Assembly: GCA_026419775.2 (NCBI GenBank)
Contig: JAOPGA020001485.1
Location: 1 to 64,000, forward strand
DNA: 64,000 nucleotides
Reading direction: 5' to 3'
From: Acrasis kona
Taxonomy: Eukaryota > Heterolobosea > Eutetramitea > Acrasida > Acrasidae
Shown here: positions 1 to 64,000 of the stretch, piece by piece
Layout: every line of letters begins with the position of its first letter
How positions within the stretch are numbered: the first letter of the stretch is position 1
Translations under genes and position numbers: made by a program
Notes under the pieces: generated by a model
Database searches by the model: none
What the model was told of the DNA's origin: nothing
What the model saw: only the letters and a program-made list of their open reading frames with translations

Positions 1-728
1 CTTTTCAAGTTCTGTGTCCTTATTCTTCAACTTCAATGAAGCTTCTTCAGCCACTGCAAGCGCGCGAGCGATGCGGGATTGATTATCTTCGGTGGTTCTC
101 TCGTGTTGAATAAGTGCATCTTTTAGCTTTTGGTCGCTTTCTTGTAATTGAGCTTTATGGTGATCTACTTGGGTTTCATGCAGTTCTTTAAGCTTTCTGC
201 GTTCCTGTGCATTAAGATCTGCCTCTGTCTGCATGTCTTGTTGCACTTTTTCGTTCTTTGCACGTAATTCGTCGTAGTTCTTTTGGAGGTCCTTAAAGAT
301 AGTTTTATACTTTTGGTAACCCACTTTGTATTTATCACCACCGTTCTTTTGTTCTTTCTTTACCTTATTGGCAAGTTCCCGTTTAAGAGCAGCCACTTCT
401 ATTTTCAAGGCTTTTGTCTCTTCGTTGACTCCGCTGATGTCGTTGTTTTCTTTGTTTTGTCCGCTCAACTGAAATGATACACCTGATGATGTTAGATGAA
501 ATGTGATGCAGATAAATCTTACTTCTTCTATCAATGGTAGAAATCTTTTTCGCCCTTGGACTTGAAGGGGAATCCATAGTCGGCTTCGTCGGTGATGCAG
601 GTGCTACTTGCTTCAACTTTGTTTGTTAGTAATAGAATACTATTTACTCGTACCTGATTGAGCATAGAAGAAAGTGAAGGGGCAGAATTGTCTGCAGGAG
701 TCGATGGTCCGGCAGTGCAATCACCCAT
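1..728 (-). CDS. Coiled-coil protein, 5' part only (runs off the left edge)
   Basis: The gene starts at the ATG at 728 and is open to base 1, so its C-terminus is missing. Exon 1 (728-654) encodes a Ser/Pro-rich start (MGDCTAGPSTPADNS). A 37-nt intron (653-617) follows, then a basic low-complexity exon, then a second short intron whose best in-frame acceptor is just before GTGTATCATTTCAG. Beyond that the frame is strongly charged and heptad-like (for example ALKIEVAALKREL and EEASLKLKNKDTELEK), typical of a long coiled coil. No catalytic domain is visible in the part present. It could be a cytoskeletal, golgin-like or kinesin-associated protein; the sequence does not decide. The exon joins are my inference from GT..AG and frame; the coiled-coil reading is directly visible. 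Confidence 0.75.
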
Positions 729-893
729 TGTATTTTTAAAAGAATGTTAACGGATCCAACGGAGCGCCAAAATGATTATGTTGACCTTGTTACAATCATT
801 CGAAATTGAAGGTGGTTGACATGGAGATTTTAAACAAGCACGCCAAAACAAACGAGTGAAATAATGTTGCATCAAGTAATAATAATTTAATGT

Positions 894-2607
894 TTACTTT
901 GCTCTCTTCTTGAACTCGATCTTCAAATTACAGGGCCTGCTTGTAATTCTACTTTCTGTGCTAATGCGTCCTTTAAGCACTTCCTTTGTGTTCATATATG
1001 CGTCATCTTTTGGAATGCAAATCTCGTAATGTAAAACAATGTAAGCAATTAAAATGCAAGTCTCGACCTCACTAAACTTACTACCGATACCTACACAGTT
1101 TTAGTTATTAAAAAGTATACACTTACACTTTCTAGCACCCAAACTAAAAGGAAGAAAGGCACAGGATTTCACTTTGTGATATTCGGACGACTCTGGATCA
1201 AATCTTTCTGGTTTAAACGTATAAGCATCAGGCCAATACTTTTCATTCAATTGAATGTTAAAAACGTTCAAATTGATTTGAGTGTTTTTGGGTACAAAGT
1301 ATTTTCCAATCATTGTGTCGCTTTTAGTCATCTTTGGAATCATTTTAACAGGTGGACGTTTCCTAAGAGTCTCAGTGACTGCATACTTGGTATACACTAA
1401 TTTGTCATAGGTGCCCGCATCCATATCGCTCACATCAAGTCCGGTTAGCACCTTATCGGCCTCATTGTACATTTTATCCTGCACTCTCTTGTTCAAAGCA
1501 AGTTCATATAACATCCAAGTCAACGTAGTGGCGCTAGTCTATGCAAAAATTAATGCTGTGAAGAAGGATTAACTATACTTCATGTCCAGCGATCAAGAAA
1601 ACAAAAACATCAGAGACCAGTTCTTGATTAGTTAGTGATGTTTCTTTGATTTGTTCCGCATTGCTGCTCACCAGCAGGCTGAGTAGATCATGTTTATTAA
1701 CGTCGTGTAAATGATTTAATCTGTGGTTAATGAGTTCCATCATGTATGCCTCTGTTTCTTTCAGAGCGAGAGTGGTCTGTGGGAAGAAGCGCTTAGACCA
1801 AGATGGTAGCAGCCCTCCAACTAGAATTCCAAGTGTGGTTGTAGTCTTGAGAGCTTCCTCAAATGTAAGTTCGTGGGGTGCTTTTGCTTTTCTAGGGTTG
1901 AATATTTCCAAATCATATCCAAATGCAACTTTCCCAATAATGTCTAGAGTTACATCCTGACCACAGTTATTGATGAGAGCTTGTGCAATAATTTACCTGC
2001 ATGTCTGCAACGGGGTCCATCACCAGCTTTGAATTTGATCTTTTCATCTCCATGCGCTTTATACATAGTAATACAGATTTTGCACTCTCTTGGACGAGGT
2101 AGTTCATGTGGTTTTCTGCGAAGGCAGGATCGGCGACCATTCGATGCTTCTTCCAAACATCCCCGTTTGCACTAACAATGTTTGAGCCCCATATATCGAG
2201 CATCTTGTAGATTGGTGGTTTTGGAAACTGTTTCGCTCTTGTCAATGTAATGTCTTTGATCAAATCAGCATCTGAGATGTAGATTCTCGAAGCATTAAAA
2301 GCTGTGATTCTTAATACTCCATCTTTTACAAATCCATTCTCATATAATTGATCTAAAGCTCCACCTTCTTGATGTGGGACTGCAAAACTTGGAAACTTTT
2401 AAAATCAAATGACTGACTGTATTTATGAATAAAAGGGATTGAAAAAAGGCTCATAGCACCTAATTGTGTAACTCCAGGAATATGCGCGAAAGGTCTTCTC
2501 TCCCACCATATGTATACAAGAAGTAAAATCTAACATGTCAGGTTATCAATAGGTATATTCATTAGACTTACCACCAATGAGGACACGATGAGCAGTGCCA
2601 TTAACAT
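894..2607 (-). CDS. Cytochrome P450
   Basis: This is a haem-thiolate monooxygenase of the P450 family, anchored in the ER by an N-terminal hydrophobic segment (MLMALLIVSSLV, then ILLLVYIWW after an intron) and a proline-containing ERRPFAHIPG hinge. The family signatures are in order: I-helix AGHE-T (the T comes from the next exon), K-helix ETLR, FKPERF, and the haem loop FSLGARKC. The Cys is followed by a 5' splice site, and the next exon supplies Ile-Gly, completing FxxGxRxCxG. There are at least five small introns. The last exon ends EFKKRAK before TAA. Length is about 480 residues, normal for the family. The substrate cannot be read from sequence. It is divergent from the RBR ligase gene, with only 84 bp between start codons. 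Confidence 0.9.
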
Positions 2608-2691
2608 CCTTCTTGTTTTGTAAATTGTTGTTTTGTAAATTGTTTCAAGTCTTACAACAACGAAGTTATTTTCAACAAAAAACCAGAAAAA
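2608..2691. promoter_or_regulatory. Shared divergent promoter region (P450 / RBR ligase)
   Basis: Only 84 bp separate the P450 start codon (- strand) from the RBR ligase start (+ strand), so core promoters and 5' UTRs of both must lie here or overlap the genes. The stretch is A/T-rich and contains two near-copies of TTGTTTTGTAAATTGTT, possibly a bound motif. No clear TATA box is visible. Confidence 0.4.
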
Positions 2692-3846
2692 ATGTTATCA
2701 AGACATTGGGACAAATATCAAGTTGGAACATATATCGCGGACAGGCTGTTTCCTGAACAAAATGCCCCTCAATATGAGCTATACAAAAAAGCATTCATTG
2801 ATAATGAGATTGACGGAGCCGTACTTCTTACCCTCACAAGTGATGAGGTCAAAAACGATCTATCTATATCCATATTAGGCCATAGAAAGAAAATACTAGA
2901 GGTTATTACAGAACTCAAGAACCAGTATCCCAAGGATGGACAAAATCATCAAGTTATAAATGTTGACGACGATTTCGAACCAAGTACCAAAAAAAGGAAG
3001 TCTAGTGACGTAATTATCTTGGACGATCCCCAAGCTGCCCCAAGACAGAAGAGATTCAAAACGGAACAAGACTTTCAGAAAATAAGAGACTTTGAGTTGG
3101 CAAAAAGTCTTGCCGAAGAACTTACATCAAAACAAGAGTTGAGAGACTTTGAATTGGCAAAAAGCCTATCCCAAACACCCAAACCAATACAACACTTTCA
3201 AGAGGTTACAGATTTTGAGTTAGCAAAAAGCCTTGCGCCAAAATCTTGCGTAATTTGTCTAAGTGAGGTTGATGTCGACTTTATATATCGTCTAAATTCA
3301 TGTGGACATGACTCATTCTGCAGAGAATGCATGACCGACTACCTCATGGATCAAATCAAGAGCCGCAATCCTTGCAAATGCCCAATTCCAGATTGCAGGT
3401 CAGAAGTTACCAAAGATGACTTGGAAGTGCTTTTACAAAAAGAAACAATTGATTTGTATGATCAACACTCTTTAGAGAGAGTCATATCAACAAATCCTCA
3501 TCAGTTCCTAAATTGTTACACTCCTGGATGTGAATATGTATTCTTTCACGATGGTGGACAAGATGAACATGACTTTTTGTGTCCCAAATGTAATAAAAGG
3601 TATTGTTTGAAATGCAAAGTAGAGTACCACAACCAAATTACCTGCGAGCAATATCAAAAGTGGGCACAAGAGAATGAAACGTCTGATATGGCTTTTGAAG
3701 AGTATAAAAAAAAGAGCAATGGAAAACCATGTCCAACATGTCGTCATTTTGTTGAAAAAACAATGGGATGTGATCACATGTCGTGTAGGTGTGGTGCCAA
3801 GTTTTGTTACAAGTGTGGACACAGTAGACCATGTCCTTGTGAATGA
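2692..3846 (+). CDS. SAM-RBR E3 ubiquitin ligase with two SUMO-interaction-like motifs
   Basis: This single-exon 384-aa protein begins with a SAM domain (about 1-85: Trp6, the NEIDGAVLLTLTSDEV core, LGHRKKIL helix). The linker has two textbook SIM-like motifs, VINVDDD (88-94) and VIILDD (107-112), plus basic NLS-like patches (KKRK, RQKRFK). Three copies of DFELAKSL (133, 152, 174) resemble ubiquitin-binding helices. An RBR module follows: RING1 from Cys186 (CVICL..CGHDSFC), IBR (CPKCNKRYCLKC) and RING2 (CPTCRHFVEKTMGC), with the expected catalytic cysteine at Cys360 in GCDHM. RBR ligases pass ubiquitin through a RING2 thioester. The combination suggests ligation onto SUMO-modified nuclear targets (inference). 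The gene ends 136 bp before the ankyrin-lipase start. Confidence 0.92.
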   Translation: MLSRHWDKYQVGTYIADRLFPEQNAPQYELYKKAFIDNEIDGAVLLTLTSDEVKNDLSISILGHRKKILEVITELKNQYPKDGQNHQVINVDDDFEPSTKKRKSSDVIILDDPQAAPRQKRFKTEQDFQKIRDFELAKSLAEELTSKQELRDFELAKSLSQTPKPIQHFQEVTDFELAKSLAPKSCVICLSEVDVDFIYRLNSCGHDSFCRECMTDYLMDQIKSRNPCKCPIPDCRSEVTKDDLEVLLQKETIDLYDQHSLERVISTNPHQFLNCYTPGCEYVFFHDGGQDEHDFLCPKCNKRYCLKCKVEYHNQITCEQYQKWAQENETSDMAFEEYKKKSNGKPCPTCRHFVEKTMGCDHMSCRCGAKFCYKCGHSRPCPCE

Positions 3847-3982
3847 CGTTGAGCTTGAAGGCGACGAAGACGATGATGATGATGAATATTAATTGTATGT
3901 ATAAAGTATTATTGTAACCATTGTTTAGTTGACGTTCTATTTTGCACGTTCTATTTATAGTTATGATGTTTCAAGACAAACA

Positions 3983-6272
3983 ATGTCAGGGCGACCGAGA
4001 AACTCTTCGTCTTTTCTCGTTCAGGCCGCAATTAGTAATTCCATAAGGACAAGGCAACCATTGGAAAAGATAACAACGCTTCTTGAGCAATATCCTCACC
4101 TTAGAAAATCATTATCAGACGATGTTATTGGCTCATGCAACGCGATTCAGTTAGCGGTGTCAAATGAAAATCTCGAAGTTACAGAACATTTACTTAGTAG
4201 TGATGAGGACACGATAATTAGCCAAGAACTAACCGCAAAATGTGAGAAAGGCGACGAGACTGCTATCCAGCTAGCATTAAAAACGGATGCAATCATAAGA
4301 CTTGATTTTGTTCGTCTTATTCTTTTAAAAGCTAAAGGCACAATAAACTTCATCAATGTCAGGAACAGCCAGGGATTTACACCTTTGCACACTGCAATTG
4401 AAAAAGATTGTTCAATTCAAATACTAGAGTTGTTATTGCAAAGTGGGGCAGACATTAACATGCTTGATGAGTCCAATAGAAACATTTTACATTTGTGTTC
4501 ATACTATAACAGACCTGCTCAAGCAGAGTTTATACTGGATCAAGTATTGAAGAGGAGGATGTTAGAGCCAGAGGAACCCACAATATATCTAACCGATAAG
4601 GATAAAGATGGAAACAACCCTGTACATACTGCTGCTGAGGTTGGTTCTTTTGACGTATGTCGCAGTCATGTTATTTTTATGGTAAGTACACCGTTTTAAT
4701 TGAGACTTATTCATTCATTAGATGGAAGAGGACATAAGACATGCGTTAGAATCGAACGACAAGTACGCAAGGCCACTCACGCGTTCCGTGCTAGACGAGC
4801 AGAACAATCAACTTCACGTCCCACACATTACAGCCTATACAAACAATCATTTACAAGTCTACGAATGGTTATCCGAACATTACACTCTAGTCACTAACAA
4901 AACACTACATGGTGAGACCAAACCAAAAAACATGCTGTCCAACATTTGGGATTCCACATATAACACATTTTCCACCATAAGAGATGACGTCACACAAAAC
5001 TTATCGGAATGGAAGTTGGGAGCCAAAGCTGGTCAATTCATGGATGCTCCCGTTGAGCATTTACAAAAGTGGGGATACAATTATGCTGAGTTTATTGGTC
5101 GCAAGGGATCAGAGATTGGAACCGCAGGCACACAATTCGTCCAAACAGTTGGTTCTAAGCTGCTACCGGAATACAATGCACAAAAGGAGCAGGACAATTT
5201 GTTTGAGTGGGTCGAGTCGCATGGATATCACATCGAGTCACATCAAGTAGAGACTGAAGATGGGTTTACATTAACTTTGTTCCGTTTATTACCAAAAAAT
5301 AAATCTGATGATGTTGTTTCTGCTCCTGTTGTATTCCTGCAACATGGTTTGTTTAATTCCGCATGTACTTGGGTTGTGACTGGTCCTAAACAAGCTCTCG
5401 CCTTTAGATTGAGTGATGCCGGTTATGACGTATGGATGGGTAATAATAGAGGCGTCCAATTTTCACGAAGTCACAAAACTCATGGTGTCGATAACGTAGA
5501 GTACTGGAAATGGAGTTGGTATCACATGGCGAAGTACGATTTTCCAGGTCAAATAAATTACGTATTGAAGGCGACTAAAGCAGAAACCATCTCCTATATT
5601 GGTCACAGTCAAGGAACCACCCAAGCATTTGCAGGGTTGTGCTTAGATCGAGATTTGTTACAAAAAATAAATTTATTTGTGGCTCTGGCTCCTGTTGCGA
5701 AGATCAGCAATCAAAAGAGTCGTTTGTTAAAAACTTTAAGCATGATGAAAACCGAGGCCGTCATTGCAGCTTTAGGTTTAGGTGAAATTGGCGCTACCAT
5801 GATCAGCCGCAGTTTTCTCCCACAAATTGTAACCAGGTTGATTGGATATGAAAACTTTGACATTTGGTCACTCAGTTTAGACTGCGACATAGACAAGGAA
5901 GCACTTCCGATTATTTCTCTTTATGAACCAAGTCCCACCAGCATTTATAATCTGTTACATTGGGCGCAACTATCCCGCACCGGTAGGTTCGAAGCATATG
6001 ACTATGGTGTCGAGAATAATGTAATTTTATATGATAGTGATGTGCCTCCTGAATTTGACGTGAAGATGGTCACTACGCCTATTGCTATCTTTTATGGAGA
6101 TTGTGATTATCTATCGAATGCAGATGATGTGCAATACTTGTTGGGATGCATTCCGAACTTGGTTTATTCTGAAAAGGTTCTAGGATTCCGCCACAACGAT
6201 TTTGTTTGGGGAAGGAGTGCAAACGAAAAGGTTTATGACAAGTTGGTAGAGTTATTAAATTTGTACAAATAA
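3983..6272 (+). CDS. Ankyrin-repeat / acid lipase fusion protein
   Basis: Two exons are joined across a 40-nt intron (4682-4721, GTAAGT..TTAG, phase 0), giving about 749 aa. I start at ATG 3983 (MSGRPRNSSS); there is no ATG further upstream in this frame. Residues about 20-290 are ankyrin repeats (GFTPLHTAIEKDCSIQ, NRNILHLCSYY, GNNPVHTAAEVGSFD), and one repeat continues after the intron (HLQVYEWLSEH). The rest is an alpha/beta hydrolase of the LIPA/gastric lipase family: oxyanion HGLFNS, nucleophile elbow GHSQG (Ser about 529), acid in GDCDYLS (Asp about 695) and FRHNDFVWG with the catalytic His. Members hydrolyse triglyceride or sterol esters. No signal peptide is seen, unlike lysosomal family members, so a cytosolic lipid-droplet role is possible (inference). 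The intron phase and continuous ankyrin register argue against two separate genes. Confidence 0.88.
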
Positions 6273-6306
6273 AAAAGTTTTGAGAAATGTATTTTATGAT
6301 TCTTTA

Positions 6307-7264
6307 TTATGCATTGTCGAACAATCTGCTCTTTATCACGTCCATTGCAAATTTCTTCTCTTGTTCACTCATGGTGTGTTTCACGCTGTCAACAACATTT
6401 AAAATTTGAAGTAATGCAGACAATGAACTTGGTTGTTCATTCGTAGTTTCATCAGTGTTATTCAAAGCAACTCTCTTTTTTGGTTGATCAGACTCTTGTT
6501 GAGTTACATTAGACACGTTTCTCTTTTTTGGTCTGTCGCTTATTTTTGGTCTGCGGGCATAGCTTGAGAAAGCAGAGGATTTTGCAGAGAACAATAAATG
6601 ATGAACTCCATTCGACAAAATTAAATACAAAAATTAAAAATGCAAATTTCTTCTTGTCATGATGATAGCTCACACCTTTGAGCTTACACTTGAAGTGAGT
6701 CTCTAATGTTTCTGTTGTAATGTTCTCTGTAAACGCAACAGCATCTCTTGCTCTTTGATCGGACATTTTATTATCAAGGTGTATGATTGACTGCCCATCC
6801 TTGCTTGTTAATCGTTCATCGGTACCGTAGTCGACGATAGTTACTTTTGATGCTGCTATTGAGCTGCAATTTCGACAAGTGGATGGCCTGGGAATTTGGG
6901 TTGAGTTCATGGTTATGGTCATGTTGTATACAAGTGAGGAGTATAGGCTTTCGGGTACATAATTTATCGCTTCTTCTTCATCTCTTGAGCGAATGGCGAC
7001 AAAAAAATCCATTTGCTGTAGGTTTATATCACCAGAAAAACTGGTTAAGGTCCAATTTCCAATTACTTTTGTTTCCAAAGGAGTCCGATCCATGCCTGTA
7101 TCGTTTATTGCAGATTCAAGGTGAGCGTGTTCATGTTGATTATGGCACGAGTTCAGAGAAACTAAAAAGTCGAACCCATTTTCAGATTGCTCCCCAACTC
7201 CATCACCGTCGGGAATTGTAAAGTCAAAATCCATTTTGTTACAATAAGTGATAGAGTCAACCAT
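6307..7264 (-). CDS. Unidentified protein with nuclear-type basic C-terminus
   Basis: The start is ATG 7264 (MVDSITYCNKMDFDF); a second Met follows ten codons on. The first exon is well-behaved coding sequence with ISLE-like beta-strand patches (KVIGNWTLTSFSGD, MDFFVAIRSR, SKVTIVDYG). The frame then runs into an A/T-rich stretch. A join from G|GTGTGAGC (about 6675) to GGAG|TTCATC (about 6608) keeps frame with the final exon, which carries two copies of SDxPKKR (NLS-like) and ends with an acidic helix (EQEKKFAMDVIKSRLFDNA). The pattern of a beta-rich core followed by a basic tail would suit a DNA-binding factor, but I do not recognise the family. The exact intron is uncertain. It is tail-to-tail with the lipase gene, 34 bp between stops. 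Confidence 0.6.
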
Positions 7265-7758
7265 ACATTATGTTCATATCAACGTGCACTCTTAATATTA
7301 ACTGTGTATTTTTATAGTCCACCCTTTAACATTGATTATTTATTGAGCTTCCTCCAAAATTTCATAATAATAAATCCATTCGGTATTTTTTTATAATCCA
7401 TAAAATGGATAATCCGTTCTGAACTGTATTCATTTCCTATTGTTGATGTTGTTCCATCATAGGTCACTAGTGTGTTTCACGTGTTGAACACGTAGTTGGG
7501 ATACAAGGTTCTCCTCGCGTTAAAGTCCACCTATTTTGGTAGTACTCCTTTGCCTGGAGTATTTGATGTCTTGTCACCAAATGATTACTTTATAAATGAC
7601 AGTGCCTTATTAAGACTGATAGAAAGCTGTACTTTTTCCATGGAACTACAGTGTGGACTGACTCCACGTTGGAAAAAACACAAACAGTAGTGGATAGTCC
7701 AATTTAAACAAATTCTACCTTGGTTGTCTTTCGCACGAGTATTGAATAGTATATTTGA
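7265..7758. other. Intergenic region, divergent promoters
   Basis: No convincing gene is seen. The stretch lies between two divergently transcribed genes and should contain both promoters. Short open frames here lack coding character. The right end, just before the fucosyltransferase start, is A/T-rich. Confidence 0.5.
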
Positions 7759-9510
7759 ATGAACAATAGCAGACGGAATGCATCCAGAATCAACAGAAAG
7801 TTACGGATGTACTCGGAGATAATAATGATAACTTCAACTTTCTTTTGTCTGACCATGATTGTTGGGAGTATGTTGCTAGATGTGAACGAACACCATAACT
7901 TTCGTAGAGTCGAGGCCAGCGAAATATTACTTCCGGTTCCTTTGGACCATTCTCGAACTCCAAACAAAACAATTTCGGTCCTAGGAAGAACGGAATGTGT
8001 CGACCGTACAATAGATTACTTTCGCAACAACAAACCCGTCATCATTGTGGACCCAAATCACGTCAAAGAGATTGAAGAACTCGAAAACTGTCCCGTGCGT
8101 TGTCTCTCAACAGCTGACCAAGACGCCATCAAATACTCGGATGCTTCGATATATGGTCTAGGAGAGAGTCCACGCGACAGATCCCTAGTTTGTAAGAATC
8201 ACAAATTTCTACTATATTCAATGGAAAGCGAACAAAATTACATTGAATTAGCTGGAGAAAGAATCAATCGCTTAAGATACGATTGGTTATCTACGTACAG
8301 AACTGATTCCGAAATACCACTATATTATTTTAATCACCACTTGGATTTTTTCGCGCCTCTACAAGAAAAGCATAGTTCCTCCAGCAAACAACCAATCGTT
8401 GCCTCCTTCATATCCAATTGTGGTCCCAAAAAGCGTTTGGATTACATCAGCGAACTCTCTGCGTATATGCCTGTGGCCAACTACGGCAGGTGTCTCAACA
8501 ACGTACCTGATTCTAGAAAAATCGACATTCTCCCCCGCACTAAATTTACGCTCGTGTTCGAAAATAGCGAATGTCATGACTATAGCACTGAAAAGCTTTA
8601 TGAGGCTCTGTGCGCTGGTAGTGTACCTGTAGTGCTAGGACCACCCAATATTGCTGACTTGGTTCCTGACCCTCAATCGTTTATTGACGTGAAGGACTTT
8701 GCTAGTCCTAAAGAGTTATCGGAATACTTGCAGTATCTAGACGCTCATGATGATGAGTACCAAAAGTATTTGAGGTGGAAGACAAATGGATTCTCTCCTC
8801 AATTTCAAAAGCTAATTGACACTTCTTTGATTCACTCGAGATGTCAATTGTGTATGCGTGTAGCCGGCGTTGATATTGACGCCTACATACCCTACTACAA
8901 GGATTTGTTTTCAAAAAAGTCAAATCTTGTCAAAATTCCAACGTCTCAAGAAATGCCAGAGTGGAAGCAAATCCGATTGAAGCAGAGTCACGAACAAAAG
9001 TTGATACCAAACACTGGATCATCTGGTATTGAATTTATGAATCGGCTCAAGTCAAGATGGGATGTATTTAGCGTACAGTTAACAAGTGATGTCATATCGA
9101 ACGATACAATAGAGTATTCTATTCATGTGGGCGATGAGGGTTCTTATGCAAATCAGCATTTGTACTTGCTGAGATCCGATAAAGTTCATTCTAATAAATG
9201 TAAACCTTCCACTGGTCTCTTGTTCAATAATATGAGGGATCTTGAGTTTATTTTTGGCATTCACTTTCATTTTCGTTGGGAGGCTGTAAGAAACGAAACC
9301 GTTTTCAAACTACCAATGAGTATATGTTATGACCCTGAGAGCAAAAATGCATTAGTTAAACACAAGATACGATATGTACCTATTCCAATGAACATAGAGA
9401 CAACTGTAACTGAAACACCCACGCCTACACCCACTACTGATCCACACGTCAACATTGATCCGCCAAATCGTGTAGCTGAAAGAAGAGATCGTTTGGAGAA
9501 GGTTGACTAG
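7759..9510 (+). CDS. GT10 family alpha-1,3-fucosyltransferase-like, type II membrane protein
   Basis: This 583-aa single-exon protein has a short basic cytoplasmic N-terminus, then one membrane segment (IIMITSTFFCLTMIVGSMLL, about 21-40), as expected for a Golgi type II glycosyltransferase. The catalytic signature is clear at about 262-297: KFTLVFENSECHDYSTEKLY followed by AGSVPVVLGPPN, the GDP-fucose-binding motif of GT10 enzymes. They transfer fucose from GDP-fucose to N-acetylglucosamine on glycans. The acceptor cannot be read. After the GT10 core there is an extra C-terminal region of about 200 aa with several NxT/S sites and a Thr-Pro run (TPTPTPTTD). I do not recognise this extension. 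The start is ATG 7759; there is no competing upstream ATG. Confidence 0.88.
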   Translation: MNNSRRNASRINRKLRMYSEIIMITSTFFCLTMIVGSMLLDVNEHHNFRRVEASEILLPVPLDHSRTPNKTISVLGRTECVDRTIDYFRNNKPVIIVDPNHVKEIEELENCPVRCLSTADQDAIKYSDASIYGLGESPRDRSLVCKNHKFLLYSMESEQNYIELAGERINRLRYDWLSTYRTDSEIPLYYFNHHLDFFAPLQEKHSSSSKQPIVASFISNCGPKKRLDYISELSAYMPVANYGRCLNNVPDSRKIDILPRTKFTLVFENSECHDYSTEKLYEALCAGSVPVVLGPPNIADLVPDPQSFIDVKDFASPKELSEYLQYLDAHDDEYQKYLRWKTNGFSPQFQKLIDTSLIHSRCQLCMRVAGVDIDAYIPYYKDLFSKKSNLVKIPTSQEMPEWKQIRLKQSHEQKLIPNTGSSGIEFMNRLKSRWDVFSVQLTSDVISNDTIEYSIHVGDEGSYANQHLYLLRSDKVHSNKCKPSTGLLFNNMRDLEFIFGIHFHFRWEAVRNETVFKLPMSICYDPESKNALVKHKIRYVPIPMNIETTVTETPTPTPTTDPHVNIDPPNRVAERRDRLEKVD

Positions 9511-10250
9511 GAAGTTAATCAAATTTCGACGAAATTTTACAACATCATCCTGAATATTATTACAATTACGGCACAGATTAAACTTTATTTTATTATTCTT
9601 GTTTTCATTATCGCCACGTTAGAGCACCTTACTATTTCGGGCCTGAGGATCCCAAATTAGAATAATACTTACATTTCATGGTGGGTGTCGATGGTGGAGC
9701 TGGAACCATGGTAGGTTCTGAGGACTTTTAACTAGACTGTTAGATGTGAACTTGACCCACGCCTAGCTCTTTTAGTAAGCTCATAATGTTCGCTTAAATC
9801 AGTTGATTTTAAACCTCTTGTAGTCATGATGTAAATAGATATGATCTGCATTCCCACCTGAAAGCGAACGGACGTATAGGTGTATTCACTACTTTTCATA
9901 TCCTATCTATTTACATCATAGAGATCCTTCTTTCAAAGCAGTTGCGGAGAGTTTAAGGAAGAAAGAATCAATGTTATTCCCATCGAATAAAATTCAGGAT
10001 TAAGGTATTTTTCCGCTGTCTCTTCTCTTTCCATCTACATTTCTTTCGAATCTGTCTTCCCTCACAATTGCTTTCACTAACGAAGTGTATGTGAAGACTT
10101 ATGAGAGCGGTAATTTGAATTTACCGCCTGTGGACGGAATGGATGATGGTGGGGAAAAGAAGAAGAAAAAGGTACATCAAACTAATTTATTGCCTTGTAT
10201 TTGTAAGTTCAACATCCTTGTTTTTAATATCCACACTGTGCTTAGAATAT
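9511..10250 (+). other. Unresolved region with coding-like fragments
   Basis: No complete gene could be built. On the + strand 9855-10004 reads as convincing protein (for example PESERTYRCIHYFSYP, then SFKAVAESLRKKESMLF) and ends in TAA. A second piece at 10085-10171 reads YESGNLNLPPVDGMDDGG followed by lysines, and is followed by GT..AG ends that would place a stop at 10252-10254. The two pieces cannot be joined in frame. The interval between them is pyrimidine-rich like an intron. On the - strand 9660-9720 also looks codable (Pro/Thr-rich). The region could hold a small multi-exon gene converging on the giant RCC1 gene, or be remnants. Confidence 0.3.
9826..9919. repeat. Inverted repeat, 16-bp perfect arms
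   Basis: ATGATGTAAATAGATA at 9826-9841 is exactly repeated in inverse orientation at 9904-9919, with 62 bases between. As RNA it could form a 16-bp stem. It brackets part of the coding-like fragment on the + strand. Function unknown. Confidence 0.6.
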
Positions 10251-13200
10251 CTAGACACAACAACAGCAAGCTACTATTAATATTGCGGCAACTAATAAAA
10301 GGAAGGGCACACCAAGACCAACAGTCAATCCAACAATCAATCCAACGTTGCTATTGTTGCTTGACGGAGAGCCGGAATCGTTGTTGCTATCGGTGGATCT
10401 TGTAGTCTGCACAGCGCCAAAGTCAGTCAAATGATTACATGTGCATGANCAAAGTAGTAGTTGTAAGATTCGAAGAGGTACAACCATAATCGCTCCAAGC
10501 TTGAGCCAACGTATCCCAGTATTGACATCCGTAGGATAACGAAGTGTTAAAGACACCAGAAATAGTGAAAGTAATGTTGTTTGGGAGCATGGTCAATCCG
10601 TTTTGTACGGTCAGGGAATTCTTATCGGATTGCATCTTGATCGAATAAACTTTGCTGAAAACTGCTTTTTGAGTGTAGGGATTGGTGTTTATGGATGACG
10701 ATGTGAGGGTAACGATATCAGTTGACGATCCAGATGTAAGAACGGGCGTGACCACCTTCTCTGCACCATTAGTACTAGATAATGCAATGGTATTTTGAGT
10801 GGCATAACTTGCTTTGGTATTCTTATAAACAACAATACTGACTGTATCTGTTATGAAGCTCTTTGGACCAGATCCAACAGGTGTATTGAAGGCAGTGATG
10901 TTGGTCAACGTGTTGATGATGTTTACAATCTTCATGACATCAGGGTTGGTAGTATCCTTCGATCCACGTTTAGCAGAAACCGAAGTGTCTACTTTCAACG
11001 AGAGATAGTTTGCAGTATAAATCAAATTGATCGCCAAGTTGATGGCGTTGTTGATTGTTGTGTCGGTGACGAGGGATGGATCGATGGAGGACATTGTGCT
11101 ACTAAAGGCATCCGCGGTTTGACTCGCTGACGCTTGGTTCACAAGATCAGGCGACGAAGTCAACAAACCAAAACTACTCAACCTACTGTTGATCGCATCT
11201 GTTGTTTTGGGGACATCACCTGATTTGGCACTAGCTGCTGCGAGTAGTAGTGCCTGTTGAATGAATTGAGTTTTTTGAGCAACATCAGCTTGTGACAAGG
11301 CACAACTCAATCCACCAAATCCAGTAAAGCACCTACAGAATGTAGTGATGCCCACTCTGGCACAAACGCCATTCACGCACGATGGATTACAAACGATGGG
11401 TGGCACGCCGAGAGGTGGTACAGTCGTGACGGAAGAAGCGCTCGTGGTGGCAGTGGGCGTGTTGTCATAAGCCTTGAATTGAGAAAACAATTGTGTCAAG
11501 TTTGATAACACCTCTGCTTCGTTTCCAGCAGCAGTCTTTATATTGGAAGTTAGATCCAATAAAGTATTTACGACCGTAGCAACAGGAATGTTCAATGAGC
11601 TTGATGGTGGCGGTAATCCAGGTAGTGATGCAGGCGACAACGCGACGGTACTTTCAGCTGATGCTCTGGATCCATACTTGTCGACCACCTCTACAACAAC
11701 AGTTGCATTATAAGAAACTTTTCCAGACGTGATGGTGGGCATGCGTAGTGTCTTTGTGATGGTGGATGAGTTTGTAGTTTGGATTAGAGATGGGAACACT
11801 GTGTTACCGTATCCATCCATGATTGCAAAGTTGTAGGTGAGAGAACCGCTGCTAGATGAGAAGCCAGTGGCGGTGAGTGTGAATGGAGTATCGCCTGCAA
11901 TACCACCTGATGGAGATACGCTCAACAATCCCTGCTTGATCTTTGGAGCACCCGTAATGGTTACTAGCGTATAGTTGTTTGCTCCGTTTGGCGCTACGGC
12001 GGTTACTTGTAAAGTGACGGTGGATGTGATGGCACCCTCACGTATGACCAAATTAGCAGTGCTATCTGATCCAATGATAGTGGTGGAATCTAGTTTCATA
12101 TTTGGTTTGGAACTATCTTCCGCGACGAACCATTTGTAAGATACTTGTGGGTAATCCTGAGAGTTGACTACATAGGCATAAATGGAGACAATAGTCTTTG
12201 AGTTGACCACTGTGGTTGGTACTCCACCGACCATAAGCTCTAATGGTTTGACTCCTGCAGGTAAGGTAGTTGGAGGTGCAGTAGGGGCAGGAGTAGTAGG
12301 AGCTGGAGTGGGAGCTGGAGTTCCTGGAGCAGGGGTCGAAGTCATTAGCGTAAATACATAGCTGGAATCTCCAGCCGCAATCAACGAGTTTCCTAAACTA
12401 GTGGATGAAATAAGCACCGGAGTGGAGGCGAAAGCAATGCCCGTAATACCTAATTGACCTAAGCCGTTACTTCCAGTTCCGTATAGACTTCCATCGCTAC
12501 ACATGATGAGCGTGTGTGCATTACCACCTGATACCTTGACTACCGATTTACCAATCAATCCATTCACTTTGACCATGGTAGATTTTGATATGGTTGAAGA
12601 ATCTCCTAGTTGACCACGCGTATTACCACCAAACGCATATAGATTGTTTTGATCATCGATTACCAAACTATGATAATCACCCGTTGCGACGGATATGAAT
12701 TTTCTGGTCGTAATTGCAGAGTTGACTGCAACTGGTAGAGATCTTTGGATAGTGGTTCCATCTCCAAGTTGACCATCTCCGTTGCCACCCCATGATACAA
12801 GATTTCCTTCATTTGTAATGGACACGATGTGATTGTAACCAAGATCATAATCAACGATGGTCTTTCCGTTAAGCACTCCACCATAGTAGACCGCCAGAGG
12901 ACCCGTTGAAGTCGTCGTTAATTTACTGGAGTTATCTCCACTAACACCGTATTGAACGAGACCCCATACATACATGTATCCATCGGTAGTCAACGATGCA
13001 CAAGTATACAAACTACATTCTACTTGTTTAAAGGTCTTATCAGAGAATGAATTCATTCCAGTAATCGGCGTGAATGCTGCGTAATTAGATGGATATGTAA
13101 GACCCAGTTCTCCATAATTATTTCCTCCAAATCCATATAGCTTATCATTCGAAGCAATGGCCACACATGGCGAACCACCACATTTAAGCGATTTGATTTT

Positions 13201-16200
13201 ATTACCAGAGAGTGCAGTCATATCAATGGCTGTAGTTCTAGTGTCTGGATTATTTACATAAACAGCTTCATAGTTATTGACAAATGCAGATTTTGAGGAT
13301 GCGGCGGCAATGATAGTGGTGGTGCTCGGGAACGATCCAAGAGCAGGAGTGCTCACGAATCTCGTTGCGAGTCCATTATTATTACTACCGAACGAATATA
13401 ATTGGTTGTTATAGGTTGCGAAGATAGCAGCTGGGTTATAAGTTCCCGCATATACCTTGCTTACGGGTGATAAAATCTTTTTTAAGCTAGTGGTGGGCGC
13501 TGACGAAAAATCGGGATTGCTACCATCTCCCAATCCACTCTTACCAGCTGCATAAAGAGTTCCATCGCCATCTACAAAGAATGATTGATCGTTGGAAGCT
13601 GAAACCGAAGTGAATACTTTTCCTGCCATGGATCCTTGATTAATCTTATAGGGAGTCGATCGTAGAGTGGTGGTTCCATCACCGACAGATCCATAAGTAT
13701 TTTGACCAACTGTATAAGCGGTACCATCGGTAGCGAGCCAAATGATGGATTGACCACCACATGCAATTTGTGAAATCGTCTTTCCGTCGATATCGACGGA
13801 AGTAGAGAAATCATAGGTAGTTCCAGTGGATGGACCGCTACCTAATCCTACATTGTAGTTTGTTCCCTTGGCATAGAATTTACCAGTGGTGGAGAGTGCT
13901 GCTGTAAAGTAGACGCCGATGCATACTTGCTTTGCAGATTCGCCATTTAAAGGTACTAATACGGGCGTGGTTGAATCGGAGCTCCATGTATGTAGAGTTC
14001 CGTCGCTTGCAATGGCCCACACGCCGTAATAATCTCCGGTAATGTAGGTGATGGTCTTGGTTTGAATGCTACCGAGAGAAATTTGAACTGGAACTAGTTG
14101 ATTGGCGGTGACGGATTGACCTAATCCCAATACACCTGGGTGACCCATTCCGTATAATTTACCTTCTGAAGTGACCACGACAGTGTATCGACCACCACAA
14201 GCAGCCGATACAATGGTCTTTCCTGCTAATACCGTACCGGTGGCATCGAATAGGAATGGCATGGATTGTCTTTGAGTACTAGTGGTGCCGACTCCCCATT
14301 GACCATAATTATTTGTCCCAGCAAAATACAGTTTACCGTCGCTGGTCACAATACAGGCGTGTTCCGACGAAGACACTTGTACAATGGTTGCACCACCAGT
14401 TAATGATAAGACCTTACCAGGATAAAATGGTTGTTCTCCATTCAACAATTGAGAATTGCTGTTGCTACCAAATACATATGTCATGTTGTTTAGAATGAAT
14501 GGTACAGTAGGTGCAGGAGTTGGTGTTGGAGTGGTGGTAAATGTGGGAGTAGGTGTGGGTGTTGGAGTGGGTGTGACAGTAGGAGTGGGCGTTGAAAGGT
14601 CGAATGTATCGTTTGAGTAGAAGCTGTGAGCGTATCCAACAATTAATTTGAGTGCGCCGCTATCGCTGCCTTTGATTTGTAATGGCGTAGAGGACATGGC
14701 AACAGATGGTACGCCCAATTGTCCTTCCATGTTACTACCGAACGAGAACAAACTTCCGTCGTTGCACAATACGACCGTGAAATCGTCTCCTCCGCTTGCC
14801 TTCACGGCTACTTTTCCGGTCAATAAGCCGCCCACTTTGGCAGGTGTCAATCGATTGGTGAACGTTCCGTCTCCAAGTTGACCTCTCGAGTTGGTACCGA
14901 ACGTGTATACGGATCCCATGTCGTCAACCACTACAGAGTGGAAACCACCAACGGAGATGCTAGTAGGTTTGTTGCTACCGAATGCACCCAAGTCCACCAA
15001 CACAGGATAATTCTTGTCCACTTTTGTATTATCTCCGAGTTGACCGGCGCTGTTTGATCCCCACGCAACCAATAAGTTATCTTTGGTAATACCAACCACG
15101 TGAGCATATCCACATGCAATGTCATTCAAGGTTTTTCCTGCCAACACTCCAGTCTTGAGAACAGGGGCTGGAGGGGTGGTCATTGTCTTGACGGTACCGT
15201 CTCCGTTGGATCCGTATTGTGTGAGACCCCATACGTATGCTGATCCATCCATAGAAACAGCTGCACAGGTGTACCATGAACACGACACTGCCTTGACGCC
15301 ACTGCCCGTGAATTTGGAGACGTCGACTGCGTTCAATCCATCATATGATCCGGACGTTCTTCCGAGTTGATTGTAACCATTGTTAGATCCCCATGAGTAT
15401 AAAACATTGTTACTGGACAATGCCACACCAAAATCTCTACCACAAGAAACCATCGAGATGGTGCTAGATCCCAATGTGGCTGTGCCAATTGATACGGCAT
15501 TGTAAACGTTGGAGTTGCCAATTTGGGTGATTTCTTTTTGGTTCCTTACAATACACGTTATGTGACTTGCGGCGATGGCTGTGATGGGACCTGCAAAGTC
15601 GGATTTCATGGGAGCTGGAGTAATACGAGTGGACAAGCCGTTGTAATTATATCCGAATGAAACGACCGTATTATCATTCTTGGACATGAGTGAAACTGGA
15701 CTTGCCGAGATTTTGGCAACATTTTCAGACAATTGAATTGGAGATAAGGTCGATGGACCGTCCGAATTAGCGCTAACTCCTTGTCCAAGATAGCCTCTTC
15801 TTCCTGTTCCATAGGCGACGCCTGATTCTGTTAAAAATATGGTAAGGTCCGCTGATGCAGAAACAGCAACGAATTTGGAATCGAACTTAATTCTGTAGGG
15901 AGTCACTCTCATATCTGTAGTGTTGTCTCCAACGTTACCGTATTGGTTTTGTCCGAAAGTGTAGGCGGCTCCGTCGGATGCAAGAACGGCGGTCGTGTAG
16001 CCGCTGCATGATACTTGTATAATTGATTTTCCACCGTCGATTTTGTAGATCCTTGGATCTTTGGATTCTTCTGGTTTCATTGAAGTGTTACCGGTTCCAA
16101 GATTTCCCCAATAGTTAATTCCCCATGCGTAGTAGTTGCCACTAACAGTGGATGCTGCAAAGTATGAGTTGCCTGTGCAAACTGATGCGACGGGTTCGGA

Positions 16201-16905
16201 GATGTTTACTTGGATTGGTACTTTTGAAACATCGCTTCCCCTGAAAAATGATTAAACGTTAAGGTTTAAAAAATGCTTACCAGATGTGAAGAGTTCCATC
16301 CGTAGCAATGGCAGCGCTTGTGTAATAGTTGTTGGTTACGTATTTGATTTGCTTGGTTGAAAGACTGCCACCTGAAACTAAAATTGGTGTTTTTGAATCC
16401 AACTCATTACCCTGTCCAAGCCTCCCACTACTTCCAGATCCCTTTTGATGATGTTAATCTTGTAAAAGAAATTGACTTACCCATGTAAAAACTCTACCGC
16501 TTGATGTTGCGACTACTGTTGTTGAACCACCACAAGATACCGACACAATGGTCTCTCCACTCATAGCAGTCCCTTGTGTGTTGAGTGGGAGGAAAATTGT
16601 ACGCATAGTGTAGGTGGTGTTGTCTCCTAACTGACCAATATCGTTAGAACCAGCACTGAAAAGTGTACCATCGGTAGTGAGAATGCAGGCATGATCATCT
16701 CCGGCTGCAACCTGAGAAATAGGTGCCTTTGCTAAAGGTAAGGGGACCTTTTCGATATTCAAAGGAGATGAAGCAAATGTTAATTGAGCATTCTTGTTGG
16801 AACCCCACTCGTAAAGGGTGGCATTAGCTTTCAAAAGTTAGTTGGCAATCTCAACATCAACTTACCAGCAAACAATAGAACTCCTAACAATAAAACGCGA
16901 AGCAT
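10251..16905 (-). CDS. Giant RCC1-repeat / REJ-like / EGF / GAIN-GPS single-pass membrane protein
   Basis: About 2,180 aa in four exons. Exon 1 (ATG 16905) is a signal peptide (MLRVLLLGVLLFA) spliced to NATLYEWGSNKN. Two long blocks of RCC1-type repeats (GxNxxGQLG..V..GxxH) span about 15-725 and 745-1490, separated and followed by Thr-Pro-rich linkers. About 1515-1720 is a REJ/PKD-like beta-rich segment (VSYKWFVAEDSS, ASAESTVALSP). An EGF-like module follows at about 1796-1830 (CVNGVCARV..CRCFTGFGG), then a GAIN-like region and a GPS motif (CQYWDTLAQAWSDYGC..CTCNHLTDFGAV), then one TM helix (GLIVGLTVGLGVPFLL) ending CCCCV. GPS proteins self-cleave at HL-T; here HLTDF fits. An N at 10449 breaks the frame just before the GPS; without that base the frame is continuous. 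This is a cell-surface receptor or adhesion-type architecture; ligand unknown. Confidence 0.88.
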
Positions 16906-17052
16906 CCCTGTTGTATTTATTTTTAAGTGTGTAAATTACTCATCAATTTAGATCGATTTTTAAAGACCCCCGCTCAAACTCGTCTCCTATCATAACAAAA
17001 ACACATCAGACCAAACGAATCAGAATTTGTCCTTTGGACAACTTAGTACAGT

Positions 17053-17755
17053 GTGGCCAATCCTTGGAAGAACGGAGTTTTATTTTTGCTCACGAAGAAT
17101 TTTACCACGGCCGCAGGAGTTTTAAGAAAACAATTTATTTATAAATACAAGATGGTACTATCTCTTGAATCTCTTATAATCTGTACTTCCTTCTTAAAAA
17201 AGCATTCTTGTTTTGATTTTACTTTTTATACTCTTCTTAGCGACGTAACCTCTATCCGAATTCGATTCGAGAGCTCAATTATTACAAAAAAAAATAATGT
17301 GTTTTCAGGGATATTGAATGTGTTGGAGATATACATGAGATAATTAATAAGCCAAGACAATATAAATACAATGAAGGGCGCGATGATTTTAGAACGATGT
17401 TGTATTGCGAGGAGCGATACAAAAGAAGTGAATTGTGACATTGTTGTACATTACGAGATTATTCAATTGAAAATGCTTACAAAGGCTGAAACCTGTACTG
17501 GGGAGTTACTTCGAGGTTTATGGGTATTAGGAATTTGTATAGAAGAGGCACATATCAAGATTAGTATAGAACCCACATTCAGGCAGGTTGAAATAGAGTG
17601 TGGGGTTCAATGCATAATCAGTTGCAAAAAAATTAATGATGGTGCTCATCAATTAATTCGATGGAAAGCATTGATATTGTTGAATATCGTCAAGAAATTT
17701 TACATAATGCAGTCCATTGTTATGGATCCATTGCAAATGAGGATTTAATGATGCC
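17053..17755 (+). pseudogene. Decayed coding sequence, family not identified
   Basis: Short protein-like stretches occur in alternating frames with internal stops (for example EERSFIFAHEEFYHGRRSFKK near 17065 and GIRNLYRRGTYQD near 17520). The spacing of small and aromatic residues recalls Sel1/TPR-like repeats, but this is weak. The 125-codon open frame at 17371-17748 lacks convincing composition. I read the region as remnants of a former gene rather than an active one. It abuts a retroelement fragment on the other strand. Confidence 0.3.
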
Positions 17756-18230
17756 GTTGGATACAAATCAGAGGCTGCAATAGACTACTCATTAATAAAT
17801 ATTGGAGTTGGAGAGTATATAGAATCAGGGGGCACCAGAGGGGCAAATTTGAATTAGATTGCAGCGCTGTGCATAAAGATGGCATACTTGGATCGAGATT
17901 CCAGACGACTTGAGGGACCAAAAAGTGGTCCTGGCGAGAGGTGTCAAAATTGGTTTTCGGGTGAAAACAGATAGACGATAGATTGTAGCGCTGTGCGTAA
18001 AGATGGCATACTCGGATCGAGATTCGTGTCATGTAAAGTTTTATCAAGTCCACATTGTTGTCCTCTTTCAACTTTCCGTTACAGTTCCAGCTTCCCACTC
18101 TGAATGACTCCTTAACCATTTTAATATCTTTGGGGTGATTCATGCATCACCAGCACCATTTGACTCAATAGGGTTTCCATTTCTTGTTTTATTTGCTGTC
18201 TTTCTTGTTCGTTAGTGGCTTATAACCTTT
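17745..18230 (-). mobile_element. Fragment of a non-LTR (LINE-like) retrotransposon endonuclease
   Basis: On the - strand the frame starting near 18143 contains FRVGSWNCNGKL, which matches the opening beta-strand and catalytic Asn of endonuclease/exonuclease/phosphatase domains of LINE-type retroelements. Just upstream, in another frame, is a coiled-coil-like stretch (NEQERQQIKQEMETLLSQM), as often precedes such a domain. The homology fades after about 40 residues and no reverse transcriptase is present, so this is a truncated, inactive piece. It contains the duplicated 45-bp segment listed separately. Confidence 0.45.
17856..18026. repeat. Direct repeat of about 45 bp, two copies
   Basis: The segment containing AGCGCTGTGC, AAAGATGGCATACT and GGATCGAGATTC occurs near 17860-17904 and again near 17982-18026, with two or three mismatches and about 120 bp between starts. 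It lies inside the LINE-like fragment. Confidence 0.65.
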
Positions 18231-18308
18231 TAAGAGAGAGTCCCATCATCGACAGCAATAGTCTATGAAGACGAGGATCAACAAGACATCAGACTGGAAG
18301 CAGAGGAT

Positions 18309-19967
18309 ATGTCTCGTGACAGTAGAGTGTTAGGTTTGTTCAAACAGTCATAGGATCTAAAATTAGTAGAGTTAGCAGACATCACTACCAGTCAAGACAA
18401 AAGTTACGACAACACCTACTCACCTGAAGTCGTACCAGTCATCGACAATCCATGTAAGAATAGTAGTTGTAACGTATTAAGATAGTTTAGTGTTGACAAT
18501 GACCTACAAACTTTATAAGACAGAAATAAAAAAAGCATCCCAACAACCATCAGGCATGGAAAACCCATTCAAAACTTTCTTCAGAAACGAGATAGATGAG
18601 GAATATGGCATAAACTTTAAAGTGGACGACGAGATAGAGGAGGAATATGGCATCAACTTTAAAGTGGAGGATGTAAGTCGGTTAACACCAACCATCAATC
18701 AACTTTCACTTTAGACAAAACCCAAACAACACAGCAATGAGTTATTAACATTACCAACGTCCTACGAGATCAAAACAGTCTATGATCCAAAGGTATGTCG
18801 TAATACCTTGATACATGTAACGACCCATAGTTCATGATTCCTTTCGAAGGCTTTGAGGTGCCTGACATTTTAAAGAATGCCACATTAGAAGAAAAAGATC
18901 GATACTGCAGGAATTTTGGCATAGAGGACGACATAAGGCAGGTAATTATGAAAGGCCAAAAATCCTATGACACTTATGTCGCCTATGCCGGCATTTTCGC
19001 TCCATCAACATCTGTGGCCATGTTCAACGCAGAGTCGACGCCAAAGGAGAGGATGAATAAGGAAACTCTGACCGAAATCAGAAGAGAATACGATGTTCTC
19101 CGTCACACAATACTCGAACAAAATTCGGTATTAAAAACGGATCACAAAGATTACTTCACCTGCTTTCTTCTAGTCAAAGAGGGAGAGATCGACATTGCGG
19201 AATCTTTTTTCGCCTCACGGATTGCAAGGTTGGAGGTCATGGTTTCCAGATTGTATGATAGCTTCATGTTCAGTGACCATACCATTCAAGACGGTAGGAT
19301 TATGCGTTCCTGTTCGATCGGATCGGATTTATTGATCGACGGCAATCTCTACCACTTCACATCTGCCCATTGTGTTCTTGGTCAATGTTGTGATCCCGTA
19401 CACTCAAACACAATCATCAAATACAAGACCGACCAATTGATAGTCAACAAGAATGGGTTGCTAGTTACATTGGACAGCCAAGACGTATTTGCTGAATGGA
19501 CATGTCACACGGACGCTGCGCTGATCTCTTCGCGGAATTTTCAACTGGACCTCGGGGCGTTCGACTACATCCAAGCAGCGCCATACCAAACATACAAAGA
19601 AATTGGGAGGGTGGTATATAAATTCGGAGCTGCCTCAGGGGTCACAATTGGTGCTATCGTCAAAATGCCGCCTACAGCTGAATATTATTCAGGGGTTAAG
19701 CTAGAGAATTTGATCGCTGTAGAGGGAAAGAATGGAAATTTCGCGACTCATGGAGATTCCAGCTCACTCGTGTACACTGGGATTGATGGATACGCCCATA
19801 TTTTAGGGTACGTTGTTGGAGGTGATGAGTCCGGTCTTACATTTGTTGCACCCCTCTCTTCGTTGAGTAACTTGTTGGTGCCCTACAAATCAATCAAGGT
19901 ACATGATTATGTAATCAAGGGTATCCTTGCTGCTATTGGAGGATTTATGGTTTATCGAATAAAATAA
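18309..19967 (+). CDS. Trypsin-fold serine protease with predicted C-terminal membrane tail
   Basis: I join small exons by GT..AG and frame: introns near 18452-18488, 18674-18714 and 18795-18831 precede the long last exon. The N-terminal part has a near-perfect tandem peptide repeat, EEYGINFKV twice (about 18597-18670). The last exon holds a chymotrypsin-like catalytic triad in order: HFTSAHCVLG (His), CHTDAALI (Asp) and THGDSSSLVYTG (Ser, in place of GDSGG), followed by GYVVGGDES. It ends with a hydrophobic helix and basic tail (IKGILAAIGGFMVYRIK), typical of tail-anchored proteins, and has no signal peptide, so the protease should face the cytosol (inference). A TAG at 18351-18353 lies in frame upstream; it would be removed only by a 27-nt intron, or the true start is downstream of it. 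The family is not precisely identified. Confidence 0.72.
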
Positions 19968-20412
19968 TAGTTGTCATGTGAATGTCCTTTAATTTGATAT
20001 GAAATGTGTGGTTTTGGATAAAATTTTACTCATCTAGAACATCTACACCATTTTGCGAAAACAAATTAAATTAATGTAAGATTGTAATTATTACTTACAT
20101 TGTGTACCCCTAAAACTTTTTATTGCAATTTGGGTCAATCCTTATAAATCGAAAAAATCAAGAATAGCGCTAAAAGACGCAATCAACTTATAAATTATTT
20201 GTTCCAAAAGATTTCTTTTTACTGATTTATACGTGTAACAAGAACCGGGAATTTTATCGATTTTTACCCATCTTACCAGGTATATAGCAATATGACACCC
20301 GTACGGTCCAATGACATAGGCTCATGATTGTACCAATTAGATGAAATGGTGAATAAATAAAGGTCGCGGGTAATGTGATTGTCAATGTCATCACTTTGAT
20401 CTAAAAACAAAC
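19968..20412. other. Intergenic region
   Basis: A/T-rich, with no convincing gene on either strand. It should hold the 3' UTR of the protease gene and the promoter of the RGS gene. Confidence 0.5.
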
Positions 20413-21701
20413 ATGCAGTCTGTCCACCTTGAATCAGTGTTTGAGTGCCATAGAATGTATGAGGACTTTTTAGATCATTTAGAGGATACACATAGCACTT
20501 CCCCCTTGTTGTTTTTGGTGGAAGTGAGGAGACTATTCAAAGACAATAGTCATGAGTTGATAACATCCATACTTAATAAATTTATCAAGGAAGACAGCGA
20601 GTTTGAAATAGATTTGATGGAGGATGAGAGGAACAAGCTTGTCAACGCCGTATGTAAAAACACACCGAGTGAGTACATGCTACTTTTGAAGAGAATTTAC
20701 AAGTAAGTTTGGACACTTGATGAATAACTGACCACTCAGCTCTGTTTACATTGAGTTATCCACCGACGATTTTGGATTGTACCTGAATAGCAAGCGGTTC
20801 AATGTGCTATGCAAAGCCTTGGGAACAGAACACCTAGATCAACTGTCCAAACCCGCGACCATCAAGGAGAAATTAAATTCGTTCAATGAGGCCCAAATAA
20901 CAAGTCAGGACATTGGTTTCGCACTTCAAATGGTATGTTATCCTTCCTACACTCGTCACTAAAGTACAGTCCGAAAGCACTCACCAATGGAAGCTAGTTT
21001 CGAACAAATCTCCCATGAAGAAGAAAAGAAAGGACTATTATACATATGCCACCACCCACAACATTTGTGTGAACAACTTGTACAGCCTACCAATGTTCAA
21101 AAGCTCTGGTTACCTTGACTGTTCCGCAGAAGTAGCCCTGTATGCACTTATTGACGATGAGTTCTCTTCAAGAATCTACTTACCTCCCATCACAACCGTC
21201 AACAAGAGAATTGCCTACGAAAGAACCGAAAAAGATTACTCCCAGATCGTTGCATACGTTGAGTTCAAAATACCCTTCGCCAAAACCCGCCACTCCATCG
21301 GAATGGGCACCCTAGCTTATGATGAAAATAGAAAATGTTACATTTGGATTATCAAGTCGACAGATGGGCTGCCTGCCGAATTAGAAATCCACAGAGTGAC
21401 GAAGAAAACAGTGGGTACAACCACGTTAGCTGCTTTTCTAATTTACCCCATGTCTGAGAGGAGGTGTAGGTTCGTGTCGATGATTTACAATGATGCAAAA
21501 CTTTCAAAGCCAGTGCAGTCGTTGTCGGCTCTTGCATTAAAAGATTACGGTAAACAATTGCACTTTAAGTGGTCCAAGTACATAAGGATAAGAGGAAGGA
21601 AAGGGCCGGTATTTGGTGGATTTGAAGATGCACTCCAAGACAATAGAGAAAAGTATGGAACAAAGATGTCGTGGCCCTCCAATCTTCCTCTCGCCTTGTA
21701 A
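20413..21701 (+). CDS. RGS domain protein with START-like C-terminal domain
   Basis: Three exons with introns 20703-20739 (37 nt) and 20933-20969 (37 nt) give about 400 aa. The N-terminal 160 residues match an RGS helical bundle (FLDHLEDTHSTSPLLFLVEVRRLF, ILNKFIKEDSEFEIDL); these proteins accelerate GTP hydrolysis by G-alpha subunits. After a basic linker (SPMKKKRKDYY) the rest resembles a START/lipid-binding helix-grip fold (WKLVSNK, AEVALYALIDDEF, YIWIIKSTD, RRCRFVSMIYND), which is less certain. Expected role: a cytosolic regulator linking G-protein signalling to membrane lipid. The start is ATG 20413, preceded by an A-rich leader. The second intron ends at the second possible AG, because the first would give an early stop. 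Confidence 0.78.
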
Positions 21702-22106
21702 TTGTAAATTTGGTAATGTAAAATACACTATTTATTTAAATTTATTCTTTACTTGTATTTTCTATTCAAATAGTCATCTCATGGTGTGTGGGTATGGAGT
21801 GAAAAATTAACTTACTTCAAAATGCTTTGTGAAGAGATGAAGGTATTACCACTTCCATGTTGATTGATCTATTAGTTTTACACTCACAACCACTTTTCGA
21901 GTAGTCCTAAAGTCATGCATTCAATCAAGTTAAAATAATTAACGGTTAATTATTTGGTTTATTGTAATGCACTAATTTGAAGGTAATAATTTCGTTTAGT
22001 ATAAATTGGTTGCTTGAATCATTTCAAAATACAACATAAAACAAAACAAATAGTGTGGTTAAAAACATTGATTGTTTCTCTGTTGTGCATTGAGATTATA
22101 TCTCTA

Positions 22107-22301
22107 ATGTACAAGAGCTATGCTTCCGCACTCATAGCAACAGTTGCGATGACCATGATATTCAAGAAGTCGGAGGACACGAAACTTAGCAACATCTATT
22201 CCAACGCTAGGCACAATTACATGAGATTAGTCGCAGCATTAGAGGAGTCAACAAGTGCAATCGATCTACTTTGCAATAGCTTTTCGATGCTGGATATTTA
22301 A
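22107..22301 (+). CDS. Possible small membrane protein
   Basis: The open frame runs from 22014 but its first ATG is 22107, giving 64 aa with one hydrophobic segment (SALIATVAMTMIF) and a polar helical tail. A TATA-like TATAAA lies at about 22000. Composition is acceptable for coding, but no family is recognised and a spliced upstream exon is possible. Confidence 0.3.
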   Translation: MYKSYASALIATVAMTMIFKKSEDTKLSNIYSNARHNYMRLVAALEESTSAIDLLCNSFSMLDI

Positions 22302-22439
22302 ATCAAGTTGAGACACACCAATCACATTACGCCAAGATACAAAACATTTAAACACAAACATCCCAACATAGCCAACAAATAGACAACATTCATTCAAATC
22401 TTCGTTTAAATATCAACTGATGTAACAATCTTCAGTTAT

Positions 22440-22900
22440 CGAGTTAGGGAGAGAAGAGATCAAACCTTACCCAAAATTAACATCTGGTAGAATGTACAGA
22501 CCGATTCCTTGAGGGGATGAGGTGTTCGAACGTGTACAGAGCCACTTCGTTGCACTACTTTAGTGTATTTGAAGTAAAGAGGTGTTTTAAATCGACTGTC
22601 TCGGTTGTAGCTAGAGCCTTACCACAAAGCGTAAGGCATTCGAATCTAGCGTAATCACCCGGANGGTATTCATATTCGACTGGGTAAAAGAGGCGAGTTG
22701 TGGGTCGTTATCAGTTGGTTCTGGACATCGACTTGTTTGTTATGTCACCTTAGGTGAGGGCATTCAAGGCNATTACCAACAGTCCTCTGTTGAAAGAGCA
22801 AGGACAAGGGATGAATGCGAGATTGGCCCCTCGCATTACAAGCCCAATGATAACGTCAAAGGTTTGATAGAATCAAGACAGAGTAAGAGAAGGGTGTATC
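22440..22900. ncRNA. Hairpin-rich region, candidate structured RNA
   Basis: No open frame is credible here, G+C is higher than in the flanks, and four perfect stem-loops lie in about 220 nt: GCCTTAC/GTAAGGC (22616-22637), TCACC/GGTGA (22745-22757), CAACAG/CTGTTG with a TCCT loop (22777-22792) and AATGCGAG/CTCGCATT (22814-22837). I do not recognise SRP, RNase P, spliceosomal or ribosomal signature sequences. Two N bases (22664, 22771) lie inside. The strand cannot be decided. The flanks 22302-22439 and 22901-23277 show no gene. Confidence 0.35.
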
Positions 22901-23277
22901 CATAATAAACATTTTTTCAACTATATCTGAATAAATTTACATTTTTTCAACTATACTCTAAGAAACGTACTTCTACCAAACGGTGTTTTATCTTCCTGCA
23001 CATAATTGTAAAGTTGAAGTTATCGCTGTCTGATTCGATGATGTTGTTGCTCTCTATTGATATTGTGTCAACAAAAAATATAAAAATATATTCTTGTAAT
23101 ATTAATGGGGACGGTCACCTCCCGCTCCAACTTATTTCAACGTTGCGATGTTTGGAATGTCAAGGATTGCATATTACGACACATTCCTAGAAATTAAAAA
23201 GGTGCCAGACACCAAAATTGGCGCCGATTAGAATTCTTTGAAGTTGACCATGCAACTAGTTTGAAACGCGGACCGAG

Positions 23278-26200
23278 ATGGCATACATAAACAAGAGGCT
23301 GAAATACAACTTTTTACAGAAGCTAGAGGAAGCACAACAAAACTCATCTGTTGACAGATCTTCATCAAAAACAACACTTGCACAATCTATACAGGAGCTA
23401 CTGCAACAAGAAGATACAGAAAAAAATGAAAAGAAAGTACAGCAAGAAGAGGAAATACTTCAAAAAGAGCGTGAAAAAGAAGAAATGCAACGGAAAGCGA
23501 AAGCTAAAGAAGTTCTCGTTAACATGAATAACAGAAAAGTACGTCTAACAAATCCATCATGTCATTAAATTGATAGAAAAAAACAAGGGGTAAAATTTAT
23601 AAATATGTAACTTAATGTTGTCAGAAAAGCAATTGGCTATGAAAATTCTAATGAGTTTCGACAATGAGGGTGTGGGAATGAATAATTTAAAGGAGACATT
23701 TCAAACGTATACACAAACTAGGTTATCAAGAGCAGAAGTAAGTGCAGCTAATGCCAACACTGACAATTCTAGTTTGTAAAAGTAATGAAGGAGTTTTTAT
23801 CTGACAAGGAACCGGTCAACTCTGTACAAAGAGGTAAAGACAGATCGTATGGTGCCCTTTTCGATGATACTACGGAGCTCAAGTAAGAACATTATATAAT
23901 TTAATTCTAATGATTTTCGGGAGGAGAAGAACCTCATCCTCGGACTTTGTGAGCTATTCAACGACATGGATTTCGATGGAGACAAATATATAGAATGGGA
24001 GGATTTTACCTCTTACCTGATTGAAACAGCCACAGACCAAAGCTTCACAATAGCCTCGATAAAAGATGTAAAAACTGAAATCATGATAATTATAACTATA
24101 ATAGTATGGGTGGAAGAAGACTCTTAGTAATTCCGAAGTTGAGGATAGCGTAAAAAAAATATGTTACTTTGACGAATGGGATAAGATTGTAACCTGCGGT
24201 AAATCAAAGAAAGTTAGAATTCTAGACCCAGATAACGATTATCAAACCATTGCCACTCTACCCGACCACGACGGTAATTACTAAAAATGTGCTCTCAAAA
24301 TCACACGCTCTAGGTACAATTTTAAATGCAGAATACATACCTCACCCATACAACCTTCTCGTGACAAGCAGTGCCGATTTGTGTTTAAGATTTTGGGATG
24401 CAAGAAATAAAGATTTCGATCAAAAACTAAATCAACAAATGGAAGCGTCACAAACGGTCATCAAATACTACCAAAAACATGACATATTGTTTACCGCCAG
24501 TAGAACGGGTGATGTGCATTACTGGAAATGGGGTTACAATGATGATGTGCCCAAAAAGAAGAAAACAAACGACAGTGCTCAAAAGGCAACCATCATTAAT
24601 AAATCAATGGCCGATAAAAAACAAGTAAGCAAAAACATATTGAATAGTCATTTTAAACAATCAATATAGCAAGCAAATAACTCTGTCATTAACATGAATA
24701 ATTCTGATAGAGAAATGTTTTATGTAGTGGACACTATGCACAAGGTCCACGTGGATAACATCACAGATATGCTGTTACTACCGAAAGAAAATCGATTAGT
24801 GACTTGCAGTACTGATAAAACCATCAAGATGACCGACATTGATAAAAAAGAGGTGATTATCACCTTAAAGGGTCACAAACAAGGTGTATTTGCGGTCACT
24901 TGGTGCAGCGAGTATCAATTCTTAATAAGTGCTGGATTTGAGCATGAGGCACTGGTATGGACGAGCAACATTGATGCTCATCCATTTAAATTAAAAGATC
25001 AAAGAAGACCTCACCAACATTCTCTTGTAAATGTCTATGCTGTGCCTCATAGTCCACAAGTGATAACAGCTGATCATAAAGGAATGGTCAAGATATGGGA
25101 TGTAAGGACATTTAATTGTGTTCAGACCATATACACCGAAAGTAATTTGCCCAAAAATGATTATCACAGTTTCTACTTGAGTTCATTTACGTACATGGAC
25201 AAGAGGTGAGCGAGATTCTCTTTTTAACAAATCTGAATGCATTGTCTATAGAAAAGAGATTATATCTGCTGGTAAAAGAATTCATGTATATGAATATGAA
25301 AGAACATCTAATCCTAACCTGGCGGACGACCAACCCATAAGCATGTGCATCTACAATGCTTTGAATTTTACCTTCTTGAGCGTGGCTGGTTGCGATATCA
25401 AAGTATGGGATGCACTCACGGGATGTGTTCAAAAAGTAACTTCTTCATAATCTTGTTTCCGTAATCTTTTTTAGATTTACAAAGATATATCAAGCAGCGA
25501 AATCACTGCATTGACACTAGATGACAGAGGTCGTAAATTCTTCATAGGTAATCACAGAGGCGAAATCACAGCACACAACGCAATTAATGGTGCTCTCGTC
25601 AAAACTTTTGGAAAACATTCACAAGAAGTAACAAGTTTAACTTATACAGATGACTCCACAAAGTAAAAAAAAAATGAGTTCGACATTAACATTTAGATAT
25701 ATCGTAAGTACGTCATGGGACAAACAAGTCAGGATATTATCGGATAGAGACAATAACGATGGAATGGATGCAAGGAAAGATCCATTCACCAATCACACTC
25801 ATGACGTTAAAGTTAGTTGCTACCACAAACAACAATGTGTAGCAGCAACAGGAGATGTCAACGGTAGAGTATTAATATTCGACATTAGAAGCTTAAAATG
25901 GCTGTTGGAATGCTCTGACCACAGTGGAGTAAGTGTTTCTTCCGCTCCAATCCTAACCTCCAAACAGGAAATTACTGCGCTAAAATTTATGGGCAGTTTA
26001 CCAGCATTCATATCAGCTGATAGTACAGGAGCACTTCATATATGGACCATTAAGCCTTATCCAATCAATCCCTATAAAAAACTAAAAAAGTGGAGAAATC
26101 ATACATTCACTCCACCTAGGATGAGCATGAGAAATCCATTCATGACACAAAACAAAACATTCGATGAATACAATGATGACGATGATGACGTCAACGTATT

Positions 26201-27262
26201 AAGCGTTCCTCAAATACCTCTAGGAGACGACCAAACATCCATACCAGTCACCTGTATGGACTTTGATACGGGATCTAATAGTTTATACACTGGTGATGAA
26301 AAGGGGTATATAGTATGCTGGGACCTTGACGTATTGGTGACGAAAGCCAGTTTAAAGTCAAGTGGAAGAAACACCACTGGAACAGGTGCCAGCACCATCA
26401 ATGTGACAGTAAGTTATTCTCCAATACAACACCCATCTCACTACACGATAGCAATTAAAAGAGAATTGGGACAATTTAAAAACACTAGACATTCCCAGAA
26501 AGTTCTTTTGGAAGGCTCATTCTGATTGCATAAAGACGATACAAATCATAAAAGACCCATCGAGCGTGGTATCTGCTGGACATGACAGCGCCATCAAAAT
26601 ATGGTCAAAAGAGGGCGAAATGATGGATTGTTTGAGACAGGATCGAAAGGATATTCACAACGATGAATACAAGAGGTTGAAAAAGGATATGGACCTCTCA
26701 GAGTTTAAACAATTTAATTTCCCGGTCAATTTGGAGAAACGTAGAGTGGAGGATGCTCATACCGTGAGCAATGTGATCAATCGCATCAAGAAGCAGTTAC
26801 GTATTATTTCATTGTGGAAAACAAAATCGAAAAGTGCGTTAGTGCAGCAAAGTAGCTCATAGTAGTGGTATGTAGATGTGTTTGTATTTTGCTTATTAAT
26901 ATGTAGATACGGACAGGTCGAACACTAGTATGTCTGACGACCATGACATGTATGATTATAATGAAGAGTCAGGAGAGGAGTCGGAAGAGGAAGAGTTTTC
27001 GCCTGTACCTCCACCTGCTGCTTTTGAGGATGATTTGATGAATTTGAAATCAAAAGAACAGGCAGATTTGATGGAGATTATAAAGAGAAATCGATCGAGG
27101 AACAAAATGAGGGACGGTAGCCCTTCTCATAGGCAAGTCGTCAGGGCGCACAGTCAGATTAGTTATGCCGGTCGGCTTAGTAGGAACTCTTCTCCACTTA
27201 CAAGGAGCAGTTCTCCTTCTTTGAAATTACCAATCTTGAGGAAGACACCAACAGATGAATAA
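23278..27262 (+). CDS. EF-hand / WD40-repeat protein (WDR49/WDR64-like)
   Basis: A multi-exon gene with about a dozen exons and introns of 35-110 nt. It opens with a charged coiled coil (EEEILQKEREKEEMQRKAK), then EF-hand-like segments (MSFDNEGVGMNNLKE; a canonical loop DMDFDGDKYIEWEDF near 23960). From about 24100 WD40 repeats follow (for example RLVTCSTDKTIKMTDI, VKIWDVRTFNCVQTIY, GRVLIFDIRSLKW, DEKGYIVCWDLD, GHDSAIKIWSKEG). The order EF-hand then many WD repeats matches the WDR49/WDR64 family, probably two beta-propellers acting as a calcium-responsive scaffold (inference). The last exon (26914-27262) is acidic, then Ser/Arg-rich. It joins in frame through a donor before the TAG at 26860, but could instead be a separate small gene starting at ATG 26930. 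Confidence 0.8.
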
Positions 27263-27317
27263 GTTGGGATGAAATAAAAAAGTAATTAAGAAAATATTGT
27301 TTGTTTTATTCTTAATA

Positions 27318-28526
27318 TTACATAACAACAGCGGCTGCGGCAACTACGGCGGCTACTCCTGTTATTATGGAAGCACTACTTGCACTTCCAGAATTTGGAA
27401 TGGTATCAGTCTTCGGTGCTACTGTTGTTAATGTTGTTGGAGCGGCAGTAGTTGTGATCTCTGGTGCAGAAGTAGTTGTAGTTGGAGCAGCCGATGTTGC
27501 AGGTGCACTGGTCGATACAGGAGCAGTTGTTGTAGTTGTAGGTGCAGCTGTAGTTGTTGGCACGGCTGTTGTTGTTGGAGCAACTGTAGTAGTGGTAGGA
27601 GCAACTGTGGTTGTAGTTGATGCTGCTGTTGTTGATGTAGTTGGTGCTGCAGTGGTTGTCGATGCAGAGGTTGTAGTTGGAGTCCAGTTTAGAGGATTTT
27701 TGTATTTAACTGTGACAAAGTTTGGTGGATCTGATTTGGTTGCTTCTCTGATAAAATCGATCATGTTAGCAACTTTTCCGATAACTGACTGAGGGGGTTT
27801 AGCTCCACACATTCCTTGCAATCCAAAACTGTTTACTCCAACTGATACCCAACGAGTAGCCCCTTCTGGTTTAACTACGAAAGGACTTCCGCTATCTCCA
27901 GGACAGGTATACAAGTCTTTATCATTGGTGCAATAGGCTACCTCCGAACGGAAGGAAGTGAATGTATCTTTGCAAACAGTGTCTTGAGATCTATATGCCA
28001 CGCCCCAATGAGCCAATGAAGTACTTTGTCCGTCTGCCAACTGCCCGTATCCTGCAACTGTAATTGGTTCTCCAACCGGTGGCTCATTCAAACCAATGTC
28101 CAAGTATTGAATGTAATTTTCAACCTCAGCAACAGGAGTTTGAAGTTCATAAATTGCAACGTCGTCATAATTGAATAAGCCGTCTTTGGCAAAGTTGTCT
28201 GGACGAACTACTTTTGTGATGTTGTACCTGTTGATTAGCTTATATCCTCTGACGTTGATTGTAGCTACAATAGCCTGATAAATTCCTCCCCAACTAATTA
28301 CTGTTAAGAATAAGGTTTCAAATAACACTAACCTGCAATGACCTGCGCTAATAAGGTATCTACTACTAATTATACCTGCGCTACAAGCGAATGTATATGA
28401 GGTGCCTGGGTCTACCATCAGATAAACAAGGTATGGAAATTGTCCTTGAGTGACCTCTGCACCATTGTAAACACTCGTTGCGAACGCAGCAAACAGCGCT
28501 AACACCACTGCTAGTTTTTTAATCAT
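27318..28526 (-). CDS. Secreted, probably GPI-anchored trypsin-like (S1) serine protease
   Basis: The signal peptide (MIKKLAVVLALFAAFATS) is followed by a mature start resembling chymotrypsin-type enzymes (GAEVTQGQFPYLVYL). Triad: ISAGHC (His), YDDVAIYEL (Asp) and CPGDSGSPFVV (Ser). A 39-nt intron (GTTAGT..ATTAG) right after GHC gives HC-SWGGIYQA, matching the family better than reading through; the unspliced frame is open too. About 280-375 is a Thr-rich, mucin-like stalk (runs of TTTT, AAPTTTT), probably O-glycosylated. The C-terminus (NSGSASSASIITG followed by a hydrophobic Ala/Val stretch) is a typical GPI-attachment signal. Expected location is the outer cell surface. It ends tail-to-tail with the WD40 gene, with 55 bp between. 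Confidence 0.9.
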   Translation of the reverse strand: MIKKLAVVLALFAAFATSVYNGAEVTQGQFPYLVYLMVDPGTSYTFACSAGIISSRYLISAGHCRLVLFETLFLTVISWGGIYQAIVATINVRGYKLINRYNITKVVRPDNFAKDGLFNYDDVAIYELQTPVAEVENYIQYLDIGLNEPPVGEPITVAGYGQLADGQSTSLAHWGVAYRSQDTVCKDTFTSFRSEVAYCTNDKDLYTCPGDSGSPFVVKPEGATRWVSVGVNSFGLQGMCGAKPPQSVIGKVANMIDFIREATKSDPPNFVTVKYKNPLNWTPTTTSASTTTAAPTTSTTAASTTTTVAPTTTTVAPTTTAVPTTTAAPTTTTTAPVSTSAPATSAAPTTTTSAPEITTTAAPTTLTTVAPKTDTIPNSGSASSASIITGVAAVVAAAAVVM

Positions 28527-29088
28527 TTGTATTGTCTACTGTGTACTATTCGTTGTTTTTTATTTTGTCGCTAGCAGCTAACTGATTTTATTTTTATATA
28601 ATTTTTTACCATATACGGTCAAAGCCTTATCGAATAGATATGGTAAGTCTGAAACTGACTTGCAACTTCAATTTTAAATTCAAATCACAATTATGATGTC
28701 AATTTAAACTTTGAGTTACACAATATTACTATAGACCGCATAGTTTGTAAAATGAGACTGTATCTGATACACGTGGTGTATGATGTAGGAATGTCTAACC
28801 TTCTACGGATCTATATATCAGATTTCATCTTTCTTTGCTTTTACTAGTATTGAAGATTTAGGCCAAATTAATTTTATTATCAATCACTAACGGAGCCAAA
28901 GGATTGAACTTGATGGTTTTATGTTCGGTTTTAATTAACATAAGTAAGACAAAGATCTCACCGAAATGATTGGGTATTCCTTACAAATTTTAATTGAATG
29001 TTCAACAAAAATGAACAGTTTCACGAACTCTATACTGTTTAAAAAGATAATTTTGATTCTGCAAAGTTAATTTTAATACAACAATCAC
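28527..29088. other. Intergenic region
   Basis: A/T-rich with no credible gene. It should contain the divergent promoters of the S1 protease and DUF2828 genes. Confidence 0.5.
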
Positions 29089-30691
29089 ATGTCCACTCTG
29101 GTATCAAACGAAAAAGGAAGCTTAGCCCACAGCACTTCAGGATCTGCTAGGGTAGATTTATTCTTCAAAACGGTTAGAAGAATTTCACTAGAGTCACTAC
29201 ACCAACTTCTCGAAAATTCATGGAATGAAGACCCTCTTGACACGCTTAAGCTAACCTTTTACAACCGTGACTGCAGAGGAGGTAAGGGAGAAAGGCAAGT
29301 CTTCTATGAGTCTATCAAGTGGATAATCCTTAATAAAGGACCCGAACACCTCATTGCAAATCTCGATCTACTTTCAGATTATGGTCGTTGGGATGATGCG
29401 CTATGGTTTTTAACCCCCAAGAAGGAAAAGTCCACAAAGAGGCCAGCTAAGAAACAAAAGCTTGATAACGAACAGGAGAAAAAGCCCGAAGATGCAATGG
29501 TAGTAGATGAGGCTCCAGAAAAAGTTGAACCTGAATTAACCCCTGAACAAAAAGCAATTTTTGATGAGGTCACAGAAGCAGTCGGCCAACATTTTGCCAA
29601 ACAACTAAAGGCTGACCTTGAGGCCATGAACAGCGAAAGCAAGGAAAAGAAAGTTTCATTGTGTGCAAAATGGGCTCCCTCAGAAAATGGTAAACATGAC
29701 AAGAAGGTCGGCGCTACCAAAGTTATCTGCAAAGCCTTAGGAATCAACGAAGCCACCTACCGCAAGACATACTTAGTGCCACTTCGCAAGTACCTACACA
29801 TCATTGAGACACCAATGTGCACCGAACACTTTGAACTCATCGATTATTCCAAGGTACCTGGTGTTGCCATGAACAAGTTCAAGGACATCTTCTCCAAAAA
29901 GGACGCCGAACGTTTCAACCAATACAAGGAATCGCTCAAGAAGGGAGAAACCAAAGTGAACGCTGCCACAGTAGAGCCACATGAAGTCGTAAGACAATTC
30001 ATGTACCAAACGCCTGACCAAGAAACCATCCTAGAGGAACAATGGAAGGTCATCCTTGAGCGCGTCAGGTCGTTAGGAACACTTTCAAAGTGCTTGGTCG
30101 TTAGTGATGTGAGCGGAAGTATGAGCGGAACACCCATGGAGGTATCAGTCGCACTTGGCATCATGATTGCACAATTGACCAGCGGACCCTTCAACAACCA
30201 CCTAATCACCTTCTCATCAGAACCAAAGCTTCATAAAATGGTAGGAAACACTTTGAACGAACAAGTCAAGGACGTGATGGCCATGGAGTGGGGAATGAGC
30301 ACAGACTTTCAAAAGGTGTTTGATTTGGTTTTGCAGAAGGGCAGTCGACAACAACCTACCTCAAGAAGAAATGCCAGAAAAGATTTTTGTGATTAGTGAC
30401 ATGCAGTTCGACCAAGCAGGCGGATCAAACTTTGGAACACATTATCAAATCCTGCAACAAAAGTTCGGAGCTGCCGGATACTTAATGCCAAAGATTGTTT
30501 TCTGGAATGTGAGGGCCAGTGAGGGAAATGTAACAAATAATCATACAGATCAAGACGTCGCCATGATTTCTGGTTTCTCGCCAAGCGTGTTGAAGGCGGT
30601 TTTGAACGGAAAAGATTTCTCCCCCTTCTCAGTCATGAAGGAAGCCATCAACGACGAGCGTTACAACAAGATTGTGTTGGGTCATAAATAA
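29089..30691 (+). CDS. DUF2828 family protein (vWA/TROVE-like), with a one-base frame break
   Basis: The protein begins near TSGSARVDLFFKTVR and has RGGKGERQVFYESIKW, the hallmark N-terminal motif of DUF2828, followed by a Lys/Glu-rich insertion and a vWA-like MIDAS motif DVSGSMSG (about residue 340). It ends with KIFVISDMQFDQAGGSNFG and ALNGKDFSPFSVMKE. The family is related in fold to Ro60/TROVE proteins; its molecular role is not established. At 30339-30341 a run of three G shifts the frame: LVLQK continues as AVDNNLPQEEMPEK only if one base is ignored. The two halves are otherwise both intact and highly typical, so this is a sequencing or assembly error or a very young mutation. Length ignoring the break is about 533 aa. 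Confidence 0.85.
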
Positions 30692-30711
30692 ATTTATTTT
30701 TAAGCACGTGA

Positions 30712-32263
30712 TTATTTTTGCCTCTTGACTCTAAATCTAACAGTGATGGGTTTGTCCTCTGATTGTGGATAGGGTGTCTCTACGATCTGAACCAAAATAT
30801 CAGGTTTTGCTCTCAGTGGAGACTTTGGACTGTTGTTTGATTCAGAAGATTGTACTGCTTGAACTGTGTTGATTGTTAGTGAGTGACTGTTGGGTTGTTG
30901 AATTTTATTGTATAAAGTTCTTAGGAGGCATTCCGATAGGAACTGGTGGTTTCATCACACCATTGTTCTTACTTTTGATAACTTCCTGTACATAATTGTC
31001 ATTTGAATGTTCCAACAAGATGTGGTTCCTTGTATTTGGGTCCTGTTTAGCGTACAAGTGGTCGAAGCTGCGCTCTTCTTGTTGCTCTGGTGGTGTTTGT
31101 TGGTCCGAGGGAATCAATTCAACGTCGCTAAACATCAAATCAATCATAAAGTCTTCTTGAATGTAATTTGTCTTGTTGTGGCAGGCTTCATCCATTTCAG
31201 TCTTCTTTAATCGGAATACATATTCTTGACCAATGAAACCTGTGTGGAACGAAAATCTAAATACTTTTTCGTCTCTTATTGCGTTGCGGTGGTTGCACGT
31301 TATGAGAATGTCTCCGCACAGGATGACGTTATTCAAAGTGTAGCTAATAATGTCCTCCATTATGCTCATGTCACCAACGCGATCAATGTTGTTTGTGCTG
31401 AATAGTAACTTCCTATCAACTTGATTGGGTCCAACTGATATCATTTCGAAAAAGTTAATGATTAAATGTCCGTCCACTATTTGTTTGCGCATGACAGGAG
31501 ACAATTGATGAATGTACAATTTTCGAAGTTGCAGCATTTTGTTTTGTGTGATGGAGTTGTAGTTGCTCAAGACGTTCTTAAAGTACTGAACATATCTAGT
31601 CAAGTTAATGATTATCTCAAGAGCTTAGTTACCTAATCTGGCTTGGTGAGTTGACGCCACCAAGCGATAGAACATATGGAACGCCTCCCTCCCGCACCAA
31701 ATCTTGTAGTTCTTTCGGCACACGTTGATAAGAACGTCTCATAGCAAAATAAGCCAATGCCTCTATTGGATCTGTTATGAGACCCACATATATTAGGTAG
31801 GCAGCGAATAACACAGCCTGTCCTACCTTTACCGGCCAAGGCAATGAACAATTGCAACATTTTGTTGGTCTGCTTTTAACCAAGAGTCCATACTCTTACA
31901 TATTTGGAACAATAGGTCCAATGGTGGGTTGTGATGGTCTGGAAACCCAAACTCTAGTACCTTTAAGTGTGATGGCAGTTATAGCAAAAGACATACCTGG
32001 TTGTCGAATTTTTCGTGGCTGTAGTGCTTCTCACTAAGGTTCCAGATCATGTAATGGCCATCGTGCTTTTCCTTTAGAAATCTAGCCACCTCTGCTCCAT
32101 TATTTCTGTACATTCCTTCAATTCCATCTCCAGGGAACCCCATGGCAATGATTCGATTTGTTATGTATGCAAGATCCAAGTCATAGCCTCCCTCTATATG
32201 CCTGTAACGAGTGCCACTCACTGCATACTTTATAGGTTTGGTGATATTGGAAGCAAGCCACAT
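30712..32263 (-). CDS. PTEN: PTEN-like phosphoinositide 3-phosphatase with frame breaks at the P-loop
   Basis: It opens IKYAVSGTRYRHIEGGYDLDLAYI and continues MGFPGDGIEGMYRNN, very close to PTEN. An intron follows DNQ; the next exon reads FPDHHNPPLDLL..VAIVHC. The catalytic loop HC-x-AGKGRTG is encoded, but one extra base sits on each side of it (31837-31840 and 31812-31815). Downstream AAYLIYVG..EALAYFAMRRS, SPSQ and, after another intron, the C2 domain (YVQYFKNVLSNYN, KLYIHQL, FRFSFHTGF) are intact. The frame ends at TAA 30905, yet a further coding-like tail (SNNSPKSPLRAKPDIL..VRFRVKRQK) runs to a stop at 30712 in another frame. PTEN removes the 3-phosphate of PIP3 at the plasma membrane. 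The breaks may be assembly errors; as written the gene could not make active enzyme. Confidence 0.88.
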
Positions 32264-32871
32264 GTGTTTCTAATTCTTACAATCAACTATAGCATGTTCT
32301 GGGATTTAATCTGCAGCACTCCTTCAGGTATGTTTGAATATTATCCCGGATATTAACTTTGAAGGGTGTAATTACAGGAGTATCCGGTGTTTTAAATGAA
32401 CTATTCCCTTCATTTATTTTCTTGGTACCTCTTTATTGGTAAGAGACATAGATTCTATGGTGTGAATAACACATGCAGCGCAAATAAAATATCTAATGAT
32501 ATAATAAGTGTAATCAAGAACCAGCTGTCACAAGACAAGACCCACACCAAATAGGGATCACATTTAGTTAATGAAGCTCTTTTGATCACTGGACTATTAA
32601 AAATAAACAATTTCATTATAATTTCTATGCTTTGTTTTCAGTCAAACCACCACACAGACGAATAACACTCTGATTACTGCTAAATCAACACACAAATTAG
32701 ATTTAGACTATAAGGAAAGAACGAAAGACGTTTATTTTAATTTCTGAATAATGCTTTTAAGTATCGTTTATCTTCAGAAAAAAGCATTTTGCAATTAGCA
32801 TCTGTAAGAATCAGATACCCGAAACGCCAATTTTTTGTTCGTTTGTTGTAAGCAGAAAAGTCAACCTTAAG
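32264..32871. other. Intergenic region
   Basis: About 600 bp between divergent PTEN and the small mucin-like gene. No gene is seen. Confidence 0.5.
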
Positions 32872-33183
32872 ATGAGAACATTCTTCGTTGTTGTCCTACT
32901 AGTCGCGATTTTGTGCACACTAACATTTGTAAGTGCCTCAGATACTCCAACAACAACTGCAGCAAGTACAGGTACCAACAATTCAACAACATCAAGCCCA
33001 ACAACAAGTGCACCACACAGTACAACACCCCGCGTGAACCCCCCTGTCAGCGCCTCTGTTGGTGGGATAATTGCAGGTGTTTTGCTCATCCTCGTTATGG
33101 TTGCCTTCGGAATACTAATGGTCAAGCAGTTCTTATTCCAACCTCCCCAACCACCAGGTGCGTACGCTGGTGGACACCATTAA
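32872..33183 (+). CDS. Small type I membrane protein with Thr/Ser-rich ectodomain
   Basis: 103 aa in one exon: signal peptide (MRTFFVVVLLVAILCTLTFV), an ectodomain of about 35 residues almost entirely Thr, Ser, Ala and Pro with NxS/T sites (mucin-like), one transmembrane helix (GGIIAGVLLILVMVAFGILMV), and a short cytosolic tail with PPQPPGAYAGGHH. A surface glycoprotein is likely. No family is recognised. Convergent with the coiled-coil membrane gene, 47 bp apart. Confidence 0.75.
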   Translation: MRTFFVVVLLVAILCTLTFVSASDTPTTTAASTGTNNSTTSSPTTSAPHSTTPRVNPPVSASVGGIIAGVLLILVMVAFGILMVKQFLFQPPQPPGAYAGGHH

Positions 33184-33230
33184 GAGTTTAAATTAAAGTA
33201 CATAACATTTTCAAATAATGATTTTTATTC

Positions 33231-33656
33231 TTATTTTTGCTCAGTTATTTCAGTTGTTTGCTCATTGTTTTGTTGTGGTGTGTCGCTTTGCTCGGTTGGA
33301 GGAACAGTATCTGAGGTTTGGTTCACTTCATTTTGAACTGGAGTGGATTCTGCGCTGGAGCTAGACTCTTCTGACTTCTTTTGTTCCTGGCTCCTCTTTC
33401 TTGCTTGCCTGCGTGATGCATTTTCTAAAAGTGCTTCGATAACTTGTTGTTGATCTTTTATCTTTTCCTCAAGCTTTAGTAGACGCTCTTGTGTCGCATC
33501 ATCCTGACGTATAACTTTAACGAAGTTGCGATTAACATCTGAAATAGTCTTCTCTACCGCTCTCGAAGAAACATAAATGTCCTTGTGCAGATTAAAATAG
33601 GAGTATGAAGTAGCGGCCAGGGTTCCTAGAACAAGGAGGTTACTTTTGAGGCCCAT
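33231..33656 (-). CDS. Small membrane-anchored coiled-coil protein
   Basis: I start at ATG 33656 (MGLKSNLLVLGTLAATSYSYF, an N-terminal membrane anchor), although the frame is open further upstream. The upstream part lies antisense to a well-supported + strand exon, so it is unlikely to be coding. The anchor is followed by a coiled coil (ERLLKLEEKIKDQQQVIEALLEN), a basic patch (RRQARKRSQEQKK) and an acidic Ser/Thr/Gln-rich tail. About 141 aa. The family is unknown. Its start lies only 34 bp from the start of the divergent gene. Confidence 0.65.
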   Translation of the reverse strand: MGLKSNLLVLGTLAATSYSYFNLHKDIYVSSRAVEKTISDVNRNFVKVIRQDDATQERLLKLEEKIKDQQQVIEALLENASRRQARKRSQEQKKSEESSSSAESTPVQNEVNQTSDTVPPTEQSDTPQQNNEQTTEITEQK

Positions 33657-33690
33657 GTTAATATTTTCCAACGTTGAGTGATGCTTTGTA

Positions 33691-35241
33691 ATGTCAATGT
33701 TTGATAGAGGTGGAAGGGTATCCCACAGAAACATTTTGTATAAGCTTAGGTGCATAGAGCGTGATGACAAAAACGTAGGCGAAAAGAAAGCGATTAAAGA
33801 GTAACAATTGAAGCTTGCAATAAACAACATAGATCTCGTCAAATCCATACCAAAAAGATGTTTAATACCATTAGAAGACATTGAAGACGTTCGCGGAGAT
33901 ATCAAGAAGTATGGCTTATGAAATATAACTAGCCACTAATCGAACTTTAGGAATGTGATTTTATGTTTTACACGAGCTGGTAACCACGTTCAAAGTGTTC
34001 AAATTGAGTCACAATGTAGCACCGGAGAATTGTACGAGGAAGAATCTGAAACTACTAATGACATTTACGTTTGCTTCTGGATTTTTAACTTTCACAATCC
34101 CCTTCAATTGTTGTACAAACTTCCTGTATTCGGCCTCCCTTACAAGAGAGACACACTTCCCGCGGCTCTCACATCTCACCTTGAGTCAATTAAATCTTTT
34201 GAAAACAACATTGCATATTATGATTTTACAGATGGTATAGTTCAAGCAACGCCCAATCTTTTCAATCTTGCGAATTATACTTTCTTTTATTCTAAACCTA
34301 ATCCTTTTCATCATTGTATTGTCTCTATATGTCCAGATCTATCCAGTGAGTTTTGTTTTCATTGTTTTCTTGACAATATTAGAGTGTACTTTTAACTGTG
34401 ACTTGATATGGGGTCTCGTCATTCAATACCAAACAACTTCGCACTTTAAAAGCACAAAGGGTGATAATCACCACCAGTGCGATAACGTCATTTGTTGCAG
34501 TGATAAAAGCGAGTGGCTATGTATGACTACATCAAGTTCCATCGACTTTATTCATATCAGAGTATGTAATGATGACGATTGTTCCATTGCTTCTTCAAAG
34601 ATTCCTTCAAATGGTCTCGATTTAGATCAGAGTAAAGTTGTCCCTTTAATTAGCAGTAAAAGTGAGGAAGTTGAAGTCAATACTGTCCTTCTTCATAGAA
34701 ACTCGACATCTTCTAAATCTCAATGTTGGGTTCAAGTGATTGAACATTTTCATATAAATATCGAAGAACTACTTTTAAATAGGATAAATATTGATGACAG
34801 GCTTATTGATTATGACCATGATGTTGTTAAGGTATTTTATTAATTTTCAATTTGAATTCAAAATTAGCAATTGGAGGATGAAAAAATTTTGTTGGTGATA
34901 GTTGCGGATGTTAAAAATGTTGAAGATCGCCGCAGAATTACTCTGGTCTGCAATGTTGATGTGGTGGATCGCAAAAATCTTTACATAATTTATAGCGCCA
35001 GTTCACCAAGTAATGCGTAAGCGATTGTTACTACTAATTATTAATAATGATTTGTAGTGAAAGTAGTACTCTTCTGTGTGTCAAGTCGGTTAAAAATTTT
35101 TTACTTCATCAAGATCAATCAAGATTATCCATTCATCGCTGCTTGCTTACTCATTTTACAAATGATAAAAATTCAGTCCCTTACATTAAACATCCCTTCC
35201 TACCTTTTGCTATAACAGAGCCACTGCAAAATAATAAATAA
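33691..35241 (+). CDS. Unidentified multi-exon protein
   Basis: The gene is hidden by many small introns. I start at ATG 33691 (MSMFDRGGRVSHRNILYKLRC). Proposed introns: GTAGGC..TTGAAG near 33795 (39 nt), GTATGG..TTTAG near 33911-33951, GTGAGT..ATTAG near 34346-34391, GTATTT..AATTAG near 34831-34868 and GTAAGC..TTGTAG near 35018-35057. The product then reads continuously (KRCLIPLEDIEDVRGDIKK, YKLPVFGLPYKRDTLPAAL, KILLVIVADVKNVEDRRR) to TAA at 35241, about 430 aa. Many Cys and Ile/Val-rich strands suggest a folded soluble protein. I see no signal peptide or known motif. The exon model is inferred; the coding character of each exon is visible. Confidence 0.55.
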
Positions 35242-35401
35242 AAAAAAATTTATTTAAAGACTCATGTTAACGTGTGGTAGCGAAATTTATACCTCTCTGA
35301 GAAAATACTGTCAGCCCTGGCTCTAATTCTCAGCGTCCTTCCGTGTTCGCCAGGATTAATTGTCGGAGTTTTCACATAAACTCTTACAAAACGTTTTGAT
35401 A

Positions 35402-36642
35402 ATGAGCGATGTAACACCATCATCGATGATATTGAGGGTGCCAAAGAAAGCGATTGGTGTTTGTTTGATAATCGGGGTAGTTGTGATATGGGTCGCTTCA
35501 GCAGAACTTATACAAGCAATTTTTGACAACAAATTCAAAAAACCATTATTCCTTACATACTTTTCAAATACTTTATTTTCTATATATCTATTAGGACTTG
35601 TAATTGTCCCTCGTTGGAGGAGATCTTTATTCAAAAAATATAAAAGTTCAACCTCGACCACTGTGGAAAATTCACCTGAAGGTTCAAACAGTGATATAAG
35701 CGAGGAGGACCAAACAACTCCTTTCCAACAGCAACCCCCTGTTGCCGAACAATTAGTCGATTTTCGTTTGGTAAGAACTGTCACAACATTCAAAAATTTA
35801 ACACTGAGTAGACAATTAAAACTGCATTTATAGTGTGTCCGTTATGGCTCCTCGCCAATCTCACATACAATTATTCTCTATTATATACCAGTGTAAGCAG
35901 CAACACTGTGATAAACTCTACTTCAAGTCTCTTCACATTTATCATCGGACTTTTCGTGGGCATTGATAGTTTCTCGCTTTCTAGATTCTTGGCCATTGGT
36001 GTATGTATCGGCGGAGTGGCAATGGTAACGTATAGTGATGAACAAGGTCCGGATGGCTCTTTTCCACTCCTCGGCAACATGTTGACTTTGGCAGCCGCGT
36101 TCTTGTATGGTGTCTACACTACTGTATTAAAAGTGTTTATACCAGAGGGAGAAACTATAGTCCCCACACCTTTGTTGTTTGGTTTTGTTGGTTTTATTAA
36201 CAGCATTCTTGTCTGGCCTCTGTTCTTCGTCGCACATTTCAGCGGTGTGGAGACGATTGAACTCCCGGATTGGAAAGTTTTTTTGGCTCTTCTTCTAAAT
36301 GGTCTGATTGGTACTGTTCTAAGCGATACTTTATGGGCGCTGAGTGTAATTCTAACTAGTCCGATCGTTGTGACCATTGGGTTGTCCTTAACAATACCTT
36401 TCGCACTTGTGACAGACATAGTTATTGGCAAAAAATTCATCACCCAGATCAAGGCATTATATTGGGTCGGCGCTGTTTTTGTAATATGCTCGTTTTTGCT
36501 CGTCAATTTCTCCTACTTTTATTGGGGTAGGTTGAAGGCTGTGGATCAACCAGAGCCATATAGAAGAATAAAGGAGCTTTGGAATAAAAGATATAGTTCC
36601 ATGACAAACGAAACAATTCAGGACTTTGAAATGAAACAATAA
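35402..36642 (+). CDS. SLC35F-type drug/metabolite (EamA-like) transporter
   Basis: Two exons with a 41-nt intron (35771-35811). The second AG-proximal choice gives FRL-TIKTAFIVCPLWLLANLTYN, matching the SLC35F5 family signature WxxANLTYNxSL. About ten hydrophobic helices are visible (CLIIGVVVIWVASAELI, SLFTFIIGLFVG, LAIGVCIGGVAMVTY, LLLNGLIGTVLSD, ITIPFALVTD-like). A Ser/Glu/Gln-rich cytosolic loop (ENSPEGSNSDISEED) separates helices 2 and 3. Family members carry nucleotide sugars, thiamine or similar solutes across Golgi, vacuole or mitochondrial membranes; the substrate here is unknown. The ATG at 35402 is the first in frame. It ends 10 bp from the stop of the ubiquitin protease. Confidence 0.85.
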
Positions 36643-36652
36643 CAACAATAAA

Positions 36653-38059
36653 CTAATTTTGATATGTTACATTTTTTCTAATGTAGAAAAGGAGGTATGC
36701 TTGTGAACTCTTAACATCGTCTTGGTCTGCAATGTATATTGTAGAATCGTCACACAGAAACCATTGTCCATTGTGCTTAACATAACATGTATAGTGACCA
36801 CTCTCCATTGAACCGTCATGTTGCACTAACGAAAACAAAGAATAGTCAACCCTGTCTGAGTCACAATTTTTGTGATTCGAGGTGAAGGGCATCATGTCAA
36901 GTTCTAATGGAAATTCTATAAAATCATCAATCTTCGTGCTCTCCTGCTTTGACCTCCTTTTATTTTCGGTAATTCCGTGACCAAAACGTTTCAAATGCAG
37001 ACACAATACAAGAGGAAGTTTATTTAAAGTGAGTTGTTTCGTGGATTCTTGCTTTGTGGAACATTTATGACAAAAATACACATCTCTATCAAGTTTCTCT
37101 TTTCTTGTATATTTATTCAAGCAATCATGGAGCGAACTCTGGGCCTGCCCATCGTTTTCATCATCTGAAGCATCCAAGTGCAGAGATATATCAAGAAAAG
37201 GGTCATGAGTGGTACTTGTATTACCGCACTCCATACATACAACGTCACTACGAAGTTCACCGCCAAACACTAATTCTGCAATATTATTCGAAACGTTTTC
37301 TGAAATGTGACCCAAAGCACCATCTTTTGTACTTAAAACACCAAGAATGGCCATTAAAAGCTCATGTGCATCTTGTTGACTATAGCCAGCCAAATGACCT
37401 GCCACGTTCCATATTGCATAAAGGAAGCAGTGTGGGTTGTATGGTCTTGAATCCCCTCCATAAAGCTCGTTCATAAGCGAGTATAATTCAAAATTAACAC
37501 TAAATCCTTGGTCGCGGTTAGGTTTTTCTGGTTTATTAGAACTGAGGTAGTAGTTTCTCAAAAATGGGTTGTGGCATAGGGATTGTAGGATGCAGTTCAT
37601 AAAGCAAGTATTACCGAGGTTGTTCAAGCCTCGGAGGCCAGTGTAGTCATAACTATCAACATCTGAACCATCCCTACTGGTTCTACGTAGGATGGGTTGT
37701 TTGTATTCTGAACATTGCTTAGACCGCTTTCGTTGTACCTCGTCCTCTAAATAATTATACCGCTTTCTCTTCCGTAGGTTCGGTAAGAGCTTCTCCTTCT
37801 TCTCTTCGTTTTCCAGGACAACATAGTCTTGACATTCTGAGCAGTAGAACTCATTTAAGTCCATACAAAAACTTATTTTATGGTCGAGATGGCTCGAATG
37901 TTTCGTGCACGCAGATCTGGGGCAATGTAAACACGTCAAAACTCTAACTGCACTATTGCATATGCAACAAACACTCCCATTTTCGCTTTGCAATAACGAT
38001 TGATCTAGTGCTTTAAATATGCTCCTTGGTACATCTTCAAAGTGCTTGCAAGTAAGCAT
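36653..38059 (-). CDS. USP22: SAGA-type ubiquitin-specific protease (USP22/Ubp8-like)
   Basis: 468 aa in one exon. The N-terminal Zn-finger UBP domain (CKHF..CCICNSAV..CLHCPRSAC..HLDHKISFCMDL..YCSECQDYV) is followed by a basic NLS-like linker (LRKRKRYNYLEDEVQRKR). The USP domain has the Cys box GLNNLGNTCFMNCILQSL (catalytic Cys152), QQDAHELL, a structural zinc CMECG/CHKC, and the His box ESGHYTCYVKHNGQWFLCDDS. This order and size match Ubp8/USP22, the deubiquitinase of the SAGA co-activator that removes ubiquitin from histone H2B. Other USPs with a ZnF-UBP domain (USP3, USP44) remain possible. All catalytic residues are present. Confidence 0.9.
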   Translation of the reverse strand: MLTCKHFEDVPRSIFKALDQSLLQSENGSVCCICNSAVRVLTCLHCPRSACTKHSSHLDHKISFCMDLNEFYCSECQDYVVLENEEKKEKLLPNLRKRKRYNYLEDEVQRKRSKQCSEYKQPILRRTSRDGSDVDSYDYTGLRGLNNLGNTCFMNCILQSLCHNPFLRNYYLSSNKPEKPNRDQGFSVNFELYSLMNELYGGDSRPYNPHCFLYAIWNVAGHLAGYSQQDAHELLMAILGVLSTKDGALGHISENVSNNIAELVFGGELRSDVVCMECGNTSTTHDPFLDISLHLDASDDENDGQAQSSLHDCLNKYTRKEKLDRDVYFCHKCSTKQESTKQLTLNKLPLVLCLHLKRFGHGITENKRRSKQESTKIDDFIEFPLELDMMPFTSNHKNCDSDRVDYSLFSLVQHDGSMESGHYTCYVKHNGQWFLCDDSTIYIADQDDVKSSQAYLLFYIRKNVTYQN

Positions 38060-38601
38060 TTTTTCAAGGTTGACAGCATTTGTTGTGAGGAATATCTGAC
38101 TCTGGGACTTGCATCAACAGTGGAGATAGGAAGACGCAAATTTTAATATTTATTTGCCCTGTGTAGTAATAATCATTTAGGAGTGGCAAATTAGGCCATC
38201 TTCATGTGCCAGTAATTGGAAAGAGGACCATAAAATTAACAAAAAATTAGAAGATACACAACATCAAACTCGAAATTCTTCAGAGCCACAACGGACACAA
38301 CAAATAAAATGAGGTCAGCCCCATTAGGATGAAGAGAGAGATTTCTGGTATAAAGCTGAATGTTTGTCGAACAATAAATTCAATTAATCCAATGGTGGTA
38401 CCAACAGTTAACATAGCAGCACAACTAGATAATTCACTGGCCAGTTTTTGTTCAATGAGATCAATGTTCGAAGTAACCCTGTACTAAAGATCTGATGCAA
38501 GGATATTGAAAAATACATCCTAAAAACTTCAGCAGTTCTTTGCAGACCTGTTTATTATATCGGATTTCCCCCTTGGTTACAATTCCTAGTCAACTGATTA
38601 G
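38060..38601. other. Intergenic region
   Basis: No gene is supported. A/T-rich, with a TATA-like TTTATTATAT about 50 bp before the next small gene. Confidence 0.45.
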
Positions 38602-38736
38602 ATGGGAAACACATGCACCAAAAATAATGCAGTAGTTGACGACCAAACAACCAACAGTGAAAGCGATTATGAATCAAATCAAGATGAGCATCCACCAAGA
38701 GATATAAAAAAAAAAGAACAAAACATGGAACATTAA
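38602..38736 (+). CDS. 44-aa protein with N-myristoylation/palmitoylation-type start
   Basis: This short frame begins MGNTCTKNN, a good N-myristoylation sequence (Gly2, Thr at position 7 context) with an adjacent Cys for palmitoylation. The rest is hydrophilic and acidic (TNSESDYESNQDEHPP) then basic (RDIKKKEQ). Such small dually acylated proteins act at membranes as adaptors. No homologue is recognised. A/T-rich flanks with a TATA-like element upstream and TTAACAATG downstream give modest support. 38737-39156 shows no further gene. Confidence 0.45.
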   Translation: MGNTCTKNNAVVDDQTTNSESDYESNQDEHPPRDIKKKEQNMEH

Positions 38737-39156
38737 CAATGTAAATATAAAGAATCATTTGTGTAATTATTTTGAATCAATCTATCATACAGAAACTAGA
38801 ATATTTTATCAATCTATTCCATGCAATTTCCGTTTACTTTATCAATTGAATGTTCAATTCTTATGAGTGATTTTAAGCTTGATCGCGACCACAGTGTTAA
38901 GGCTATGTGATGGGCTCAAACGCAACGCTAGCTCGATAATAATTCGGAGATTGTACATGCATTTATGAATATTAAAATTGTCTTCTACTTCATAGACTTA
39001 GGAAACATTTCATGCAAACATTTCAGTTTAGTGTTGTTCTATTAATATCATGGTTATTGCATACCCGATGTTAGTGTTGTAAATACTATCCGCAGATTAT
39101 AAATGTCGATGGTAGAAAGTAGAACTAAAAATATAATCTAAAAAAACAAAACAACA

Positions 39157-39459
39157 ATGTCCGATTCACAACCAGGAATGATTCATGGTCACGTTCAATA
39201 CGCAAAAGGTGCAGCTGAGGAAGTTATTGGAAACATAACAGGATCAGAGGAATGGAAAAAATCTGGCCAACAAGACAAAGAGGCCGCTATAAATGAAATG
39301 CACGAGGCAAAGCAGCTTGCTGATAAAGAAACTGATTACTCAGACAGAAATAAAAGTGTTTTGAACGCAGAGGGCAAAGCAGAGTCCGCTCTTGGAAGAG
39401 CAGTAGGTTGCGAAGGTATGGTCGAGAATGGTGAAGAGAAGAAGCACGCATCAGAGTAA
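39157..39459 (+). CDS. CsbD-like stress-response protein
   Basis: 100 aa, strongly hydrophilic and helical, with two CsbD-like motifs: HVQYAKGAAEEVIGNITGSEEW and, near the C-terminus, NAEGKAESALGRAVGCEGM. The family is known from bacteria (sigma-B stress regulon), fungi and slime moulds, where relatives were described as cruciform-DNA-binding or stress-induced. Biochemical function is unsettled. The start at ATG 39157 follows an A-rich leader. The following 39460-39842 has no supported gene. Confidence 0.82.
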   Translation: MSDSQPGMIHGHVQYAKGAAEEVIGNITGSEEWKKSGQQDKEAAINEMHEAKQLADKETDYSDRNKSVLNAEGKAESALGRAVGCEGMVENGEEKKHASE

Positions 39460-39842
39460 TCATTAAAAGAAAAATGTACAACATTCCAATTGAGATACTT
39501 CATCTTGTCGACACAATAAATGCTTACTTTAAAATACAAAAAGTGTAAAATAACTTTCAGCCTCGAACGGTGCTTGTAGTTCCACATTCTGATTAGGATT
39601 TTGAGCGATCATCATACGAACAAATAAAAATATCGTGGAATTATTAAATGCATCGTGTGAGTAGAGAAAAAGTATTATGGTCGTTTACAATATCATGAAA
39701 ATCACTTCAATGAATATAAGTGACACTCACGCAATATATAGTATGATTACTTGTAGTATGTTTATTTTTTAAGCTACATTATTTTAGCAGCAGCTAAGAA
39801 TAAGTGTTATGCTGACATATGTTGCATTATTGATGATTTCAG

Positions 39843-40088
39843 ATGTTGATTCGCCCCAGGACCAAACATTTTAATCTAATTCAGTCCATCAAACATCAGA
39901 AAACAAATACATCAAACAAAGCACAAGTTGAAATGAGAGTTATTGTCAGTAAACAATGGAGCGGAAGTCACCATTGGGTTAGGCAATATATTGGTGGTAA
40001 CGATGGTTCGATATTGGGAGGGAATGCTGGTCAATCCATCAATAACAATGTTGAGGAGAGTCTTACACCAACTAAGAAGGTAGTTTGA
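39843..40088 (+). CDS. Possible small protein or last exon
   Basis: 81 codons (MLIRPRTKHFNLIQSIKH.. to ..SLTPTKKVV). The Gly/Asn-rich centre (GGNDGSILGGNAGQS) is protein-like, but there is no recognised family. The ATG is directly preceded by a splice-acceptor-like TTATTGATGATTTCAG, so it may be the second exon of a small gene. Low confidence. Confidence 0.3.
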   Translation: MLIRPRTKHFNLIQSIKHQKTNTSNKAQVEMRVIVSKQWSGSHHWVRQYIGGNDGSILGGNAGQSINNNVEESLTPTKKVV

Positions 40089-40159
40089 GTAACTTGGGTG
40101 TTTTAATTATTGGAGTTTATAAAGTGTCATTGTATGTAAATGTCGTATGAAAAAATTAA

Positions 40160-40240
40160 TCAGCACTAGTATAGTGGTAGAATACAAGACTGTCACTCTT
40201 GTGACCGGGGTTCGATTATTTGATATTCCCCGGTGCTGAG
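40160..40240 (+). tRNA. tRNA-Asp(GUC): tRNA-Asp (GUC) with a 10-nt insertion in the T-loop
   Basis: The acceptor stem TCAGCAC/GTGCTGA is a perfect 7 bp. The D-arm TAGTATAGTGGTAGAATA matches eukaryotic tRNA-Asp and the Pol III A box. The anticodon arm is CAAGA-CTGTCAC-TCTTG (anticodon GTC) and the T stem is CGGGG/CCCCG (5 bp). The T-loop is 17 nt instead of 7: canonical TTCGATT is followed by ATTTGATATT (40218-40227). Removing these ten bases gives a standard 71-nt tRNA. The insertion cuts the 3' end of the B box. A short T-run follows (TTTT at 40242). It sits 200 bp upstream of the CH-DIL gene. Confidence 0.88.
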
Positions 40241-40440
40241 CTTTTATGTATCAAATCTACCAAAAGTGCAGATTTGAGAGGTTCAGGTTGTACGTACCAA
40301 TTTTTGGCAAGGACTGTAAAAATGTTTTTGAGCAATGAGAACGATGACGGTTGCTCTTGGTTGATTTTGTTTGATAAATGTGTTCTGTTGTGTGTATGTG
40401 ATAACTAACGTCTTTACAACCGAGATTGACGTTTGAAGCA

Positions 40441-43400
40441 ATGAAGAAGGATGAAAAGGGTGGACAGCTTTTAAAGTGGTGCCAAAATGCTACTAGAGTA
40501 ATACCAAACTCAAAAACCAGACTTTAAAAACTTATAGGGTTATGATGGAGTGAATGTACAAAACTTCTCGAAGTCCTGGAAGGATGGCTTGGCTTTTTGT
40601 GCAATTATAAGCAACTTTAGACCTGACCTGTTAGACTTCAAGGCTTTAAATCCATCAGAAGTGGAGAAGAACATCAAGCTTGCGTTCGAAGTTGCTGAGC
40701 ACAAGCTTGGCATAACACAGTACCTTGAGCCTGACGATCTCAAACTATCTATGCCAGAGCCGAAGAGCATACAAATGCAACTGTACGAATGGTTTAAGTT
40801 TTTTGGTTCACCCAAACCAAAATCTTCCGCTCCTCCTATGAGCATAGCAGATGAAGTGGCCGCACTTCTAGATCCTGTCAATGTTCGGTCTACACAAGTC
40901 CAAAAGTTGAACCAACAAAAGACAATTTTAGCACCTCAATCACCATTAACACCCTCTTCTGCTCCGCCAATTAGTAGATCAGATTTTGTTAAAGAGTGGG
41001 CTGCCAAAGCTCATGCCAGAACCGAAAGTCAACCTCCGCAACTTCCACAAAGGACCAAAACCGAGCCACTTGTTGATCAGGAGAAAGAGGACCTAAAGAA
41101 GCAGCTGCAAAGCACTATCTTAGAATTGACTCAATTGAAGAAAGATTCTCAAGTTGCCATTGATGCTGAGAGAACAAAACTCAAGAACACATTAGCAGAA
41201 CACAATAGTTTTATTGAAAATCTTAAAAAATCTCACTTTAATGTTGACCTGGAGAATAGTAATGCTATCAAGGAATTGAAGTCAAAGTTAGCTGAGCAAA
41301 GCACCAAGTATACAAAACTGAGCGATCAACTAAATGAATACGAAGCCAAGTTAAGTGAATTAAAAGATGAAAAACAACTCCTATCAAACAAGATCACTGC
41401 AATACAAAACGAGAACGTTACCCTGATCAAACAAGTCCAACAGTTAAAATCAGAAAAGACTTTGGGTGAGAGCGACCAACAAAAGTTAATTTCTAAAGAA
41501 AGAGAGTCTTTCAACGCCGCACAAAAAGACATGATTAAGCAGCAAGAAAGTGAGCGTCTAAAATTAGAATCTGTTGCCAATAGCCTTAGAGAGCAAGCAA
41601 GCCACAAGAGCAAGGATTTCCAAGAAAGAATTCAAACTCTAGAGGATGAATTAAAAGCAGAACAATTAAAAGTTATCAACGCCGAATCAAACTTTAAGAA
41701 CAGAAACCAATTGTACACAAAAGAAAAACAAGAATGGGAATTGGAAAAGAAGGAACTTGACAAGACAATTATGGACGCCAACCACTCGCACGAACAATCC
41801 ACCTCAAAACTCTTACTTTCAATCAAAAACCTTCGCGATCAGTTATCCAGTCAAACTACCACTCAACAGTCACTCAGCGACAAGATCAAAGAACTGGAAC
41901 AGTCTCAAACCAACAACCAAAACACATTACAGAGCGACAAGACAGAATTACAAGAAGCCAAGAACACAATCGACAAATTAAAACAAGATTATGACTCACA
42001 CTCCAAAACGCTTCAATCACAAATCGAACAATTAGAATCATCGCTTTTGTCATTAACCAACAAAAACAACGATCTAAGCAATAAAGTGATACAATTAGAG
42101 CACATCAAAAACAGCACGGTCAACCAACACGAGTGTGAAAAATTAGAGTGGCAACAATCATGCACTCACTTGGAGTCACAATTATCTCAACTTCAATCAC
42201 AACTCTCCAAGTCAACCCAACAACGACAAGAAGAATCCAAACTCTTTTCCAATCACGATTCTCAAATGCAACAATTACGCGATCAAGTCACCAAGAGTCA
42301 ACAAGAATTATTACAAAAAACATCCACTTTAAAAATGTTGGAATCGGATCAAGAAAGAGGTTTACGAGAATTAGAAAAGAGATCGGAACGCATCAAACAC
42401 CAATTGCTTCACATTTCAGAATTGGAATCAAACGTGCATCAATTAGAATCACAAGTACAAGAATTAACGGAATTCAAATCACAATTATTCGCTGCCAGAA
42501 AAGAAAGAGCAGAAATGAAAATCAAATTAGATCAAGTGATGGATGAATTGGAAATCAACAAGAATGCTCAACAAGAGTTGAAATTGCAAAAAAGCATTGC
42601 CGATACCACTTTTACACCAAAAGAAGTAATTGTTACTCGACATGATAGAGTGGAACAATTCATCATTCAACATTCCATCTTGTTGGCCAAATCACGTTAC
42701 GTCAATGCTAACGATCAAATCATCAATCCAAATTATCATCAAAAGATGTGGATTGCGAATCAATATGCTCCAGAGTCGCTTCCAATTCTCTCGAAATCAA
42801 TTTTACATTTTGGTGATTCATTCTTGAACAGGATCAAATTGTACATTATGCATGTGATTCAAAGTGATCCTAATCATGTTTCTTTACAATGTTATTGGAT
42901 GAATATTTGTAATGAATTGACACGCTATGATGGCAGCTATGATTCTTTAATTAAAAAAATAAATTCAAAAACTAAAATTCTGGAAGATTGTCAAGAACCA
43001 AGTCCCGAATATCGTTCATCTGTGGATGGTGATTATGATTTTTGTAATATTTCTGTTTATTGTTATTTAAATATTTTTAATACATTAATGAATAAAATAG
43101 AACCATTGTTGCGTTCGGCTGTTTTTGGTGGTGGACAAAAACCATCACATGCAGTCAGTCGTCCTCATGAAAGCGAAATGCAAACTGTTCTTAGGTATCT
43201 TGAAGAATGTCTTTGTGTGCTTAAGGTTAATAATTCTTTGCATCCTCGTATCCTCGTGCACTTGTTTTATTCGGTGGCGAGGCGTCTTGATTGTAGCTTG
43301 TTTAATTTATGTCTGGATCAGAAGCCGAGTGATTTGTCACAGGTGAACGACCAGGGAATAAAAATAAAAATGGGCGTCAGCTTCTTTGAAAGTTTCTTTT

Positions 43401-44188
43401 TCGAAAACGGATTGGTGTTGGGTGAAGACGTGCAAGATTTGTTATATCATACGAGGGAGGCTGGTGATGTTTGCGTGCTGTCGCAACCTTCATTAGCATC
43501 TGATGTTGATATTGACAAGGAAATGAGAGACATTGTTTGTCCTCACTTGAACGTCAATCAGATTGCACACCTGTTGTTGGTGAAAAGATATCAACCAGAT
43601 CAGATCAAAGTTGACCATGAAATTTGTTTTGATAGTTATCTTGATCCTGATACATTTGAATCCGTAGATGGTGTCTTGTTTACTGTTCCATTAAAAACTA
43701 ATGAACAGTTGTTTGCATGTCCAATTTCCAAAATCTACTCCAACGGCAACCTTGATGATGAACTGGTTAGTTCATTACATTTCTTACATCAAAAGCAGTC
43801 AAACCAAATAAAGAGCCCAGTAGCGTCACCTGTAAAATCATCATTAGACGACCTTGAAGCGGAAGTGATGGCTAGCGAGAGTGTGTTTGATGAAAAGATT
43901 TTAAATCCTAAAAAATTGAAAATCAATCCCATACAAACAAGAGTTCAGGAATTAACGAAATCCTCTTTAGTCCAGATGGATACACCTACTACCCCAGTGT
44001 TTGGCGACTTATCACCATCAGTCAAGACGGATAAGTTATCTGATGTACTGCAGATCAAAAACGATGTATATCAAAATAAAAAAGAGACAAATAAGGTGTC
44101 ATCACCACAATCTAGTCTCGAAAGTATATTGAATTCTGATACCAAGAAGAAGAGAAGTGCTCTGTTTGATATTGACGAAATGTTTTAA
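40441..44188 (+). CDS. Calponin-homology / long coiled-coil / DIL-domain protein
   Basis: The first exon (40441-40497) encodes MKKDEKGGQLLKWCQNATR. A 40-nt intron (40498-40537) joins it in frame to GYDGVNVQNFSKSWKDGLAFCAIISNFRPDLLDF, a type-3-like single CH domain (about 8-115). A Ser/Pro-rich linker and about 560 residues of coiled coil follow (very Gln, Glu, Lys and Ser rich). From about 700 on the sequence is globular and resembles the DIL/cargo-binding domain of myosin V and afadin (FIIQHSILLAKSRY, ILVHLFYSVARRLDCSLFN, NQIAHLLLVKRYQPDQI). The Ser-rich tail ends RSALFDIDEMF. About 1,230 aa. Probably a dimeric actin- or microtubule-linked adaptor without a motor (inference). The CH and coiled-coil calls are firm, DIL is moderate. 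Confidence 0.85.
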
Positions 44189-44319
44189 TAAATGCATATT
44201 GTTTAGACTTTTACATCTACTTCCTTCCTTGTCACATTTCCACTTTTAATTACAATGTTTCTAACTTCGAACCCTCTTGTTCGAAAGTAAAAAATAGAAA
44301 ATATATCATAAACCCGGAA

Positions 44320-45771
44320 ATGCAAAAGCAACTTTTATCAGACGAACAAGTTTTAAAGTTTATAGTTGATGGGTATCTCGTTGTTCAACCCAAATACCAA
44401 AACGAGAACATAAACGAGAAAGTATTGGAGAGGTACACCAAATTGAAAGGAAATCCTGGCAACAATATACTCCCTCTCATTCCAGAACTTGGAGAGGTAT
44501 TCGATACACCAGAAGTGTCCGGAGCGCTAGAAAGTTTATTGGGACCTGATTATCAAATGTGGGTGCACAGATACGTTCATGCCAGTGGATGGACCAACCA
44601 ACATTGGCACAAAGATTGTCAGCAAATCCCGAAAACAAATCCTTATATTTGCAAACACCACTTAAGAGACATTTTAGCATTTTACTACCCTCAAGTAAGA
44701 GTGACATACGAATCTATTCTTTAACACTATCAGGATACTACAATAGAACTTGGACCAACCGAAATCAGACCATCTACACAATATTCAATAGCCGATTGGG
44801 ACAAACATAACGAAAAAGAGCTGAAGCTCACCTGTCCAAAGGGCACTGTTGTGCTTTTGCACAATTTTCTTGTGCATCGAGGTACCAGAAACAGCACGCT
44901 GTTCAAAACCAGATACGCATGTAAGTTTTCATTTTTAAGAATTAGAGATCCAGGTGATGAGGGAGGTCCTTCCTGGAACTTTAAATCATGTCCAGAATTT
45001 CCCTCTAATGATACTCTCGCTCCGATCTATAAGAGTATATGGGAATGGATGACTAATTCAAAATTAAATTTGAACGACGACCTTGATGTGACATTATGTA
45101 AAAATCAATTAAAAGATAATAAAGAAAAAAACAGATTGATTGCCGCTTATCAACTTGGTAGGCAAGGTGAATTCGAATTTCTCATGCGTTCTTTTTTAAA
45201 CGAACCTAATCAAGAAAGAGCTAGAGAGATTGCATATGGTCTTACTGCTTGTGTGAATCAAATTGATGCAGTAAAATTATTAAATATCACCCTCAAAGGC
45301 GCAACAGAGAACTTTGTAGTTGGTTCTATTGGCTTCATATTTTCTGAATTAACAATTAAGTGTGATGATGTAATTAAAGAGTCAATTGATATTTTAATAA
45401 ACAAAGTGAATAACTTGCAAAACGATGAAATGAAATATTTCGCAAGGACACACTGCTGCGATGCGATTGCCACACTTTGTACTGTAAAAAATCTAGAGAT
45501 GGATTACACCATCGTGTCCAAATTCTTTTATGATTCGATTCAAGAGAATGACGTTTCGTTACGCTCGCTCTCAAAACTCGGTCCAAGGGTTCAGTTGAGC
45601 GACATGTCTACATTCGAGGATATTCTGTACAAGTCTGGAGATAGGTACCGTATTGGATATGCCATACAAACTCTAAAAAGAATAAACAACCCTCAATCAT
45701 GTAACATACTCATTAGGTATTTGGAGAAGACAAGATGGGATTATTGCACGACCGTGGAGAATCCTTATTAA
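44320..45771 (+). CDS. Phytanoyl-CoA dioxygenase-like protein with HEAT-type C-terminal half
   Basis: Two exons (intron 44695-44733, 39 nt, phase 0), about 470 aa. The first 210 residues follow the PhyH family of Fe(II)/2-oxoglutarate oxygenases: HWHKDC supplies the HxD metal ligands, LVHRGTRN the distal His, and TRYACKFSF the 2-oxoglutarate-binding Arg region. The second half is helical with repeat-like spacing (NRLIAAYQLGRQGEFEFLM, AREIAYGLTACVNQID, RIGYAIQTLKRINNPQSC), like HEAT/PBS-type repeats. PhyH enzymes hydroxylate fatty acyl-CoA or other small molecules; the substrate here is unknown. The upstream stop-rich leader supports ATG 44320. Convergent with the BPI-like gene, 27 bp apart. 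Confidence 0.82.
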
Positions 45772-45798
45772 ATCATTACAATAAATCAAAATTGTTTT

Positions 45799-47560
45799 TT
45801 ATTTGGCTTTGCATTGACCCAACTCATTTTCAAGTTGCGTTATGGTTCCCTTCATCTTTTCCATCTCCATCATCATGAAGGAGAGCATCTTTAGAGTTTC
45901 ATTGTCATTGGTTTTTGGAATCACAATCTCCTTTGGTACGTAGGTTGCATTCGTGTTCACGTTCACGTAATGTTCCTTCAAGAAGAGTTGCAAATCATCA
46001 ATGTATAAACCTGGTAGCAAGGTGTTAAGGTCGATTTCGAATCCAGCAGCTAATTTCTTGTTTAATTGTCCAAGGGCACCTCTGAGGACTACCATGTTGA
46101 TAATTTGTCCAAACTTGGTGCAATTGACCTCACCAATGAATGATTCGATCAGGTTTAATTGTACCAATGCTTCGACTTTTCCGCCCAATGTCAACAATGT
46201 TCCTGCTTTGGAGCTGGTGGCAGATACGTTCGAGTAGCTGGCTCCGACGAGTGCAGATGTGACGAAAGTTTTGTGGAAATTACCATCCTCTGCCTTGGTA
46301 CTGAATAGAATGGAGGCGTTTGCCGATAATTTGATGCCTTCCGGTGAGAATGTTACGACGGGTGCGCTTAGTGTTTCCACATCCAATCTGATTGCTTTGT
46401 TGGGGTACTTCTCGTACATGGTGGGGAACCACATTTTGAATGCTGAAGTGTTGAATTTAATGGGCGAGTAGTCTGGAACAGCCTCGGGAAGTACTGCGTA
46501 ATGTAGTTGACCGCCTAGATGAAGTGCTTCAAAGAAGCTGTTGAACATAAAGTCGGTGATGAAGGCATTCACGTTGCGGTCGGCGGATGTGGGTTGGTCA
46601 GGGAGTGAGACTGGTTTTAACGTAGATGGTTGTTGTTGTCTGACCGGGCGTGAAATTAAACGTGGGGCAACAGATAAGAACTTTTCATTCATGAATAATT
46701 GATTGTCTGGAATGGTGAAGTCTTCGACCCAGTTGAGTGTTTGTGGCTCTTTTCCTACCCTCAACTCTGGAACAAAGTTTGTCTTTTTGATGATGTCATT
46801 CAAAGTAACATCTAATTTCTCGGAGATAACCTTTTGTACTTCTTTCTCAACGGTGTGGCGGAGTGTTTTTCTGAATAAACCTTCGACGAGGTTTGCAATC
46901 CATCCACTGAAGCCTCCCTTGATGCTGACTTTTGAGTTTCCAATCTAAGCACAATTATTTATACTGGTGTGAGTAGAACTTACATCTAAAACAATGCTTT
47001 GTGACTTGAAGTGGAATCTTCCATCCACTACGCTTGCTACAACATGTCCCATAAGCTTAGTCTTATCAGCAAAACCTGAAGCAGTACCGTGACCACTAAT
47101 GTGGGGCCATTTGGTTTGCCTGTAACTCCATTTAAGGGAGAATTCAACTAGTGCAGTGGTACTAATCAAAGTTTAAATGTTGTTCGAGTTCAGAACTTAC
47201 GTTCCTAGTATAACAACGTTGGGAGCTTCACAATGGGCTCTGAAATCTCCAAAGTCAATTTTGTTTAGCTTCAAGTCCTCAATGTTAAAGTCCACGTTAT
47301 TGAGGAGGGGAACCTAGAAAAGTTAATTATTGAATGTAAGAGATTCGTACTTTTTGTGTGACATGAATGGAAGGTATCTGAGTGGATAGAATTACGGCAG
47401 CATAGTCAGGGATGTATTTCTTTATAACTGCATTCATACCTTCATCTGAGAAGATGAATCTAGCACCAGACTCTTGTGATAATACTGTTAACACTACACA
47501 TAATAGTGTAACTATAAAGACCTTTGCGTTCATTTTTTTCGCCGTTCGCAATGTGGACAT
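45799..47560 (-). CDS. Secreted BPI/LBP/CETP-family lipid-binding protein
   Basis: Four exons or so give about 530 aa. ATG 47560 gives MSTLRTAKKMNAK before the hydrophobic signal peptide (VFIVTLLCVVLTVLS); ATG 47533 would give a cleaner signal sequence. The N-terminal barrel has family features (GMNAVIKKYIPDYAAVIL, VTQKVPLLNNVDFNIEDLKL, GGFSGWIANLVEGLFRKTLRHTVEKEV). The second half repeats the fold (NAFITDFMFNSFFEALHLGGQL, ALVQLNLIE, LPGLYIDDLQLFLKEHYV). The C-terminus is a short coiled coil (MMMEMEKMKGTITQLENEL), unusual for the family. Family members bind lipids such as lipopolysaccharide or phospholipid in a boomerang-shaped cavity; in a bacterivorous amoeba a role in handling bacterial lipid is plausible (inference). 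Confidence 0.85.
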
Positions 47561-48984
47561 AAGCGGATTTATAGTTGATTGGAATCTATTTTTGATATAA
47601 CGATTACATCCATAAAAAGTACGAAAAGTACGACGGGACTTTGATTAAAACTTCCAAAATCCCTTCCTAACGGCGCCGGAGTTGAATATATATAATTAAT
47701 TGATCCTACATCATTGTCTCAGTACTTTTAGATTGAAAATTTGTTAAGTTTTCCGATCGATAGATTCGAGCATGTTTATATCAGATTTCGATCATAATAT
47801 GGATCCATATTGGAACCCAGTTCTTCTAAGCTGACGGAGAGTTGGATAGAAGTAAATATTTAAAGCAGATTGAATAACAAGTGTTTACATGTTAGATAAG
47901 TTCAAGTTTTATTGTTAAATCCCAAGAATTTTTTCTATACTAATCCTGGGAAGCTCATCTACGTCAGCACTTATGATCTATTAGGGGAGGTAGTTACAAA
48001 TTGGATAATGCACCATCGTTGGTAATGTCGCAAATCTCTATGAAAGTATCTAGCCTTTAAGTTGTTGTACAGGTTTATTAACGTTTCCATTGCCGTTCTG
48101 TTCTTGTTGTTTCTATTATTGCGTATATGACGATTTACATCGTTTTTGTACTTTTCTTCCTACTTTTCTATTTTTTGTTCCTTAGACAGAAACGGAGATG
48201 TTGACTTCATTAAAATCAAGAAAGACAAACTCCAAAGGGTTTATTGAAAGACAATCAGCATTTTGTAAAAATTGTGTCTTTTATTACGTGAAGATTTGAA
48301 CCAGTTGGGGATCAACCATTACTTGACAAGTTTGAAAAAAATGCAAAATATCTACTTACAGCATTAGAAGTATCAAAAAAACTCTATTGTAGTGGTCGTC
48401 ACCCCTGTTAAATATATTCACATCCAACCACCTCTTGGGTTTGGTGGTTGCCGAACATAACAGAATCAGATTACTTTCGAACCTCATTTCAACAATAATC
48501 CATTCTCCAGCATTTTCGTATGATTTTTGTATAAAGCATTTGCTGATTATCATTAGCTCTCTTTCTTCCTTTTTTGTTTGGTTGACTGTCCGTTATTTTG
48601 AAAAAACATAAGCAAGCCAAGATACAGTCATCACGACACCCACAACTTTTGAGTCATACGTTTCATGAATACAATCTCACGTTGTATTGTGCCTATATGA
48701 TATCGATAGAAGGTAAGTAACACCCTTACTTTTCCAAACTAATCTTACATTATAAACATTTTAACAGTCAAGTTCACTTACGGTTGGTGAATTACTTCAA
48801 GAATATCAAATAGATCTCCCCCTGAATCAGACCTCCCAGATAAGAAAAGTTCATAGTTCTTTATGGGTACGGCTCTGCCTTATATGCATTTTTGAATGTA
48901 CATGTGATGCCTGCCTCCTATTTAACAGTGATGCATTATGGTTTGCCCCGACTCCCAAGATCCATTTCCATGTTTTCTTCTCAG
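47561..48984. other. Gene-poor A/T-rich stretch
   Basis: No supported gene. A 65-codon open frame on the - strand near 48356-48553 lacks convincing composition. This begins the repeat-rich block that runs to about 61.8 kb. Confidence 0.45.
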
Positions 48985-49565
48985 GAAACAGACAAGCCGC
49001 CACAAGTTATACTCAACAAGACGATCAGGCTGCAGGAAACAGACAAAGTATTGCAAGTAAGGCTCCGTAAGACGATCAGGCCGCGCTAACCGAAAGGTTA
49101 GCACACAACATGCTTCCGGACATGTGGCCGTAACGATTGCTGAGCGTATACGCGTGTACACTTTCTTGTATTGTTTGGGAACTGTGCTGCCAGGTCAGTT
49201 AGAAGTCGAAGTACATCACCCTGCCCGATGTTTTCTTCGCAGGAAATAGACAAGCCGTTACAAGTAAGGCTCCGTAAGACGATCAGGCTGCGCTAACCGA
49301 AAGGTTAGCACACAACATGCTTCCGGACATGTGGCCGTAACGATTGCTGAGCGTACGCGCGTGTACACTTTCTTGTATGATTTGTCCAAGACCCATCAGG
49401 TGTTTTCTCCTCAGGAAACAAACAGAGTATTGCGAGTAAGGCTCCGTAAGACGATCAGGCCGCGCTAACCGAAAGGTTAGTGCACAATATGCTTCCGGAC
49501 ATGTGGCCGTAACGATTGCTGAGCGTATACGCGTGTACACTTTCTTGCATGCTTTGTTTGGGAAC
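48985..49565. repeat. Three copies of a ~150-bp G+C-richer repeat with a GAAA-capped hairpin
   Basis: Copies lie near 49020-49170, 49250-49378 and 49412-49556. Each carries, in the same order, AAGGCTCCGTAAGACGATCA, the hairpin GCTAACC-GAAA-GGTTAGC (the third copy has TTAGTGC at its end), CATGCTTCCGGACATG, CGTAACGATTGCTGAGCG, a near-palindrome GTATACGCGTGTAC and CTTTCTTG. The copies are nearly identical, with single-base differences, and are separated by less conserved spacers that share a CTTCTC-AGGAAAC type start. The - strand of all three is also open over the same peptide (YTRIRSAIVTATCPEA), which may be chance. Confidence 0.8.
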
Positions 49566-52500
49566 TGTGAAGTGACATCTCTGCCCGGACACCCAGAAGT
49601 CCAGAGAAAAAGTCCAGATTCGAATGCCAGTCGAGGTACGCCGAGTGCACACTGTTTAAACCAGAGATCAGGTAGTCTACTCATCCATAATTGCTGTTGC
49701 GTCTCCGCCCTCTTTCGTGTACTTGAATTGCTGCCGAGTATCACAAGTGCTCCTCACTTCTTTTCTATCATTCCCTTTTGATAGATTACAATCCTTTCAG
49801 CCAACTGTGAGAAACACTGCGTCATACCTGCTAGTGGAGTGTGCATAGTCAAATACATTAGCATGGCCACATAGAATAACGATAGTGCGCATCGATCAAA
49901 ACAGTAAGTAGTAATACAAGTGCTCTGGCTAATCATTTTAAATTTATACAGAATCCTTCCGAGCAAGTCAGTTCTTTACTGTCAGCATACACACAGTTAA
50001 ACAAAACGTCAAGTACAAACAAGAAGAAAACGTGGTGTTAGAAAACAACAAATGTAGAGAGGATACTACCAACAGCGGACAAGATATCAAAAAGACAGTT
50101 GCACTCAACAAACACTTGCCGACCAATGTGCACCAATCGTGTCTAAATGAAGATGACAAACAAACTTGATCCATGTATAATAATCCAAGACACATCACAT
50201 TTTTGATCGCGGTCAGTAAATTCGCACCAACGCTTTGAACCACCGATAGTCGTCAAACGTTACTGCCGCAAGTAGAGGGAGTTGCGACTGACTGATTGTG
50301 AACGGAAATCAAATCAGAAGAGTTGTTGAGCCTACTACACGAAGAGAGTGCACACAAATGCAGTCACGGCGCTTAATCAGTACTCAAGATGCAATTAAAT
50401 CACCGTAGAGAATCCAGCCTGAAATACAATTCACATTGATATCCACAGTTAACAGTACCAACCGCTGTTGATGGATATCTTCAAATTAGGATTAGATCAA
50501 CATCCAAAGCGACAAGTCCAAATAAACAATTGTACACAACGGAACCGGCCAGAGCAACGAAGAGTTAGCATTCAAAAAGGTCCAAGGATCCACACGAGAG
50601 CAAATTAGTACCAAATAACTCATGGATGAGAAGGCTGATTTGAGGTGATCAACAACATGGATCTACATTGTGCTTGATTAAGAATGGACATCATCGTCAC
50701 CATCAATTCCTGTATCAACTCTCGACAAACATTGCTTCGTGATTTACACGTCACCAACAAGACGAGCTTGGTATTATGAAACGGTCGTTGATTAAAGACA
50801 TGCATCATAACCCCTATTCTCAAATACTCGATCGCGATCGGCTAATCAAATTCGTACCAACATGCTTTGAAGCACCACTAGTCGGCTTTGAATATACAAT
50901 TCTTCACGCCAATCGACAGACATTTTCGATCAATTAGAAACGAATCAACTTTAATTTCAAATCATATGATGCGACGAGCAGATGATTAAATCTCAAGATT
51001 GAGGGATTGATCAACAGGTGTGATGAATCACAATCTGATTGATTCATTTGTGAAAGAATCAAGATCAGATTTACGAGGGACCTGTAAATCTACAAGTAGG
51101 GATCACATCAAGAGGGAAATGAACTCAAAGCAACGTCGCCAACTACCGGTCATATTTATAGTTGAACAGCAACAACATTTCATCCAGCCTCAAACATAAT
51201 CACGGATGCAATTAGCAAATCAGACGCAACTCTCGGTAGATGACGCGTACAATTCGCATCTCGATCACATGCAAATTGTGACATTGCGAATCGGTCAGAG
51301 TACGGTAGTACCAATTAGTTAACGAAGCACACAAAATGCATTCAAATCATCATTATCGCATTCATCTACCACCATATACGGTGAGGATTGTGAAATGAAA
51401 GATACATGTCAAATAATCCAAGAGTGAAATTAACAAGATTGCCACGTCGCACAACACACATTTGAAAATGTCAATGAATATAGACGTACCATCACAGTGC
51501 CCAGATGATATAGAACAGGCCAAATCTAATCACGACTCGAACTATGACACAACGATTACCCATGAATCAGCAATATGATTGCCTACCTTGATTCACAGAG
51601 AACCAGCTACGAAAGCTGACCCTATCCGACGATCCGTGGAGGAAGAGTTGGATGTCATCATCAATCTTGCACGATCAATGAGAATTTCGAGACGATCAAA
51701 TTCAAGATGGGAAATGTGTTGGTAAACTAGTATCAGCAGCGATTCAAATATTGAGAGGTGATGGAGTTTTTCTTCCCACACAAGAGCTCTCAATCTAATG
51801 GACAGCAAGAATGCATGTCCTTTTCAAATCTACAATTAAATGTTGATGATTGAAAATGATCGAATCAGTTCGATACAAATCAGAGTAGAGGATGAATTCA
51901 AACTAGATCGAAGCGCAATCATCATCGTCACATTCATCTATCAACGCGAAAGGAGAATTACGTCAAGATTGCGCTGCGTTACCGGAAGGTTCGTAACAAG
52001 TCATTCGAAATATGACACAACCAACGACCGCCCTGAGACTGACATCAGAGTTGATTGAACATGAGTAAGCAATCTGATGGGCCATCGTCTGGGAAATTGA
52101 GATTTTTGAATCATTGGATTGTGGAATGAATCATCGCAGAATTAGTAATCATGACGAGCAGCACATCGACAAAGCCTTCGACCTGGCATTGATGATTAGG
52201 TGTGACAATTCACAATCTGATTGATTCAATTGCGAAAGATTCAAGAATGTAATTTTACCGCAGAGCAAGTATTGTTGAGCAGCACATCCTACATTGTGTC
52301 TCATGATGGTACAAGATGTGATCGACAGACAAATTCCATCATCGTGTTCAATGAGAAATGAATTCACATCAAGTATTGGAAAATTGAACTGATTGATTCT
52401 TTTACGAAATTGGAAATTTCTAAGAATTATTTTTGATGGTATTGTGTGAACGTATCACGAGCAGGCATGCAACTCTATAAGTGGGTGATCAATCATCAAG

Positions 52501-53300
52501 AGGGAAATGAACTCGCAAAAAACGACCAACTACCGATCAAACATCACGTTGAGCAGCAACAACGTTCTGATTAGTTAATTATATATAAGCCACGGCCAAC
52601 ACGTAATGATTCAGATTAAGGAGCAAAGACAAGCATCACGGCCTCAAACATTCCCGAATACTCGGTCGCAATCAGCGCCAATCAGATCCAACTTGTCCAA
52701 GGATCGCTGGATGAAATTCCTAATTAACAAATTCGATCATTAACAAATCACATCGCTCTCTGATGTCGTTCGATTCGCATCTCAATGACAGCACTGTCAT
52801 AAGTTAACTAATGACACGAAGTACATTTAAATCGAAATGCAATCATCATCGTCACGTTCGCCATGAAAGGAGAATTACGTCAAGACAGAAAGATGACGAT
52901 TATTACAAATTTGGCTTCGACTGGAGCAAGTAGAAAATACCATCACAAAGAATAACAACATCACCATCGTCATCTACCATATCAATTTCACAATGTTTCA
53001 TGATTACGAGATGTATGATTTGGAATCATGACGATTAAAATGCTTGATCGCAATCAACGTGCTGCATTTTATTGGAAACAATTTTCTTCAATCAACAGCA
53101 ACTTTAAGAAGCCATCAACGACAATAGGCACATTGTGATTACAAGATTATGATTCTTTCGATGATTGACGATTCAGTAATACAAGTGAATATCGATATGA
53201 ACAATTCACAAAACGTTTCTATATGTGGTAAGTCATCAACTTTATCATTCATAACTAGTCACCATCACTTTAAGATATTCAACTACAAGTAATTCGTATG
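49566..53300. repeat. Gene-less block of diverged, interspersed repeats
   Basis: No intact gene. Several sequence blocks recur in diverged form: ATCAAGAGGGAAATGAACTC at 51107, 52495 and 59723; CACAATCTGATTGATTCA at 51029 and 52211; CAATCATCATCGTCAC near 51917 and 52840, each followed by GGAGAATTACGTCAAGA; and a block with AAATTCGTACCAAC and CACCACTAGTC near 50215, 50845 and 59460. The order of blocks is partly kept, so this looks like old duplications of one unit. The copy at 59573-59815 keeps an open frame; those here are broken by stops. Composition is A-rich on the + strand. Confidence 0.6.
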
Positions 53301-53399
53301 CCATGACACCAACAATCATTGGCAACCAAGTCAGACGTGTACTTTTATGCTTGCAATATCCCCAATCGATCACTTGTTGTCAATCATCATGACACAATC

Positions 53400-54600
53400 G
53401 CTCCTACATGCAAAAAAGGAATAACGAATCATCCTTACTCGTCATCGATGCCCCCACATCTGATGATATCAATTCCCTGCTACGTCGTCAATCTCCACTC
53501 GCTATGGAGTTGTCATTTAATGCGCACATACTGAAATCCCCCACCCACCACACACATGATGATTCGAATCAAGAAAACAACGTACACATGTGGCGACGAT
53601 CAAATAACATAATATATCCCCATGATGTCGACAGTACAATTGCTTGCATCATACCACTATTCCCCACAACATTGTCAATCTCTGAACGCTTTGAAATTGA
53701 CATTCAACCATCTCCCCCAAGAAATCCCCACCACCCCACTCACACAACCATAACACTTGATGTGGTTGTCACACAATCATTCACTACCATACCCACACCA
53801 TCTGGCCATCACAGATCATCGATGGACCACTATATACCCACGATTACACGTATGACCATTAAGCAATCACCACACCCGAGTGCATCACACCCACACATCA
53901 ACGCATGACCACTGTTACATGGAAGGCCATTACGCCATCACATTCATTGGGTCACTCGCACGCCACTACGTATCCACCCAGTCAGCATACTTTATACTCA
54001 CACTGCATGTATGACTGCTATACCCCATCATATCAACAACATGATCACCACCCATACTCAGAACAAGAAATGTCAAACTCAACTCATCATTGTAAAAAGG
54101 CATGTTGTATTGGCGCAATCAAACAACACCATACTCTCTAGTTGTAATCACCCCTTCAATGTCGATCGTACAATCACCTGCATCATACCACAGCGTTGTC
54201 AATCTCCACACACTTTATTGACGTTCAACGCACACCCCCTATAAATCCCCACCCCACCGCACAATCACCACACCTTGGTCTCACTACTATATCCACACCA
54301 CTTGGTCATCACAGATTGATTATCCATGAACCACCACATACCACACTTGATACATGATCACACCTATGACCGTTATGTAGTCTTTCCGCCCAAGTCTGCA
54401 GCCCTACCTGTTCGCTACATCACACCCACACATCAACGCATGACCACTATCTTGTACTATTACCATTACGTCATCACATTCATTTGGTCACTCACGCACA
54501 CCCGTTGCTCCCCACACCTACTTATTGTATATTGTAGCAAGGAAGGAACTCGTAAACTCATAAATTGTACAATAAATCCTGACCTAAACAATTGTTAGGG
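53400..54600 (+). repeat. Pyrimidine-rich region with a diverged tandem duplication (~530-bp offset)
   Basis: The + strand is strikingly rich in C and A and poor in G. Segments near 53620-53990 recur near 54150-54510 in the same order: GTACAAT-C-TGCATCATACCAC, CACACCA-TGG-CATCACAGAT, CATCACACCCACACATCAACGCATGACCACT and TTACG-CATCACATTCAT-TGGTCACTC. Open frames (for example 53408-53908) are His/Pro/Thr/Ser-rich and differ between the copies, so I do not call genes. A single peptide-coding ancestor cannot be excluded. Confidence 0.6.
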
Positions 54601-55304
54601 AAGGGCCTTATTGGGCTTTAAAGTATTCTTTTTGTTGTTAATTTAAAAGCCAACGTTAACGGATGCATTTACTGTTCAAATTGAATATAATGTCTTTAAA
54701 GTTGTCTTATTGTCTTCAAATTTTGGCCAATCTTTTGTACATGTCGACATTTTCTAGTGTCACCTTTATGTAGAAATGTAAAGAAGTATTAAATAATTAG
54801 TAAAGGATCAAGATGGGAAAAATATGGTATGGAGGAGAAGGTTAGTGGTGATCAAAAACTAGATGTATGTGGAGGATATTACAAGAGAAACTGTGCCAAA
54901 ATATAGAGAAACAATATTAAACGCCACATTTATAGAATACAATGACTGGTAAAATTTATATTGAGTTGAATGACGGGCTGTCAAGGATAAATCATTAAAT
55001 TACGGAACACTAAAACCGAGTTGATTGTTTTTCCCTCCACATAATGACGACACCACTACTTTGTACGTAAACACGACACAACGCAAAACCATATAACAAC
55101 AAACAATCTCTTCTTGTTAACGATAAAAACACAATTATTTACTACTTCTAAGCAACTCTAAAACACTTTTATTGCAACATCCATCTTTCTCATTTATGGT
55201 TCATTCAAAACACATTACTACCATGGAGTATTTATTGACATTCGAATGTACAACCAAACCATCAGCACAAATTCGTAGGTACAACCAAACCATCAATCAC
55301 ACAT
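54601..55304. other. Non-coding A/T-rich stretch before the inverted repeat
   Basis: No gene is supported. Near 55230-55300 a short direct duplication of ACAACCAAACCATCA occurs just outside the left arm of the long inverted repeat. Confidence 0.45.
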
Positions 55305-56177
55305 TTGACATCTGACAATGTAAGGGTAATCTGCATTCTACACCACTACCTTTTGCAAGTCTGCAATGGTGCGAGTACAGCCAAACACTACCAGAGTCAA
55401 ACACAACAAAAGCAACCAAGTACAGGATCGACCCTTTTGTCGTGAGACCATGAGGGAGAAACTACTAGAGTCTCTAGAGTTGATCAAGCTCTATAACGTC
55501 AATGTTAGTGGCGGAGTTCAACAACAAATCCTGAAGTTGAGCGACTCTATGAATGTTCCGAGATCTACTCCATAACAATGACTAGGATGTTGGGTCAACG
55601 CACCTTGCCAACGCACCTTGTCCAAGGACCTGTTGAAGGGTCCAAGGACAGTCCATGGATTCAATTAAGAACCCAAGGACAATGTAATTAGGTGTTAGTA
55701 AAAGAAATGAGCTTACTGTCGCTCTACTCTCCTCTCTTTACTCTCCTACCTCTCCTTATACATTCTCATCCCTCTCCTTTCTTGGGCCATCACAACATGT
55801 CACATCAACACCTCTTCGTACTCCCATCTACCTACTACGACTGCACCTTCTAACCCTCATACAAATGCCTCCTATCCCACAAATGTCCCCATGTCGGTTC
55901 CCAGGCCAACACCCCCTCCACCTGTGTCTTCAGAAACAAGAGCACTCTGGACTAAAAGGTAGCAGATCGTAAGAGCGAAGGAAGACTAAAAGTGTTGCTT
56001 TCTCTTGCTGTATGTGCTGTTGTGATCCTCTTGCTCTTACTTCCGTCCCTTGGCTCTTGCTCTGCTGGTAACCTGAACTGGTGGCGCTTTCTTTTCTCTT
56101 TTCTTTTGCAACGTTCACTTTGGTTGATCGTGGCTAAATATATAAAGTTGATGTAGAAACAAACGAAAATAGTTGAA
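55305..56177 (+). repeat. Left arm of long inverted repeat
   Basis: About 870 bp, nearly identical to the inverse of 60199-61066. It begins TTGACATCTGACAATG, includes a 69-codon open frame, a set of short direct repeats built on CAACGCACCTTG and CCAAGGAC, a pyrimidine-rich tract and a variable GAGCAAGAGC-type microsatellite, and ends near AACGAAAATAGTTGAA. Differences between the arms are scattered single bases plus indels at the microsatellite and near the inner end. Such arms fit a foldback-type element or an inverted segmental duplication. Confidence 0.85.
55366..55575 (+). CDS. 69-codon open frame in left inverted-repeat arm
   Basis: MVRVQPNTTRVKHNKSN.. ending ..LKLSDSMNVPRSTP, identical in protein to the frame at 60796-61005 in the other arm. 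It is basic at the N-terminus with a helical middle (REKLLESLELIKLYNV). No family is recognised. The first Met may be GTG or ATG context dependent (the frame opens at ATGGTGCGAG, 55366). It may be a real peptide, the end of a spliced gene of the element, or chance. Confidence 0.35.
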   Translation: MVRVQPNTTRVKHNKSNQVQDRPFCRETMREKLLESLELIKLYNVNVSGGVQQQILKLSDSMNVPRSTP

Positions 56178-59100
56178 GGATCAAAGTATAATTGGTTTAA
56201 TCTGTTTTTATTTTGTTCTCTCCGTCTTAATCTCTTGTAATTATGAAAATTATTCTTTATCTAATAATGTTATCGCTACAATTGGATGTTGCTTACTCGT
56301 TAATGAAGTCCATCTCAACCCATGAACATATCATTACTTATTTGACAGCTGTTCTTCGCTCATGAACTGAAAGTATCAGACTGTCAGGCAATCATTACTC
56401 TGTGTTGCAGCGTTCGTTTTTTGTTGGCATTAACAAATAAAACACAAGACATTGACGAGACGTGTCACATTACAAAGAACGTAGAAAAGGAATCATTTAT
56501 GTAGTTACATTTTAGAAGCATTGCTTTTATTTCTTCTTCGCCACTATAGTTATTATCTTCAATCTTTTGACTCTCTTGTTATCTTGCACATTCCAAGATT
56601 AAATATTTCACTGAACATTTAAATGTGGGGAATCAAAGTAGGTTGCAGTACAATTCTATGATCTAAATAGTCTTAATTTCTAAATGTAGGGCGATCATGG
56701 ATACGACAATGTTGTATTCTCAACGCTGATTTGAATGCGTCCTTGGTATCGTGGTGCTCTAACAGTTCCGTCATGTTTGTAGATTCAAATTTGAATGTGT
56801 GATTATCTCTCAAAATTTGTTGATTAGTAATTTCATGGTTCTCCAACAAGTTGGTAGGAATTTGATTTCGATCGATTATAAAGGCCGTGTGGATTGTCTC
56901 TTTATCAACAGTTGTTTATTAATTGCCAACTCATCAACCTTGACGAATACCTTGTTTCTCTTTTTTGTGCTCATAAGGTCCACTCAAATGATCTGACAGT
57001 TGAATTTGTTCTTCATAGTTTCTGCGGCTCTGAAAAGCATTGTAAACACGATGATGCGAAATTTAACAATAAATTCGTACGTTGATCTGATTGAGTAATT
57101 GGATCCTCCTCTCTGGACTCTTTATCAAATATAGCCTACTTGCAAAAATGTTTTTGACTCGATGACCATAGTTATTATAGATGCTGTCTATTTTGACGAT
57201 CTTTACAATGATCAGCACTATAATAAGAATTTGAGACATGACGTGTGGCCATATTTCACTATAGTGAGACAATTTATGTTAGTCCGAGGAATTTTGAACT
57301 AGTCTATTTAAAGCACGTATTTTGCGCGTGCAATCAACAAACCAAAAAACACAACACGCACATCGTGACTAGTCTCATCGGCTGATGATGACCCTGCTAC
57401 CTACTTTGCTTCGCTACTACTATTGCTGCTGAGGACTTCTCAGAGTCTTCGCTACTGCTACACGGATGACAACCCTGCTACCTCCTTTGCTCCCATAGGA
57501 CTTAACAGTTAGTACGTAGAACGTATGGTCTCGCAACCAGTAACACTGTTCAGTGGAAAACTGGTAATCAACCCAACTGGTTCATCAAGACCAAGAGAAG
57601 CCACTCATTCGCAACCAACATTGTGAAAGGCGAGCATTTACATCTCTAGAGCATTCTGAACGACTCACACCTGTTGAGGTACCATCATAAACTCACGAAC
57701 TTCTATTGCCATCACAACCTGTCAAGAAATTTCTCTCACACATGGATAATATACACTCAAGCACTTTTAATAGTGGTACCTCTACAATTCTAGAAACAAC
57801 ATTACGACAATAATTCGCATCCACAATCACAACCTCTAAGAACACATTAACGCTAAGACAGCCGCTAGCATCACCAGTCAAAATCTGGATTCTCACTACA
57901 ACCACGCTTTAGGTAATGTCATCTCTTCGAATCTGTTAATGTAACATTACAACTCGCAACATCGCTAAATTACTACTCGACTTCTTTATGAATCTTGCAA
58001 ATTGTAACCCCTGCATTTTCATTGCTTATCAGAACACTTTTTTTGCTGCAGTGGATATATCCTTTCATGACCATGATGACCAACAACTTGGAACTTTGAG
58101 CAGTGATTATAATTACCCTTCACATTGCATATTGGCTGTATGCAAACTTCGAGCGTTTTTAGACAAGTGGACTTCAATCTGCTAGAATCACAATAAATAT
58201 TAATGTTCATAAATTACGATTTTTGTTATAACTTTTTTCTATTTATAAAAGAAGCAATTGTACCGGTGCTACACTGTAGTTTGTTTCAATAATTGTAGGT
58301 TGTTGGGGACATATTGATGAACTTTGTCGAATGTGCGATTGACGTCATAATTTGTTCCGATAATTTGATGCCTTGTTCCTTTGAAGGTTCAGGAGTGTGC
58401 GTAAACTTCATGATGGTGCCATGTGATTGCTGTATAATAAATGAGTTTGTTTTAGCATTGCTTTGAGTGTTTATTAGTCCTGTGGTGGTGCGAACTAAGT
58501 TTATAAAAGTAGTGGTGTGATGATTATGCGAGGGAAATATTTAATACAATCAACCTTCAAGAATTAACATAACAAGACCAATTCAACCGAAACACAATAT
58601 ATGACGCCAATGCAATCCAATATGACGTAATTGAGATCCTTGACCAGTATGCGCTGATTTTCGATCGCAGACTTGACACGCTTCTGACGGTCACAGAAAT
58701 TAGACATGAAGTGATTAATAATACAATATAAAAAGTCGACTTAAAAGCATTTGTGGTTAGTTTCAGTAAGGAACCGATATGAGGAGGAAGGATTATTAAA
58801 TTAAATTGAAATAGAAGTATGACAGAGTACGCGACTCAAACACATTTGGTGGATTAGAAATTTTTAAATCTTTATGGAAATTTAACGCAGATTGGATTTT
58901 TCAAAAATATCCTGGCCTAAACCCTCCTCAAGGTGGATTTCAATGGCAATATGTCTCGTGTAGCAGAAAACGGTCAGATACGTAAGATAAATGAACAACA
59001 GTTGTGTGATGGGCACAATCTCACGTTCTCTGAGTTTTTACAATATTACTCATCAATATACATATCATGTAATGATGTACCTTCTTGGTGGAAAAGGTCC

Positions 59101-60198
59101 TATCGACTCGTTTGCTACGAAACATGCTGTGCCTGATGAAATGTACTATCATAGAGTCGAGAATTCGCTCCAATCAAAAACCCTGATGCTGGAAACTGTT
59201 ACGCCATAGCATTGTTCTACCAAGCAACGCTCCTTGGACAAACAAACGCATCTGCCCTCCCCATCACTTTCCACTACAATAAAAATAAAACAAACCCACC
59301 AGAGGAACGAAAAGTTTGCACGCAGGAATCCGCACTAGATCAAACGAGCGCCAGATGATTCATGGAAGAGAAGTCTCATTCGAGGTGATTGATCACAACA
59401 TTGCATCAATGTTGCAAGATTAATTTGGAATTATAAAATGGTCTTTTACTCGATCGTAACCAAATTCGTACCGACATGTATTTAAGCACCACTAGTCAGA
59501 TTTATAAATACAATTTTACACCAAACAGCAGCACATTACATTTCAACATCAAACGTTACGTCAAACGTTATCATGTTTGATAAGAAAAAAATCAACATTA
59601 AGTGTTTAGTATCAAATGATGTGACGAGGAAATCATCTACGAAATGGAGAGTTTCAAGAATTGGTTTCGATCGTATTGTGTGGACGTATCACGAACAGAC
59701 CTGCAACTTTGGGAGATTCATCATCAAGAGGGAAATGAACTCAAAAAAGATCCCTAATGTGGAGCCCAATTCCGATCAAACTGTTACCGTTAGAGAATAT
59801 ATCCCAAGGGAGTAATTTAATAAGTAATCCTATTGGCAATAAACACGATTTTATTTATCCTGTGCTTGATTTTTTACCCAGACAAGCATGTGCGTATGAT
59901 GACAATAATTCTGGTTGCTTATTCATTGTAATGGGTTATTCCGTCAAAGTCATTTCATTTTATTCGCCAACTCACACGTCAGACCATACCACATGCAAAC
60001 AAAGGGAGTCTTCGAACAATTGATTATCTAGTGGCCACTATCATGCACTATTATAGAGAGCTTGAAAACAAGTGAGTAGCACTCAACAACAATAACATTT
60101 TTAGTTGAAATGCAAAAATTTTTGATAAGGTTAATAGCACAAAACGCACAAAACGCACAAAATAAAAGAAGATTTACCAATCAACTAAGCCACAGTCA
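56178..60198. other. ~4-kb spacer between inverted-repeat arms
   Basis: No transposase, recombinase or reverse transcriptase signature is visible. Short frames exist (for example 58933-59136 and a following frame to 59209), with some protein-like text (NMSRVAENGQIRKINEQQLCDG) but no clear join. Near 57385 and 57465 the motif GATGA-ACCCTGCTACCT-CTTTGCT occurs twice in direct orientation. The 59.4-59.8 kb part belongs to the diverged repeat family seen at 50-53 kb and includes the open frame at 59573. Confidence 0.45.
59573..59815 (+). CDS. 80-aa open frame, best-preserved member of the dispersed repeat family
   Basis: The frame (MFDKKKINIKCLVSNDVTRK..) has balanced composition and strand-like segments (KWRVSRIGFDRIVWTYHEQ, FGRFIIKREMN), ending VTVREYIPRE. 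Related DNA at 51.0-51.2 and 52.4-52.6 kb is interrupted by stops, which suggests this copy is the least damaged or still selected. No domain is recognised. It lies inside the spacer of the long inverted repeat. Confidence 0.4.
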   Translation: MFDKKKINIKCLVSNDVTRKSSTKWRVSRIGFDRIVWTYHEQTCNFGRFIIKREMNSKKIPNVEPNSDQTVTVREYIPRE

Positions 60199-61066
60199 TT
60201 CAACTATTTTCGTTCTACATCAACTTTATATATTTAGCCACGATCAACCAAAGTGAACGTTGCAAAAGAAAAGAGAAAAGAAAGCGCCACCAGCAGAGCA
60301 AGAGCCAAGAAAACCAAGAGCAAGAAGCAAGAACAAGAGCAAGAGGATCACAACAGCACATACAGCAAGAGAAAGCAACACTTTTAGTCTTCCTTCACTC
60401 TTACGATCTGCTACCTTTTAGTCCAGAGTGCTCTTGTTTCTGAAGACACAGGTGGAGGGGGTGTTGGCCTGGGAACCGACATGGGGACATTTGTGGGATA
60501 GGAGGCATTTGTATGAGGGTTAGAAGGTGCAGTCGTAGTAGGTAGATGGGAGTACGAAGGGGTGTTGATGTGACATGTTGTGATGGCCCAAGAAAGGAGA
60601 GGGATGAGAATGTGTAAGGAGAGGCAGGAGAGAGAGGAGTAGAGTAGAGCGACAGTAAGCTTATTTCTTTTACTAACACCTAATTACATTGTCCTTGGGT
60701 TCTTAATTGAATCCATGGACTGTCCTTGGACCCTTCAACAGGTCCTTGGACAAGGTGCGTTGGCAAGGTGCGTTGACCCAACATCCTAGTCATTGTTATG
60801 GAGTAGATCTCGGAACATTCATAGAGTCGCTCAACTTCAGGATTTGTTGTTGAACTCCGCCACTAACATTGACGTTATAGAGCTTGATCAACTCTAGAGA
60901 CTCTAGTAGTTTCTCCCTCATGGTCTCACGACAAAAGGGTCGATCCTGTACTTGGTTGCTTTTGTTGTGTTTGACTCTGGTAGTGTTTGGCTGTACTCGC
61001 ACCATTGCAGACTTGCAAAAGGTAGTGGTGTAGAATGCAGATTACCCTTACATTGTCAGATGTCAA
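60199..61066 (-). repeat. Right arm of long inverted repeat
   Basis: Inverse copy of 55305-56177 (see there). The arm ends CATTGTCAGATGTCAA at 61066. The inner end lacks four bases present in the left arm near GTAGAAACAAACG, and the microsatellite is expanded differently (AAGAGCAAGAAGCAAGAACA). Outside the arm the sequences differ apart from a short CAGCACAAATT shared with the left side. Confidence 0.85.
60796..61005 (-). CDS. 69-codon open frame in right inverted-repeat arm
   Basis: Protein identical to the frame at 55366-55575. The perfect preservation of the peptide while neighbouring parts of the arms carry differences could mean selection, gene conversion or recent duplication. Confidence 0.35.
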   Translation of the reverse strand: MVRVQPNTTRVKHNKSNQVQDRPFCRETMREKLLESLELIKLYNVNVSGGVQQQILKLSDSMNVPRSTP

Positions 61067-61261
61067 TTTGTGCTGGTTTTTTTAGTCATGTCTTGATTTT
61101 GCAGGTATACAATTTGTTACATATCAATGATCGTGATTTGTTCGAATGAATGGATGACAATCTAGTCATAAGAATTAAATGCATTGACTTGAATGTTAGT
61201 ATGCTGTTAATTTAAATACCGAACCGGTCCTCTCTCCTTCAAACACTATCTATTTTCCAAT

Positions 61262-61516
61262 ATGCGCACGTTTAAATTAATGGAATTGTTTTTGATCGCA
61301 GCAACATGCACAACTGTTGTCGGCAAACATTGATAATCGTAATTATGAGTTTCACTTTCAACAAGTGTTTGGATGAGAAGACAGAACTTGTGAGTTACGA
61401 ATACGTAAACATTTCACCAAAACTAATCGCGGTCGCAAGCTATATTTCCAATTTAATGTTAACTGCAACGGCAAATTGAACGATGCGATGTACAAGTACA
61501 ATACTCACATTGAACC
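61262..61516 (+). pseudogene. Remnant of a small secreted-protein gene
   Basis: ATG 61262 opens a clear signal-peptide-like sequence (MRTFKLMELFLIAATCTTVVG). One base later in frame the text continues NIDNRNYEFHFQQVFG, then an in-frame TGA, then LYFQFNVNCNGKLNDAMYKYN up to a splice-donor-like GTAAGT at 61517. So the gene has one frameshift and one nonsense codon relative to the apparent original frame. No family is recognised. Confidence 0.4.
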
Positions 61517-61847
61517 GTAAGTAGAGGAGCTGTTTTTTAGGTTCCATCACCTAAAATTTGGAGCCCAAAATCATTTGGAACTATAACTACAATATAAAAT
61601 TTAATCAATTGAAAATGAGCAACAAAGGCTCAAACGCAGCCTTACACTTTCGATCAAGCCTCCACATCTGTTGTAATGAAAGCTAAATTAAGCGCTCCGT
61701 TATATTTCTATAGATATTCCTTCCGCTGGCTCAGTGCGTCTTTAACTTGTACTTGCCTGCACACTTTATCTAGAAGTGATTCTATAGCATTCTAAAGTAG
61801 TCACAATATTAATTATACATACTAAGTAAAATTTAGTTTCTTTTTAA

Positions 61848-61929
61848 GGGGTAGTGGTCTAGAAAAAGATATTGGCATGATTTCCGCTTAGGGTGCGGAA
61901 GGTTCCGAGTTCAATTCTCGGCTACCCCC
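61848..61929 (+). tRNA. tRNA-Pro(AGG): tRNA-Pro (AGG) with a 10-nt insertion in the D-loop
   Basis: The acceptor stem GGGGTAG/CTACCCC is 7 bp. The anticodon arm is TCCGC-TTAGGGT-GCGGA (anticodon AGG) and the T arm CCGAG-TTCAATT-CTCGG; all are perfect. The D-arm has GTCT/TGAT with loop AG, then AAAAAGATATT, then GGCA. Total length is 82 nt against 72 for ordinary eukaryotic tRNA-Pro, so exactly ten bases are extra (best placed at 61864-61873, AAAAGATATT). The insertion splits the A box (TGGTCTAG..GG). A T5 terminator follows at 61930. No CCA is encoded, as normal in eukaryotes. Confidence 0.88.
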
Positions 61930-62099
61930 TTTTTGGTTTCCATCATCCAAGAAAGAGTTTGGAAGAGTCTTAATTTCTGTTTCTAAATTTTTATGAATTT
62001 GGTTTGGTTATTGTTTTGAAACACGAAAACTTCATCCAATATTTCGAGTCACGTGATATTTATGATCTTTATAAACATTGTCTTTTTTGCAATTTACTT

Positions 62100-62387
62100 T
62101 TATTTTTCAATCTCTGGTTCTTCTTCATTTAGTAGTGCTTCTGCACTCATCTCCATAACTTCTTCCACAGTCAACGATCCGTCCTTATTGACATCAAATT
62201 CATTCATAATTTCCTCAACCTCTTTATCGTCATAAGTTTTGATGCCCATCTCATTCAAAACAGCTTTAAACTCTTCCACATTAATAATCCCATCATTATC
62301 AACGTCGAAGGATCTAATGTTACGAGACAATGTCTCTTGAACGTCCTTGCTGAGTTTGCTGAAACTGCTTGTTTTATCTGATGACAT
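62100..62387 (-). CDS. Small two-EF-hand calcium-binding protein
   Basis: Start at ATG 62387 (MSSDKTSSFSKLSKDV); the open frame upstream has no ATG. 95 aa. Two canonical EF loops: DVDNDGIINVEEF and DVNKDGSLTVEEV, each with Asp at positions 1, 3 and 5 and Glu at 12. The helix between them is acidic and the C-terminus is short and acidic (EEEPEIEK). It resembles half of a calmodulin or centrin, so a small calcium sensor or buffer is likely. Adjacent to the RhoGAP gene on the same strand, 63 bp apart. Confidence 0.88.
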   Translation of the reverse strand: MSSDKTSSFSKLSKDVQETLSRNIRSFDVDNDGIINVEEFKAVLNEMGIKTYDDKEVEEIMNEFDVNKDGSLTVEEVMEMSAEALLNEEEPEIEK

Positions 62388-62450
62388 TTGAAGCGTTGAC
62401 AAGTTGTAATTACAACGAACAACAAGATTCAATAATAACGTACAATTAAT

Positions 62451-63891
62451 TTATTTGGTGGGAGCGAACAAGGTAGCAGATCGATTTGATCTTTGAGGAA
62501 TCGATGGGAGACTTCTTGGAGAGACGGGAACAGGTGGTGTATTATTAACATTTTCAGAGGAGGTGATGGCCTTGTTGAGTGCGAGCGATCTTTCATTAAT
62601 GTTTGGCTTTCTTGGTAAATCGGGTCTATTGTGGTGATGATTGGAAGGTGATGGCATGGAAGGTGATTTTGTGAGAAAAGGTGAATTCAAGATGGGTCTA
62701 CTTTGTGGAACTTCTGGGAGCGGTCTCGTGCTATTGTCGTTGGAGTCAACCTTTGCGTGGAAAAATGTTCCGGTCTTCTTGACTTGTGATGGTTTTAATG
62801 CAAAATCTTGTGTGAATGGTTGTGGTTGAGGAGACCGCGTCATGACTGTTTGTGAGCGTAGCGTCCTTGGAGGTGGGTGTGGTTGACTGATTCTTGGTGA
62901 CGATGGTTCTTCTTGGTTGTTGATTGATGTGGGAGTTGATGAGCTTTCTTGAGCGCTAATCGATCGCAGTATGGGACGACGTGGTGGAGGCACTGGTGCT
63001 ATTTTATTTTGACTTTCTTGATGGAGGCTGGTCAGTCGTTTGATTTCCATGGTGGCCTGTATGGGCGTGGCGCTTGCACGTATGCTTGCACGGGAGCCTT
63101 GGACAAGAGCATTCAAATCGTCTTGTGGAGAGTCTGGCGTCTGTGCTGGTGGTTCGTCAATATGGGGTTCGTCCTGCTCAAATTAAAAATTGGTAATCAT
63201 CAATCAAAGTCTTCATTAGACCTGTTGAATATTGAGAGTCGCTCATCAATAGCTTTAATTGGTTGCCTTCTGGGCGTAAAAGGTTTGGCGCAAATACGAT
63301 CGACAAGTTTTGAGAGTTCATCTTGTTTTCTGATTGGTACGAACTTAGTTGATTTAAAAACTTGCATAGAATTCTTAAAACCTCCTTGTTTTGGGTTGGA
63401 AGGAATGTCAAAACCTTCTTAATCACATCAAGACGCGTCACAGGATCAGGTACACCTATAAAGCAATTAAAATATAATGTTAAACACAATATACCATGGG
63501 CAGCTATAAACATGTCATAATGGTCAAACGTAAGCACAGGGTCAGATAATTCTCTGAACCACATCTTGACGAGACCTGCAATTGTGTGTTCCTTCAATGA
63601 GCTCAATATTTCTCTCGTCGCTTCTTCCGTTGGATATTTACCCTCGTTGAAATCGTCTCTCGTTTGGTTCATTAATCTATTGTCCCCGCTCAATCGAAAC
63701 AGTCCTTCGACTTTCATGTGCTCTTGCAACATTTCAAGACCAACGGTAAGAATGTGGGGTACTTCCCCCTCTCCAAGATCTTCCAGTGATGCACCAAAAA
63801 TAGGCTTGTGTATCTGGGGTGATGTTTGATTTGTCTGTGTGGTGGACCCACCAAACAGAAACTTCATTGCTGAATGGTTTAGAACCACCAT
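62451..63891 (-). CDS. RhoGAP protein with proline-rich tail, one frame break
   Basis: ATG 63891 (MVVLNHSAMKFLFGG) or ATG 63858 (MKFLFGG) is the likely start. The RhoGAP domain is clear: FGASLEDL, ILTVGLEMLQEHMKVEGLFRLSG with the catalytic Arg in FRLSG, LVKMWFRELSDPVLTF, and NKMNSQNLSIVFAPNLLRP. One intron lies between AAHG and VPDPVTRLD. The domain ends TLIDDYQF, where one extra base in TTTTTAATTTG (about 63180-63190) shifts the frame; after it EQDEPHIDEPPAQTPDSP runs straight into the tail (PVPPPRRPILRSIS, RTLRSQTVMTRSP, PPVPVSPRSLPSIP), rich in SH3-type PxxP sites. RhoGAPs switch off Rho-family GTPases in actin control. Confidence 0.85.
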
Positions 63892-63924
63892 TGTCGTTAC
63901 AAAACCATAAAAATAACCCAACAA

Positions 63925-64000
63925 TTGGAAGAAATGTTACATTTTATTACTTTCTGTTTAAATGAGAAGAAGCAGGAGCATTTTGTTGATTCACGTAATA
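63925..64000. other. Right edge, no gene assigned
   Basis: A/T-rich, with nothing that can be assigned before the window ends. Confidence 0.3.

Follow-up and report, generated by a model that had tools for sequence, protein, structure and literature searches.

Most tRNA genes that we sampled in this genome carry a tiny insert, usually of 10 to 15 bases, in the D- or T-loop. From sequence analysis, we consider it highly probable that these extra bases are ectopic tRNA micro-introns that tRNA splicing endonuclease would remove. The window, by which we mean the whole 64,000-nucleotide stretch of DNA that was analyzed, is contig C772 of a 37.35-Mb assembly with 1021 contigs. It holds a tRNA-Asp(GUC) and a tRNA-Pro(AGG) gene of this kind, both complete except for ten added bases each.

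Two interrupted tRNA genes in the window

The tRNA-Asp(GUC) gene lies at 40160..40240 on the plus strand, with an interrupted T-loop and a T-run (CTTTTATG) behind it. The preliminary description had reported a ten-base T-loop insertion here, and this insertion is real: once 40217-40226 are removed, the gene is identical to 15 intact Asp genes. The position needs correction, as the ten bases had been placed at 40218-40227. By sequence alone, four placements of the insert are equivalent, and the splice rule described below picks 40217..40226 (plus strand; TATTTGATAT), one base to the left, as a proposed intron at 59/60. The proposed 4-bp central helix then joins the 5′-exon strand TTCG (tRNA positions 54-57; 40211..40214, plus strand) to the intron strand TGAT (40221..40224, plus strand), which is followed by AT and the 3′ junction. 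With a slash marking each junction, the layout is TTCG-AT/TATT..TGAT-AT/T, that of the T-loop class, with three of four pairs and a T-T mismatch at 54. We also considered a T-loop pairing of TCGA with TTGA, and set it aside in favor of TTCG with TGAT, the pairing that the common rule gives.

The tRNA-Pro(AGG) gene (61848..61929, plus strand, then TTTTT) does have ten extra bases in the D-loop, as had been described. Their earlier placement, AAAAGATATT, gives way to AAAAAGATAT (61863..61872, plus strand) if the mature loop is TCTAG-TGGCATG, a sequence inferred for Pro-AGG from intact Pro-UGG genes. One placement fits this loop, and it makes the insert a proposed intron at 15/16. The 5′-exon strand of the proposed central helix is GTCT (positions 10-13; 61857..61860, plus strand) and the intron strand is AGAT (61867..61870, plus strand), again with AT and the 3′ junction behind it; all four pairs are present.

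The GATATT that the preliminary description noticed in both genes is explained by a common 3′ end of the inserts: in each, GAT closes the pairing segment, AT ends the insert, and the last T opens the exon that follows. Chance had been called unlikely, and we agree, because the Asp gene minus its insert equals 15 intact genes, a second Asp gene on contig C541 also has a T-loop insert, and comparable inserts occur throughout the genome.

ARAGORN with -mtx made four calls in the window, including both the Asp and the Pro gene; in default mode, its sole call in the window was a mis-framed Pro gene. Rfam scans of the window returned no tRNA at the gathering cut-off, nor up to E = 5. Such genes were either overlooked by ARAGORN and the Rfam scan or given a wrong name, so they may lie hidden in genome annotations of related protists.

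As to other contents of the window, an 1881-aa open frame at 10435-16080 (minus strand) has RCC1-like repeats and threonine/proline-rich linkers, and a trypsin-like open frame at 27318-28526 (minus strand) has a Thr/Ala-rich tail, both judged by eye. Two metagenome proteins lead the matches of a USP22-type ubiquitin hydrolase (59% and 65% identity). The first named organisms are Willaertia and two Naegleria species (37-39%), narrowly ahead of animals, and on this one protein we call the host, with reserve, heterolobosean-like.

Interrupted tRNA genes across the genome

Our insert counts are lower bounds, being based on exact patterns and on the matches listed. A DNA search of the genome for copies of the Asp gene matched 25 places, the window gene included. 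Sixteen of the 25 are intact (15 identical and one with a base change), five have D-loop inserts, and the window gene and the C541 gene have T-loop inserts; a genome search with the Asp T-loop-insert pattern matched these two and no others. The two remaining copies are degenerate, one with D- and T-loop inserts and the other with a D-loop insert. The Pro search gave at least 30 places. Among the matches listed, inserts are present in all nine Pro(AGG) genes and in 16 Pro(UGG) genes, with 4 lacking one and 1 degenerate (16 of 20 well-preserved genes).

The T-arm pattern GGTTCRANYCC had 529 matches against 128 in the control, about 400 above control. We took the first 100 of the 529 as a sample. 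Two were opposite-strand palindromic readings, which left 98, and 14 of these fell within loci already covered and were excluded, which left 84 to examine. The automatic check called 48 of the 84 tRNA-like; inspection by eye removed L097, L114, L141, and L119 and added L101, for a final 45 tRNA genes. A D-loop insert was present in 33 and absent from 12, in a sample that is blind to T-loop inserts. A GCTCAG-type D-arm pattern listed 94 genes with zero control matches: 90 had an insert and 4 did not. The listed Lys-CTT (27), Lys-TTT (12), and Ile-AAT (20) genes were interrupted without exception. Families without an insert, such as Met, Ser-TGA, Trp, and His, appeared among the finds of the Rfam model. 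We did not use the Rfam genome count, since 63 of 2352 candidates were scored and intact tRNAs were missed. Scans of the viral_contigs and genome_contigs collections with the Lys and Pro intron patterns gave no match. Upstream of 84 tRNA genes, A+T reaches 95% at -38 and 91% at -37, perhaps an upstream Pol III element, and no clear promoter box was seen in these upstream sequences beyond this A/T-rich -38/-37.

In the D-loop, inserts lie at 15/16 to 17/18 in Pro, Lys, Leu, Arg-TCT, and one Asn gene and at about 20/21 in Asp, Gly, Asn, Ile, Lys-TTT, Tyr, Ser, and Arg-TCG. Both 15/16 and 20/21 are used in Lys-TTT and Asn, and in each gene the other site is intact. T-loop inserts lie at 59/60 in the window Asp gene and in Ala, Gly, Tyr, and Arg-ACG. 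A general T-loop pattern had 28 matches, both Asp genes among them, against 10 in the control. We examined 20 of the 28 places: 7 are Ala-TGC, 4 Gly-GCC, 2 Tyr-GTA, and 1 Arg-ACG, and the remaining 6 are non-tRNA by eye. This pattern already required three pairing bases and the A, so the independent evidence at the T-loop is the tRNA context and the fourth pair only. An intact T-loop of the same family is present for Tyr, Arg-ACG, and Asp, and none was seen for Ala-TGC or Gly-GCC among the genes examined.

Some genes are interrupted more than once. Tyr genes L172 (G000:C478:31360-31500) and L175 (G000:C549:28520-28660) each have three inserts, in the D-, anticodon, and T-loop, with the anticodon-loop insert at the canonical position by eye. 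L118 and L124, possibly tRNA-Ile(UAU)-like by a tentative anticodon assignment, have a D-loop insert and a second insert in the anticodon loop. The degenerate Asp copy L050 (G000:C461:59171-59259) has D- and T-loop inserts; in its T-loop, TTTG pairs with CAGC by eye, and three pairs are retained despite an exon change from C to T at 56. L119 (G000:C121:10789-10916) is Val-like, lacks a normal 5′ half, and has extra anticodon-loop bases, and is either a pseudogene or a rearranged gene.

Several families also have insert-free paralogues: 15 identical ones for Asp, four for Pro(UGG), two each for Arg-TCT and Glu-TTC, and one each for Asn, Arg-TCG, Ser-AGA, and the Arg-ACG T-loop. They exist for Leu as well, with a C/T difference at 16: the intact L127 and L084 have C16, and the insert-bearing L098, L110, L123, L125, L154, and L157 have T beside the junction, so the mature tRNAs would differ there. 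No intact copy of Lys, Ile, or Pro-AGG was seen among the genes listed.

These counts bear on whether the interrupted genes are pseudogenes or relics with random loop insertions. Four loci (L050, L051, L081, and L119) do look degenerate, and PMC4090602 states that eukaryotic genes with short D/T-arm insertions are for the most part single members of larger synonymous sets and are deemed pseudogenes. As an account of the inserts in this genome, the idea is extremely unlikely. It is already contradicted for the families named, with 90 of 94 GCTCAG-type genes interrupted, including every listed Lys-CTT, Lys-TTT, and Ile-AAT gene, and with exons that scarcely vary. According to the preliminary description, the two window genes were to be taken as pseudogenes if comparable insertions were absent elsewhere and intact Asp and Pro genes existed. 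Comparable inserts are found in many tRNA genes, and none of the 9 Pro(AGG) genes found is insert-free, both in favor of its proposal; intact Asp copies do exist, which counts the other way.

Constant exons and variable inserts

Each family has a single mature D-arm into which its share of the 90 GCTCAG-type inserts (10-14 nt) fits exactly; for Lys and Ile this mature D-arm is a deduced one, no intact example having been seen. Insert length is 10-14 nt over 124 genes; with mature sequences assumed, Ala T-loop inserts would measure 15 nt and Glu-CTC inserts 26-27 nt. Within families, the mean pairwise difference is 0.000-0.005 in a free 26-nt stretch of exon, compared with 0.155-0.472 in the 5′ part of the insert and 0.026-0.268 in its last six bases. 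Near-constant exons with variable inserts are intron-like behavior.

A pairing rule shared by the inserts

The inserts follow a rule that can be written X4-NN/insert...X′4-NN/exon. A 5′-exon tetramer, X4, pairs with a tetramer, X′4, near the 3′ end of the insert, and each strand of this helix is followed, after two more bases, by a junction. For each segment we took the permitted junction with the most standard pairs, where G-U counts as one. By this measure, 56 of 89 distinct insert segments have all four pairs, 30 have three, and 3 have two. The mean over family-sites is 3.60 pairs, compared with 1.94 for shuffled and 2.17 for swapped segments. Neither the observed mean nor the observed fraction with at least three pairs (86 of 89) was reached in any of 1000 shuffles or 1000 swaps. 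The shuffles are not a blind test, because the rule was first spotted by eye, partly on genes that were later tested.

In the grid of junction offsets tried, (2,2) scored best, followed by (1,3) with 3.42, a score that can stem from the same helices at ambiguous junctions; the rest reached at most 2.74. For 40 of the 89 segments, one junction alone is permitted; of these, 34 have four pairs, 5 have three, and 1 has two. An A stands two bases before the 3′ junction in 89 of 89 segments (40 of 40 in the single-junction subset), and the final insert base is mostly T (69 of 89).

The fit is not equally tight everywhere. The window Asp insert, with its three pairs, is among the weaker ones, and the Asn, Ile, and Lys inserts at 20/21 mostly have three pairs and a G-A mismatch. 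Some pairs are of the G-U type; they account, for example, for two of the four in Ser-AGA and three of the four in one Arg-TCG gene. The 89 segments retain the D-loop insert of L051 and, with a deduced mature D-arm, Lys, Ile, and Pro-AGG. We dropped L050 and L081 (degenerate, with unmatched anchors), L119 (5′ part missing), and Glu-CTC, Ile-TAT, Ser-CGA, Arg-CCT, and Val-TAC, which have no insert-free reference. Leu, Ser-AGA, Tyr, Glu-TTC, and the extra T-loop genes were also kept outside the 89 and scored separately. All four pairs were found in three of three Ser-AGA genes, where the required mature sequence is that of the intact gene L160, in the four genes tested for the Tyr D-loop, with the mature loop assumed, and in six of six Leu genes if base 16 is T; with the C of the intact Leu genes, there is no exact fit. 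The one Glu-TTC gene has three pairs. The Arg-CCT and Val-TAC inserts showed no clear fit under the assumed mature sequences. An alternative cut scores equally in the Ala T-loop gene L182; L184, which contains N letters, was left out of the pairing test.

Seven exon tetramers take part in the pairing: TCAG, GCTC, GTCG, GTGG, GTCT, AGTG, and TTCG. Five of the seven groups show their best pairing between the intron strand and the exon strand of the same group; in the GTCG and TTCG groups, the intron strand pairs better with the exon strand of the other. This bears on another proposal of the preliminary description, a mobile mini-insertion or short repeat family spread among tRNA loops, which would account for the similar lengths and similar 3′ ends in many genes. 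The insert sequences differ, however, and the conserved 3′ segment complements the exon of the host gene, with seven different exon tetramers involved, which makes a spreading element hardly credible.

Proposed removal of the inserts through a bulge-helix-bulge structure

In a bulge-helix-bulge (BHB) structure, the cut falls after the second bulge base. The geometry here would be that of the BHB itself, because the description in PMC4090602 has the central helix joining the 5′ exon to the intron; for the same reason, we discarded the notion that the motif is a mirror image of the BHB. A central 4-bp helix between exon and intron has three or more pairs in 86 of 89 segments. Junctions would lie in bulges 3′ of the helix strands, as indicated by the (2,2) offset and by the single-placement junctions. 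By eye, the outer helix would be the D-stem for introns at 20/21 and the T-stem for introns at 59/60; introns at 15/16, where the central helix takes the 5′ strand of the D-stem, show no adjacent outer helix. No inner helix is present, as introns of 10-15 nt leave 4-9 nt between the junction and the pairing strand. Being too short for an inner helix, they would need a relaxed BHB with a loop.

The genome encodes sequences of tRNA splicing endonuclease. A Sen34-like protein of 287 aa and a Sen2-like protein of 250 aa both contain the PF01974 catalytic domain, and their best solved relatives are Sen34 and Sen2, respectively. The Sen54-type domain PF12928 has one match in the genome. RtcB matches lie on two contigs; one is in two pieces, with stops within the weaker piece. 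The Sen2-like gene, L163 (G000:C492:56300-57900), adjoins an actin-like gene in the opposite orientation, as judged by eye.

We propose the following course. In the primary transcript, four 5′-exon bases would pair with four bases near the 3′ end of the intron, and the junctions would fall two bases 3′ of each helix strand (X4-NN/N ... X′4-AN/N). This would form the central helix and bulges of a BHB, with a small loop in place of the inner helix. Cuts by the tRNA splicing endonuclease at the two junctions would free the intron, and a ligase, for which RtcB-type sequences are encoded, would join the exons into an ordinary tRNA. Transcription, cutting, ligation, and the enzymes acting are inferred. 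The presence of inserts in the D- and T-arms, several in some genes, agrees with ectopic introns of the Cyanidioschyzon and nucleomorph type, provided that they are spliced as proposed.

A different enzyme, for example one making an RNase III-like cut, might remove the inserts, or they might be removed at the DNA level. In favor of this, an intron of 10 nt has no room for an inner helix, and the splicing mode of extremely short nucleomorph introns is said to be unknown in PMC4090602. We nevertheless regard it as very unlikely, since the genome encodes endonuclease subunits and the geometry is that of a BHB central helix, each strand of which ends two bases 5′ of a cut.

It is also unlikely, from the sequence features, that the inserts stay in the mature tRNA as permanently enlarged D- and T-loops, the remaining proposal of the preliminary description. 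tRNA length varies naturally at 16-17, 20, and 59-60, and the insert sites coincide with these variable positions, so the tertiary fold could tolerate them. Against retention, an insert at 15/16 includes a near-perfect copy of the 3′ strand of the D-stem, which would compete with the normal D-stem (GCTC pairs with GAGT/GAGC in Lys, and GTCT with AGAT/AGAC in Pro). Identical exons occur without inserts, and a pairing rule common to three regions, together with an invariant A at -2, better suits a processing signal. Ectopic micro-introns, which the preliminary description had also offered, are the reading strongly favored by the exact inserts, near-invariant exons, intron-less paralogues, pairing motif, and endonuclease and ligase sequences.

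Relation to known tRNA introns

Introns of this kind are already known from archaea, Cyanidioschyzon, and nucleomorphs; what looks new is the host, the brevity and minimal form, and the number of interrupted genes. The premise of the preliminary description that eukaryotic tRNA introns sit at 37/38 is too strict, as PMC4090602 gives D- and T-arm introns in Cyanidioschyzon and nucleomorphs, while describing eukaryotic non-canonical introns as rare and naming these as the cases.

Archaeal BHB introns (Thermoproteales and others) share the 4-bp exon-intron helix, the flanking bulges with splice sites, the occurrence of several introns per gene, and D- and T-arm sites; 20/21 and 59/60 are among the positions given in PMC4090602. 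The list there, which ends in "etc.," does not name 15/16 or 17/18, both used here. In contrast to archaea, the host here is a eukaryote whose many tRNA genes are multicopy and dispersed, and the introns are mostly 10-15 nt, with a loop only a few bases long in the place of the inner helix.

Cyanidioschyzon merolae likewise has BHB introns in the D-, anticodon, and T-arms of nuclear tRNA genes. The text of PMC9602550 on this alga describes one tRNA gene with three BHB introns, comparable to the two Tyr genes here, and tRNA-Ile(UAU) introns at 12/13, 37/38, and 53/54; a table in PMC4033280 enters Cyanidioschyzon as the eukaryote with multiple-intron tRNAs. Unlike in that alga, the sites here are in loops (15/16 to 20/21 and 59/60), whole multicopy families are affected, and the best-matching named relatives of the host, judged from one protein, are heterolobosean amoebae and not algae.

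A nucleomorph is a reduced algal nucleus and has few tRNA genes. In that of Guillardia theta, introns of 3-24 nt occur in the D and T arms, and RT-PCR confirmed their excision, according to PMC4090602. Here, by contrast, the assembly is of 37 Mb, there are about 400 T-arm matches above control, and a clear pairing motif is shared.

Among the titles and abstract openings listed in searches of open-access literature, none concerned such introns in Heterolobosea or other non-algal nuclei, which is weak evidence of absence. The accessible text of PMC11702301 and PMC2888827 contains nothing on such inserts, and the word "intron" is absent from the main text of PMC11702301, which covers amoeba genomes including two Heterolobosea.

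Significance

In the literature consulted, ectopic tRNA introns of eukaryotes were described as rare and tied to red algae and nucleomorphs; here they would occupy most of the tRNA genes sampled. We lean slightly toward a broader reading, in which a non-algal, probably heterolobosean-like host uses the archaea-type BHB as its general mark of a tRNA intron, and most multicopy families have filled with minimal introns, each closed by a loop, that interrupt the Pol III promoter boxes. With the BHB as a general mark, the Sen complex would read the helix in several parts of the tRNA and not measure the distance to the anticodon. The inserts fall inside what we take to be the internal Pol III promoter boxes, and if the broader reading is true, Pol III would be able to use A and B boxes that are split by an intron. 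Dozens of near-identical genes, many with an intron sequence of their own and some with none, amount to a natural experiment on intron gain and loss. The same families may also inform what a splice signal minimally needs and whether eukaryotic Sen enzymes can use a BHB outside the anticodon loop.
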